A DNA stretch of 64,000 nucleotides, taken from the NCBI GenBank assembly GCA_018398805.1, contig JAGFBZ010000708.1:558001-622000 (forward strand), given 5' to 3'. Below the pieces are notes generated by a model, which saw only the letters and a list, made by a program, of their open reading frames with translations, did no database searches and was not told where the DNA came from. Of this stretch, positions 1 through 64,000 are shown in pieces. Each line of letters begins with the position of its first letter. Position 1 is the stretch's first letter. This DNA comes from Hirundichthys speculiger (Eukaryota; Chordata; Actinopteri; Beloniformes; Exocoetidae). Position numbers and translations under genes: made by a program.

Positions 1-554
1 ATCACCTGTATGTAGTTTACGGACCACGTGCTTAGATAAAGTGTCCTCGATCGCCGATTGAAGTTAAAATAAAAGTGATCCTCCTGTTGCATGAAACGTG
101 TTCTTATCTGCATTGTGCACCGACCGCCGGTGATCGATTCTGCGCAGGCCTGGCTCATTTCGAACGCACCCTTAGGTGCGTTATGAACGTCTAGTGTAAG
201 CAGTCAAGTCGCATCAGAGCATCGGGCCGTACAGTGTGAGAGCATTACTCGTGGGCTGCGAACTTTTGAACTCAGCGATCTAGTCGTGCAGTGTGAGATA
301 GGGCTGATTCAAACGATTTAAAATATCGCACAGTGTATGCCCGGCCTTAGGCTTCAGGTAAACATGTACATTTTATATGCATGCAAACATTTTTGGAGCG
401 GAGCGCGGAGCGGAGCGGGGTGCAGTGTTACTGGAGCGCTGAGCGGTTATGGGTGGAGCGGCGTTTTGCGACTTTGAGGGAAGAGCGGAACGGTGACAAC
501 CTTTGTGAGCGAGGAGCGGAAATTATCGCCGCTCCACTCCGCTCACATGCTCTG
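1..554 (-). mobile_element. Right part of a composite hAT element (cut by window edge)
   Basis: The element ends at 554 with the inverted terminus CAGAGCATGTGAGCGGAG (read on minus). Positions 1-346 are the terminal part of a second element whose end reads GGCCGGGCATACACTGTGCG on minus. The same two-layer arrangement occurs at 27,194-28,458 in the other orientation, with the same inner/outer junction. The other end and the target duplication partner (555-562 on this side) lie off the window. It sits in the septin-7 intron 3' of the last visible exon. No coding region is recognised. Confidence 0.75.
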
Positions 555-1124
555 CGTTCGGTAAACTCTGGGAGCTGCGAGTATCAGCGGGTACTGTATT
601 TTTGCCTTTCGTATCCTGAAATTTCTTTCGTAACAAGAGGCAATATTTTCCCGTTGAGACGTTTCGTTACCTGAAAATTTTGTATGTAGAGACGTGCGTA
701 AGTAGAAGTACCACTGTACTGGAAACCTTGTGGAAGGAAACCCAAAATATTTTTTCAAGTCATACAGCTTAAAGGCAATGCTACCAAATATACATGAAAA
801 CGTCTGGTTTCAACTGTATATAAAGAATATGAAGCACTGTCTATTTATCTGAATGGGTCTTAAAGCCCAGGTTCAGCAAAGCCAGTATATCAGTATATCA
901 TATATATGTTACTAAGAGATGTTGCAACACCAGCAGGAGCTTGTAGCCTTTTACAGAGTAAAAGAACATGTCCAGCATGCTCTCCATGATGGAAGCAATA
1001 TGTCTTACTGTGTCTCAAATCAAGTCTGTTCCAGTACTGTTAATTATGACTTAAACTCTACTGGTATACAGGATATAAAAGACACCTTTAAAACCTTTAC
1101 AGAAGTTCAGCAGTAGGAACCTAC
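555..1124. other. Septin-7 intron, nothing recognised
   Basis: AT-rich intronic sequence between the leftmost visible septin-7 exon and the hAT composite. The short open frames here lack motifs and splice context. The next septin-7 exon, expected to resume after Ser-Gly-His-Gly, was not found here and must lie left of the window. Confidence 0.5.
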
Positions 1125-1259
1125 CCATGTCCAGACGGAGCAATGAAATAGAGGCAGCAGTGAACTCTGCTGTCCGGCATCTGCCGCCTGTTGACCCGCG
1201 ATTCTGCGTTGAGGTAATCTTCAAACTTACTGTCGATGTAATCAGTGACTGGTTGCCAG
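1125..1259 (-). CDS. septin7: Septin-7 coding exon 6 (end of G-domain first half)
   Basis: Read on minus, a CTCAG acceptor is followed by 135 nt encoding [20 protein letters not shown] and then [20 protein letters not shown], ending in SGHG before a GTAGGT donor. This is the septin GTPase segment after switch II, including the conserved YFIxPxGH septin motif. The exon enters in phase 2, completing the Cys codon of the previous exon. It leaves within the Gly codon, consistent with continuation as LKPLD in the family. Septins are GTP-binding cytoskeletal proteins that co-polymerise into filaments at the cell cortex, cytokinetic ring and ciliary base; septin-7 is the ubiquitous subunit of hetero-hexamers and octamers. 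The gene continues beyond the left edge. Confidence 0.95.
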
Positions 1260-1355
1260 CTGAGGACCACATATTATTCACATTAATAACGAGTAAAAAG
1301 CTGCAGTTTTCTTTAAAGGTAACTGTATTAATCAGCAACAGATAGATGAGCTCAC

Positions 1356-1456
1356 CAGTTACTGTTGTCGACAGCGTCACCAAAGCCGGGGGTGTCAACG
1401 ATGGTGAGCAGAAGCTTGACTCCTCCTTCTTTTACAAGAACCTTTGACTGTTCGAC
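1356..1456 (-). CDS. septin7: Septin-7 coding exon 5 (switch II, DTPG motif)
   Basis: After a GTTGCAG acceptor, 101 nt encode [20 protein letters not shown] followed by [13 protein letters not shown] and two bases of a Cys codon, then a GTGAGC donor. DTPGFGD is the G3 (switch II) motif that contacts the gamma phosphate. The exon starts in phase 0, matching the end of exon 4, and ends in phase 2, matching exon 6 only 96 nt downstream. The septin-7 assignment follows from near identity to the vertebrate protein as I know it; other septins (2, 6, 9 groups) differ more around VEQSKVL. Confidence 0.95.
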
Positions 1457-1853
1457 CTGCAACCATGAGGAATGTTTAAAGAAACCGGCCAGGATATGCT
1501 GGAAGTATTACAAACTAGCTACAAAAGGCAGGGTATTGGAATCTTAGGCTACACTTAGTTTTCTTGTTTTGTTAAAGTTTAAATAACGTCTATATTTACT
1601 GACAATTGTGTCACTACAATCTTTGAGAAGAGACTAGAATTGATAGGAGACTGAATTGGGTATCGCTTAGGCAAGTAGGTTCAATCTCTTTATTGAATTT
1701 TGCCATAAATTTGGATTAGGATTGAAACGGAAAATATAATGATACCAGATATAGATGTTTGCAATAATAATTATAATTCTTTTCGAATAAGGTTTCACAT
1801 TTTATGATTGGAAAATAAATATGGATTGTCAAACTTTGACAAAACAAAACTTA

Positions 1854-2232
1854 GGCCCCGATCGTACACCTCCCGCTAGGTGCTAACAGCTACCTGCAAA
1901 TTGCAGGTTTAGGAACCTCCGTTAACCGCTAATGCAATCTTCCGCTCCCTAAACCCTTTATGCCGACTCCCTTACTTACATTGTAGGTGTGTCAGTGGGC
2001 GTGTCTTTTGGCATTCCCACAAACTCGGTATCATGCGATCGGTAGCGGTTTGCCGGTAGCACAACCTGCTCTCAAAGGCAATGGCTACTGACGCACTGAT
2101 TGTTTTAACAGGTGTAACGCCCTAACCACTCCTATGCATAATATAGCGGGTAGCGCAGGTGGGATAGCGGGTTTAGGACTATCCACTATCCCTAAATAGT
2201 GGCTTTAGGAGATCTGGTGGAAGATCGGGCCC
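1854..2232. mobile_element. PIF/Harbinger-like MITE, copy 1
   Basis: Termini GGCCCCGATCGTAC and (inverted) GGGCCCGATCTTCC flank AT/GC-mixed sequence carrying repeated CCCTAAA and GGGTAGCG blocks. Two other copies (6,240-6,778 and 12,671-13,925) have the same termini and exact 3-bp target duplications, typical of PIF/Harbinger. Here the flanks are TTA and TAA, so this copy's duplication is not conserved. Non-coding. Confidence 0.65.
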
Positions 2233-2295
2233 TAAAGGTGGCCTAAGACTGTTGCACAGCACTGCATTTCCCTAAATTATGTATGGCTACTAACT

Positions 2296-2526
2296 TCAGC
2301 TAGCTGGCTTTTCCTTTCCATCCTCTGTAAACCAGCACAGGAAGAACATCATGAACAGAAATGCCACTGAACCCATCAACGAGGTCAGCAGGAAGTGCTG
2401 TGCTTTGATCCACTGATCAGCGTGGGGTTGAGAAGGAACTCGTGATAACCAGATGAACTTTGATTTAATCAGCAGATATGAACCAAACCTTGTCTCCCAT
2501 TTTCTTCTGAGAGAGTTGGAGAGCTC
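2296..2526 (-). other. Unassigned 76-codon open frame with one membrane-like segment
   Basis: A stop-to-stop frame on minus, not opened by an ATG. It begins ELSNSLRRKWETRFGSYLIK and contains the hydrophobic run LLTSLMGSVAFLFMMFFLCW, then FTEDGKEKPAS and a stop. Composition (Trp, Lys, Arg, then a clean roughly 20-residue hydrophobic stretch and a charged tail) looks protein-like. I do not recognise the family, and no clear acceptor precedes it. It lies inside a septin-7 intron on the same strand, next to a MITE. It could be an exon remnant, a transposon fragment or chance. Confidence 0.2.
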
Positions 2527-2949
2527 TCAGTCGTCGGGTCAGTTCAGGTCCACACAGCAGTTAGTAAGCTACGCTCCCCAGAAAACAGACACCTTGTAAA
2601 AAGTCTCTGATCAGAGACCAATTGAGAATATGTGTTTTTAAGTTGAAGACAACTGAGACATAAAGAATGAACAGACTGAACGCTTGTCGACACATTGTGG
2701 AATATATATATTTTTTTTTTTAAGTCACATTTGAGTTTAGACCAGCCGTCGCCTTGTGCTACGTTCAGACTGTTCACTGTATGCGTCTAAACTGCACTCA
2801 TTCAGTCCAAAACCAGACAACAAATCTGACAAGAAAACAACTTTCAGTAGATACAAGTTACTACGTTAGGATGACGGTTTACACAATGTTCAGCATGTGA
2901 TCAAATTTTACTTCATAATAATGTAACATGGCTTTGAACAGGTGGTAAC

Positions 2950-3070
2950 TAGAGATGAAACGGTTATCGGTATTACGGTAAAGCGCGGTAAAATTTTACA
3001 CGATAACGATTACCGTTTATGTTTGATTTCATCTCATTATTGCGGTCGATTAACGGGATATGTAATATCA
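2950..3070 (+). mobile_element. Left-end fragment of a hAT-like repeat
   Basis: Begins TAGAGATGAAACGGTTATCG with dense CGGTAT/ATAACG subterminal repeats like the complete hAT-type elements elsewhere in the window. No right terminus was found, so it is truncated or merged with the next repeat. Confidence 0.35.
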
Positions 3071-3123
3071 GCCCCATTCAAGTCTGCGAGTGACTCATGA
3101 CTGTGTCTCACGTGAATATGTAG

Positions 3124-3151
3124 GTTGTAACATCGGAATCGATGTTACAAC
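3124..3151. repeat. Perfect 11-bp inverted repeat (6-nt loop)
   Basis: GTTGTAACATC at 3,124-3,134 is exactly complementary to GATGTTACAAC at 3,141-3,151. It is probably a fragment of an element terminus rather than a functional hairpin. Confidence 0.6.
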
Positions 3152-3189
3152 GTTACGAGAGCCCCCGCAGACACTTCGCGCACCTCCCC

Positions 3190-3450
3190 AAAATTGTAGG
3201 TGACCGCAGGCAGTGCCGCATTGCGTCACAGGGAGGAGAGAAAGGAGGCCTCTGATTGGTCAATTTTACGCGACGCCTATTTCCAGCTTGCTACCTTACC
3301 GGCTTGTTTTGTTTGTATGACTGCAATACCGAGATAATGATAATTCGCCATACCGAATGCCATACCAAGATTCCTCACCGAGACGGTGAGGAAGTGGAAA
3401 AACGAGATAAGTTTGCGTTGTGGCGTGGAATAACATAATAATAAATAAAT
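3190..3450 (+). mobile_element. Fragment of the MADF-type Harbinger-like repeat (see 38,749-39,190)
   Basis: Shares, in opposite orientation, the blocks GGAGGCCTCTGATTGGTCAA, GTGAGGAAGTGGAAAAAC and GGAATAACAT with 38,749-39,190. The piece at about 3,383-3,420 corresponds to the MRKWKN...RDKF part of the MADF-like frame there. No intact termini were seen. Confidence 0.45.
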
Positions 3451-3687
3451 AAATCAGAAATGGTACAGTATACTACTGTTATAGCTGCAATGTGTGTGAC
3501 CGCTGAGAAGACAGCTGTCTCTACTAAAGAACAGGACAGGTATGCCGACTGACCACACAGGCTGCTCACTGAGCTCATGGGAAAGATAGGAGCAATATTA
3601 TGTCATTCTGGAAAAGACACACATATGTCTGTTATAAGGTTGGGCTGAATCTTCTTCAGTGTGATTCAAGTACATATTTATTCAAAT

Positions 3688-4446
3688 TAGGGATGGGCAT
3701 TTGGTCGAGATTTATTCGTCGATCGTCGGGAGAATTAATGATTAAAAATCGATTAATCATTAACATTTTTATATTGAAAACTATCACAAATATTCTCGAT
3801 ATCGGCGTGGCGTTTGTTTTCCCCTTTGGCCTGGTTGCTATGGCCCGTGCATGCCCAGATGTGTTCAGTGAACCGGATGTTTGTGGTCGACAATAATGTG
3901 ACATTTCCTGTTTCTTTTCTTTAAAAAACAACGATAATAAAACAAGAGATATCGAGGAGACTACTTAACAAGGACAATTTATATCAAGGCGCCAGTATTA
4001 CAGGCTTTTTGTTTCTTAAAAAGATGCGCTTGTTGTGTGGTCGATGTGCACTGCAGCTCCTTCTGGTCCGTGCTAACACCGAGTTCAGGCTAGGCTAGGC
4101 TAGGCTGAGATAGAGATGAACCGCCTCCACCGTCCTTTACAAGGCTTGGATGCGCGTTGTTCAAGTGATACATCATTGTCGTTGTCGATTAATTGTGTTT
4201 GTAATTTGCATTGCAGTGATTGCAGTACACTTGGTCATTTTCTAAACGAAAATGGTCCCACGCCACACTTCACCGCGACCGCTCCATGATTAGGCGAAGA
4301 CCTATAGAAGCTCGCGTGTGACAACTGAGGCCAACCAGGGTAGGGTGATGGTGAAATGTTGCCCCCTGCTGCCAAATTTCTATCGGTGGCACAGTGAAAT
4401 GCATCGCATTGTTTGAGGACGTGCACTGAGAACCTACGTTCGGATT

Positions 4447-4479
<33 letters not shown>

Positions 4480-4565
4480 ATTCGGTTCATCGACGAAAAT
4501 TAATTTCTTCGACCAAATTCTTAATGATCAATCATCGATTAATCGATTAATTATGCCCATCCCTA
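3688..4565. mobile_element. Non-autonomous hAT element with perfect 8-bp target duplication
   Basis: Termini TAGGGATGGGCAT on both sides (inverted at 4,553-4,565), flanked by the identical octamer ATTCAAAT at 3,680-3,687 and 4,566-4,573. Subterminal regions are rich in CGATTAATC repeats. Interior holds (GGCTA)n at about 4,087-4,106 and a long A-run at about 4,451-4,478. No transposase is recognised; the short frames inside are not coding. Confidence 0.85.
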
Positions 4566-4839
4566 ATTCAAATAATGAAACACAATAAGAGTTCAGTCAT
4601 TTTTCTGAGGCGCGTTTGTGAACAGTTTGGTGACAGGAATGTTGGCATTATTCAATATTTCTCAAGTTATCTGATCCTATTCAAGTGTGCTGATACAATA
4701 AATTAATAAGTAAACATTAACTCTGCATTTGTTGCCTGATAAAGAAAACTGGAATTAAAGTAAAAAAATAAAAGCAACAACATTTGATGAATAATATAAG
4801 ATGAAGTTATTTTAACCCTAACTGATGCAGTGAACAGGT

Positions 4840-5360
4840 TGTCACTCTTTAAATATCAGAAGATACATCCCATGGTTGTGGAAAAGATGTATGTTTCAGA
4901 GGGGTCAAATTGTTGGTCTGCATAACTAAGGAGATTAATGAAACTACTAAAATTTGGTCAGGAAGTGTCCAACACATTACTAAAATCTGCAAGAGCAGTG
5001 GTGGAACCATCATCTTTGAGGAGGTACTGTGGTCAGAGAGAAAAAACCTTGAATTATCAATCACTTAAATGTTTTGTGAACGCAGAATATTAAGAGAACT
5101 CAAGGTGTTGGGACTAAATAGCTAAAGACTTCAGTTTGCTAGGCAGCATAAACATTGATCTCTAGCTCAATGGAAAAAGGTCACAAGGTCTGGTGAGTCC
5201 AGACTCTCCTTGTTCAAGAGTGATGCAGGCATCACGAGAAGCAGAACAGTAAATGAAGTGAAGCTCCCATCATGCTTGGTGTCTTACTTGCTAGTTTGTG
5301 ATGGCACAACTATGATCTGAGGTTGCTCAAGGTTTACATTAAGTCAGGTGACTACTTGTA
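4840..5360 (+). pseudogene. Degenerate Tc1-like transposase remnant
   Basis: The nucleotide sequence follows the central part of fish Tc1-like transposase genes (a stretch like GAAACTACTAAAATTTGGTC, then TGGAAAAAGGTCACAAGGTC, then TCATGCTTGGTGTC), but every frame is broken by stops and indels. No terminal inverted repeats were identified. It is an old dead copy inside a septin-7 intron. Confidence 0.5.
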
Positions 5361-5879
5361 GAGAGTCTCTGTCTTAACACACTTGACACAATGGCGACAG
5401 AGCTGTGATGTTGTAGCCTGGATGGTAAACAGCACACGATTAGCCGTCTGGACTGGGAGGGGTGAACATCATCTCTGACTGCAGTTGGACTCCTGCTAAG
5501 AGGGACTGTGTCTGCTGTGGACCAGGCTGCCTACCCATGACAGTGGGGTCCATGGCTAGCCTGAAACATCAGACCCACAACTAGAAAGATGTGGACCTGC
5601 AAAGCAATTTAAATTTGCTAGTTGTACATCTGGACTTCAAGGCTAGCCCACAGCAACTGCTCGCCATGAAGAGTAACGATACGTTCTTTCACATCAAAGT
5701 CTCCAAAAGTCTCCAATATCCCCAGGAAATGTCACTAGATTTGGCACTAGTCACTTTTGGAAAAAAAAAATAGGCTAGAGGGATTTGAATACTCGCAAAA
5801 TATAGCGACTAAGTAACTACGCTGCATGACGCGGCAACACTGTTCTCCCGTCGACTCATTTCTGTCCGTCTGAATACGT
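5361..5879. other. Intronic, nothing recognised
   Basis: No repeat family, exon or RNA gene that I can support. A single short frame at 5,591-5,773 lacks motifs. Confidence 0.4.
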
Positions 5880-6940
5880 CACCTTGTTCGTTGCTCTAAA
5901 GGAGTTTAGGCATCTTGGGTTCTTGTTCAGATGTGGGGGAAGAATGGAGCAGAAGATCAACAAGACTCTGTACCAGTCTGCTCTGGTGAAGAGAGTTGAG
6001 CCAAAAGCCAAAGCTCTGTCAAATTGTTGGCAGTGACTGAAAGAGCACGATCACAGTTACAAGCTGCTAAAATCACTTTCCTTCGCCGGGAGGTTGGACT
6101 CTCCCTATGAGATAGTGAGAAGTTCTTTTGTTTTGTAGAGAACCAGAGGAGACTTGCTGCTGGTCCATATCTCGCTCGGTAGGTGTGTCAGGCAAGTCCA
6201 ACTGGGAGGAGTTCTCGGGCAGGGCACACCAGAGATTATGAGCCCAATCCTCCACCAGATCTGCTATAGCCACTATTTAGGGATAGCGGGTAGCGGGAGG
6301 GGCGTTCCCCCGCAAAAAATGCAATCTTCCACCTCCCTAAACCCGCTATCCCACCTGCGCTACCCGTTACATTAAACATAGGAGTGGTTAGGGCGTTCCA
6401 CCTGATAAACCAATCAGAGCCATTTTCTCAGGGGTCCAACTGAGGCCAGATCAATCAGTTATTTCGAGAGGTAGAGTCGTTTGTGCACATCCACGTGTGA
6501 CCACGTGGACGCACATTGATGCCGTTTGGACACGCTCTTGTATGCGCCGACATGTGGGTTGCTTTTTCCTAAACCCGCGATCGCAAGATACCAAGTTTGC
6601 GGAAAGGGCAAAAGACACGCCCATTGTACACCTATAAAGTGAGTAAGGGAGCCGGTATAACAGGGCAGCGGCTTTAGCAAGTGAAAGATTGCATTAGTGG
6701 TTAGCAGAGGTTCCTATACCCGCAATTTGCAAGTCGCGGCTAGTGTTAACGGGTAAGAGGAAGTGTACGATCGGGGCCTATATCTCCCTCATTGCTAGCT
6801 TGAGAAAGCCTCAGTATTTCCCCAAAAGGACAAGAGGAGGTGTCTGAGGAGAGGGAGGTCTGAACTCTCTGCTCAGGTAGCTGCCCTGTGACTCGAACTC
6901 AGATAAGTGGTAGTTAATGGATAGCTAGCTGGAGAGGACT
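5880..6940 (+). mobile_element. LINE 3' end (RT C-terminal region), split by a MITE
   Basis: 5,930-6,236 resembles the C-terminal part of a widespread fish non-LTR reverse transcriptase (blocks GGTGAAGAGAGTTGAGCC, AAGAGCACGATCACAGTTAC, GGGAGGTTGGACTCTCCCTA). The match resumes at 6,782 with ATCTCCCTCATTGCTAGC and GGAGAGGGAGGTCTGAACTC. The interruption is exactly the MITE at 6,240-6,778 plus one copy of its 3-bp duplication. All frames are decayed. The plus orientation follows from the reading direction of the RT remnant. Confidence 0.55.
6240..6778. mobile_element. PIF/Harbinger-like MITE, copy 2
   Basis: Left terminus GAGCCCAATCCTCCACCAGA and right terminus ending GTACGATCGGGGCC. Flanked by TAT at 6,237-6,239 and 6,779-6,781. 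Inserted into a LINE fragment whose sequence continues on both sides. Internal blocks (CCCTAAACCCGCTATCCCAC and others) match copies 1 and 3. Confidence 0.75.
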
Positions 6941-8642
6941 TTATGAAGCAGCATGACTATCCATCATCACAACAAGATCTTTCAGGAAAAAAAATGGATT
7001 TAAAATAAAACAAAAAATGTTAAGACACTGCATAAATTTACTGAATCGATGCCACAGAGAATGTGTGTCATAATTAATGCTAAAGGTGGTCTAAAAATAC
7101 AAGAATGTGCTTTATTTTCTGGCTCAGCAATTTATTGTTTGTAAGGAAAACCACATCAGTGGGGCTTTGCATGTAATTGATTAATAACCATGAAACTGAA
7201 TCTATTCTCAAATTTGAAAAAACAAAAACCAGACAAAAAACAAAAACCAAGAATGTCTTTGTATTGGCTCATAGCAGTTTGCTAGTTAATCACCAAGTTC
7301 TTCCTCTTGTATGCTCTCTTTAACCATGAACAATGAAGACATCCAGCCCAACTTCTATCACATCCTAACACCTTCAAACAGTGGATTATAATATTCACAA
7401 GAGTATTGTTACATTTTTTTGTCAGCAGTTGTAAACAAAGAGCCGTAAGTTATCTGAAAAGTAAATAGCCTGTGGTTGATCCAAAGATATATATGAAAAA
7501 AGAGGCTTTATTTAATTTTTTTCTTAACCTCTTCAGCTATTGTAAGGTCAATGAACAGGTCTCGATCCCTGACACTGAAAGCTTTAATGAATCTTAGTGT
7601 TTAGTCCAGGGGACAACACACACGTGCACTAAATGTTAAGAGCTGAGGGGGTTCGATTGGCAGAACAACAGATTGGAAGCAGCAGTCGGGTGAGGGGGAG
7701 CCAGAGGTCCTTCCTATGTTGCCGGGGATTAGATGAGATTTAGAGCCAAGTAGGATAGAAGCAACAGATGAAGGGAGGATCCTCAACATGCAGCTGATTT
7801 ACTGTGCTGCCTCCCAAACTCAGCATTTATAACTCTGCAATGGGCTGTAAAGAGGAGCTCTGAAACAGGCCGCCTGCCTGTTGGAGCTCCTTCACACCAA
7901 GAGTATCACTTTACACTTTTCAAAAGAAAGTTCCTGCTAAACTATTCAGTTGAGATCTCTCACTGGGGGAACAGCCAAGCCCTTATTCTGAGCTCTGCCA
8001 CTGCAAACAGTGTCAAGGTTTGCGAACTCGGGTCAAAACCCAGATGGTTCACACATTCTGTTGTATTCTTGGAAACAACATCAGTTTTAGTGATTGCTTC
8101 ATCTATCATGATTCCACATGCAGACGGTTCAGAACAGCTCTGATAGTTGTCACCGTAAAAATCTTACTGAGCAACAATTAGTGCTGACAGACTCAACAAA
8201 ACAAGTGGAGAATTAGCAGAGTCAAGTATCAGTGATAATTTCATGTAAAAATCACAAAGATTTACTTAATTACTTTTTGGAAAAAGAAACACAGACAAGG
8301 TTTCTTTTATTTTAAGAGATGAAGTCAAGTTCTTCTGTGTAGGTACACAAATAAAGCTCTTTTCAGACATGTGCCCACTTCCACTAATCTGATGCTCCTC
8401 AGCATGATGTCTGAACGCTAACGTCAGGGCTTCAGACTTATCTCTGAATGCTCCTAACTGAAAAATCAAAAAGAAAAATGCAAAAATGAGGAGCGCCACT
8501 TAAACCGACTGCAGTGCTTTAATCCTGGAGTGCATGACAAATAAATAATAATGATTTGACAATATTATTACAATATAAAGAAACAAAATGCTTTACTGTA
8601 AAGGAATACGGTCATTGTTCAGTATTAGAGGATTTTTCAGTA
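6941..8642. other. Septin-7 intron, nothing recognised
   Basis: AT-rich sequence with short A/T runs. No transposon termini or exon with splice sites recognised. The septin-7 reading frame is already complete across this intron (exon 4 joins exon 5 in phase 0). Confidence 0.5.
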
Positions 8643-8650
8643 ATGATACC

Positions 8651-9750
8651 TAGGGGTGCACGATAATTATCGGGCCGGTAACAGGAAATTATGACGTCAT
8701 TTCGTCCAGTTCGATATCATGAAAAATAGCCCCGATAACATATATATTTTTGTCAACACGGCAGTGCCTCGCTCCCTCTGAGCCTTGAATGACCGGCAGT
8801 TAATGTTATGTTCAAGTGATGTCGGCATAATCAGAAAAACGATTACTCAATAAGGAACATCAAGAATACCCCCTCATGCCAGAAAACAACTTGTTAACTC
8901 GGTCATAATTTTGGTAGTTGCTGACTTGAATTGATATTCGCAGTATGAACAGTAGAACAATGCGCAAACGAGAGAACAGAGGAATTTACATTACACCTTG
9001 AACGCAGCATGTGGCAGAGCATGCTGATGACAACAAACAACATAGCAGCGATTGTATGGAACTTGCTCCAAGCGAATTCTACAAGGAGGGAAAAATAGCA
9101 CAAGCTTGAATACGTCAAACCCGATCAGCCATCTGAAACGTAACCATTGCTTTTGAAAGTTTTGAAATCGTGCTAACGTCCGCTATCGTGAGCTAACACT
9201 AATGTGAGCTAACGCTAACATGAGCTAGGCAGCAGCAGAGAATTCACTGGGACTTACACACATTGGCGAGGCTTTCGAAAAATCCAAGAATTTTTCCAAA
9301 GATGACCCACGAGCAAAGGTGAAATGGGTAGAAGGTAGAAATGTTTGAATCTAACTTGTGTCAGTGCATTAATTTTCTATGTATATTTATTTTTTGTAAA
9401 CTTCTCGAATGTACTTTTTTAGTTTGTCATTCTGATGCATGTATTTCCATCAGTTTAAGGAGCCTTTATTTTTTACATCAGTCAGTAATGAACCTTATTT
9501 AGGTTAATGTGAGATATCAAATAGGTTTGTTTGATAGCTTTATGAAAATGTTTTAGAGGCTTGCCAATAGTTTTTCATTGGAAAAAACAAATATCTGTTC
9601 ATTTAAAGAGTCAAAACTATTTTTGATTTTGTTCCTAGTATTGATGTAATGATCTTAGGTATATATGTGTGTTATCGTTTATCGGTATCGACCTTTAGGA
9701 GCTGAAAATTATCGGTATCAGTTTTAAAAAACAGTTATTGTGAATCCGTA
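8651..9750. mobile_element. hAT family G element, perfect 8-bp target duplication
   Basis: Starts TAGGGGTGCACGATAATTATCG and ends with the degenerate complement (GTTATTGTGAATCCGTA). Flanked by ATGATACC at 8,643-8,650 and 9,751-9,758. Subterminal GTTATCGG/ATCGGTATCG repeats. Two relatives: 34,218-34,962 and the fragment 21,475-21,919. No intact transposase. Confidence 0.85.
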
Positions 9751-9758
9751 ATGATACC

Positions 9759-11512
9759 AAAATTGAATAAATGTCTTGAGTTACATATCAACTGAGTTAA
9801 AACTTTAGTGGGCAGATCATGGTTTTGTGTTTTTGAATTACCTACGGAGTCATGATGAATGATAATCTTTAATGTGACAGGAGGGTTGACCCCCTCCCTC
9901 CCTCCCACGAACACAAAATGCTGGTTTTCAGACTGCAACAGAATGCTTCCTTCTGAAAGCTTTTACTCATGTTGGTCCTTCATTGGTCATTTTAAAAGCT
10001 GAGGTTTACAACTCTGCAACAAGGATTAGACACGTTTTCCATCCCGATGGATCTGCTAGTAGTTCTGAACATTATGGCTTTGTTTCCAAAGAAATGTGCC
10101 TTTGTTGACTGACCATGTGCCTCAGTAGATGCATTTCTGTCTTTTTTTTTTTTGCCACCTTCCTTCCCTGTCCAGCAACAGAGTGGATGTATTTGTTTTA
10201 CACTTAATCAAACACTGAATTAAAAACTAGGTCCAGTAAGCTTTGCACAAAGAAAACAGAAAAAAAGACAGACAGTAACAAACAAAGAAAGACAGACGGA
10301 AACAAAAGTTGGTGGTCGACTATGAAAACTACTTTTCTCAGTATATCAGCCCAGTCTGTATGAAGACCCAGTGAGTTCATGTTTATGAAAGCAAAAAGAA
10401 AGAAATAAAAATCATCATCATCATTAACACAAGAGCAATGTAAAATGTGATCAAAATTTTTTATTTTTTAGCAGGTTTATCATTTAAAAACTAACTTAAC
10501 GTGGTGAACTGTTGAAAATTGATCTTTAAGGCTTCTATACACTGCATGATTCCTGCAGTCGTGTAAGATTATAGCTTCTCACGCTGTACGAGTTTCGTTT
10601 GCTCAATCTTTGGTACCATGTCCACAACGGTATGTGCAGACTGTACGATGATGAATCGAAGGCGACTGTTAATGCGGATGAATGTAGAATTGCACCATCA
10701 TTATGTGCTGACAGTAAACGACATGTGAAAATAACATGCTCAGTTTTAGTGTTTACATGTGCTAAACTGCATTATTAAAGGGGAAACAAAAGCAGTGAAG
10801 ACAGAGAAGAGGCCATCTTTGGATTCTTATTTATAAATGGAAAGCCACTAGGTCACAGTAGTAAACACATAGTTTCAAGTTGCATTTTAATTGCCTACTA
10901 CGCTGACGAGTCGTAGGATTTTTTGACACTGTCAGAAATTTATATCAGGTGGTCTTTGGTCACAAGGCCAGTGCCACAGCCGTTATCAAACTGTTCATAT
11001 TGTAGGGTGTAGGACAGCTGATTTTGACCAAAGATATCCCCAAGAATATTTCGCCACGCTGATCTTTCGCCTGCAATAGACCAGGATTGTGAAGCATGTA
11101 GGAGCTCTTAGTAAAATAATGCTATTGGCTCACTTTAAATGATAAAACAAATAATCTCTGTGTGAAAGCAGATGAACTGGTTTTGTTGTCCAACATAAAT
11201 ACAGGACAACAAAGGCTTGGCAACTTCACAACAATAGTTTCTATTGCAGATAGCAATTAGAGTTGTGAAGCAACACAGAGAAGAAAAAAACAAAACAAAA
11301 GCAAAGACCACACCTGTGTTTTTCTAGAATCAGTGTCTGACATTTAGACCGGCTCAAGTCACACATCAAGTTTAAAATAATAGACCAAACTGTGGCGCTC
11401 TATTATACAAGTTTCTGTCTGTATCAGTTGGAATAAACAGAAAATCACAGTTTACCAGGAGCTCGAATGACTCCACTGTTGACAGTGTTTCTACATGAGT
11501 AAAGAAAATTAC
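9759..11512. other. Septin-7 intron with minor simple repeats
   Basis: Holds a T-run (about 10,141-10,153) and A-rich stretches. At 10,535-10,600 there is a block faintly like the GGGCATACACTGTGCGA element termini (TATACACTGCATGATTCC), too degenerate to call. Nothing else recognised. Confidence 0.4.
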
Positions 11513-11619
11513 CTGAACAGTTTTTTTGATTCTATGAGAAGGACCCGGATATTCAGCAGAGTACAAGTCTGTGAGAAAGAGCGAGTTGATCAACGTCGAC
11601 TTTCCCAGCCCAGATTCCC
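11513..11619 (-). CDS. septin7: Septin-7 coding exon 4 (P-loop, Walker A)
   Basis: TTACAG acceptor, then 107 nt that complete a split Gly codon and encode [20 protein letters not shown] followed by [16 protein letters not shown], with donor [15 protein letters not shown] is the P-loop (G1) that binds the GTP phosphates, and the segment after it forms the first part of the switch I region. Enters in phase 1, exits in phase 0 into VEQSKVL (exon 5). This exon alone identifies the septin-7 group. Confidence 0.97.
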
Positions 11620-12139
11620 CTGTAAGACAAAGACACAGTGACTTGTAGGGAGTGACCTGAAGAATGCAATTCATGCTACACTCATTTCCTAACATTTTAC
11701 ATGCAAAAAAACGTGACACAATCTCAAGATGTTTATCAGCTCCATTTCTTGTGCAATCTTTAGCAGTTCAACATTCTTTACATGTTTCAGATTCAACCCC
11801 CCACCCCCACACACAAAACAAAAACAACACACACACACACACAACACCAGCTCTGCGCTTAAAGACAAAAAAAGAGGGGGAAGTGCAGACAGTTTGGAAG
11901 GATTGTCCAATTGCTCAAATTATGTTCCTGTCTGCATTTCAGGAATCTAATCAAAGAATCACAGGAAGGAAGAATCATAACAGAAATCCCAGAATCTATT
12001 TACTGCATTTGGAAAAAATCCAGTACACATGAAAGATAAAAAAAAAAAACTGAACCTCTTCCAATCAAGTCTTATGTTCCTGTTTCTGTCTCTTCAAAAG
12101 ATCAATCAGCTCATCTGTTTTTTAGATTTTTGCAAATTC

Positions 12140-12172
<33 letters not shown>

Positions 12173-12667
12173 ATCCTGTAGATGCTTACATATTAGCATG
12201 TGACTTTAACAATTGATTTCATAGTGGACTTCCCAGACATTTGAAAAATACCTTTGAAAAAACCTTTGAAAAATAGGACAGCATGCATCAGTCACTGATT
12301 TTTTTTTTTTGGGGGGGGGCATCCCCTCTCATGGACTTTTTAGTCATTTATGCTTTTAAAAATGAATTGGAGCTAATGTGACACGGTTATTACCCTTCCT
12401 AAAGAGTCCCTACATATTGGTTAAATAAAATCATTTAACTGATTCGCTTTCTCTGCTTCATTCAGCCTAACAATCTGATTACCATGACAGGACATACTGG
12501 TGATGCTCTTCATTGTCGTACTTTCTTACTTTTTGGATTTTTTTTTTTATGGTCCATGGAAAAGATGCTTTGATCAATTCTGATTTTGAGTTTCTCTCAC
12601 CATTTTCAGGAGAAGATGTTCTTTTTGTGCTGTGGTCACAGCTGCTTTGTCTTTATTTCTGAAAGCC
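11620..12667. other. Septin-7 intron with microsatellites
   Basis: Contains (AC)n at about 11,827-11,844, (TA)n at about 12,147-12,171, a T-run/G-run junction at about 12,300-12,319 and other homopolymers. No exon or element recognised. Confidence 0.5.
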
Positions 12668-12670
12668 CTA

Positions 12671-13925
12671 GGCCACGATCGACCACTTCCTCTTACCCGT
12701 TACCACTAGCCGCTACCCTGAAATTGCATGTATAGGAACCTCTGCTAACCGCTGCTAATGCAATCTTCTGCCCACTATAGCTGCTACACATTTTGCCGAC
12801 TCCTTTACTCATATTGTAGGTGTAGCAATGGGCGTGTCTTTTACCCTTTCCGCAAACTCTGTATCTTGCCATCACAGGTTTAGGAAAAAGCATGGCGGGT
12901 GGTCGGACAACTCGCTATGCATCTCAATCCATGTCGGCTTGTACGAGAGCGCGCCCAAATGGCATCAATGCACAAACAGATCTACCTCTTGAATTAACTC
13001 TTGTATAAAAAGCGTGATTTGGCCTCAGTTGAACCCCTGAGAAAATGGCAGAGATCGTCTTAAACAGGCTTGCTCGCCAGTTAAACCATAGACGACCAGA
13101 GTGTGTTTACTGGGAGGACATCAACTATCTGGGACTTTCAGATAGCCAATAGGAATTGTCTGTGTAAAAATATGTGTATGTATATATCAGTGCAGAGGAG
13201 GAGGAGGAGGAAGGAAGAGGAAGCTCTACAGCAGCGTCCCAGACGAGCTGCACATGAGAGCTGCTCTGATCTGGATGAAAAGACGCTCCATAGCAGTTTA
13301 CGGGTAGCACACCTACCTACCTATCCACTTCATGCCTTGTGGCACATAAGGCCTTTACAGAGCGCTTCCACTTTTCACGGTCAGCTGCTGCAGTCCTGAC
13401 TTAAGCCCATGACTTCCATCCTGCTTCTTTTCTTCTCTTTCTCGACAGTACGCCTCCAGGTGGTCTTTGGTCTTCCTTTTCTTCTTTTTCCCTCTGGTGC
13501 CCACGTCATTGCTATGTTGCAGTCGTTGTTGTGGTCCTGCCGTAGTATGTGACCAATCATCTTCCATCTACGCAGTTTCACTTCGTCGCTCAATGGCTTC
13601 ATTTCAGCTCTTTCTAGTAGTTCTTTAGTGCTGACGTGACCTTGCCAATATATACGGAGTATTCTTCGTAGGCATCGATTATGGAATATGTCAACTGCCT
13701 TGCTGTCTCCTTTGTTCATTTTCCATGTTTCGCATCCATATAGCAATACTGGCACTACTAGCGTCTTATACAGCTTTAGCTTAGTTCTTCTTGAGATCGG
13801 GTAGCGCAGGTGGGATAGCGGGTTTAGAAAGAGTAGAAGATTGCGTTATTTGCAGAGGAACGCCTTTCCCGCTACGCTTAATCCCTAAATAGCGACTATA
13901 GTAGATCTGGCCGAAGATCAGGCCC
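12671..13925. mobile_element. PIF/Harbinger-like MITE, copy 3 (longest), hosting a LINE fragment
   Basis: Termini GGCCACGATCGACC and (right) GAAGATCAGGCCC; flanked by CTA at 12,668-12,670 and 13,926-13,928. Larger than copies 1 and 2: it keeps about 250 bp of extra interior (around 13,025-13,275, a broken open frame with a GAGGAGGAG tract) that may derive from an autonomous relative. It is interrupted by an RTE-like LINE end at 13,306-13,796. Confidence 0.75.
13306..13796 (-). mobile_element. 5'-truncated RTE-like LINE 3' end
   Basis: The minus frame 13,381-13,755 encodes the C-terminal RT region: MPVLLYGCETWKMNKGDSKA, later RNRCLRRILRI-like HNRCLRRILRIYWQGHVST and RKGRPKTTWRRTVEKEKK. This pattern is typical of RTE-type retrotransposons often annotated as craniofacial development protein 2-like. 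The 3' side carries a (GGTA)n-like tail at about 13,310-13,322. CGGGTAGC occurs at both edges (about 13,301-13,308 and 13,798-13,806) and may be the target duplication. The EN and palm domains are absent, so it is dead on arrival. Confidence 0.7.
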
Positions 13926-14530
13926 CTAATCTTCTAATTGAGACTTTAACCTTCTTTGTGATACATGGTTTATTTTTAAGGAAAGAGCAGAATATTATTT
14001 TTTGACATGGATATTTCCACAATGTAGTTGGGTATCATGACCCCTGGTTTATTATATGTTCCAGGCAGAAACCCTTCAGTGGATGCAATACTCATCTGTC
14101 CACTGCAGCAGGGCTTCATGCTGGGGCTTAAAGAGCAGATTTGTATGTAGCAGAAGATTAATTGTTGTATGTTCAGAATTTCCAAGTGCTTCCTTCCCAG
14201 TGGTAGAAGCCAGCTGACTAACTGGTTCACATGTTGTAATTTTCTGTAATTTAGGATCTATTAAGTGAGCAGCAGGAGCATGAGTACTTCAGCATGACGC
14301 TCTGCTTTGACTGCTATTGACCAATGACAGCAGTCATGACTCGTGTGTTTGGGCTAGAGTGAAAACAACATTATGAGAGGAAGAACTGAACTAACTGAAA
14401 ATTGATCCAATGTGATGCGGTGCACACTGAGGGCACAGACCAACATGTGTGGAAACAACCTTAGACACATCCACAGGTGCAGCTTCAGTTAACTCAGTGA
14501 TGTCAGCTAGCCTGTCCTAGCCTAGCTCCT

Positions 14531-15299
14531 AGTGCATGCGGTTACATGATGTTTTTTAATTTGGAAATTAATTATTCCGAATTAAATAATTCAGAATTAA
14601 ACTATTTTCTGTCGAGTTAACATGGAAATACTAATTCCGAATTGAGGTTTACATGGAAAACATGTTTGATCGGCTTTATCCAATTCCACTTAAGGTCTGG
14701 GGGTTGGGAAGGGTTCTGATTGGATAGGGGGGGCGGACGTCTTTACGTATTTATGTCTACTGGAAGAAAACAAACTTACTCGATTAGTAACAACATGGAG
14801 GACTACATTATTAGCATCCTTTTTTGGTTTTTATGACAACATCATGTCGATGATTTTCTTTCATGTGCTGAGGAGGAGGAGGAGGGAGATAGAGTTCCAG
14901 GAGAAGGAAGCTAGCTATAGCTTATAATAGCTTCCTCCAAGCTATTTATTAAATAAATCGTGACCAATGTTTACTGCGTGCTGCCATCTTGAAACTTTGT
15001 TTCGAAAACAAGCCCAGCGTGGAATATTAGCGTCATCATGACAGACAGGCAAGGGCACGAGCATGCGCAGAAAGACCAGAAATAATTTAAAGCGGAATGA
15101 GTCTAACATGACCACGAAATTATTCTATTCAGATTTAAAATCAGAATAAACCAGCCACTTACTTCGGAATTAAGTTTAATTTGGAATGGAGATTTTCTTT
15201 CGGAATTAGGTGTTTACATGGTAATTTTTAATCATTCTAAATTGGATTTAATTTTAATTCTGAATTAAAGAGGAATTAATCTTCCCATGTAAACGCACT
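14531..15299. mobile_element. Inverted-repeat DNA element rich in GAATTA
   Basis: Left end AGTGCATGCGGTTACATG and right end, inverted, AGTGCGTTTACATGGGAAG. The subterminal regions on both sides are dominated by GAATTAAA/TTAATTC blocks. Superfamily not decided because no target duplication was clear. Short interior frames are not recognisable proteins. Confidence 0.55.
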
Positions 15300-15980
15300 G
15301 AATGTCAAAACATCATCTAGTTGAATTCTCCAAACTGTTCCAGGCCACGGTTAACGGTGTGTAAATGCTGTCATGGAACCACTGAACTCTAAAGTGCAGA
15401 CGGCCACAAACTTTAGTGGGTATTAGTTTGGACTTTTTGAACCTGAAGGGCATGACTGCGGTAAAGCAGCACCGCAGCAGAGTGCCTGTTAAGACCGGGG
15501 TGACAGGAGGGCAAGAAGGAGCCGGTGAACAAAAGCTTCAGTGTGAGTGGAGAGGCAGTCATGCACCAGCCTGGATCCAGAGCCAAAGAGCTGCTCCTGA
15601 CCTTTACAAGTGGCCATGGACAACATGAACCGCAGCTGCCAGCAGCCCGGCCACTCAACACTGCATAAACAGGGAGGACGGCGACATGACGAAATCATCA
15701 CACAATAGGATCCTTCATTCGACACACTCTGAGTCATAAATATTTTCTTAAGAGGGCAAAGCTTCATCTATACTTCAAACTCAACGGAGCAATTTCAGGA
15801 ATTTATCAGCTGGTCTGTGATTTAACATGGAACACTGAAGAGAAAAGGAGACCTTATGTGGTTGAATAATGGAGATGTTATGGATTTGAGCGAGCTGTAG
15901 GGGAAAATGCATTTGATTAAACATGCCATGTCTGGATTAGGGCTTTGAGATGACAAAAACAGCAGCACAGCAGTAAAGCA
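15300..15980. other. Septin-7 intron, nothing recognised
   Basis: Several overlapping frames on both strands at 15,413-15,767 look like chance in moderately GC-rich sequence. No domain or convincing splice site. Confidence 0.4.
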
Positions 15981-15988
15981 GTCATGGT

Positions 15989-16371
15989 TAGGAGTGTGAA
16001 AAAAAAAAAATTGATTTGGCAATATATTGCGATTTTTGGCCGCCCAATATAATATCGATTTTTCAGCTCCTAATATCGATTTTTTTACAATGCTGTCAGT
16101 ATGTTGTAATGGTTACTTAAATGTGTAAAATCACTAATAATAAATAATAAATAGGTTGTTTTGAAGCAAATAGTTTTGACTCAATTTGTCCTCTTGAATG
16201 ATCAATATCATCTGATGAACATATACAGCAACTTGATTTTTCATCTCTACTTTTAATTTTGATATTAACTGGTAAAATATCGCAATATATCGTGATATTG
16301 TGATAATATTGTATTGTGACCCAAGTATCATGATACATATATTCCGAGGTCCTTGCCAATACTCACCCCTA
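15989..16371. mobile_element. hAT family B element (copy 1)
   Basis: Ends TAGGAGTGTGAAAAA and ACTCACCCCTA. Flanked by GTCATGGT (15,981-15,988) and GTCGTGGT (16,372-16,379), one mismatch. ATATCG/CGATAT repeats lie near both ends. Same core (CAATTTGTCCTCTTGAATGA and others) as copies at 18,432, 26,734 and 39,485. Confidence 0.8.
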
Positions 16372-16574
16372 GTCGTGGTAAGATCCTGGTCAAAGTCAAA
16401 TTTGAGTAGGAGGAAGACAAGGAGCTGTGGTTTCACAAAAATTAAAAATCCAATCTATGTTGCTGGGCTTAGTGAAAATATTGATCATGTTTAGTCAAAG
16501 CTTGGATGCTTGGATGAGGAGGGTTTTACAGATGCTCAATAATCACACAACTGGGCCAACGGGACCAAATAGAT

Positions 16575-17015
16575 TAGGGCTGTAGCGATCCACTAATCTC
16601 ACGATACGGTGCGATACACGATATTCGGCTCAAGATACAATGTATATCGATATTCATCTTACAATACATTTACATCATTTTCTGAAAGATTTTAAAGTGA
16701 CAAAGTGATTTTGGTGACATCTTGTGAGTGTTCCAACGACTTTGTTTGAATTAATTGAACTGAAAGCATCAATTATACATTATATGGCTGACAGGCAGCT
16801 TGCAAATGCTGGACAAAATGAATAAAAGATTTGTTGAGAAAAATTGTTTCATTTATTTGAACAGTGCTAATTGTTGCTTGCAAGCTTTTAAAAGTGGGAC
16901 ACGGGGGTTTTGAAAGAAGCTTAGAATATCGATACCCGCGGCTGAAAAATCGATACTCTCTGGGAAAATAAAATATCGATATATATTGCCGAATCGATAA
17001 AATCGCTCAGCTCTA
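16575..17015. mobile_element. hAT family A element (copy 1), perfect 8-bp duplication
   Basis: Starts TAGGGCTGTAGCGATCCAC and ends TCGCTCAGCTCTA. Flanked by AAATAGAT at 16,567-16,574 and 17,016-17,023. Core includes GCAGCTTGCAAATGCTGGAC. Other copies: 19,242, 23,006 and 30,375. Confidence 0.85.
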
Positions 17016-17023
17016 AAATAGAT

Positions 17024-18423
17024 AGTAACCAGCTTTAACTGACCCCAAAGAAATTTAACCCTGAAAATACAACTTTAAGCAAAGTTACTAAACTGATGAA
17101 TTTAATTGATGAAATAAAAATCGTAAAAAACAAAACAGATGTTTGAATATTTCACGCATACCAAATGAACTGCAAACTCATCCTCCTCAGCCAAGATTTC
17201 TCATATTTTCTTTTCGCCTGAAAGGGAAGGGCCCGTTTGAGAGAGCTGGCCACCAGACTGATGCTCACTTAGCAGCCAACTCACTTCCTTAAAAGAAAAT
17301 TCCAGCAGCTGTGTAAACCATGATAGTTTACTCAAAAGGACTTCCAACAACATGCAAGAGGGTGGTGGAGGGGGAGAGGGAAAAGTCTGCATCGTGAGAA
17401 GGGGACAGCGCTTTGTTTATTCCATTTCAGGGCTTTTCAAGACTTAGTTTCTGCCATGTAGGTGATGTGAGAAACAGTCTGGGCCCTTGAAATGATCTAT
17501 AATCCTTGCTTGATTGATGGGCTGCAAGAATGGCTTCTCTAAAATCATAACTAATATCTTTCCTCCTCGGCACAGGCTTAACACACAAATAAACGCTCCA
17601 GATTAGCTTTTATGTGAGCGATCGCTCTTACTGAAAATCATTTAATTAAATGCACTTGATTAACAACACCCAGCTTCTACTTACCTTTTTAATTCCCATG
17701 GAAGTAGTAAGGATTTCTTTTTTTTTTTTTAATTTCACACAGCGGATTGACATTTGGCTAAGAGTTTTGTTTAATAAATGATGACAGTGAAATATGTTGT
17801 GTGTTCATGTTCATATCAGACTGTATTTTACCGCGGTTTAAGATCTGGTATGAATCAGATCATTTTATGTCCTGGCGTTTAAAACCCCTAGAACTGAAAA
17901 GGGGTGAGCTTTCTTTTTCACAGAGCTGTCTGTACTGGACCAGCCATCAGTCTCGCCCTGCCGCTCTATCAGATTTTGTCTGACAGAGAACAAGCCCCTC
18001 TGGCCTTTCTGTCAAAAAAGTATACCAGGAAATCATTACCATTTCCATCAATCAGGACTAAACACACTGAGCTCCAGCTGCAGTGGTCTGCATCAAAGTC
18101 AGACTCTGCCAACATGGAAATGACTGTCAAATATTGACTTTGACTAACAAATGGCTCAGGCCTACTTTCACTTGTCTGTTAGAGAACCTGGCCCACCCCA
18201 CCACACACAAGCACTCGAGCACACTCCCCAGAGTAGACTCAGTTCTTTGAAAACTGTCTTAATTCCTGATGTGATCATACTTTCCTGTATAAGCAGGCCA
18301 GTTTCTGACCAGTCAGAAACCTTGCTGCGCTAAAATTCACTAAAACAAGTAACCTGTTTGCAGCAATCTTCATGGTGTCAGTAAAATCAGTCGGTAAACT
18401 CCACAACATCATATAAGTTCCAT
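17024..18423. other. Septin-7 intron, nothing recognised
   Basis: No element termini or exon. One T-run at about 17,716-17,731. The frames at 17,801-18,333 have no motif. Confidence 0.45.
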
Positions 18424-18431
18424 TATCCAGT

Positions 18432-18810
18432 TAGGGGTGAGTATTGGCAAGGACCTCGCAATACGATATGTATTATGATACTTGGGTCACGATGCAATGT
18501 TATCATGATATCACCATATATTGCGATATTCTACCCAGTTAATATCAAAATTAAAAGTAGAGATGAAAAATCAAGTTGCTGTATATGTTCATCAGATGAT
18601 ATTGATCAGAGGACAAATTGAGTCAAAACTATTTGCTTCAAAACAACCTATTTATTGTTTACTATTAGTGTTTTTGCACATTTAGGTAACCATTACAACA
18701 TACAGCATTGTAAAAAAAAAAAAAAATCAGTATTAGGAGCTGAAAAATCAATATATTGTGCGGCTGAAAATATTGATATATTGCCGAATCGATTATTTTT
18801 CACACCCCTA
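18432..18810. mobile_element. hAT family B element (copy 2)
   Basis: Starts TAGGGGTGAGTATTGGCAAG and ends TTTTTCACACCCCTA. Flanks TATCCAGT and TTACCAGT (6 of 8 identical) are a decayed target duplication. Reverse orientation relative to copies 1 and 3. Confidence 0.75.
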
Positions 18811-19241
18811 TTACCAGTGGGTCCCATGTGCATTGATGTCTTAAATAGTTCTTCCATAAATGCCAAAAAAAAGCATGGAAAAGGACACGCAACATATCTC
18901 ATTCACTCAAACGAAGACGAGTGTTAGACTTTTCTAATAACACAATTATTCTAATTACATACTGCACATAAAATTGCCACATAACAGTGTTTATGTTGAG
19001 AGCGCATGGGGAAACTTCACAAACTACAGAAAAAAAAACAGCAGAACCCTTTCCATGGAAACTCTTTAGCTCCTCAGCCTTTGAAGCAGACAGGTAATTC
19101 AGGTCTTAGATGCCAACCCTAACCCTAACCCCACAGGAGAAATGAGGTGTTCTGTGGGCATGCCTCCCTTGTAATTAGATGATTAAATGAATTGACTTTG
19201 GATGCATGAATGAAATGGCAGAAAACTTCTTCCCTCCTCAT

Positions 19242-19849
19242 TAGAGCTGAGCAATTTTATCGATTCTGCGATATATATTGATATTTTATTTCCCCAGAGA
19301 GTATCGATTTTTCAGCCGCAAGTATCGATATTCTAAGCTCCTTTCAAAACCCCCGTGTCCCACAGGGGTGCCAGCTACTCTGCTGAGATGGGTGCAATTT
19401 TAAGGCGGCTTAACTGTTGCTCCAATGGACTTGAATTATTGGCTGCCATGGTTTCGTTTTTACTGAACCTGGTGGCTAGAATGGCTAGTAGCTACCTCAT
19501 ATGTTCAGTATCAAGCCAAAAAAGCTGCAACAGAAGACCACTTGCTGTACTTTAACTCTCCATTGTGTCCCACCTTTAAAAGCTTGCAAGAAACAATTAG
19601 CAGTTTTTTAATAAATGAAATTATTTTTCTCAACACATCTTTTATTCATTTTGTCCAGCATTTGCAAGCTGCCAATCAGCCATATAATGTGTAAATGATG
19701 CTCTCAGTTCAATTTGTTCAATTTGTCCCTTTAAATTTTTCAGAAAATTATGTAAATGTATCTTAAGATGAATATCGATATATATATATCATATCGTGAG
19801 CCGAATATTGTGTATCGTATTGCAAGATTAGTGTATCGCTCCAGCCCTA
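19242..19849. mobile_element. hAT family A element (copy 2) with a 201-bp extra segment
   Basis: Starts TAGAGCTGAGCAATTTTATC and ends GTGTATCGCTCCAGCCCTA. Flanks CTCCTCAT and TTCCTCAT (offset by one base). Compared with the other family A copies, it carries 201 extra bases (19,364-19,564) bounded by direct repeats of GTGTCCCAC (19,355-19,363 and 19,565-19,573). Confidence 0.75.
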
Positions 19850-20210
19850 CTTCCTCATCATCCAAGACAGAGTACTAATTTATAAATACACACAGGAAGG
19901 TTAAAGGACTGAATTTAGTGCTCCAAACAGCTCTTGCAGCAGTCACTTGGCTTCAAAATGTCATCCTCATCTGACAACTTATTCTTCTCAAATAAACCTC
20001 TAATGCATGTGATCAATTGTGCTTATAGCTATGAAATCCTACGTCTCATTTGAGCATATGTATGCAGACACACAAACATAACTTGAGGCACCACTAGACT
20101 TAAAAAACAAATAATGAAAGACTACAAGACTTTCTTTTATGGAATTAGACCAATTCCTGAATGAGGAAGCATAAAGCTTGTAAAATGAAGCAGAAAAGGA
20201 GGTTACTTAC

Positions 20211-20313
20211 CAACAACCATAAGTGTGAACTCAAAACCTCTCTTTACTGATTTTCTGTAAACTTGGTTAGGAAGATTTGCAAAGCCCACATATCCATCCA
20301 GGTTCTTCTGTTG
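20211..20313 (-). CDS. septin7: Septin-7 coding exon 3 (polybasic N-terminal region)
   Basis: TTTTACAG acceptor, then 103 nt encoding [20 protein letters not shown] and [14 protein letters not shown] plus one base of Gly, donor GTAAGT. It precedes the P-loop exon and carries the KSVKRGFEF beta-strand that leads into the G domain, including the basic patch linked to membrane lipid binding in septins. Phase at entry is 0 and at exit 1. Entry phase 0 does not match the first coding exon (exit phase 1). This is what requires the 2-nt exon at 23,587-23,588. Confidence 0.96.
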
Positions 20314-20781
20314 CTGTAAAATAAAAAAATAGACATAGCTGTAACTTTTTGTCCAAAGAAAATAAGACCACACTAGTAAATGAGTTGAGACTGGTAGAAT
20401 GTCAAAAATGCTTGTTCTGATTTTCAGAAAACTTTGAATGACTTTGAAGCCACTTGAAACTAGTTTGGTGCAACAAGCAAAGAAACAATATCCTCATAAA
20501 CTACCGACATCTACTTAAGCACAGTTTCGCACAATTCTTTCACTTGCTGTCATTGTTTCATTGATTCTATCTGGAGGACGTTTAAGTAGGTTTTAACCAA
20601 TTTCCCAACAACAATTAGGCCTAGAGCCAAAAGTTAATTGACCTTTTGGTAAGCACTGGTTACCTCCCTAGTTACTGTTGCTAGGTCGGACAAACTTGCT
20701 GCTCCTGCGTGTCAATTCGCTATTTTTCCGATGTGTATCATCAGTATTAATATTATACTATAATAACGTCATGGTGAAATA

Positions 20782-20967
20782 TTGCTGCTGGGAACCTGCA
20801 ACAGTCCAGAACATTTGGAGGAGACATTTTTATTCTTTTTCCTAAGCCAAAAATGCAGCTGTAGGTTAAGTTGTGTCTGTCCACACAAGCAACTGAACGT
20901 GGGGAAAGTTACAAAACACACCTACATTTACTCCAAGGTAAGTTTACTTTGTTTATTAGATGAATGA
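20782..20967 (+). pseudogene. THAP-domain first-exon remnant
   Basis: The frame reads LLGTCNSPEHLEE near the start and CVCPHKQLNVGKVTKHTYIY near the end. This fits a THAP zinc finger (C2CH, DNA-binding, used by P-element transposases and THAP genes) in the pattern CNSPEHL...PHKQLN..KITKHTYICSKHF. The last Cys has become Tyr (HTYIYSK) and the middle is frameshifted. A GTAAGT donor follows at about 20,938. It is the N-terminus of the element's own transposase, now dead. Confidence 0.5.
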
Positions 20968-20989
20968 TTTAACCACCATATAGTGAAAG

Positions 20990-21310
20990 TAATATGATTT
21001 AGCAGCAGGGCGGGTGATGAGTTCTCTGTTAGCATTAGCTCTGGTCCATAGGTCTGTCCCACACCAGAGCTATGTTAACATGAAACAGTCGCAGCATTGT
21101 ATTAATATAATTAATAAAGTGACGTTAACATCACTAGCCTCACCTTATACCTAACAAAATAAATATCCAGGGCCATATATATTTGTAGACAACAAGGCAG
21201 GCTTACAGCTGGCTAGTGAGCTCTGGTCCATAGTGGAGAAGTCATCGACACTATGGACGAGAGCTAATGCTAACAGAGAACTCATCACCCTCCCTGCTGC
21301 TAAATCGTCT
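20990..21310. repeat. Fold-back (inverted) repeat inside the P/THAP element
   Basis: About 55 bp at 20,998-21,052 (GATGAGTTCTCTGTTAGCAT and AGCTCTGGTCCATA) returns inverted at about 21,250-21,307 (TATGGACGAGAGCTAATGCT, AACAGAGAACTCATCACCCT). The spacer also contains a direct GCTCTGGTCCATAG copy at about 21,221. It could form a long stem in single strands or be a separate fold-back element. Confidence 0.6.
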
Positions 21311-21474
21311 CCGCTCCCAGCCCCCTCCCCTCCCCTTTCCATCATCTCTCTCATCTAAAGCTTCCATGAGATTAAATAAAAAAACCAAAACTACTGAACC
21401 TCATTTACTTTAATTAAAGGCATTCATTTGAATGGAACCACAAGCCAAAATCCTTTAAACGTAATTTTTTGTTA

Positions 21475-21919
21475 CTATGGAGTGCACTTTTTTAGTTTAT
21501 TACACAGACAAGTCTAACTCGTGTCAGTATATTATGCACTGTTCATTATTTTTTATTGTCATTCAGGATGCATTTTTTCAGTTAGTAATCCTGATGCATG
21601 TATTTCCATCAGTTCAAGGAGCCTTTATTTTTTTATATATCAGTCAGTAATGCAGTTTATTTAAATTGATGTGAGATATCAAATAGTTTGTTTGATAGCT
21701 TCATGAAAATGTTTGAGAGACTTGCCAATAATTTTTCATTGTAAAAAATAAATATCTGTTCATTTAAAGAGTCAAAACTGTTTTTGGTTTTGTTCATAGT
21801 ATTGATGTAATGATCTTAGGTATATGTGTGTGTTATCGGTTATCGGTATCTGCCTTTAGGAGCCTAAAGTTATTGGTTATCGGTATCTGTTTAAAAAAAC
21901 AGTTATCGTGCATCCCTAC
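21475..21919. mobile_element. hAT family G fragment (right part)
   Basis: Aligns by eye with 9,353-9,750 (CTGATGCATGTATTTCCATC, GATATCAAATAG, GTATTGATGTAATGATCTTA) and ends CAGTTATCGTGCATCCCTA. The left half is missing. It abuts the right arm of the P/THAP element, so it inserted there. Confidence 0.7.
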
Positions 21920-22065
21920 ATGGCGTTATTATAGTATAATATTAACAATGATGATACACATCAGAAAAATAGCGAATTAACACAGTCCTTAACGCAGGAG
22001 CAGCAAGTTTGTCCAACCTAGCAACAGTAACTAGGGAGGGGGCGGTGCTTACCGAAAGGTCAATT

Positions 22066-22997
22066 CCTGTTTACATACTCACATACATACAAACACACAT
22101 CAAGTCCCAGTACTGGAAACACTTGCCAATACCACTGAAAATGTAATGTTGAGTATTTACCTCTATGTGACATCTGGTACTATGGATTTTGTCTGTACTG
22201 TTGTATCTCATATATACTGTTATGAACAGAATCCTAATTTTTCTTTGTTGCTCCAAAAGCTAACACAAAAAATTGTGTTTTGAGTTACAAGGTAAAGAAG
22301 CAGCGGATTGAGCAAACTATCTAGCCTTAGCATTATGTTGGCAATATGGTATTATTGTAGGTTGGAAAATTCCACCATGAAAAGTGCAACATCCTCATTA
22401 TGCAAGGCTGTGGTTTCCAGAGTAATATTGCACGAATATTGCTCAAAGCAACACACACAAACTTATTAAGCATTAAAGGAGCCATCGCATGTAAAAGCTC
22501 GAGTTAATCATGTCAAACTGCATCAGCCAACTCTGGAGTTTGCTTTTTAGAAATGAGAGAAATTCAAGCCAGAAACCCACTGTACTAGATAACAATTCCT
22601 GTCAGTTGCTGAAAAGGATGGATTTTACCGCATGAATCTAAAACCGTGGTGGTTCCCCAGGTCGCAGTTACACCTCTGAAACCGCTCTCTCTCCAAACAA
22701 TATGAGACTGAACATATTTCATGTCAGTTCAAATAGGTGCAGGCAATCTGCTTTGTAATGGATATCTGGACCCTCAATGAGCTCAAATGTTAAAATAAAT
22801 CCCTTTTATTTACATATTTGTGGCTGCACTTGTAGTTTAATTCCTGGATATCTTAATTTAATAGATATTATTCATTTGATGATAATTTTCCACCCAACGG
22901 CATGTGAATGTGTGAGTGGGTGAATGAGAGGCCATTGAGAAGTGCTTTACAGGCACCATGATGGTGCCAAAATATACCAAAATATTTTAACATTAAC
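22066..22997. other. Septin-7 intron; LINE tail fragment near 22,897-22,960
   Basis: Mostly unrecognised. CATGTGAATGTGTGAGTGGG followed by TGAATGAGAGGCC...AGTGCTTTACAGGC resembles the 3' untranslated tail of fish L2-like LINEs. Nothing else is supported. Confidence 0.35.
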
Positions 22998-23005
22998 ATT
23001 AAGAG

Positions 23006-23419
23006 TGTAGCTGAGCGATTTTATCGATTCTGCAATATATATCAATATTATATTTCACAGAGAATATTCTTTTCTAAGCTTTTTTCAAAACCCCTGTGTC
23101 TCACCTTTAAAAGCTTGCAAGCGACAATTTGCACTGTTTAAATAAGTGAAACTATTTTTCTCAACAAATCTTTTATTAATTTTTTTCAGCATTTGCAAGC
23201 TCCCTGTCAGCCATATAATGTGTAAGTGATGCTTTCAGTTCAATTAATTCAAACAAAGTCATTGGAACACTCACAAGATGTCACCAAAATCAATTTGTCC
23301 CTTTATAATCCTTCAGAAATGATGTAAAGGTATTGTAGGATGAATATTGATATATATATCGTATTGTGAGCCGAATATCATGTATCGTATCACAAGATTA
23401 GTGTATCGCTACAGCCCTA
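23006..23419. mobile_element. hAT family A element (copy 3)
   Basis: Starts TGTAGCTGAGCGATTTTATC and ends GTGTATCGCTACAGCCCTA. Flanks ATTAAGAG (22,998-23,005) and ACTAAGAG (23,420-23,427), one mismatch. Same core as copy 1, reverse orientation. Confidence 0.8.
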
Positions 23420-23586
23420 ACTAAGAGATAAAGAGGACCACATCTTTGAAGTTATGAATGATGATAACATTAACATTAACAACATTACTCTAAAACAAAG
23501 AAAAATAATGGAACTTCATGAGCCTGTTTTATGACAGTTATGGTGCAGACCGTTTGAAATCAGGGAGAAACGTGCAGAGTACTTAC

Positions 23587-23588
23587 AG
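23587..23588 (-). CDS. septin7: Putative 2-nt septin-7 microexon (CT)
   Basis: Read on minus, a long pyrimidine-rich tract (CTTCTTGACCGTCTCTCTCC, then AACCCAG) is followed by CT and at once by GTAAGT, a perfect 5' splice site. The first coding exon ends one base into a codon (ATG G) and the next certain exon starts in phase 0 with CAA CAG AAG. Inserting exactly CT gives ATG GCT CAA CAG, i.e. Met-Ala-Gln-Gln-Lys-Asn-Leu. From memory (not checked), this is the residue order at the same place in mammalian septin-7. Seen: motifs and phase arithmetic. Inferred: real usage, perhaps through recursive-type splicing of the 21-kb intron. Alternatives: an unseen larger exon, or a different first exon. 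Confidence 0.6.
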
Positions 23589-23884
23589 CTGGGTTGGAGA
23601 GAGACGGTCAAGAAGACAAAACAAAGGCGGACGTCAAAGTTGGCAGGTCCAGGAGCCAGACAAGAAATAAAAAAAAAAAATTAGTTCAACACATATTTTA
23701 AAGTAACAGGAATTCTCTTAATTTTGTTGACATAAACCGACAGAGTTTAATAAAAGTTAAATATAAACCTAGCTCAGTAACATATTATAAAATCACTTGA
23801 GTCTCTTTTCAGAGAGCAGATGTAAAACACAGAAGTGCTGTGAATCTGGAGCGCCGGTTATATAGCAGGATTGATACTCCTCCA

Positions 23885-24560
23885 GAAAACAGTCGTGTTC
23901 AAAATAATAAAGGTTTGTATGAAAAAAGTGACTAAAGCTCAACATTCTTATAATAATCTTGTTTCCCAACATAGAAATGCACTCGGAACACTGCACATTA
24001 TATTCCAAATGGAATAATGAACAAGAATTTATCACATTTTTTATCACATTAAAGAAAGTGAAGATGAAAGGAATATTAGGCTGTTAAAAACAAAATAAAA
24101 TAAAATAACAGCAGTATGGAGTTCAGTTAGTGAGGTCATTCATTATGTGAAAAAACAAATAGCTGCCAAACGAGTGACCCTTAGTTAAGGACAAAGGCAG
24201 AAAATGCATTTCTCTGTGCAAAAATGGGTCATTTCAGACTTTCAGAAGAACAGCATACTTTGATTAAGAAGTTGATTTTAGAGAGGAAAACAAATAAAAA
24301 GTGCAGAAAATGATAGGCTGCATGACCAAAATCATCTCAAATGCTTTAAAACAGCAACCAAAAAGAGAAAGGGATGGAAGAAAATGGAGAACTACCATTT
24401 AAATGGATCAAAGAAAAGCCAAAATGGCAAAGACTCAGCCAATCATCAGCTTCAGGGTGATGAAAGAACGTTAACAATCTGTAACAATCAGAAAATGCCC
24501 ATGTGAAGCCAAGCTACAGGCAAGAAGTCCCACATAGGTCCATTGTTGGGAGAAAGAAAA
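23885..24560 (+). mobile_element. Tc1/mariner-like element remnant, 3' part lost
   Basis: Begins near AGTCGTGTTCAAAATAATAA, and later (24,100-24,180) has a block like CAGCAGTATGGAGTTCAGTT. 24,270-24,540 follows the N-terminal (helix-turn-helix) part of a Tc1-type transposase at nucleotide level (AAAATGATAGGCTGCATGAC, GCAAAGACTCAGCCAATCAT), with stops in all frames. The right end is absent. Confidence 0.5.
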
Positions 24561-24629
24561 AAAAAAGGCATGCTGAAGATATTACTAAATGTTATTTATT
24601 GAAAAGGTAATTTATTCACCAATATATAT

Positions 24630-25632
24630 TAGAGGTGTCCCGATCCGATATTCGGATCGGATCGGCCGCCGATATGAGCAAAAAATGCGGATCGGTATCG
24701 GATCGGCAAGCCCTAAAAATGCCGATCCAGACTCCCGATCCATTTTTTTTAAAAGTCCGTTCCGGGTTTTCCAGCGCACCGCGCAGCGCATTATTCAGAT
24801 GACCCATTCCAGGTCTTGCTCTGTGTTTCCCTAATATCCGGTCCGCATTTTCCAGCACACCTTCAGCACACGAGCATCTCCCTCCCAATCAGTGTTGCCA
24901 ACTTAGCGACTTTGTCACTATATCTAGCGACTCTCCAGACCCCCCTAGCGACTTAATTTGTAAAAAGCGACTAGCAACAAATCTAGGGACTTTTTCTGGT
25001 GATTTAGCGACTCACTGGCACTCAAACCGCTAGGTTTGAAGCCATCACTTGGCTGCTGTCCGCCTCGCGAGCCGCGCTTCTCTCTCTCTTTCTCTCTCTC
25101 TTTCGGGCACAGTGCACAGCCACAAACACCCGCCCCCCGCGCGAGACAATTGGAGCTCCTCTCCACCCCCCCGTTTGGGACGTTTGGGAATCGTGACAAA
25201 CTGCCACTGAACAGTGTCAAAGCACAGGTACTAATGCTGTTTATAGACGGTTAAACTCAGGTTGTGTTTGCTTAATACAATTAACAATATTATCTGCACT
25301 TATGGCTTGTAAAGTCGTGGTTTACTGATGCCATTTCTGTTTGTTATTTATCATTTTGTCTATTTTTGTGTTGATTTGTTGAATAAATAGGTCAGTTTCT
25401 TGTAACCAACCAATGTATTATTCAAATGCACCTAATTCAGCTGGCTAGTTATTATCAGGAGTAAAACCCTATTCAGCATGAGTCTGACAACAAAGTAAGT
25501 TGTTTAAATGACTTAAAACTTTAATACATGCTCAGATAGGTCGGTATCGGCAGACATCGGTATCGGATCGGAAGTACAAATAAATATCGGTATCGGATCG
25601 GAAGTTCAAAATGCTGGATCGGGACATCTCTA
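24630..25632. mobile_element. hAT family I element, perfect 8-bp duplication
   Basis: Ends TAGAGGTGTCCCGATCCGAT and (inverted) TAGAGATGTCCCGATCCAGC. Flanked by ATATATAT at 24,622-24,629 and 25,633-25,640. Arrays of GGATCGG/ATCGGTATCGG at both ends. The interior has a block of degenerate AGCGACT repeats (24,903-25,012) and a C/T-rich tract (25,080-25,103). Frames on both strands here are not recognised proteins. Confidence 0.85.
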
Positions 25633-25649
25633 ATATATATACTAGATTC

Positions 25650-26395
25650 TAGGCTTGGGCGGTATCCAAATTTTGATACCGACAAACTTCCCTCACATTT
25701 TACCGGGGTATACGGTATTCCCACGACTATTAAGGCGAACACACACTGCCGGCGGAACGCCGTGCGTGAAAACAGCCCCCCCCCCCCCCCCCCCCCCCCC
25801 CCCATTATGTACCCCAGGCGCGCTGCCGCGGGGCTTTACGGTGCTGTACTATTCCCAGCGTTGACGCGCCTGGGAAAAAAAAGGCGAGTTTACCTCGAAA
25901 CAGCAGTTCAGTGCTTCAATATAAATTTGGCTCAACTACAGTTGTTATTTATTTGTGTATTTCTTGCTTTTCACTGTAGTTTTAACGGTTCCTTCTCTGC
26001 CCCCGCTCCTCTCTGCTGCCGAGGTGTATTTGCTGAAACGCGCTTTATAATAAAGTGTCTGATGCCGGACGTTTCACTTCCTATAAATTCTTCAACATAA
26101 AAGTCCAACATTATTAGTTTCATTAGAAGCTTTTATTTTGAAGCAGCAAACTCAGGAAGTGTTGTTTTCATCGTCAGTACCTTAACAGGACGAGTCAAAC
26201 CGAGATCAGCTCCAAGCGAACACGAATAAACGGTAAATAAAGCGGAACACACAGCGATACAGGAGAGAAACTAAACTAAACTTTAAACCACAGAAATCAT
26301 TCATTGCATTTTTTAATGACGGTATTGAAACTGATACCGCCGCTATTTTTAAATACCGGAAGTAAACAGTATTACCGTAATACCGCCCAAGCCTA
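25650..26395. mobile_element. hAT family J element with a 28-nt C-run
   Basis: Ends TAGGCTTGGGCGGTATCC and (inverted) TAGGCTTGGGCGGTATTACG. Flanked by CTAGATTC at 25,642-25,649 and 26,396-26,403. CGGTAT/ATACCG repeats sit near both ends. An uninterrupted C-run spans 25,776-25,803. It lies only 17 bases from element I. No coding sequence recognised. Confidence 0.85.
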
Positions 26396-26403
26396 CTAGA
26401 TTC

Positions 26404-26725
26404 ATTTAATAACGCCACAATCATCGACAATGCATAGGAGGAAAGAAATTATAAGCTACATTAAGAGCAATCTGCTGCAAAAAGTTACTTCCAGGGACAT
26501 TTCCAGCCTGTTTCACTTACATGTCCAGTGACAATGAGTGTCTGTTTTAAGTGTTTCCAGTGGTCCAATGTGGCTGGAAATCTTCTCTAACATCGAGCTT
26601 AAATACGAGTGCTGATGGGTTTCGTTTTTAAATGGTACTAGGTAATGAATTTGGACTAGGGTGGCTGTAGCCTTAATTAACGTCTACTGGATTGTAGTTC
26701 ACTATGCAATGGATGACTAGATATA
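26404..26725. other. Intronic, nothing recognised
   Basis: Unique-looking AT-rich sequence between two hAT elements; no feature supported. Confidence 0.4.
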
Positions 26726-26733
26726 CTGGATAC

Positions 26734-27092
26734 TAGGGGTGTGAAAAAAAAATCGATTTGGCAATATATCGCGATTTTTGGCTGCCCAATATATTGATTT
26801 TTCAGCTCCTAATATCGATTTTTTAGGGAAATACTTAAATGTGCAAAAACACTAATGATAAACAATAAATAGGTGGTTTTGAAGCAAATAGTTTTGACTC
26901 AATTTGTCCTCTGAATGATCAATATCATCTGATGAACATATACAGCAACTTGATTTTTCATTTCTACTTTTAATTTTGATATTAACTGGGTAGAATATTG
27001 CAATATATCGTGATATCCTGATAATATAGTACCGTTACCTAAGTATCATGATACATATCGTATTGCGAGGTCACTGCCAATACTCACCCCTA
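26734..27092. mobile_element. hAT family B element (copy 3), perfect 8-bp duplication
   Basis: Ends TAGGGGTGTGAAAAAA and ATACTCACCCCTA; flanked by CTGGATAC at 26,726-26,733 and 27,093-27,100. Best preserved member of the family here. Confidence 0.88.
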
Positions 27093-27193
27093 CTGGATAC
27101 AGTGCAGGAATTTGTTGCAAGGTCACAAAGTTTAACTTGAGAATAACTATAATTGCTGTGTCATATTAAACACATCTAGGGGTGTAACGGTAC

Positions 27194-28458
27194 CAGAGCA
27201 TGTGAGCGGAGTGGAGCGGCGATAATTTCCGCTCCTCGCTCACAAAGGTTGTCACCGCTCCGCTCTTCCCTCAAAGTCGGAAAATCGCCGCTCCACCCAT
27301 AACCGCTCAGCGCTCCAGTAACACTGCACCCCGCTCCGCTCCGCGCTCCGCTCCAAAAATGTTTGCATGCATATAAAATGTACATGTTTACCTGAAGCCT
27401 AAGGCCGGGCATACACTGTGCGATATTTTAAATCGTTTAATTCAGCCCTATCTCACACTGCACGACTAGATCGCTGAGTTCAAAAGTTCGCAGCCCACGA
27501 GTAATGCTCTCACACTGTACGGCCCGATGCTCTGATGCGACTTGACTGCTTACACTATACGTTCATAACGCACCTAAGGGTGCGTTCGAAATGAGCCAGG
27601 CCTGCGCAGAATCGATCACCGGCGGTCGGCGCACATTGCAGATAAGAACCCGTTTCATGCAACAGGAGGATCACTTTTATTTTAACTTCAATCAGCGATC
27701 GAGGACACTTTATCTAAGAACGTGGTCTGCAAACTAGGTGATCTAACAGGAAGTAAGGTGTCTCCTCCTGTATGTGCTGGAAACTGTCCGACTTGACTGC
27801 AGCTTTTTGTCTCCACCTCCTGCTGCGGCCGCCTGATCTCGTCTACTCGCCAGGCGAGCCGCAGTTCATCTCAAACGCACCTGCTGCTTCTATTGTGCGA
27901 TACCTTCACGAGGAGCGACCAGGATTTAAAACAAGTTTGATTTTCTTGCGAGCACACGACTTGTGATCGGGAGCTCGTCGGGAGGTGTTGATCTCTCGTC
28001 GTTACCCCACGTATACTGCACGAAGCACGACCCATGATAGGGTCAAAATTCGGCCCGATCCAAAAAATACTCGCACGACTGGAAAATCGGCTCAAAACGA
28101 GCCGACAGTCGCACAGTGTATGCCCGGCCCGCAGAGCCGACAGCCGTTTTAAAGTCCAAAAAATAGATATTTACTGACAAGAAAAAATAAGAAAATAATT
28201 TCACCTAACGGAATTAGCTGGTTTAATACACTTTTGTTTGTTATTAACCTTTCCCGAAACTATTTTTCATTCACTGTTCTCCTCCTATTGTTATACTTGA
28301 AGACCGTGATATGAGCGGTATCGGAGCGAAACTGGAGCGGGATGACGCCCCGCTCCACCCGAATCATCCTAGAAAAAAAACTCCCGCTCTGCGCTCCTTT
28401 CAAAATTCGTCCGCTCCGCTCCTCGCTCGCTCACGCTCCGCTCCGCTCACATGCTCTG
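27194..28458 (+). mobile_element. CAGAGCATG-type hAT, middle layer of the nest
   Basis: Ends CAGAGCATGTGAGCGGAG and CTCCGCTCACATGCTCTG, perfect 18-bp inverted ends with CAG...CTG termini. Flanked by AACGGTAC at 27,186-27,193 and 28,459-28,466 (8-bp duplication, inside the terminus of the BED-type hAT). GGAGCGGAGCG repeats near both ends. Holds the inner element at 27,403-28,129. The same composite is seen at 1-554. Confidence 0.9.
27403..28129 (+). mobile_element. Innermost element with 21-bp perfect inverted ends
   Basis: Both ends read GGCCGGGCATACACTGTGCG plus A (27,403-27,423 and the complement at 28,109-28,129). No direct flanking duplication is visible (GCCTAA versus CGCAGAGC). It shares its outer boundary with the copy at 1-346. 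The interior has CGATC/GATCG blocks and no recognised protein. Confidence 0.75.
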
Positions 28459-28630
28459 AACGGTACGCAAGAATCATGGTTCGGTACATACCTCGGTTTT
28501 GGGGTCACGGTTCGGTACATTTGCGGTACAGTATAAGAACAAAATGCAAAACCACTTTCTTCCACCAAAAAATTGTCAATGCACAAACAGAAACAGTAAA
28601 TAAATTCCAAGGGCTGCTTGGTACCATAAA

Positions 28631-29000
28631 TTAATGTGGTCTAAGGTCCGATGTTATAAAAGCACCAATGGTTGTTGATATGACTTCAGCCCAATCTGAA
28701 CAGTGACTAAAAGGATGCTTGAAAGCAGATATTAGTGGAGTTTGCACTACGGGGGTTTTCTTTCTTGTCGCGGTAATCTTAACACTTCGGTGATGCTGTC
28801 TCAGGTGAGTTAGCATGTTTGAAGTGTTGCCTGAAACATAGACGACCTCAACAAAACAATGACGACATACCGCCTTCGTTTTATCCACTTGTCTTTTTCC
28901 GTTGCAGGTTTTCACTGGGAAACCAAAGTGTTCCCAAACAGAAGATTTTAACGACGGGGAGGATTTTCTTGCTAGCAGCAGCCATCATGTCCAAATTAAA
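28631..29000 (-). pseudogene. BED zinc finger of a hAT transposase (N-terminal fragment)
   Basis: On minus: SVWEHFGFPV, then KRQVDKTKAVCRHCFVEVVY and NTSNMLTHLRQHHRSVK. The aromatic WxHF, CxxC and HLxxHH spacing is a BED zinc finger, the DNA-binding module of many hAT transposases and ZBED genes. A likely start MAAASK (about 28,985) is one base out of frame with the finger, and the frame ends soon after the finger at a deletion junction (SDLRPH). The catalytic RNase-H-like domain is missing. Its sister at 30,548-30,847 shows the same architecture. Confidence 0.75.
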
Positions 29001-30450
29001 TTAGATAAAGTCTACGCCATTCTCTGATACAACAGAAGCGTGTACCTCGCAAAAGTGTTATCAAGAGTGGTTGGGAAAGGCTCGACTGATTGGTTGGCCG
29101 TGTGACGTCACCTCACATGGTCACAAGAGCATGAATCACGAAAGAGTTTCTTTATAAATATTAGAGAGCCTCCCCTTTACTACTCCGATCATGTACAGGT
29201 ATCTAATGAATATTAAATAGCCACACGTAGCAGGCACAGACCGAGGGTAGAACAGGCGCTGCGAGTCTATTCTATGATGGCTGCATATAAAAACGCATAT
29301 AAAGTGACTGTATTCGTCTGTTTGGTACGAATACATTGTACCGTTACAGGCCTAAACACATCATGTTTGTCTAGTATTGTAGCTTAGATGACGTTCAGAT
29401 CATACGCTGCCTGGGCAAAAAAAAAGTCACCACCAAAGAAAAAGGTCATACACTCTAATATTTCACTTGACCGCCTTTAGCTTTGATTACGTCACGCATT
29501 CGCTGTGTCATTGTCATGATAATCTTCTCCAATGTTACCAGATTTATTTCCATCCAGTGTTGCATTAATTTTTCACCAAGATCTTGCATTGATGATGGTA
29601 GAGTCTGACCGCTGCACAAAGCCTTCTCCAGCACATCCCAAAGATTCTCAATGGGGTTCAGGTCTGGACTCTGTGGTGGACAATCCATGTGTGGAAATGA
29701 ATGTCTCCTGCTCCCTGAACCAGTCTTTCACTATTTGAGCCCGATGAATCCTGGCATTGTCATCTTGGAATATGGAATATGGAATAATGAATATGGAACA
29801 TTGATGGAATAACCTGGTCATTCAGTATATTCAGGTAGTCAGCTGACCTCATTCTTTGAGCTCATACTGTTGCTGAACCTGGACCTGACCAACTGCAGCA
29901 ACCCCAGATCATAACACTGCCCCCACAGGCTGGTACAGTAGGCACTAGGCATGATGGGAGCATCACTTCATCTGCCTCTCTTCTTACCCTGATGCTCCCA
30001 TCACTCTGGAACAGGGTCAATCTGGACTCATCAGAACACATGACCTTCTTCCATTGATCCAGAGTCCAATCTTTATGCTCCCTAGCTAATTAAAGCATTT
30101 TTTCCCGGTTAGCCTCACTGATGAGTGGTTTTCTTAAGGCTACACAGCTGTTCAGTCCCAATCCCTTGAGTTCCCTTAGCATTGTGGGTGTGGAAATGCT
30201 CTTACTTTCACTATTAAACAGCCCTGAGTTCTACTGTTGTTGTTCTTCGATTTGATCTCACTAAACGTTTAAGTGATTGCTGATCACGATTATTGAGGAT
30301 TTTTTTCTGGCCACATTTCCTCCTGGAAGACGATGGGTCCCCACTATCCTTCCAGTTTTTAATAATGCATTGGATAGGGCTGTAGCGATACACTAATCTT
30401 GCAATGCGGTACGATACGATACACGATATTCAGCTCACGATACTATATAT

Positions 30451-31391
30451 TAGGGGTGTAACGGTACATGTATTTGTATTGAACCGTTCGGTATGACGTG
30501 GTCGGTTCGGGACGGAGGCGTACCGAACGAGTTTCCACACGGACATGTTAAGTAGAGGACCGCATGGAGCACAACAAACAGCAGTTGTAGCGGACATCGT
30601 GGCTAATGCTAATGCCGCTAGCATTGGCAATAAGCCTCCCGCGACATAGTGTTAAATGCGGTGGGAAGCTGTGTTTGTACTCGGGTCGTCTTCCTCTTTT
30701 TGTAGCGATATTCACGCTGGGGTGGTGCCGTTTCAAATGAGTTAACAGGTTAGACGTGTTGTCAGAAACATACCCGATCTCGGATGAACAATGTCGGCAA
30801 ACCACTTTGGTTTTATCAACTTCTCTTTGTCCCTGTTTATATTTCACCGGGGAGCCGAAGTTGTGTTTTATAGCTGCATATTTAAGACCCTAATCACCCT
30901 AAACGCTGGCTTCAAACACATGATAAAAGTATTTGAGCCCCGATATCAATTACCTTCTCGTCCACATTTTAGCCAGAAAATCATACCGGGACTTTATGAA
31001 AAAATACAATGATTTGTTTTTAAAGAAACAGTCTGAGCCTTATTCATGTTATTTAATCTGAGCAACAACTTGAAACTGTTCAGTGTTGCAACTGTTCAAT
31101 TTTGCACATCAGATGGATATTTTCTTTAAGAAAAAGTCTGAGCCAATATTATTTTTATTTTGTTTTTCAAAATATCTACATTTCAGAATATTGTATTTAT
31201 ATTTCTGAGAAAAATTCTAGCTTTGTATAGGCTAATGTTCTTACTGTTTTAAAAGCACAAAAGTGTGTAATAAACAACTAGCACATTTATATTTTGCATT
31301 TTGTTTTCTTACTGTACCGAAAATCAACCGAACCGTGACCTCAAAACCGAGGTACGTACCGAACCGAGAGTTTTGTGTACCGTTACACCCC

Positions 31392-31393
<2 letters not shown>
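30451..31393 (-). mobile_element. BED-type hAT derivative (copy 2), innermost layer
   Basis: Left end TAGGGGTGTAACGGTACA, right end inverted TAGGGGTGTAACGGTACAC. Flanked by CTATATAT at 30,443-30,450 and 31,394-31,401, a perfect 8-bp duplication. It carries the BED finger frame on minus and nothing of the catalytic domain. The terminal similarity to copy 1 (27,177-29,354) shows one family. Confidence 0.88.
30548..30847 (-). pseudogene. BED zinc finger of a hAT transposase (second copy)
   Basis: Reads REVDKTKVVCRHCSSEIGYV and TSNLLTHLKRHHPSVN: CxxC and HLxxHH of a BED finger, same positions as in 28,631-29,000. After the finger the frame passes a deletion junction (EYKHSFPPH) into unrelated sequence. 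The finger itself is uninterrupted. DNA-binding fragment only, no transposase activity expected. Confidence 0.75.
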
Positions 31394-31453
<60 letters not shown>

Positions 31454-31506
31454 CCCCAGAGAGTATATATATATATATATATATGCGGTACATATATATA
31501 TATATG
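31394..31506. repeat. Expanded (TA)n tract at a target duplication
   Basis: (TA)n from about 31,397 to 31,450, then CCCCAGAGAGTA and two more TA blocks. It grew from the TA-rich target octamer CTATATAT next to the inner hAT insertion and lies inside family A sequence. Confidence 0.75.
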
Positions 31507-32163
31507 TTCATCTTTACATCATTTTCCAAAAGGTTTTAAAGGGACAAAGTGATTTTGGTGACATCTTGTGAGTGTTCCAATGACTTTGTTTGAATTAATT
31601 GAACTGAAAGCATCAATTACACATTATATGGCTGACAGGCAGCTTGCAAATGCTGGACAAAATGAATAAAAGATGTGTTGAGAAAAATAGTTTCATTTAT
31701 TCAAACAGCACAAATTGTTGCTAGCAAGTTTTTAAAGGTGGGACACGGGGTTTTTGAAAGAAGCTTAGAACATCAATACCCGCGGCTGAAAAATTGATAC
31801 TCTCTGGGGAAATAAAATATTGATATATATCGCAGAATCGATAAAATCGCTCAGCTCTAGCGTTGGACAGTTCTTAACCCGTTGGTCGTTTCTGCAATCT
31901 CCTTAGATGTTTTCTCTGCTTGGTGTATGCCAATGATTTGACCCTTCTCAAACAGACTAACATATTTTCTACAACCACAGGATGTTTCTTTGACATGGTT
32001 GTTTAGGAAATGAGAAGCAACTCATTGCACCAGTTGGGGTTAAATAACTTGTTGCCGGCTAAAACATAATCACCCATGCAGTAATTATCCAATAGGAGGC
32101 TCAGACCTATTTGCTTAGTTAAATTCAGGTGGGGACTTTTTTTTTTTTTGGCCAGGCAGTGTA

Positions 32164-33414
32164 TTTGATGGTAAATGAATGCAGAAAAACTAGTTAATTC
32201 TAAGAGCTTCACAAACCTTTTCTTACTTTTACATTTCTCTGACTCATCCTCTACTCATCACACATCATTTCTCAGGCAACTGGGTTATATCTCTTGGCTC
32301 TCTTCACACCACTTCCTGGTCTTTGGACAACTGATGAACAGCAGAGGAGTATTCAGGCTGAAACAACATGCAAATGCTGCAAACATGAACCCAGCTGTAA
32401 CGTGACAGGATGCACATACCAACAGGCACTTCATGACACGATATCTAAGTCAGATATTAGTGAGAGCAAAAATAGTGTTTGTGGGCAACACCATCCACTT
32501 CCACAAAGCTTTGTAAAAGAAGCATAACCTGCAGGAAAAAAAGACTTAAAGCTATAAATTCATCGCATAATCAACAAATAACTTTTTGGTGTTTTTCAGT
32601 TACAGTTGTGCTGCACAACAGCAATGTAGAAACTAAGCTAAACTGCTAGTGAGGTGTTGCTGATAGCTGAGGTTACAGTGAACTCCAGGAAGCTCAGAGG
32701 CGAGAGAGAATGAATTCAGCATCAGAAATCTTTCTGAAGAACCTCCTTCCTTCCCACGACCTCAGTAGAGTTCAGATGTTTCACACATCATTCCACCCTG
32801 TTATTCTTCCAATCCTTTCTGCTGATGCAACTTGGCCTCTTTCACACAATGGCTAAAAATTGCCCGAATTACAGTCAAGTTTTATCCTCAAATGGATATA
32901 AACTCAGTTTCACAGAGGAGGGACGTTTTTGCACACTAAGTTTTCCGGAGCTAGATTTGGAAATAGATTCAGTCTTTTCTAGATCTCAATGAAATATGCT
33001 ATTTTAAGCAATAATTAGGACTACAAAAGGTTTTCCCAGAGCCAAAAAAGACACTTTAAAATTATTTTTAGGGCTGAAAAAGATATCTTTCATCTGGTAC
33101 ACTCATTATTACTGACTGCATTAATGGAGCACTTCATGCATGCTGATTAAAATATTCCCATTTAAAGGAAACTGTTCAGTTTCAATCATACCTGTCAAGT
33201 TGTGGATTTGAAAATAAGGGAAATTTTCTGCCGCCCACCGCCAGCAGTCCCACCAACCCAACCAAGTTCCAGTATCTCTTACATTTTTGGTGTACAAAAA
33301 AGCTAAAATCACAGCTACACAACTTCCTGAACTTTAGCCAGCTCTTTTGTTTCCTGTGTGCCATTATTGGACAAACTGATCAATCCAGCTGTGTCTGACC
33401 ATTACTGTGAGGTC
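32164..33414. other. Septin-7 intron, nothing recognised
   Basis: No element termini, exon or RNA gene supported in this stretch; short frames only. Confidence 0.45.
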
Positions 33415-33419
33415 AGTGG

Positions 33420-34036
33420 GGACGTATATATCGTGGGGACGATAGAAAAGTGTGTATCGTGCCATTTCTCTTCTATTGTTTCTAACCTAATTTTATCAAT
33501 TATTACAGCAAATATGTAATTAAATAATCCTGCAACGATAAATTTGATAGAATCATATCTACTTCTACAAAGTAGCCTTTTATGTTTGCACTTTTATTCA
33601 TGGTTAATACCTTAAACAGAGTTCTCCTCAACCCTGATATTTTCTTTAGACACGTTATATTGGTTTGCAAACTTTGCACTACAAGGTTACAGATTTCAGA
33701 AAGTTGAAAAATAATTTGTGTTTATTTTTTATAGCTGAACTTCAGTGCAAAAATGTGTTTTTCCTCTCAGAAACTGTTGTGCACTTTAAAAAAAAATGTG
33801 AAAGCTACTGTACCTCTGTACCTACCTGTTTTTGCTGCACTAAAATGTATGTTTGTGACAGTTCAGCTAAATGTCCTTTCAAAATAAAGTTGAAAAGTAA
33901 GCAATGAAATATTTGTCAAACTTTTCAGAGAATAACTGAAAACATACTTTATTATGGTATATCGTGATATATATCGTTATCGTGATATAAAATAGTCCAT
34001 ATTGTGATATATGATTTTTTCCATATCGCCCAGCAC
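33420..34036. mobile_element. Degenerate hAT-like element
   Basis: The right side has dense ATCGTGATAT repeats and ends CCATATCGCCCAGCACTA, like the termini of fish hAT MITEs. The left side starts with ATATATCGTGGGGACGATAG at about 33,426 but lacks a matching terminus. No flanking duplication was found. Confidence 0.45.
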
Positions 34037-34217
34037 TACAAAGGGGTATATGTGAAGAGTATTTATTTGAAGGGATTTGCATATTTGTTGTTCATTTAAC
34101 ATTGCTTGTATTTACATTTACATTCGATTTTCATTCCACACATTGTTTTCATTTCACGTTGCTCTTCTTTTGTAGTTTTTCATCTCATTTCACGTGACTT
34201 TTCTTTACTCTTTTAAT

Positions 34218-34962
34218 TAGGGGTGCACGATAACTATCGGTCCGATAACTATCGGGCCGATAACAGGAAATTATGACGTCATCCTGATAACTCTGATATC
34301 ACGATGAATAGCCCCAATAACATTTCTGTCAACACGGCAGTGCCTCACTCCCTCTGAGCCTTGAATGACCGGCAGTGAATGTTATGTTCAAGTAACATTG
34401 GCATCATCAGAAAAACGATTATTCAATCAGGAAAATCAAGAATACCCCCTCATGCCAGAAAACAGCTCGTTAACTCGGTCATAATTTTGGTATTTCAGTA
34501 CATAAGTATTTTCCCACATGTTACACATAAAAAAATAGAAAAGGCTGAAAGAATGACTAGCAAACCACAGAACGTGGGAATTTACGTTACACCTTGAATG
34601 CAGCATGCAGCACAGCGTGCTGATCACAACAAACATGGCGGCGATTCCATGGAACTTCGTTAAAGCTTCAGAAGAAGATAGTTTGGTGGTTATTTGTGAC
34701 GAATCCTCCTAGCAAATTCTACGAGGAGGGAAGCACAAGCTTTAATACGTAAAACCTGATGCAGCCTCCTACAACATAACAATCACTACCATGGAGTTTT
34801 GAAATCGCACTAACATGACCTAATGCTAACGTGCGCAAGATAGTATTGATGTAATGATCTTAGGTACATGTGTGGGTTATCGGTTATCGGTATCGGCCTT
34901 TAGGAGCTGAAAGTTAACGGTTATCGGTATCGGTTTTAAAAAACAGTTATCGTGCATCCCTA
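34218..34962. mobile_element. hAT family G element (copy 2)
   Basis: Starts TAGGGGTGCACGATAACTATC and ends CAGTTATCGTGCATCCCTA. Interior aligns with 8,651-9,750 (GACCGGCAGTGAATGTTATG, CCTTGAATGCAGCATGCAGC). Flanks CTTTTAAT and GTTTTGTT are too different to be a clean duplication. Confidence 0.8.
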
Positions 34963-35726
34963 GTTTTGTTAATAGCTGGGATGTACATTACGCTCGGACA
35001 TCTCGAATCCTAGTAATAGACCAATGTTTGGATCTTTTTCTGTAAAATTGTCCAGATGGGCACATCACAGGAGAGGACACACACAAGCAAACTGCAGTCC
35101 ATGTCAGGCACCACTTGCTAGATGACTAAGGTGACCAAAAAGCTTTCCAGGAAGCAAGTGGCTGATATTAACTAGTTTTTTAAGATGCGGTCATTGATGT
35201 ATTAATGTGGAAAAGAAGACAAGCTGCAGTTGTCCTTTGGGAATAAAAACTAAAAGCCACATTACTCTTTAATGCTTCAACTTATAGTTATAAATACTGG
35301 CTTCAATTAAAATATTAGACTTTAATCTAATTTCATAAACAAATCTCCTAACACTGTCACTAACGGTGAATAACCAACACATAAATACATCATAGTGTCA
35401 TTTTTTGGCATATGTAAGAGTCAATACAAGAACTGAACACCAGTATTTCCAGTATGTCCCTTCATGCACAGCTTTCCTTGCTTGTCATTTAAATGTATTC
35501 CTCCTAAGTGGCTTGTCACCCAATTCTTAATTTCATTGGCTAATTCATGTATGATGCATGACTCACTGATGAGCTGATCTACAACTCAACTCAAATGAGG
35601 TACCAATCACAGACTGGGAATGGCTGCTATACTTCAGAATGACCATTTCAGAAGTGCTTACAAGCAAGTGGGACAACACATTATTAACATATGGTACCGC
35701 TTGTGGCTAACTGGACATAATGCAAG
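34963..35726. other. Septin-7 intron, nothing recognised
   Basis: AT-rich unique-looking sequence; no feature supported. Confidence 0.45.
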
Positions 35727-36624
35727 ATTGGGCAAGTTAACGCGTTATTATCGCGTTAACTCATAATTTTATTAACGCTGACATTTATTTTATCACGCGT
35801 TAACGCATGTTGCTCACATGCTTTTTTTTTTTTTAAGTCTATTACTGGCTGCTACAGAACCGGAAGAGAACTGGCAGAAAAACATGCAGAAAAGCTAAAA
35901 CAGACATGGAGAACGATAAAAATCCGTGAACTTTACAGTTCGGGTAGCAACTCAGGTAGCAATATTTTCGTATTTTCTGATCGAAGTCTAAAATTGAAAT
36001 ATATAAAAAAAACAGGCATTTTTTTCTTTTTTTGTTAGATTTAGAAAACAAAAAAACATTATAAAATGTAACTTTTTTTTATTATTTTTGATTGACAATT
36101 GAAAATGGGAGAATAAACGAAACATGGATTGATAAAGTTACAGAACTTTAACTTGGACATTTTCATTTTAAAGTTCTCCCAGACGGAGGATTCAACAGAA
36201 ACAAGGTTATTTGTAACAACTGACAAGTTGAACTCCCCGTTAAAAGTTTCTACTGTTACCTCAGAAATTACCTGTTTTAATGTTCTGATTGTGGCTCAGT
36301 ATTTTGTTAGTAAACTTTTTTATTTGTCATAAAAAAACAGGATGTCATTAATGCCCTGGCAGTGGCAATAAGCTTTATTTTATTTGACACTTTTTAAGAT
36401 GAGATTTACACTAAACATGTGTTACTGACAAGTGCTGATGTTAAAAGTGTTTGAACAACAAATGTTATGGCACTTTAGTTCATTTGGCAGCAGAACATTT
36501 AAATAAAAGTGACCTTTACACTATTTTTTAATTCATTATTTGATTTTCCGTATACAATGTGATTAATCGTGATTAATCAGGGAAATCATGCAATTAATCG
36601 CAATTCAAAATTGTTGCCCAGCCC

Positions 36625-36626
<2 letters not shown>
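35727..36626 (+). mobile_element. Family C repeat (GTTAACGCG / GATTAATCG ends)
   Basis: Left end GGGCAAGTTAACGCGTTATT; right end GCAATTAATCGCAATTC followed by TTGCCCAGCCCTA. Interior blocks (AGTTCTCCCAGACGGAGGAT, AATGCCCTGGCAGTGGCAAT) recur at 39,719-40,735 and, in pieces, in the composite 43,196-48,590. hAT-like by its ends (TAGGGCTGGGCAA-type), but no 8-bp duplication was confirmed. Confidence 0.65.
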
Positions 36627-36679
<53 letters not shown>

Positions 36680-36680
36680 T
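36627..36680. repeat. (TA)n microsatellite
   Basis: About 45 bases of alternating TA directly after the family C terminus, then ACACATATATAT. A second case of a TA tract at an element edge. Confidence 0.8.
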
Positions 36681-38009
36681 ATTTCTGATAATCTAATATT
36701 ATAGGGTAAGTGGATTATCAGAAACCATCATGTTGTCTTCATATGTTATCTAAAGTGGTGTTAAAGTTGTTACAATATTTTAACTTTTCTTGTGACCATT
36801 GTCGTAGTAGACTGTACCTGCTGTGGCTACTGTTTTGTCAGAAGCTATGCTTCATCAATAAAGTATTTTTGAATTTGAATCAATTAAAATTACAAGAATC
36901 TTGGCTTTCCAGTGTTATTTTGTATGTGCATCCACTTTCACACAGCACTTGTCTAGAATGCAGAGTTGAGCAAAAACAGCTGACTGGGGTTAATCAGATC
37001 TCAACGGCTTCATCTCATGTTCACTGCTTATGCATACAAAGGCTTAATTACAGACAATGTGCCGTTGTCCAGATATTGAAAACATGCAACTTATGTCTCC
37101 CTGTCAAAAGTCATGTCTTACTGGTATATGTCCCATCTAAGCAAGATTCATAAAAAGCTTGACATCTTATGAAAGATCTGACAACATCTAGCACTGCTGT
37201 TCCAGTCTTATTTATTTATATTATAATAAAAGGAACTGAGCCATTTGACTTCACCAGGAGGTGGAAGATAAACCGTCTCCTGTAACTGCAGCAGCAGATG
37301 AGACATCAAAGATCTACAGTTTCATTTACAAATTCTCAATAAGAAGAGGGTTTTTTTCTGTCGAGACCGTCTAGATCTGCAGTTCTTAAATGTTTCTCAT
37401 GTCACAAAGCCCAGATTTGAACTGAAACATGTCCAAGGCTGACCCTTATTACGGTAAAAGACTGACACTCTGAAACTGGGAAACTCATATGTTATAGCAG
37501 AGGAATAAAAAAATAACTTAACCAGATGAACAAAAAAATTAAAATAGATCACAAAAATAATTCAGGAAGCCAATGCATTGCTTAAAATAGTGTGCAGTAA
37601 AAGTGTGCCAAATTACACATATAAAAACTTCAAATAAGTGAAATTTAATGGCACACTATTGGTTCTGTTCAAATAAATATTTATATGCGCCATGCTATGT
37701 AGATGAAGGAAAAATGCTTATGTGAAGAATGTAACGAGGGAATTCCCCCCAGTTGTGATAAATAGATTTCAGGCCCAGTGTCATATGACAGCAAAAAATG
37801 ATGTTACTGGCATTTCAGCAGATACAACCAACTGTATCATCAGTGGGCTTTTTTTTTTGTTCTTTTTAAATGGGACCATATTTCCAGAGTTGAAGTAGAC
37901 AAAGGGACAGACACGACGAATTGATTAGGACTGTTTACCAGCTGACTCTAGTAAACTGTGGAATACCTATAGTCCCAAAATTTGGGGTATTTTTGTGTAT
38001 TTGAGGAGA
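36681..38009. other. Septin-7 intron; possible LINE tail at about 36,855-36,890
   Basis: TCAATAAAGTATTTTTGAAT followed by TTGAAT looks like a LINE 3' tail in plus orientation. An open frame of 147 codons (36,710-37,153) overlaps this tail and has no motif, so it is not called. The rest is unrecognised. Confidence 0.35.
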
Positions 38010-38011
38010 TA

Positions 38012-38575
38012 CAGAGATCCCTCGCCGATTTGCGCTTTAAGTTCCGTGGTTTAAGTTATTCGCAGATATGGGTAATGGTGTGTGTGTCGTGGGACGGCAG
38101 AATGAAAACTGGGTTGGATGAAAAGTGGAGTGAGCATCAACAGCAGCCCAGCGTGTATAGATTTACATTCTCTGTTAACCGACAGGAGCCCAACAATACA
38201 ACCTGTGTGATGTTACAAGTTCCTGCAGTGCCAGAATAAAGTTCCCGTTCCATGCAGAGAAAACCAGACTGTTTCTTTTGTTGTTGTTAGCGTGTTAGCC
38301 GCTAATTATGAGCCAAAAATAGCACAATACCAGCAGTTTCTTTACTACGGTTCAGAGACCAGAGGCTGTGAAGGTAACAGAAAGACCACAGTTGAGCCTT
38401 TGTCTTGTTTCGCTGTAGTGCCTCGCTACTTTTTTACGGTTTTTAAACATATTTTAAACACATTATTTAGGCTAAGGGGGGCTCAGAGTACAGTTCGCGG
38501 ATTTGATTATTGCGGGGGGGGGGGGGGGGGGGGGTGGCCGGTCCTCCATTAACTGCGAAAATTAAGGGATCATTG
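38012..38575. mobile_element. TA-flanked MITE (Tigger/pogo-like ends) with a 21-nt G-run
   Basis: Starts CAGAGATCCCTCGCCGATTT and, inverted, CAATGATCCCTTAATTTTCG. Flanked by TA at 38,010-38,011 and 38,576-38,577. CAGnnATCCCTCG-type ends are typical of Tigger/pogo-related elements. A G-run spans 38,514-38,534. No transposase seen. Confidence 0.6.
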
Positions 38576-38748
38576 TATATTTTTGCATTTAAGAAGAGCC
38601 AGGCTGAGGTCTTATTGTCTTATTGCAGAGGCTCTTAGACAAGTAGAACCTCAAACAAAAAAAAACAACATGTAACTTGTTATTCTGTTATTTATTTAAA
38701 TAAAAATTTATCAAAAGAGAAAAAAAAATAATGTGGGGAGAACTAAAA

Positions 38749-39190
38749 GGCTGTGTATACTCTCGCATCAATGTGTCGCCGTCAGCCTGATGCCGGTATG
38801 CCGCAGTCACTTTTAATTTATACTCAATTTTGAAGCGCGTCTCCGCTATGTTATTCCACATCACAACGCAAGAGGGACAATCACGAACTAGCTAAACTTA
38901 CTAAACTTATCTCTTGTGTTTTTCCACTTCCTCACCATCTCAGCCGTATCCAGACCCACATTCATCACTATCTCCCTCCATGAATTACTAGAATATGTCT
39001 GTGGTGTGGAGAACCAGAATCGTACAGATGTGGGTACTTCCTCATTTCTTCAATGACACGCTCTTTTCTATGCGGATGTAGAATTGACCAATCAGAGGCC
39101 TCCTTTCTCTCCTCCTTGCGTCACTCTTTGCGGCACTGTCTGCGTTGACCGTATGTGACGCAGACGACCTGACGTTCGAGTATAAATCAG
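38749..39190 (-). mobile_element. Harbinger-like element with a MADF-type exon
   Basis: Ends GGCTGTGTATACTCTCGCAT and (inverted) CTGATTTATACTCGAACGTC are similar over about 15 bases. Contains a MADF-like coding remnant on minus (38,888-39,037). MADF/Myb-type second proteins accompany PIF/Harbinger transposases, hence the assignment. No flanking duplication confirmed. Confidence 0.5.
38888..39037 (-). pseudogene. MADF (Myb/SANT-like) domain remnant
   Basis: The minus frame gives TYSSNSWREIVMNVGLDTAE and MVRKWKNTRDKF: the SWxxI, VG, then WKNxRDKF pattern of MADF domains, which bind DNA through a helix-turn-helix. It stops after SKFS and lacks the first helix and the rest of the protein. Same piece in broken form at about 3,383-3,420. 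Confidence 0.5.
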
Positions 39191-39484
39191 GCTTACACAC
39201 CCATCCATTCAACAGCTTGCATATCAAGTTTTAGCAGCAGTAACCTTCAGTAGTCATGACCTGACCATCATTTTCTCAGCAGAGGAAAAAAGCATCCTGG
39301 TTGTGGAGGACTTTTGACCAATTCTTTGTTCCAATATTGCTTCAGTTCACGGAGGTTTTTGGCATTTGATTACATCTAGTTCTCCTAAACCCCTGCCACA
39401 GGATCAGGATGAGGTCTGGACTTTGACCAGCCCATTCCAAATCCTTGATTCTTTTGTTTTTCCAGTCTTTTATTGGGTATTAAC

Positions 39485-39718
39485 TAGGGGTGAGTATTGG
39501 CAATGACCTTGCAATATGATATGTATCATGATACTTGGGTCACAATATGATATTATCATGATATATTGCGATATTCTACCCAGTTAATATCAAAATTAAA
39601 AGTAAAGATGAAAAATCAAGTTGCTGTATATGTTTCTTTAGATGATATTGATCATTCAGAGGACAAATTGAGTCAAAACTATTTGCTTCAAAACAACCTA
39701 TTTATTGTTTATTATTAG
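39485..39718 (+). mobile_element. hAT family B element (copy 4), truncated by family C
   Basis: Begins TAGGGGTGAGTATTGGCAAT and follows copies 1-3 to TTTATTATTAG, where the family C sequence TAGGGCTGGGCAAGTAAACA starts. The missing distal third was not found on the other side, so a deletion accompanied or followed the insertion. Confidence 0.75.
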
Positions 39719-40735
39719 TAGGGCTGGGCAAGTAAACACGTTATTACGTTTTAATTTATTAACACCAACATTTATCTTATCGCGTGTTAACGCATGTTGC
39801 TCACATGCTTTTGTTTTGAAAAGTCTGTTCATGGCTGTTGCAGAACCAGAAAACAGTAAACATATGGAAAAGCTAAAACAGACGGTAAAAATCAGTTAAT
39901 TTTACAGTTCAGGTAGCAACTCAGGTAGCAATATTAACAATTCTATCTGAAAAATATTAATTCTGGACTGCAACAAAACGTTCTCGTCATTCCTCCATGT
40001 TCCATCAGATCTGCTCCATGTGTTCACTGTCCTGCTGTTCTCTAGCTGGTTACTGCAGTGCAGCTCCATCTAGTGGTACAGATGTGTAATGACAACAGAA
40101 AGTCCAGTCCTCCATTATAAAACTAATTCAGTTCTGTGGCCCATTTTTTAATTTCATGTTTTGATCCAAGTCTAAAACTTTCGGTTTTTTTGTGTTAGAT
40201 TAAAAAACGAAAAACGTAACAAAATGTCACTTTTTAATTTTTTTTTTTTTTTATATATTTTTGAATGACAGTTGAAAATGGAAAGAATGAATGATACATG
40301 GATTGGCAAAGTTACTGAACTTTAACATGGACATTTTCATTTTAAAGTTCTCCCAGACGGAGGATTCAACAGAAACATATTTATTTGATACAACTGACAA
40401 GTTGAACTCCCCGTTAAAAGTTTCTGCTGTTACCTCAGAAATTGCCTGATGTTCTGATTGTGCTGAGACACAATCATTTTGTTGGATTTTGTTTGCAGAC
40501 TTTTTTTTTTTTTTTTTTATAAAAACAGGATGACATTAATGCCCTGGCAGTGGCAATAAGCTTTATTTTATTTTTTAAGATGAGATTTACACTAAATATG
40601 TGTTACTGCCAAGTGCTGATGTTAAAAGTGTTTGAACAACAAATATTATGGCACTTTAGTTCATATGTCAGCAGAACATTTAAATAAAAGTGCATTTTAG
40701 ACTACTTTTGAATTTTTGTATTCATTATATATTTC
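39719..40735 (+). mobile_element. Family C repeat (copy 2), 3' end lost
   Basis: Starts TAGGGCTGGGCAAGTAAACA and follows 35,727-36,626 with an extra segment (39,960-40,130) that includes TGGTTACTGCAGTGCAGCTC and ATCTAGTGGTACAGATGTG, also found in 48,163-48,260 and 57,600-57,740. It breaks off near TATATATTTCCGTGG without a terminus. Confidence 0.65.
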
Positions 40736-41482
40736 CGTGGTCGTCCCAGGATAAATGCACCTGACATCAGCAGCAGACAGGCTGGCTGGTCCTGCTGTGT
40801 TGTAGACCAACCCGTCCTACCGCATGGTTCACAGCATGTGTTGCTTACAGTCGTTCACCGACTCATCAACGACAAAACACTCAGGAAACGCGAGGCTAAC
40901 GTATCCAATAAAACAGAGTCAGAGAAAAAAACGACAACAAACCAAAAGAAACTAAGCTGTATATGGCATTTAGCAATGTCAATAATGCCAAACATCCTTC
41001 AAATCCGTAGACTAAAATAACAGGCTACTGATACTGAGGAACTTCTTTATGACACAAAATCAAGTACAGTTGTTCCAACGTTACTCATTAAACTGTGTTT
41101 AAACGCAGACCACAAAGTTACGATTGAACAGAACAACCTGATGGGCGGAAACGAACAAATGAGTCGGTTTTTAAAAGTAGGTGACAAAGTTGTGATTGAC
41201 AGAGATGGGACAGGAAACGGCAGTTTCCGAGGTGTTCAGCGAAGCTCGTGAGAAAATAAAATTACTCAACAAGACGCTTGGTATGAAATTTTACCAAGTA
41301 AATAGTTAAGCAGAGACAAGCCAACGCAACAGTCGTAAATATGTACAGTATATGCAGGTTTCATGTGTGTTTCCGAGCGTTTTGTCTCTCTCCCGCGAAA
41401 CGGTTGAAAAACTAAAACTGAGACGAAAGTCAGATCTACACGCCGAAGAACAGGAATACTTTACAATACTGAGAAAACCTAC
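40736..41482. other. Start of septin-7 intron 1
   Basis: No element termini recognised. Sequence becomes richer in CpG toward the first exon. It may hold intronic regulatory sites, but none can be named. Confidence 0.4.
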
Positions 41483-41537
41483 CCATTATGTCTTCTTTCC
41501 CGTCCCCCGCACAGTCCACTGTTTCTCGGCTTGACAT
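41483..41537 (-). CDS. septin7: Septin-7 first coding exon
   Basis: ATG at 41,537 opens MSSRETVDCAGDGKEDIM plus one base (G), then a GTAGGT donor: 55 coding bases. An in-frame TAG lies 13 codons upstream with no other ATG between, so this is the first start in its frame. Septin-7 N-termini are short, variable and rich in small or acidic residues, which fits, but the sequence itself is not diagnostic. The link to septin-7 rests on strand, CpG promoter, and the exact phase match through the CT microexon to [11 protein letters not shown]. If that link is wrong, this would be exon 1 of another minus-strand transcript. Confidence 0.65.
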
Positions 41538-41760
41538 TCCCCCGTAAAACTCGCCACACAAGTCAAATAGCTGCTAATACAAAAGTACTATACGCACTTT
41601 ATGGGCGTTCCGTAACTGACTGTCAAAGCAAACTGCGTACTCCCGCACTGAAGAGACCAAACACCCGCGAAACATCGCGAGATTTGGACAGACCGAAGCT
41701 TCTGTTATCGTTGCAATGTATTTTGAGAGATGGGTGATTTACATGATAACACCAGCTAAA
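41538..41760 (-). promoter_or_regulatory. CpG-rich septin-7 promoter / 5' UTR
   Basis: The stretch has clustered CpGs in otherwise CpG-poor sequence and contains TCTCGCGA on minus (41,675-41,682), half of the palindromic TCTCGCGAGA motif of vertebrate housekeeping promoters. No TATA box is placed with confidence. It lies directly upstream of the first coding exon. Confidence 0.55.
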
Positions 41761-41957
41761 GTTTTTAGGTTTAATAAGTGTATAACAGGAAAAGAGGCCT
41801 CGTTAATAATATAAAGTTCACGAGTCGCTGTTCCCTTATAATGACACTTCTGTACACCCCCCTTAACCATTTAAGTGAATGTTGTATATATGCTGATGTG
41901 TGCAATATGGTTGATTCGTTTTGTAATGTGTATTATGTGTAATGTGTATTATGAGTA

Positions 41958-42030
41958 TGCTACTTGACACCTTAATTTCTTTCGGGATCAATAAAGTTAC
42001 TCTACTCTTCTCTACTGTACTCTACCTCTC
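41958..42030 (+). mobile_element. LINE 3' tail fragment
   Basis: TTTCTTTCGGGATCAATAAA followed by GTTACTCTACTCTTCTCTAC: a typical 3' end of fish LINEs with a polyadenylation signal and a (CTCTA)n tail. Nothing of the body is recognisable upstream. Confidence 0.55.
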
Positions 42031-42454
42031 TGTTTCTTGATTTAACAGTGCCACCCAGTGGCCACCCAGTGGTACTGTTAAAGCTGCAATTTAATTTTCA
42101 AAGCTTCCTTAAAAGAACAAGAACATAAAGGTTTTTCTTATTTCTCTAAATTGTATTCGTTCTCCTATCTGATACCTGGTTTTTCATCTAAACTCAATGC
42201 TTAAAAGGATTGTCCTGAATCCTACTATAAGAGGAAAAGCTGGGGTTTGCTAGCTCTAAGTGAAGAGGCATAAACAACAATATTTTCCCACTTAAAATAA
42301 CCAGAATTAGCTATGAATTAGCTATTAGCCACTTAAATTAGCCATAATTCATTTCCCACATTGCAAATCATATTAAAAGAAAATAGGTACCTTGTCAAGC
42401 ACCTCTTCAATGCTCTTCAGACAGATATCAGATAATTAAGTGTTCTGCTCTAAT

Positions 42455-43195
42455 ACAACCCAGTTCCAAAAAAGCTGCAACACTGAAAATGGGACAAAAG
42501 AAGAAGAAAAATGCAAAGATCTGGAAAGCTCTTAAACCCACAATATTTTTTACAGTATAACTTCCTTATGTTTTATTGTATGCTATTTTACATAGAAAGT
42601 GGTCTATTGTACAATCTTACATTGTTAACTGGCCACTTGTACAATAAGATTTTGAATTTGATGTCAGCAGCAACTTATAAAAAAGTTTGAACTTGGCTAT
42701 TTTTACGACTCTGTAGCATCCCCTCTTTTTTCAACGACAGTCCATACATGGCTGGGAACTGAAGAGAGCAGGAACAGGAGTTTTTGGAAGATGAATGTTG
42801 TCCCATGTTTGTATGATATAGGATTCCAGTCGTTCAACTGCTCTGAGTCTTGTTTGACACGTTGTTTTTAAATGTTTTCTGTTGATGAAAGGTCTGTACT
42901 GCAGACAGGCCAGTTGAGTTTGTAATGGATGCCATCCCTGAAAAAGGATGTTACCTGGACGTCAGCCTAAAACCTTTATATACCCCTCAGCACTGATGTT
43001 TCTTTTCCAGATGTGCAGCTGCTGATGGTATGTCTCACCATACCATCAAAGATGCAGGATTTTGAACTGAGCATTGATAATGAGCCAGATTGTCACCTTC
43101 TCTTTAGTCTTTGCAGTTTGCATAAAGAATTTCTCATTTCAATTTATCTAGTCATGGGATAATTTTCCCACTTTACCTGAGTCAGTTTTTCTATT
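42455..43195. mobile_element. Degenerate DNA-transposon-like repeat
   Basis: CAACCCAGTTCCAAAAAAGC, AATGCAAAGATCTGG and TTGTTTGACACGTTGT-type blocks are familiar from a widespread fish DNA repeat beginning TTCCAAAAAAGTTGGGAC. All frames are broken. Boundaries are approximate; the right edge meets the family C terminus at 43,196. Confidence 0.4.
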
Positions 43196-44389
43196 TTTTA
43201 GGGCTGGGCAATGATGACAATTTTCCCTGATTAATCACGATTAATTGCATTGTATACGCAAAATCAAATAATGAATTCAAAAGTAGTGTAAAACTCCGTG
43301 TATCATTCGTTCTTTCCATTTTCAACTGTCAATCAAAAATTGAAAAAGGAAAAAGGGGCGTTTTATTTCGTTTTTCGTTTTTGAATCCAACACAAAAAAC
43401 AAAAAATGCCCGGTTTTTCGTATTTGAATTTTAGAATTGGATCAAAAATACGAAATTAAAAAACGGGCCACGGGACCGGATTTGTTTTATAATATTTAAT
43501 TTGTCCGTTCGACGTGACCCGAAAGTGACTTTGTGCGGCAGTTCCGGTAGCATGGTGGCGCTAGAATCAAATACTAGTTTGATCAAGGACTTATTCAGCA
43601 GCGGTTTGACACACGCTGAAATTTCCTACAGGTTGCAGCAGATGAGTATCCTGTAGTGATGGTGAGATGAAGCCTCATGAGGCATCGAACCATTTGAGCT
43701 GATCGGTTTCAGAAAGGGTTCATTACTAGAAGCTTCACCTGCACACGACACCACCTACTGGACAGGTTTATAATCACAGGCAGCTGGATCTCAATCAGCT
43801 GTTTGTAGCGCATTGAATATTTGTCTGTCATGGCCCTTGGGAATGATTATGAATTACAAAGAATGCATGGCCAAATAAATTCTCTACATACATTATAACA
43901 TATGTGTATAATAAAATATACCATGGATGAGTTCTGTGTGTGTAAAGTTTCCCAGTATGGAAGTATCATATGTGGCAGGTTGTGTAATGTTTTTTTTTTT
44001 TTGTCACTTTAGGAGAATAACATGGGCCTGAGCAGGCAGAGGACAGTGAAAGTGCTGGTCAAACTAGGAAGATGGAACTGAATATGTTTGTGTAACTTGA
44101 ACAATGATGTACAGGACAGGGAAAACTTTAGTCATTTTTATTAAGAAGTAACAGTCTCTCAACAGCTTTTCAGCAATTCCTTTTTTTTTTTTTTACACAA
44201 CCTCTCTGGTCTTTCACATGGTACAGAAGATGTTGTGCACAAAGGCGCAAATAATATTTTCAAAAAGTAGGTTGTCTGATAATCGAGGTCAAAACTTTTC
44301 TACTGTCATTACACATCTGCGCCACAAGATGGCGCTGCACCGACGTAAACAGTAGGTGAATGGAGCGTCACAGTGAACAGATGGAACGG

Positions 44390-45791
44390 AGGGGTGTACT
44401 ACGAAGCAAGTTCAACACAGCCAGGCTTTCTTTGGGTGAGCTGGCTTAACAAACCTGAAACTCGCGATCAGAGATAACTGGTACCACGACGGTGGTTATC
44501 AACTATCTTTGTTAACCGCGGCTTTCTGCTTTCTGCTCTGTGCGCGTTCACACGAAAGGGGGCGTTTGACGCGTCATTTGACGCCTCTTCCGGATAAAAT
44601 GGATAGATGGCGGTCCGTATATTTCAGTCAGGAGGAACAGGTTTTAATAATGCAGGGCTATGAGGATTTCAAAGAAATCTTTACGGCCAAAAGCAACACT
44701 GTAGGTGCGAATAAAGCCAGAGAGGAGTACTGGCAAAAAATTGCAGATCGTGTAAATTCGTAATGTGACAGTGTGAGGTCCTGTCACTGACCTCCGATTG
44801 ATGACGTGTCCTGCGCCACAAACCCCGCCCGGGCCCTCTGCAGTGTCTCTTGCCACAGTAAATTATATTTATTTCACCACTTAATACACCTTAATTAATC
44901 TCCCTCCCTCTTTTAGAGCGCTTAAACTTTAAACTTAATGCAGCAGATTTAAACATTATGTAGGTCTGACTGTCCCATTATGGATGATAAATAAAAATCA
45001 CTTTAGTTTTTTGCTAAATCTATGTGAAATTAATTTAAGATTTAATATGATCTGTTATACCAATATACGTTCACCGGCCACTTTAATAGGTACCCTATCA
45101 CCCTGGGGAATCTATGAATTATATTACAAACATTTCACATGAAATTCCACGTCACACTGATTATCAATATAATGGACTATTAATTTATGTTACCTGCGAT
45201 TTAGTAAAACGCTTCTTTTATTTGAAGCGTGGGCAGATGGCCAGGGAATACTACAAACATATTCAGCAGTTTAGTAAGAGCAAGTACAACCTTTATTCCA
45301 GTATTCTGGCTCAGATTTTCTGCATCACCAACTGAATGCATGTAGGTTCCCGCGGCAAAGAAACGCAAAGAAACGCACACCGTTTGCGCTACTGTGAGCG
45401 CACGGCTGCGTTTGGTGGCGCTGCCGATATATGGCTCTAGCAGATTACAAATGTAACGTATTCCCTCAGTTGGAAATCTCTAGCGTTCATAGAGAATATG
45501 GTCATGGGAAGCCAGCGGATCAGTCCGGTCTCTGAATACTCTCCCTCCATTGCACAATCCTGGCGCTAAAGTCAACAGGATTGGGTGAAAGTTAAAGGGC
45601 GGCGCTTTTTAGAGCCGATTTGAGCCTAAACTCTGCACATAACCTGCTCCGGACCAGGCTAAATTTGCAGAGTAAGTTACCATGGTGATCTAGCCAGGTC
45701 GAAAGAGAGCCACCTTCGTGGTACCGGAAATCCTGGTTTTAGACTCAACATACCTCGCTAACCCTCTAATCTCGCTTCGTAGTATACCCCT
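44390..45791 (+). mobile_element. PIF/Harbinger-type element, 3-bp duplication
   Basis: Ends AGGGGTGTACTACGAAGCAA and (inverted) AGGGGTATACTACGAAGCGA. Flanked by CGG at 44,387-44,389 and 45,792-45,794. Removing it plus one CGG restores a sequence that aligns with the paralogous family C segment at 48,236-48,262. Carries a Myb/SANT-like ORF (44,599-44,763) but no recognisable DDE transposase, so it is non-autonomous. Confidence 0.8.
44599..44763 (+). CDS. Small Myb/SANT-like ORF of the Harbinger-type element
   Basis: ATG to TAA, 54 residues: MDRWRSVYFSQEEQVLIMQG, then YEDFKEIFTAKSNTVGANKA and REEYWQKIADRVNS. The pattern FSxEEQxxLixgye...REEYWQKIADRVN fits the first two helices of the Myb/SANT-like domain (naif1 / Myb_DNA-bind_5 type) common in Harbinger accessory proteins, which bind the element ends. 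The third helix region is missing, because the frame stops where family members continue after VNS. Probably a truncated remnant; uninterrupted from ATG to stop. Confidence 0.55.
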   Translation: MDRWRSVYFSQEEQVLIMQGYEDFKEIFTAKSNTVGANKAREEYWQKIADRVNS

Positions 45792-46455
45792 CGGATCTAA
45801 TGATAAATGGAGTAAGCACGCGGTGGCTCGAACAAAGGGGCTTGAAAGTTTTGATGCAGCCCAGTTGTTGTTTTTTTTTTAAACAGACTGAATTGTTAAT
45901 ATTGCTACCCGAATTGCTACCGGAACTGCCGCGCATAAAGCCACTTCCGGGTCATGACAACTGGACAAATTAAATATTATAAAACAAATTTGGTCCCGTG
46001 GCCCGTTTTTTAATTTCGTATTTTTGATCCAAGTCTAAAATTGAAATACGAAAAACCGGGCATTTTTTTGTTTTTTTGTGTTGGATTCAAAAACGAAAAA
46101 CGAAATAAAAAAATCCCTTTTTCCTTTTTCAATTTTTGATTGACAGTTGAAAATGGAAAGAACGAATGATACACGGATTCCGCAGGACTGAATTTGTTTT
46201 TAATATTTAATTGTCCGGTTTTGTGACCCCAGAAATGGCTTCGTGCATGTCAGTTCAGGTAGCATGGTGGCGCTAGAATCACATACTATATTTGCAATAT
46301 TGTGAAAATCTGAATGAAAACTCAGCTCCGTGTTCACGTGACCATAAGGCACACCGGATTAAGAGGCGCAGTCTGAGTTATGGGTGCTATTTCTGTATTA
46401 AACATACACATAAAGCACACCGGATTATAGGGCGCGGCCATGGTGAAGTTTAAAG

Positions 46456-46720
46456 CAGGGGTAGGCAACCCCGGTCCTGTTCTGCATGTTTCCCGCCTTC
46501 TTCACACCCTGATACAGGTGGATGTGACATTTACAGACATGTGCTGACCTTGATGACAAGATGATGACGGCTATTAATTAGGATCAGGTGTGTTAAATGT
46601 GGCAAGGGCCCGGGCGGGATTTGATCCCCAGACTCCCAGGTGAAAGTCACGTGTGCTTACCAGTCAGCATGCAAAACCTGCAGGACAGTGGCACTCGAGG
46701 ACCGGGGCTGCCTACCCCTG
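46456..46720 (-). mobile_element. Tiny hAT MITE with tRNA-like core, perfect 8-bp duplication
   Basis: Ends CAGGGGTAGGCAACCCCGGT and (inverted) CAGGGGTAGGCAGCCCCGGT. Flanked by GTTTAAAG at 46,448-46,455 and 46,721-46,728. On minus the core (about 46,609-46,672) reads TGACTGGTAAGCACACG and later GGGGATCAAATCCCGC. These resemble the A and B box regions of a tRNA or tRNA-derived SINE; the anticodon arm does not fold cleanly. Confidence 0.75.
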
Positions 46721-47185
46721 GTTTAAAGCATGCATGCTAACGTGTTTCTAAAAAGGCAGCAGGAGCAAAACTCAGTTTTGGTTGTACTTTATTTAAGTAG
46801 TAAGCTTTTGTTAAGCCTCCTGGAATAATAGAAAACTCAGAGTTCATTTGCCACACTTTGTTTTTCACAGCGGCAGTTACATGGCGCGCATGGAGTCCCT
46901 CCCCCCAAGGACTGGCTCCCAGACGGTCCTAAACAAAAAAACAAACCGAGAAAGGGAACCAGAACAGGGACGGTGGATGGGGCCGGAAGGCAGGGAGCCA
47001 CAAGAAAAAAAAAGAAACCAAAAACAGTCACTAGGCCTCCAGGCCAGACACCGAATGTTCAGGCAGAAGGCCGCGGTGGCGACCTGGAATCAGGAGGCAA
47101 CGAGGCAGACGGCCACAGCGCAGGACGGGAGCCAGGAGGCGACGAGGCGGGCGGCTGCAGCTCCTAAGGCAGGGGCCCAGGAAGA

Positions 47186-47620
47186 GTGACGACCGGCCCC
47201 AGCTCCTGCTGCAGGGGCCCAGGAAGAGTCACGACCACCTGCAGCTCCTGCTGCAGGGGCCCAGGAAGAGTCACGACCGCCTGCAGGTCCTGCTGCAGGG
47301 GCCCAGGAAGAGTCACGACCGCCCCAGCTCCTGCTGCAGGGGCCCAGGAAGAGTCACGACCGGCCCCAGCTCCTGCTGCAGGGGCCCAGGAAGAGTCACG
47401 ACCGCCTGCAGGGGGGCCTGCCTCCTGCTGCAGGGGCCCAGGAAGAGTGACGACCGGCCCCAGCTCCTGCTGCAGGGGCCCAGGAAGAGTCACGACCGCC
47501 TGCAGGTCCTGCTGCAGGGGCCCAGGAAGAGTCACGACCGGCCCCAGCTCCTGCTGCAGGGGCCCAGGAAGAGTCACGACCGGCCCCAGCTCCTGCTGCA
47601 GGGGCCCAGGAACTGACTTG
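47186..47620. repeat. GC-rich minisatellite, 42-bp unit, about 10 copies
   Basis: The unit starts CAGGGGCCCAGGAAGAGTCA and continues CGACCGGCCCCAGCTCCTGC. Because 42 is divisible by 3, long frames stay open on both strands (plus to 47,722; minus 47,164-47,577, with TLPGPLQQELGPVV repeating). Variants alternate CGGCCCCAG with CGCCTGCAG. A CTCTGCAG short repeat follows at 47,676-47,702. Probably non-coding despite the frames. Confidence 0.85.
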
Positions 47621-48662
47621 AGAGGCTGCCGCTCCCTCAGCAGCGGATCAGGAAGAGTCTCTGCTGCAGCTGCAGCTCTGCAGCTCTGCAGCTCTGCAGG
47701 GGCTGCAGCCGGCCGAGACTAAAAACCTTTCAAAGACAGGGAGAGACGCCAACTTGACAGACACAGACACACACAGGGCTGCCATGGCGACCAGGCCATG
47801 ACACTCATGCTGTCCTCTATCACGTCAGCCTTTCCTCTATATAAGCAGCATGTCGGCAGGAAATGTCACTCAACGTTTACAGATTTTAGAGCTCAGTGCA
47901 CACATAAGGCGCACCGCTTTATAAGCCATTTTGAAGAAAGTATAAGACTTTAAAGTGCGCCTTATAGACGTGAAAATCTGGTAGATGAACCAAAGCGCTG
48001 TCTAGCTCTACGTCTGACAGAAGTCTTTTTCTCCTCAGATCATGACCAGAACAGAATCTTCTGATGCTCATTTCCAGCATTGCAGGACACCCAGGATGAT
48101 ATTTTAATCTAGAAGTAATATTCTTAAAAATGGGGGTCATTATATAATCAAGGACTAGACTTTCAGTTGTCATTACACATCTGTGCCACTAGATGGAGCT
48201 GCACTGCAGTAACCAGCTAGAGAACAGCAGGACAGTGAACACATGGAGCAGATCTGATGGAACATGGAGGAATGACACCATCGTCTTGAACAAAGGGATT
48301 TAATAGTTTTGTTGCAGTCCAGAATTTCTTTTTCAGACAGAATTGTTAATATTGCTACCTGAGTTGTTACCCGAACTGTAAAGTTCACGGATTTTTACTG
48401 CTCTCCATGTCTGCTTTAGCTTTTTCGCATGTTTACCTGCCAATTCTCTTCCGGTTCAGCAGCAGCCAGTAACAGACTTTTCAAAACAAAAGCACGTTAG
48501 CAACATGCGTTAACGCGGAATAAAATAAATGTCACCATTAATAAATTAATGTGTTAATGCGATAATAACCCATTAACTGGGTCGAAGGTGTACTGATAAT
48601 TCTAACTCATTAGATAAGGAAAGAGGAGGAGAGGAGGGGGCAAAATGTATCTCTCACACCGC

Positions 48663-49499
48663 CTATCAAAGAGAAGTGGACAGTTTAGTCAGTTGGTGTG
48701 AGGAAGCCCACCTTATTCTTAATGTAGACAAGACAAAAGAACTTGTTACAGACATGAGGAGGAAGAAACCTGAAACTGACCCTATTTTGATTAAAGGACA
48801 GTCCCTGGAGATTGTACCCTCATATAAATATCTTGGTGTGCATGTGGACTGTAAACTGGACTGGAAGATGAATTCCAATGCTGTTTTTAAGAAGGCCCAG
48901 TCCAGATTATTTTTCTTACGTAAACTCAGACCATTTGACATCAGCAGATCCCTTTTAAGTGTTTTTTTATAACGGTATTTTAGCAAGTGTCCTTTTTGAT
49001 GCGGTAGTTTGTTGGGGTGGCAGCCTGACATTGGAGGACAGGAACAGGATGAACAAACTTATTAAAAAGCTGGATCTGTCATCGGTATGAGCCCTTCTTC
49101 TCTGGAGGTCATAACAGATCAGAGGACTAGGAGGAAGCTCAGAGCTGTCCTGTCCCAACATCATCATCCACTGTACAGCTTTTCTGTGAGAAGTGGCAGA
49201 AGTAGACGGCTTCTTTTGTCCAGATGCTCCACAGAGAGACTTAGGAAGTCCTTTGTTCCTGCAGCAACCAGACTTTTTCATTTGGACTGCTGATGTCATG
49301 TCTTGTTGCTACACTAGTTCTTGTACTGCACATTGCACTTTAAACTGCAGCCACTCTTTCAGGCTGTCAGAACTGGCTGCCATATTTGCTGGTACAGTCA
49401 CTTTAAATTGCAGCTATATTCTTTGCTGTTAACTTGCTGCTATACTTGTCTTACACATTGCACTTTTAAGTGGATTTGTATTTTTTAATGCATTTTTCA

Positions 49500-49531
<32 letters not shown>

Positions 49532-49703
49532 TTTTTTTTTGGGGGGGGTCATTTCTGGTTATTTTGCTGTTGTATTGATCCACAGCTGTCCCTAGTTGGA
49601 GATATTATTGATGTGTATTGTTGTTTGTTTTATGTTAAATTGTTGTGGCCATGGTGGCAATGAAGTTATTAAAGTTGAATCCATCCATCCATCCATCCAT
49701 CCA
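48663..49703 (+). mobile_element. 5'-truncated L2-like LINE with (CCAT)n tail
   Basis: The frame 48,676-48,972 reads SLVSWCEEAHLILNVDKTKE, then PSYKYLGVHVDCKLDW: the thumb-side region of L2/Rex-type reverse transcriptases (WC...LxLNxxKTKE, YKYLGVxxDxxLxW). After a frameshift, DAVVCWGG-like and FLPAATRLF-like pieces follow to about 49,290. The end is marked by AATGAAGTTATTAAAGTTGA and (CCAT)n at 49,681-49,702. A T-run/G-run sits at about 49,527-49,548. Inactive copy. Confidence 0.7.
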
Positions 49704-51189
49704 CTGTCACACGTGCTTAGAGGCGGGGGCAGAGCATCAGCTGGTATAACATTCAGGAGAAGTTGAGATAACCAGCCTTCTGAGGCCAGCACAGGGGAGG
49801 AGCCAATCTAGATAAGAGCAAATGTTTTGGGTCAGGCCAACTCAGATCATTTATCATCTGAGTTTTATCTCATTGGGCAAAATTCCAAATAGCTGAATGG
49901 TGGTCAGTTCTCACTGAGACGAGCTTCCAACTTCTCCAGGTTCTTATCCATCCTGCTGGTGAGTTCAAGAAACACAGCTAGCCTGTGGTTCTGTTCAGTT
50001 TCTGGTTTAGCTCACCAAGCATTGCAGTCTAAGAGTTCACAGCTCAACTCAGTCCTTCACACACGACACACACCCTTACAATGACCAGAAGAGCTGCTGA
50101 TGGTTTCTGAATTTGTCAATACACCAGGTAACCGCCAACTCCAAACACTGAAGAAAATGTACAGCTGCTGCAAGATTAAAACACATATTTATCTGACTTT
50201 AATGGTTTTTGCCAAACTATTGCACTAACCATAAATATAAGGCAGATAAACACATATTTATCTGACTTTAATGGTTTTTGCCAAACTATTGCACTAACCA
50301 TAAATATAAGGCAGACAGGCAGACAGTCACTGTTATCATTAAAAAAAGAACAGAAACAGGACTTTGTGACACAGTTGTGCAGAGGTCAGGAGCTCATACA
50401 GCTTTATTTACAGGCTGCAAATCCACATCTTACATGAAACGTCACTCAGTAGATTGACTTTTATCACAAACTTTCCCAACCAGAAAAATCCCTGTGCAGA
50501 CAGGAGAATATGGGAAAATGATAATTACATCTCTTGCACACATGGACTCAAAACAGATGTGACATCCTCGATCCAGTTTCAAACAATATTATTGATGATG
50601 AAGACGATAGTCAGAGTTTTCTGTGACCATCATCGGTTCCACAGTTTTGATCAAACCAAAATCATGAGGATTTTTAGTCATCAATGTTGAAGGAACCTCC
50701 GTTAAACCAGGAGTTTTACCTCAGATCAGTTTCAGACAGCAGACAGACGTCCTGCACTAAGGTTCAAAACTGGACCGAAGGATACAGATAAAACTAAGGA
50801 ACAAGATGATGAAACCAATTCAGTAGTGCCAATTCACAAGAAGGCAATTTTAAAGAGGAAATGCAGCAGTAAACTAAATGTATCATGAGTTGTAAAGATG
50901 TACAGCTAAAACAATCAAATTATAAAAAAATACACCATCGCTGAGAAAATAAACACGAGTTGGTAGTATTTACTTGAAATGAATAATAAATGATATTAGT
51001 TCTGACAACTGGGCTTAGGGTATGCAGAGTACTGATCCAATACCAGTGTTATTTTAAATGTAATTTTTTTAAATGAATAATTCTAACATTATCATTTTTT
51101 TAAGTTAAGGTATTTATACTAACATTTGAACACACTGGGGTCCAAGTGTCTGCCTCAAAGCTGACTATCTGCATTTCTTTTAGGCACCT
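49704..51189. other. Intergenic; possible 3' end of a minus transcript near 50,400
   Basis: Apart from the tandem duplication, nothing is firmly recognised. AATAAAGC on minus at about 50,399-50,407 could be a polyadenylation signal, but no coding exon was identified to its right. Confidence 0.3.
50182..50314. repeat. Tandem duplication, 69-bp period
   Basis: CACATATTTATCTGACTTTA and the following sequence to AAGGCAGA occur twice in direct succession, starting at 50,182 and 50,251 and nearly identical. A recent local duplication. Confidence 0.85.
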
Positions 51190-51560
51190 TATGCAGCATA
51201 ACACAATGCCACAATGATGTTTTCAGTCCTCTTAATCACACATATTGTATGAAATCTACATATTTACTTGACAATTTTTATACAAAAGATTTTGGATTAA
51301 TAAAGATATTGTATCTGATGAACCCCATCAACAAGAATAATGTCATCCTGAAAGCAAACTTTAAAAATGCAATGAGAAGGGGGAAAGAGTGAAGACCTCC
51401 ATCTTCATAAGGATTTATTAATGGCTTCACAATGTAGAGTGTCTTATTCCTCCTCATAATTTTACAAAGTAATCTGTAAGCTTCCTTCGAGATTCTACTA
51501 TCAAGGTCTGAGGCCAGAGCAGCGTAGGAAGAAAGATCTGGCTTTACTCTCACAACCACA
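51190..51560 (-). repeat. Paralogous flank of the kinase gene, left copy
   Basis: GCAGCATAACACAATG, AACCCCATCAACAAGAATAA and GACCTCCATCTTCATAAG recur in the same order and orientation at 55,604-55,915. On minus the left copy has a 93-codon frame (51,278-51,559) with LSSYAALASDLDSRISKEAY and RLLCKIMRRNKTLY; the right copy is broken at the same place. I do not recognise the protein; it may be a gene remnant within a tandemly duplicated unit that includes the kinase. Confidence 0.65.
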
Positions 51561-51654
51561 AGATGACACTATTTACCTGAAGATGGTGTCACCACATTCC
51601 TCAGACTGATGGCAGGTTCACCAGAATGGTCAAGAAAGCAATTCCCCATGTCAG

Positions 51655-51730
51655 TCATCTTAAGTTGCTGAAATGTGCTATATAAATTAAGATTGAATGA
51701 ATGAATGAATGAATGAATGAATGAATGAAT
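51655..51730 (+). mobile_element. LINE (L2-like) 3' tail with (GAAT)n
   Basis: GCTGAAATGTGCTATATAAA followed by TTAAGATTGAATGAATG and eight or so GAAT units to 51,730: the usual end of fish L2-type LINEs. Confidence 0.55.
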
Positions 51731-52620
51731 TAACCTAGGCCCAGGGTTTCCATTTATTATGTAAAGAAAAATGGCCCTCCCCCAGTATCACAATATGAGA
51801 GTAGTCTGTTGTTTCTCTGCAAAGATACTGTAGTACAGCCATTCCCAAATAATAACAACAACTGTGATCAACATACAAGACAAGAAGCTATTCTGATATC
51901 AATGTAAGGTGTCAACAAATAAGGTGACACTTGTCATATTAAGTTAAGATGACAGTAGTGACCCAATTGGTTTGTTTTATTACTGCTAAATATTTTTTTA
52001 AATCCTGTTATCAATATTTTGCAGTTTTAAAATGATATATTTTTTTAAATATGATGATTTAAAAAGCATTTATTTGTTTATTTTTAATGACCTCTCATCC
52101 TCCATCATCCTCCAGTACCACGACTGCCCACCAGGGGGCCGCGGCCAACCCTTTGGGAATCACTGATGTCTCATCTTTCTTCCAATCTGGGAAAAAACAA
52201 ACAAAAAACATCAAAATACTTGTATTAAGTGAACCTGAAAGCACAAATTTGCATACCAACATACAATTTTTTTTATGATTTTTCCTCTTTCATTAGCACA
52301 TAATTAATATAATACAACAAAAGAAAAACACGAATTAGGAGAGGGCTTTCAAAAATAAGAATTTCTGCACTAATAATTATTAGTATAAAAATTATGACTA
52401 TTAATGAGACATTTCAACATTTGACAGATTTTATCTTTACAGAGCAAGAGTGAGACTGGCCATGACGGTTGCTGTCAGCGCTTCACTCAACTGCGCAGTT
52501 ATTTTTTTGTATTAGTCACGTGACCAAACGAGATTTTTTTTTTTTTTTTTTTTTTTGTCCCTCAGTCTGAAAATAATCTAACAAGCAGATGGTAGTTAGT
52601 TCTACTGTTTCATTGACATA

Positions 52621-52861
52621 ATTTATGTCCGTTTATTTATCTATTTATTTCTTTTATTTCAAGAGAACCGTTATGTTCAACCCGTGCAAAAGCCGACGAG
52701 GTGACGTCACGCTCCAGCTGCGACGGCAACGCCCGAAAAGCGCAAAGCTTGACGTCATAAAGCTTCTAAGTTCTTATAAGTTAGGAACACCCTTACCTAA
52801 CTTTTACGTTTAACTGGAGACAGCTTGTATTTGGATTTGTGAACGTTTTTAACAGACAAAA
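52621..52861 (+). promoter_or_regulatory. Kinase gene promoter with two CRE sites
   Basis: Two perfect TGACGTCA palindromes (52,702-52,709 and 52,750-52,757), the full cAMP response element bound by CREB/ATF factors, lie 48 bp apart and 105-160 bp before the ATG. CTTATAAG at about 52,773-52,780 is TATA-like. The leader has ACAAAAATGG around the start codon, a good Kozak context (A at -3, G at +4). Confidence 0.5.
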
Positions 52862-54746
52862 ATGGAGGATAAACTTTTTCAACTCAACTGTGGTGAAATT
52901 CTCATTGGACCCAATCAGAAGTACCAGATTGAACGATTTCTTGGTCGGGGATCGTTTGGGAAAGTGGCCAGATGCAGAGTACTGGACACAGACCAGTATG
53001 TAGCAGTAAAAATGTTCAGAATTAATGGATTCAGAGATGGGATGAAAGAAGCTAAAACAATGACAACAATCGGAAGGCTCGAGCCTGACAAGAACAACCT
53101 GCTAAAAATAGGAGACGCTTTTATGCACAAAAAACATTTTGCATCGTCTATGAATTATTGGATAGGAGTTTATTTGATTACATGAAGAGCAGGAATGCTG
53201 GACATCTTCATCTCAATGTAATTCGTGTGATTGCTCAGCAATTACTAGTGGCTCTTGAAGCACTGGAGAGCGTCAATATGGTTCATGGCGACATCAAACC
53301 AGATAACATCATGCTGGTAAACCATCAGTCAGAGCCCTTCAAAGTCAAACTGATTGATTTTGGTCTAGCTACAGAAGCAGACGATCTGTGGAAGGAGGGT
53401 GTCATGCAGAATCTTGCTTTCAGACCACCAGAAGTTCTGCTTCATCACCCATACCTGGACGAGGGTGTCGATATGTGGTCTCTCGGCTGTGTCCTGGCGA
53501 TCTTGTACCTTGGTCACAGCCTGTTTCCATGTAAGTGTGAATACGAGGCCATGCGAGTGATTGTCCAGTTGTGCGGTATGCCCAGTGATGATGACCTGGA
53601 CGCAGGACTGGACTCAGATCTCTTTTTTGATCTGCAAGAGGAGGATGGCAAACGTATGTGGCATCTAAAATCCCCAGAAGATTACACACTGGATACAGGG
53701 GAGGAATTTTTGGAAAGTTATTATGGTTATTGTAATTATAACTCACTGAGTGACCTGCTGATGGACGAACAAAGAGAAAAGCACCCCTTAGCTCCTCAAG
53801 ATACGGTGGCATTTATCAGCCTCCTCAAGCAGATGTTAGCGGTGGATCCACGAGAGCGGATCACCCCGAGTGAAGCTCTCCGTCATCATTTTTTAACAAT
53901 GGCTCACTTTCCCGATTACAGTAATGATTCGTATGTGATCAGGGCAAGGGAAATGATGTCAAATTTTCAAGTAGAGGAGGATGACTCTGATGAGGATGAG
54001 GATTACTCTGATGAGGATTACTCTGATGAGGATAAGGATTACTCTGATGAGGATAAGATTACTCTGATGAGGATAAGGATTACTCTGATGAGGATTACTC
54101 TGATGAGGATGAGGATTACTCTGATGACTCTGATGAGGATTACTCTGATGAGGATTACTCTGATGAGGATAAGGATTACTCTGATGAGGATAAGGATTAC
54201 TCTGATGAGGATAAGGATTACTCTGATGAGAATAAGGATTACTCTGATGAGGATGACTCTGATGAGGATGACTCTGGTGAGGATGAGGATGTTTCTGCTC
54301 TGCTTGAAGAGGAAAGTGACAGAACCTCTGAAGGCCATGGCAGCAAAGTTCACAAACAGGTAAATGCGGCCAGCTTGAACAGTAAAACCAGTAATGACAT
54401 GCCTGACAAAGTTGCTGCTCTTAGGAAGGAAGAAAATGTCAAACCTTCTGGTTCCTCTGAAAAATTGGCCATCAGAAACAGTGAAGAGGAAGAAACATCT
54501 GGACTGGAACCTGGGATGAAAGCTGAGCAGGGCACCTGTGAAAATGGAGTTATCAGAAACACAACATTGGACGTCACCAACTGCGTAGAGGAAGAAACAT
54601 CAGCATTGACTGTGATCCAGGACCAACAGGAGGAACCGGCGACGGAGGTTACTGGGACAGTCGGTGTTCATGAATGGTTCGGAGGGATTTGCAAATTCTT
54701 CTCCAGGTTGTGTTGCATCTGGCCAGAAGACGACGAGGATGAATGA
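52862..54746 (+). CDS. HIPK-like protein kinase, intronless, two single-base frame breaks
   Basis: Allowing for one missing base at 53,137-53,140 and one near 54,057, a single exon encodes about 628 residues. Kinase domain about 22-330: FLGRGSFGKV glycine loop (27-36), catalytic Lys 50 in VAVK, catalytic loop HGDIKPDN (142-149), metal-binding DFG (166-168), FRPPEVLL in the APE position, GVDMWSLGCVLAILYLG. The insert-free DYRK/HIPK pattern (IKPDNIML, PFKVKLIDFG, FRPPE, DMWSLGCV) points to the HIPK group. HIPKs are nuclear Ser/Thr kinases acting on transcription regulators and p53-type stress signalling. After the domain come an acidic DYSDEDK-type repeat (to about 478), an E/S-rich linker, and a C-terminal patch HEWFGGICKFFSRLCCIW before DEDE. 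The long HIPK homeodomain-interaction and PEST regions are absent. Teleosts carry many short HIPK-like genes; this may be one, recently damaged, or an assembly error. Function of this copy is inference. Confidence 0.78.
53978..54292 (+). repeat. Acidic coding repeat (GATTACTCTGATGAGGATAAG)
   Basis: A 21-bp unit and shorter 15-bp variants, about 15 in all, encode DYSDEDK / DYSDE. One unit has lost a G (GATAAGATTAC at 54,052-54,062 instead of GATAAGGATTAC), shifting the frame to ITLMRIR. Later units and the C-terminus are in frame with the kinase only if that G is present. Confidence 0.85.
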
Positions 54747-54846
54747 AATGGTCTAACTCCATCAGCCACACTCATTAAGATAACTGTCTTAATGATTTGA
54801 TTTGCAACACATGTACACTCTCTTAATCAAATCTAGAAAAGTAGGG

Positions 54847-54990
54847 GCAGCACGCTGGTGTCGTGGTCACTATCATGACCTCACACCAAGTAAAAATCCC
54901 AGTTTGAATCCCGGCTGGGTTTTTCTCGTGACTGCGTGGGTTCACTCCGGTCGGTCCGGCTCCCCCCCACACTCCAAAAAACATTGATTG
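54847..54990 (+). mobile_element. SINE-like fish repeat in the kinase 3' UTR
   Basis: GGCAGCACGCTGGTGTCGTG, TTTGAATCCCGGCTGGGTTT, ACTGCGTGGGTTCACTCCGG and CACTCCAAAAAACAT are the hallmarks of the common GGCGGCACGGTGGTG fish repeat. A shorter piece is at 55,913-55,963. Confidence 0.65.
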
Positions 54991-55085
54991 ATAGGTTTGA
55001 TTGATAGAACAAGTTACTTTAAAAAAAAATGTATTAATAACAAAACCTGTGAAATTGCACTTTTTCAAATGATTTGATGCTAAAT

Positions 55086-55101
55086 AATAAATGAAAATAA
55101 A
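55086..55101 (+). terminator. Candidate polyadenylation signals of the kinase gene
   Basis: AATAAA at 55,086-55,091 and again at 55,096-55,101, about 340 bp after the stop codon. They are the first canonical signals downstream in this orientation that I can see. Confidence 0.45.
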
Positions 55102-55603
55102 TTGAAACAGTTTACCATCTCTTTATTTCAGTTTCTCCATTCTCTGCATTTTTTTTTAAAAATATAAAATACACGGTATCAAGAAGAAGGTACCTCAAGT
55201 GATTCATGCTGTCCCAATGGACAGTGTAAAACCAGTCCTGGTTTTACTTATTCTTATTAGGAATATTATTTTTGTTAAAGCAGAACAATGCAGTTTTGAC
55301 ATTTTAAATATAGGTTTCAGTTAGATTTGAGGGAATATTTTCTTACTCAAAGAAGTGTAAGAGTTATTGTCATTGTGTCAGTGGGGGTTTATAGCATGGA
55401 GGGACTGATCCATGTCCACTGCCCCAGGTGGAGGTAGGAGACAGTAAATGCACCAAAAAAGAAGCTTGTTGTTTCTCAGTCTTTTTGTCAACAAGCTTGA
55501 CTGGAGTTTATTACCACAACATGTTTAACTGTTTCAAACTGGGATTTTTATCATCAGAGTGAGACCGCGTTAGCATCTCACTCGTAGTTTCCACTTAAAC
55601 TGT

Positions 55604-55915
55604 ATACAGCATAACACAATATGACAATGATGTTTTCAATCCTGACGTTTTAATAACATATATTGTATGATTTTTACATATTCATTTAACAATCTTTATA
55701 CAAATTCTTTTGGAATAAAAAATATGTTGTTTCTGATGAACCACATCAACAAGAATAATGTCATTCTGAAAGAAAAATTTAAAAAAGGGGGAAAGAGGGG
55801 AGACCTCCATCTTCATAAGAATTTTTTCATGGCTTCCCAATGCAGAGAGGGACCTCCACATAATGTTACAAAGTAATCAGTCATCCTCCTTCCAGATTTT
55901 ACTATCCTGGCCTGG
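55604..55915 (-). repeat. Paralogous flank of the kinase gene, right copy
   Basis: Direct-orientation partner of 51,190-51,560 (ACAGCATAACACAATATGAC, ATGAACCACATCAACAAGAA, GAGACCTCCATCTTCATAAG). More decayed: the minus frame of the left copy is interrupted. Spacing between the two is about 4.4 kb with the kinase gene between. Confidence 0.65.
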
Positions 55916-55963
55916 GGCACCACGGTGCTCAGCACTGTTGCCTCACAGCTAGAACACCGTTAA
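55913..55963 (+). mobile_element. Short SINE-like fragment
   Basis: GGGGCACCACGGTGCTCAGC followed by ACTGTTGCCTCACAGCTAGA, the 5' part of the same fish repeat as at 54,847. It ends abruptly. Confidence 0.5.
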
Positions 55964-56339
55964 AAAAAAAAATAGACTTTTGCGTTTTGAGCCTCAACTA
56001 AAACTCAAGTTTTGAAGAAAACTACATAAATTTTAGCCAACAAATTATCTTTTGTTGAGATAACTTATAAATTAGCTTTGAGATAACTTCAAATTTTCAT
56101 TTTTCTAAACACTCAAAATTCAGCAATCTCAACTAATTATTTTTGTTTCAGATAAGTTACCTTTCAAATGCATCAAAACTCAAAATTTTGAGTTGTACTT
56201 ATAAATACTAGAAGTTATAGCAACTAAAACATTTCTGTTATGCCTATATATAACTATATATAAAACAAATACAAATAATAGTTCTGGGTTAGTTCTGTAA
56301 AACATGTTTATTTAAACATTAAATGCAACATTCCAGCAA

Positions 56340-56880
56340 ATATGCAGGAGGTGCAGGTACTGACCACACACAAACAAAAAGATCCAGACTGGTGTGGACA
56401 TGTTAAAACAGTCCAAACCATAACATAGTTCAAAAGCACCGTCATAACAGTCCTGACCTTAGTAACACCTTTATAAATAGTGCAAATGTGCATGAGAATG
56501 AAACCTCAATCTACCAATACAGGTGCAAGTACACCTCAAACAAAAAGATGCAGACTGATCCTAAAAACATCCTGCTTTGAAGAAACATGTTAAAACAGTC
56601 AAAACTACAACACAGTTCCAAACCACTGAATTAACAATCCTGAGCTTAATATCTACCAATACGGGTGCACTACACATGAACAAAAACACCCTAAAACATT
56701 CTGGTTTCAAGAAACCAGTTAAACACAGTTCTGAAACAGTTAATATCTACCAATACGGGTGCACTACACATGAACAAAAACACCCTAAAACATTCTGGTT
56801 TCAAGAAACATGTTAAAACAGTCTAAACTACAACACAGTTCAAATGCACTGTAATAATAACAATTCTGAGCTTTGCAACA
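56340..56880. repeat. Degenerate tandem repeat, about 95-bp and longer units
   Basis: Units beginning CTACCAATACGGGTGCACTA and containing GAAACATGTTAAAACAGTC recur at about 56,650 and 56,742 (near identical) and in more diverged form at 56,340-56,640. They follow directly the stop codon of the minus-strand exon at 56,881-57,036, so they may be its 3' untranslated region. Upstream, 55,970-56,230 is a block of ACTCAAAA/TTTTGAGTT motifs. Confidence 0.65.
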
Positions 56881-57036
56881 CTAAACCTTAGACATGTCTT
56901 CCAGCGCAATAGTCTCCTCCAACACCACAGCAACGGTGTTAACAGTTTGACTGGAGGCCGGTGCACCATCATCCACAAGCACGGTGAGGACTCCCATCTG
57001 CACCCCTTTTGTTCTTCTGTCTGCTGGATTGGTGTC
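56881..57036 (-). CDS. Terminal coding exon of an unnamed repetitive fish gene family
   Basis: TTTTAACAG acceptor, then 51 codons and TAG: DTNPADRRTKGVQMGVLTVL, VDDGAPASSQTVNTVAVVLE, ETIALEDMSKV. The motif order (RTxGVxxGVLTVLxDDG...VAVVLEE.IxLEDM) resembles the C-terminal part of multicopy, uncharacterised fish proteins, some of which carry a SAM domain at their N-terminus. Those usually run on after LEDM with a hydrophobic segment; here a stop comes early. The preceding exons were not found to the right before the repeat at 57,134. Likely one of many partial copies; function unknown. Confidence 0.45.
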   Translation of the reverse strand, partial: DTNPADRRTKGVQMGVLTVLVDDGAPASSQTVNTVAVVLEETIALEDMSKV

Positions 57037-57133
57037 CTGTTAAAAGCAGAAATTCAGTCAAATTTAATATAAACACTGTTAAGATAACACTTTAATTAAA
57101 CACTCATGTCAGGGTGTCATTTTAAATTTGTGT

Positions 57134-57801
57134 ACTGTATTGGTCTGAATATAGGACGACTCTGATTATAAGACCACCCCTATTTTTCAAATATTATTTT
57201 GGGAAAATAAAAATATGTTGAAGACAATAAGGTTATTCATAAAACAACTTTTTATTGTACCATTATTATAGAAAAAAAAAAATCACACAGAGATAACATT
57301 TTACTGTATTGTATTTTTTAGGAAGTATGGTACCGTACTTACTGAAGGTCAGGTATGTGTCAGGTTTCCATGTTATAGAACTATTTAATAAACTTTATTC
57401 TCCTAAATCTGAGACTATGACTCAGTGAAAAAACAACAACCATGTAGTTCAATAACTGTATTAATGATGTAAATAACTGCAGAACCATTAAAGTCCAGTT
57501 ATATTCAGTTTCAGGAACAACATTAATAATTCAGTCTGTAAAAAACAAATTCTACACTGCAACAAAACTTTCAAGCTCTTTTGTTCCAGCCGGTTTTGTG
57601 GTTCCTCCATTTATTATCAGATCTGCTCCGTGTGTTCACTGTGATGCTTCATTCTTACTGGTTACTGAGGTGCAGCTCCATCTAGTGGCACAAATGTGTA
57701 ATGACAAAAGAAAAGTCTAGACCTCAATTATAAGATGACCCCCATTTTTGAGAATATGATTTCTAGAATAAAAAATCGTCCCATATTTGGGCCAATACGG
57801 T
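57134..57801. mobile_element. Family D inverted-repeat element (TA-flanked)
   Basis: Ends TACTGTATTGGTCTGAATAT and (inverted) TACCGTATTGGCCCAAATAT, 22 of 27 terminal bases shared. The outermost TA on each side could be the target duplication, as in Tc1/mariner. The interior (57,590-57,740) contains GCAGCTCCATCTAGTGGCAC, also present in the family C repeats, so pieces were exchanged between families. Confidence 0.6.
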
Positions 57802-58216
57802 ATGTGTAAAAGGATATTATTCTGTCTTTATGCATACTGTCTTTATGTCCCTGCTAGAAGTGATGTAAATCAACCCCTGGAGAAACTTTAGCCATAGCCT
57901 ACAGTAGATATGTGCAGGGGTGTCAACGGGAAATTGGAAAAACTTCTGAAGTGGGGGGGTCTCGAGAAAACAAACAAGTTTTTTAATAGTAGTAATAATA
58001 GTATTTTAATAATAGTAGCCTATAACCTATTCCTCTTCCCAAACGAACTATTTCCATATCTACAAACTTTTTTTTGTTGCTGTGTGTTGTGGCAATTTTA
58101 TAAATTGCACAAATTAAAATTATAGATCCTTAACAAAATGCAACAGCAGAGCTCAAACTTTTAACCAGGTTTATTTCAGCTGAGCGCAACAGCGGGACAC
58201 AGTCATGCAGCCTGCA
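57802..58216. other. Intergenic, nothing recognised
   Basis: No motif or element end. A frame at 57,910-58,125 is AT-rich and unremarkable. Confidence 0.4.
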
Positions 58217-61200
58217 GGGAGCTAGGGAAGAAAATAACAGACATAAAGGTTACTGGAAGTTTAATTCAGGTTTATTAGGAAATGAGGAATATTGCAATAT
58301 GGTAAGAGAAAGTATTAGGGTCGTTGAAACTGATCATTCAATTGAAGATTTTAATAAATGGGAATTTGTTAAATATAAGATTAGAATAGCCACCATAGGT
58401 TTCACCAAAAAACTTAATAGAGAAAGGGTGGAAAAGGAAAGGAATCTCTTCAAGGAAATAAATGAGTGTTGTAATTCTCTTGTACTAAATAGCACAGAAC
58501 TTATGTCATTACAATCCAGATTAGACGAAATGTTCCTTAAAAGAGCACAAGGAGCTTTTGTTAGATCCAGGGCGAAATGGATTGAAGCTGGAGAAAAGAA
58601 TTCCTCTTATTTCAGTAACTTGGAGAAAAGTCGACAGCGAAAGAATGCTATAGATAGGTTAGTTATCGGTGATGTTGAATGTACAGATAATAAGGTAATT
58701 GAAAAAGAGGTATTTACTTTTTTTTCTGACCTTTATTCTACAGCCTACTCTGGAGTAGATATGGAATTCTTTTTTTCTAAAATCAAGAATTTTATCCCAC
58801 TTATTGAGGTCTCTTTTAAAAATATATGTGACACCGATATTATTATTGAAGAGTTGGATACAGTTGTTTCAAACTTGGCCCTGAATAAATCACCGGGTAC
58901 AGACGGTCTTACAGCTGATTTTTATACAATTTTTTTGGAGAGAGTTAAGAATGTTATTATTTAGGACTGTCAATTTATGTATAGAAAGGGAAGTATTAAC
59001 TGCTAGTATGAAACCAGGGGTAATCACTTTGATTCCCAAATCTGGGAAAGATAAGAGATTTATCAACAATTTAAGGCCAATTACACTGTTGAACACAGAT
59101 TATAAAATTCTCTCTGGAGTTATTGCTGCCAGATTAAAAAAAGGGATCACAACAATAATTGACGAGACACAATCGGGCTTCTTGAAAGGTCGATCAATAC
59201 ATAACAACATTCGTCTGGTGCTCGATATGATGGAGTACAGTGATTTATTTAATGAAGGTGGATATATTTTATTCTTAGATTTCTATAAAGCGTTTGACTG
59301 TGTTGAACATCCCTTTATTATTCAAACTTTGTCTCATTTGGGTTTTGGACAGAAATTTGTATCTTTGATTGGAATGTTGTATACTGATATCAACAGCTCG
59401 GTGTTTTAGGCCACGATGGTACATGCTCGAGATTTAAGATCAGAAGGGGTATAAGACAAGGCTGTCCTAGTTCTCCTTTGTTATTTATAATGGTTGCAGA
59501 GATGTTATCTATACTAATTAAAAACTCTGGTTTACAAGGTCTTGAATTATTAGGAAATCAATTCATCATTAGTCAGCTGGCCGATGATACAACTTTGTTC
59601 TTTAAAGACAGTGACCAAATTCCAAAAGCTTTACAAACTATAAGCATATTTTCAAAGGTTTCAGGTTTGAAATTAAATGTTGATAAATGTGAAATATTAA
59701 CTTTACATGATTGTCCGCTGCAGCTATTATACAATATCAAAGTGAAGAGGGAAGTCAAATATTTGGGTATTTGTATTTCAAAAGATAAAGAGGTGTCTGA
59801 GAAGTTGAATATTCAGAATAACATAGAAAGGTGTAAATCAATTTTGAATAGATGGCTCCAAAGAGACGTCACGATATTTGGCAGAATTTTGTTAACCAAA
59901 ATGGAAAGTTTATCTAGACTCATTTATCCAGCGAGTACTTTACCTATTTCAGTTAAATCAATTAAAGCAGTGAACAAAGTTAATCTCAGTTATGTTTGGA
60001 AAAATAAACATCATTATATTCGAAAAGAGGATATGGTCAAATCTTATGAGGAAGGAGGGGGGAATGTCATTGATTTTGATGTCATGAACGGTGTACTTAA
60101 ACTCAAGTGGTTGAAGTCTTTTTTGATTAATATAAATTCATTCTGGTTTATTATACCCAAGATAATTTTTCAAAAGGTAGGAGGAATATATTTTTTATTA
60201 CGTTGTGATTTTGAATGCAATAAGTTACCCATCAAGATCTCAGAGTTCCATCAGCAGGTTCTTCTTTACTGGAAGCTCATTTATAAACACAACTTCACTC
60301 CACACAATACACCAATATGGAACAATCGATATGTTCTTTTTAATAGAAAATCTATCTTCACAGAAAATTTGTTTTTGAAAGGAGTATGGGCTTGTTCACA
60401 TTTTATGAATGACTTTGGAGATCTGCTGAGTCATGAGGAATTTTGTTTAAAATATAATCTCAACTGTACAGTAAGGTTGTACAACAAATTGATAAATGCC
60501 ATACCACATGCAGTGAAATCAATGGTGAAGCAGGATTTATTGTTCACAAAGACTGTCCCTGGTCTGAGACAGCTCCGTGTTGAAAATATAGAATTTTCTG
60601 ACCAAAAGGTTACAAATAAATATATTAGATTTACATTAATGAGAGAATTTTTTCCAAATGTCTGCAGAAGACAGTATATTTTAAAAAAAATTTAGTGTGG
60701 AGCAAATTAATAAGATTAGGAAAAAATATTTGAGTTATCCTTTGCCACCTAAAATGAAAGAATTGCAATTTAAGATTTTAAATGAGGTTTATTTAACGAG
60801 TGAATACATTAGAACAAAATTCAAAGGAGAGGCTGATGGGTGTAGATTTTGTGGCAGTATTGCAGAAGATTTGGATCATTTATTCTTCAATTGTAATTAT
60901 GTAAATGTTTTCTGGAAGGAAATGTGGAGCTGCCTGCAGTCCAGGGATGTCGTATTGCCCCATCTGACATTAACAATTATCAAATTTGGAACTTTTATTA
61001 CAAACAAACAACTTAATTTTCTGGTGAATAATGTGATTCTGATGGGTAAATTTTTTATTCACAAATGCAGATTTTTTAAAAAAGAACCAAATTTCGCATT
61101 TTGGAAAAATTAGGTAATATCCCTTTCTAAATCTCTGAAATCAATGGAGAATGAGTCGGCTTGTTTTTTATTTTCATTACTTGAGAAGTATTTAATTTAG

Positions 61201-61361
61201 ATGTTTTCTAAATGCCCCTGTTTATTTTTACACACACATTTATGTTGGCTTTTTTTATTTTATTTTTTTTTAATGTTTTGCTTCACAGGTGAAGTGATTG
61301 TGTGCCTCTGATTTGTTTGTTAACTTGTTCAATGTTCAATAAAAAAAAAAAAAAAAAACAT
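58217..61361 (+). mobile_element. 5'-truncated L1/Tx1-like LINE with poly(A) tail
   Basis: LINE sequence is recognisable from about 58,228 (GYWKFNSGLLGNEEYCNMVR) to a 3' untranslated region ending in TTCAATAAAAAAAA and a 19-base A-run (61,343-61,361). ORF1 and the endonuclease domain are missing, the usual outcome of incomplete reverse transcription. No target duplication was found by eye. It inserted beside the P-element remnant to its right. Confidence 0.8.
58228..61113 (+). pseudogene. L1/Tx1-like ORF2 (reverse transcriptase), frameshifted
   Basis: The linker ends GAFVRSRAKWIEAGEKNSSY; RT blocks follow in order: NLALNKSPGTDGLTADFY, ITLIPKSGKD, LRPITLLNTDYKI, FLDFYKAFDCVEH (first catalytic Asp), RQGCPSSPLLF, QLADDTTLFF (catalytic DD), VKYLGICIS. 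The C-terminal zinc-like motif CRFCGSIAEDLDHLFFNC ends the protein near 61,113. The frame changes near 58,960, between 59,409 and 59,478, and at 60,695, so no full protein can be made. The catalytic residues themselves remain. Retrotransposition role: target-primed reverse transcription. Confidence 0.85.
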
Positions 61362-61491
61362 ATATACATAGACGCCACATCGAATGCCGCCGCCCACTGA
61401 AGTGACGTGCCTATAGGTCCGCCATCTTGGTACAGACCACTCGCCAGGACAATGCATTACATCTATGGAGGAGCACAGTTTCTTTCTTGTG
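61362..61491. other. Probable terminal region of the P-type element
   Basis: Sequence between the LINE poly(A) and the transposase stop, with GACGTGCCTATAGGTCCGCC and ATCTTGG. It probably belongs to the 3' end of the P-type element, but no inverted partner lies in the window. Confidence 0.3.
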
Positions 61492-63912
61492 CTACCACTC
61501 TGGTATTTGAGTGAGGTGACTTTTTGCGATGTGGTGCAGCCTAATTTTGAGAAACACAGACACCACCACTTTCAGTAGGTTAGAATGGTGGTTGTCAATG
61601 CCAAACTGTGTGTCTCCATAATGTTCCCCAAGCAAAAACACATGATCTGTGCCAATCTCCTCACGGACCACACGCAAGACCACTGACACATTCGGAGCTT
61701 GTCCTGAATGGACCTGGCGAATCGCCCTCTCTGCTGCTCTCACCACCGTGACCGTGCCTTCTGATGGAATCATCAGCCCACCATTGTTTTTTACACAAGC
61801 AGGTGGTAGCTTTCATTGTGTGAGCAGGGTACAGCCTTGGTCACCAGGCTGGCACGGCATACATCACAAGCGAGCCTTCTTAGAACATGCCGAACCACAA
61901 ACCCTGCAATGTAGACAAGAGCATTGTCCACAAGACCACCAAAACGTGTGGGAAGATAGCTGTGGTCACACACTAGGGCTGCAAAATTAACAAATGGGAG
62001 AGGGACTTCCTCTGCAGTTTCGGCGGAAGACATCTCCACAGCTGACAGAGACACCGTGTCGTCCTGTGCTGCTACATTGCCTAGCTCACTTGGTGAGACA
62101 CCACATCGGACCGTCAGACGCCGGAAGATGCCCTGGAGCTGGCTGGCAGAGGGACTGTTGTTCCAGCCCCCTTAGGTAAAACACACACACACAATTACAA
62201 CAACAATTACACCCAAGATCTTTTCTTACTATTTCTAAAGGCTGTAAAATATGAAGCCTACCTGATGCTCTGATTGAGTTAAAGAGAAGCTCCAAGTGAT
62301 CTTGGCTGAACCGGTAGGTGCAGACATACCGCTGGACTTGGAGCAGCTCAGGTATCATCAGCATCAGGGTGTCAATGTTGATTACAAACCCGATGACAGA
62401 CAGGTACATTCAAAAAGAAAAAGTTATATTTCACCACTTGTATGAAAACAAAGACACCCTGAGGAAGCACATGGTCATTTTGTTCATATCTTGTTCATGG
62501 AAAGAGATAAACTGATTCTGCCACCATATCCATCAGATGTGAAACAGCAAAGAGTGACAGGGAAGGTCACAGTCATAGATCTTTTGCTTAGGTGGCACCC
62601 ATTGTGGGTAAACTGTACTGCCAATGTACTACTGGGAACAAAATTACTGTGTGCTCACAGGTTTGCAAACCTTATTTTCTTTTAGGATGCTGAACCAGGA
62701 ACAGGAACAGGAACATTAAACCGGAACAGGAAAAGCTTGAAATAAGAACAGTACACACAGTACTTACCACTGACACCTGTAGAACCTGAAAAAGACTAAA
62801 CAATTCAAATAGAAAAAAATGCAGACAGCAAACAAAGAAATTCACGAACACACACACATATATATTTATATACTTTTTTTCTGTTGTACTTTTAACTTTA
62901 CCTTTTTAATACTCTATTGACGATGTTTTTTGTTTGTCATTTTTCAAGTAAAGCGTTTTTGTTCAACCTTACCTCCCGTGTTTTTGAGAGTGCTTTGGAG
63001 TCTCCGTCCCACTTTCTTACCTGCTGCATACGATAACATACCATATTGACACCTGTAAGAGCTGAAGAAACACTGAACAAAAAATATTTCCAACTTTAAA
63101 ATAACACTGCATCCAGAGGAAAAAAAACTTTGGATTAAAAACATAATTTCAACCTTAATCAGAACAAGAGAACAAAGCATCTTATGAACTCGATGCAGAA
63201 CATGGGAACTGAGTGGTGAATGAACAGTATAGTCACTATTTTTAAACACCTCTTTGATTGGTGAAGGGGTGTTCCATCTTTCACCGACAACCTAACCAAA
63301 TACTCCCTGGCTCTCAATAAGAACACCACCCTCTCTGCCCAATTCAAAGTCCCAAGAAGAGCTTTGAATCCTTTCGCGCGGGGATTGCGGCTGTTCATGA
63401 TGTCAAAGAGCCTGTCAGTCATCTAAAAACAAATATCTGTATTAACTTTAAGCATTTAAAAATATCTCCATAGGTGTCACAATGTATTCAAAATAAAAAA
63501 AAAAAATCTATTCATTTTACCATGTTAAACATTTTGAACTTCCCTCTACTTCTATGGCCCCATGCATATCCCTAATCACATTACCTCAATGAATTCAGCC
63601 GTTGCTTCAGTCTTTAAACTGTGAGTAGCCAAGGTCCCTGAGTGTGCGGAGAGCCACTGTCACTGAGCGACTCAAAGTTTGTGCAGCTAGGGAGACCTTC
63701 ATCTTCTGGTTGTCCAAGTGGACATGCTTGCGCGTGACTTTGTTTGCAACATGCAGTCCGTCCTTTGTCTGAACATTGTTGAGACAAACAATGTATTTCC
63801 AGCTGATGAGGCCAGTCGAATTCATTATTGGGCTGTATGCCTTTAAAATCAGAGTCTGAATTAGAATCCTTCTTATTGTCACAAGTACAGACAGGAAAAT
63901 GTAATGAATCAC
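61492..63912 (-). pseudogene. P-element / THAP9-like transposase, partial and frameshifted
   Basis: Exon-like blocks on minus, from right to left. First block: TKDGLHVANKVTRKHVHLDN with QKMKVSLAAQTLSRSV (63,622-63,830). Then EATAEFIE / MTDRLFDIMNSRNPRAKGFK (63,600 to about 63,260, with a GAG|GTAATG donor and TTTTTAG acceptor). Next, a short exon near 62,990-63,050. Then GFVINIDTLMLMIPELLQVQ and TYRFSQDHLELLFNSIRASG (62,262 to about 62,390). Last, GGWNNSPSASQLQGIFRRL to IAGFVVRHVLRRLACDVCRA and on to a stop at 61,492 (exon 61,492-62,170). The SQDHLELxF, GGWNNxP and YIAGFVVR motifs are those of P-element transposases (THAP9 in vertebrates). Frame losses occur after YSQFK (about 63,618) and after HNESYHLLV (about 61,790). 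The THAP domain would lie right of the window. It is a decayed copy, or a host-retained gene with errors. Confidence 0.75.
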
Positions 63913-64000
63913 ATGCAGTCATAACTAGATAAAACGTACAATAAATAACAACAACAAAAAAAAAATAAGCCTAGAATAACAATCAGCATTTACCTGTACC

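Follow-up and report, generated by a model that had tools for sequence, protein, structure and literature searches.

A probable two-nucleotide coding exon where two introns meet in a teleost septin-7 gene

Introduction

The shortest exon listed for human protein-coding genes is the 2-bp exon 2 of SEPT7 (PMC5199132). Two exons of this length, GRK6 exon 16 and SEPT7 exon 2, are given as the shortest human exons in a further source (PMC6549324). The 2-bp SEPT7 exon is repeated in the text of PMC9929638, where SEPT7 also appears among the genes with microexons of 4-5 bp. In the same text, the human 2-bp SEPT7 microexon is placed in the 5'UTR and the protein is described as unaltered. Microexons are there assigned a range of 3-30 bp, below which a length of 2 nt falls. 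The length of neuronal microexons is usually a multiple of 3, according to the text of PMC13149111. Splicing of extremely short exons has been demonstrated with MPC1 minigenes, in which exons of 4, 2, 1 or 0 nt were spliced and lariats of both introns were detected for the 4-bp and 0-bp constructs (PMC9929638). Among the matches listed for the open-licence literature, none dealt with a septin-7 microexon in fish.

In this study, we analyzed a DNA stretch of 64,000 nucleotides, referred to as the window, in which a preliminary description had proposed a 2-nt septin-7 microexon, CT. The human 2-bp SEPT7 exon was already in print and was not mentioned in that description, which lowers the novelty of the proposal. 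We found that the candidate exon in the window agrees in length and order with the human exon listed in PMC5199132 and PMC6549324, as both are 2 nt long and come second in SEPT7, the order in the window being counted from the first coding exon. We conclude that CT is very probably a 2-nt coding exon at which two introns of a teleost septin-7 gene meet, with human SEPT7 exon 2 as its most likely orthologue.

Results

The minus strand of the window contains the 5' part of a septin-7 gene. The joined exons matched the septin family profile (Pfam PF00735, E 9.4e-55), and the top homologue among the matches listed was septin-7 isoform X1 of Scatophagus argus (93%, with a query made of part window and part approximate human sequence). 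Both a septin GTPase domain and a septin-7-type sequence were present. The gene is a septin-7a-like teleost septin-7, its teleost source being judged from the closest homologues. The coding part of the first coding exon (41,537-41,483, minus strand, 55 nt) consists of MSSRETVDCAGDGKEDIM and a final G. It ends in phase 1, closes with ATG G and is followed by the donor GTAGGT; among fish septin-7 proteins, P0001 and P0121, for example, have N-termini of similar length and pattern. The next coding exon of ordinary size (20,313-20,211, minus strand, 103 nt) starts with CAACAG in phase 0, and it is preceded by ttttacag (TTTTACAG) and followed by the donor GTAAGT. Downstream exons on the same strand were located at 11,619-11,513, which encodes GESGLGKST, at 1,456-1,356 and at 1,259-1,125. 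A possible second acceptor, CAG/CAACAG/AAG, was observed 6 nt into the CAACAG exon (20,307-20,313). An exon starting from 20,307 drops Gln-Gln in frame, and QQ is absent from the macaque septin-7 models P0179 and P0180, as use of this acceptor would give.

Other features of the window were also recorded. Open frames at 53,089-54,746 (plus strand) encode a partial protein kinase (Pfam Pkinase, E 4.8e-34 on 53,089-54,363), and the kinase part is followed by a tandem acidic repeat of the DYSDEDK type, which runs on in another frame (tandem repeat 53,977-54,290). Four overlapping or adjoining open frames at 58,134-61,113 (plus strand) look like pieces of a LINE-type retrotransposon; two were scanned, one of which matched RVT_1 (E 3.7e-15) and the other had no Pfam match. 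An open frame at 13,381-13,845 (minus strand), inside a septin-7 intron, presumably resembles the end of a reverse-transcriptase element, and a Pfam match was not found for it. A GC-rich tandem repeat with units of about 42 bp lies at 47,158-47,659, and each strand has more than one open frame there.

Direct joining of exon 1 to the CAACAG exon was reported to be out of frame. The exon coordinates, the ATG G end of exon 1 and the phase 0 start of the CAACAG exon were all confirmed on the sequence, and the direct join indeed gave 33 residues and then a stop. Insertion of CT restored a frame that remained open through four later exons, including 11,619-11,513, 1,456-1,356 and 1,259-1,125. The splice signals ascribed to the site were also present on the minus strand, where a pyrimidine tract is followed by CCCAG-CT-GTAAGT with CT at 23,588-23,587. 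CT completes GCT, an Ala codon. It is flanked by ccgtctctctccaacccag on the acceptor side and by gtaagt on the donor side; the acceptor AG occupies 23,590-23,589 and the donor GTAAGT occupies 23,586-23,581. Upstream of the acceptor CAG, a zone of 124 nt (23,714-23,591) that contains a pyrimidine-rich tract was without AG, and its length ranked 3 of 1,214 such gaps in the intron. Branch-point-like TTGAC motifs were found with the A at 23,608 (-20) and 23,634 (-46).

The strength of the site was evaluated with an approximate version of a standard splice-site matrix, rather than with MaxEntScan, and only the intron side was scored. With this approximate matrix, the CT site scored 10.63 and ranked first of the 64 AG-NN-GT in the intron (runner-up 5.28) and first of the 446 counted when both strands of the entire window were included (next 5.80). 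Taken separately, the acceptor ranked 7 of 1,212 and the donor 14 of 1,261 in the intron. When exon lengths of 0-31 were compared in the intron, the CT site was again the best pair, and the next reached 9.41 at length 30. CT was the sole open exon of up to 200 nt with the correct frame (2 mod 3) and a score of at least 9, and longer frame-correct exons in the intron were rejected, as none up to 200 nt other than CT reached this score. These results place a very short candidate exon between a consensus acceptor and a consensus donor in the top-ranked position of the intron. Its length of 2 nt is not the multiple of 3 typical of neuronal microexons, and its skipping would shift the frame.

A second AG was not found 3 nt upstream of the acceptor, the bases before CAG-CT being CC. 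The CT site therefore has no NAGNAG tandem acceptor through which 2-nt and 5-nt exons could alternate. A 5-nt version at this acceptor was rejected because the upstream AG is absent, and the acceptor would yield nothing but the 2-nt form. Another CAG-CT-GTAAGC at 21,208-21,207 (minus strand) was also rejected; its acceptor is weak (-1.16) and it adjoins DNA that is repeated nearby.

We then compared the site with chance expectation. The preliminary estimate of 0.1 occurrences of the string per 21 kb was recomputed as about 0.08 for one strand of the 21,169-nt intron. The bare CAGNNGTAAGT string occurs twice in the window (the other copy at 62,762-62,772), where 0.50 copies are expected on average, and two or more copies were seen in 10 of 100 shuffles of the window. 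By this count the string is weak evidence by itself. The site was then scored with the tract included. In introns simulated with a second-order Markov model, an AG-NN-GT with any two bases scored as high in 32 of 6,324, an equally high site with CN, which gives an Ala codon, occurred in 12 of 6,324, and one with CT in 4 of 6,324. The corresponding numbers for first-order Markov introns were 4 of 1,000 for any two bases and 0 of 1,000 for CT.

The genome has two other places that resemble the CAACAG exon, and both belong to other septins, so they are usable only as a rough control; one of them matches septin-2 chains over this stretch. In the DNA upstream of the matching exon of these two genes (about 54 kb and about 34 kb), the best AG-NN-GT scored 5.33 and 7.59, as a rough control only, since the stretches were unmatched to the septin-7 intron and may run beyond the starts of the two genes. 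A 5-nt pair in this control DNA reached 9.39. Together with the 30-nt pair of the intron (9.41), this indicates that scores near 9 arise by chance at other exon lengths. A search of the 1.04-Gb genome, which skips simple repeats and very common words, for a second copy of 23,450-23,720 returned only the site itself. Pattern scans for stray vertebrate septin DNA in viral and prokaryote contigs gave 0.

The N-termini of homologous proteins were compared using 180 distinct homologues, drawn from the best 120 of 7,117, the best 120 of 1,570 and 13 of 13. They were binned mechanically by the residues between an exon-1-type N-terminus and a QQKN-type exon, and many of these proteins are predicted models. 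The preliminary description had predicted Met-Ala-Gln-Gln (ATG GCT CAA CAG) from insertion of CT, and homologues with a single Ala matched this. M-A was found in 21 of the 180, and 20 of these were M-A-Q; the remaining M-A row, P0044, goes on with L, not Q. The M-A holders included zebrafish septin 7a, Scatophagus argus, Mugil, Cottoperca, Poeciliidae, salmonids (among them Salmo trutta) and a pig-tailed macaque model. Neither the zebrafish nor the macaque entries are clean full-length models: the part encoded by one downstream exon is missing from the zebrafish protein, and an aberrant middle section is common to the macaque models. M-VA, which is three bases longer, was present in five homologues (human, Octodon degus, Megalobrama and two unnamed), and VAQQ also occurs in two solved septin-7 chains, 2qag_C and 7m6j_C. 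The M-VA proteins fit a 5-nt version of the predicted exon.

The other bins held M-G (11/180), M-E (8/180), M alone (4/180), other residues (2/180) and proteins in which the anchor was absent (2/180). A further 30 of the 180 start within three residues of the QQKN-type exon, and 97 of the 180 were classed as 'another first exon or read-through'. Macaque P0179 and P0180, which are without QQ, were binned as read-through and M alone. P0012 and P0015 in the M-G bin diverge further on, and P0115 in the M-E bin is probably a read-through. The bases of the window itself would yield exactly M-G-Q from the donor GT and M-E-Q from the acceptor AG. We infer that M-G-Q and M-E-Q may represent models in which a gene builder missed the 2-nt exon and borrowed the donor GT (ATG GGT) or the acceptor AG (ATG GAG). 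What the homologous proteins display is the extra codon, not the exon carrying it. The reading of CT as a true 2-nt septin-7 microexon, put forward previously, is supported by the extra Ala of the homologues together with the printed human 2-bp exon 2.

Discussion

The 21-kb intron of this gene can be read as two introns of 17,894 nt and 3,273 nt that would flank CT. In the proposed mechanism, exon 1 would be joined to the CCCAG acceptor to produce ATGG-CT-GTAAGT, and the GTAAGT donor, now beside the new junction, would then be joined to the CAACAG exon to give ATG GCT CAA CAG (Met-Ala-Gln-Gln). At position -3 the donor has a G that would be supplied by CAG at the outset and by exon 1 once the first step is complete, so this step leaves the donor context unchanged. 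In-frame ATGGCTCAACAG transcripts would depend on both CCCAG and GTAAGT. The microexon is probably used in RNA, and CT would be essentially obligatory for the exon-1 isoform because skipping leads by frameshift to an early stop. A wider proposal is that septin-7 has an obligatory 2-nt coding exon, kept since before the teleost-mammal split, whose donor ends up directly beside exon 1, and that, with the NAGNAG alternative lacking here, this exon would be the sole route to the exon-1 protein. We regard the chances for and against this wider proposal as evenly balanced.

CT may also be a recursive splice site with a 2-nt remainder, in which the 17.9-kb 5' part always leaves before the 3.3-kb part, so that CT would be left by stepwise removal of a long intron rather than being a separately defined exon. 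This reading is a variant of the two-intron explanation and does not exclude it, and we hold it tentatively, as somewhat less probable than its opposite. The long upstream intron, the AG adjoining a consensus GTAAGT and the G at donor position -3 before and after the first step all agree with it, and with two nucleotides between them the sites could hardly be occupied simultaneously, given the spatial limits discussed in the text of PMC9929638. However, lariats and mutants are used there to argue that definition of the 4-nt MPC1 exon comes from its flanking intron, unlike the recursive splicing of common exons, and CT is needed for the frame and is thus an exon whatever the order of splicing.

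It is very improbable that the CT site resembles an exon by chance and that another exon of 2 mod 3 length links exon 1 to the CAACAG exon. AG-NN-GT is common, with 64 in the intron, and shuffles of the window contain the bare CAGNNGTAAGT string not infrequently, but no other open frame-correct exon of up to 200 nt reaches 9, a CT site this good arose in only 4 of the 6,324 simulated introns, and homologues of the exon-1 type add one Ala or Val-Ala at this very place. Slightly less improbable, though still unlikely, is that the main transcripts begin in another first exon that joins the CAACAG exon in phase 0, in which case exon 1 would be minor or unused and the frame problem artificial. The 97 homologues in the 'another first exon or read-through' bin and the 30 that start near the QQKN exon could be read in this way. 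Against it, N-termini of the exon-1 type with M-A or M-VA were seen repeatedly, namely in zebrafish, percomorphs, salmonids and mammals, and the human 2-bp exon is listed as exon 2 in the published tables.

If CT is a 2-nt coding exon as proposed, the shortest listed human exon would be extended to a teleost, which would suggest age and function. It would also explain simply why the septin-7 N-termini in public databases disagree (M-A-Q, M-G-Q and M-E-Q). The locus would further serve as a small natural model for asking how two splice sites separated by two bases can both be used.

Among known systems, human SEPT7 exon 2 is the closest to the fish CT exon. As compared through published tables, the two share the same gene, second position and length, and these shared properties make orthology between CT and the human exon the most likely relation. 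On a common coding role, an Ala codon between Met and Gln-Gln, the indications diverge: human and macaque proteins read M-VA-QQ and M-A-QQ, but the text of PMC9929638 places the human 2-bp exon in the 5'UTR, a poor fit to the simple coding M-A-Q reading. A 5-nt form of the human exon is suggested by M-VA against M-A proteins and by the microexons in PMC9929638, whereas the fish site is without the upstream AG that NAGNAG needs.

Other very short exons share part of these properties. GRK6 exon 16 in human is also 2 bp, but it belongs to another gene and to a minor transcript, according to the texts of PMC6549324 and PMC9929638. The MPC1 exon is 4 nt, with unusually distant branch points mapped at -68 and -64 (PMC9929638), whereas the branch-like motifs of the fish CT site lie at -20 and -46. 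The single-nucleotide exon of Arabidopsis APC11, as described in PMC4674806, is constitutive, as CT would be, and likewise too short for exonic signals, but it is 1 nt long and from a plant. In the zero-nucleotide recursive splice sites described in PMC13149111, acceptor and donor are adjacent in a long intron, as they are here. In contrast to those sites, at septin-7 two bases would stay in the mRNA, where they are required for the frame.
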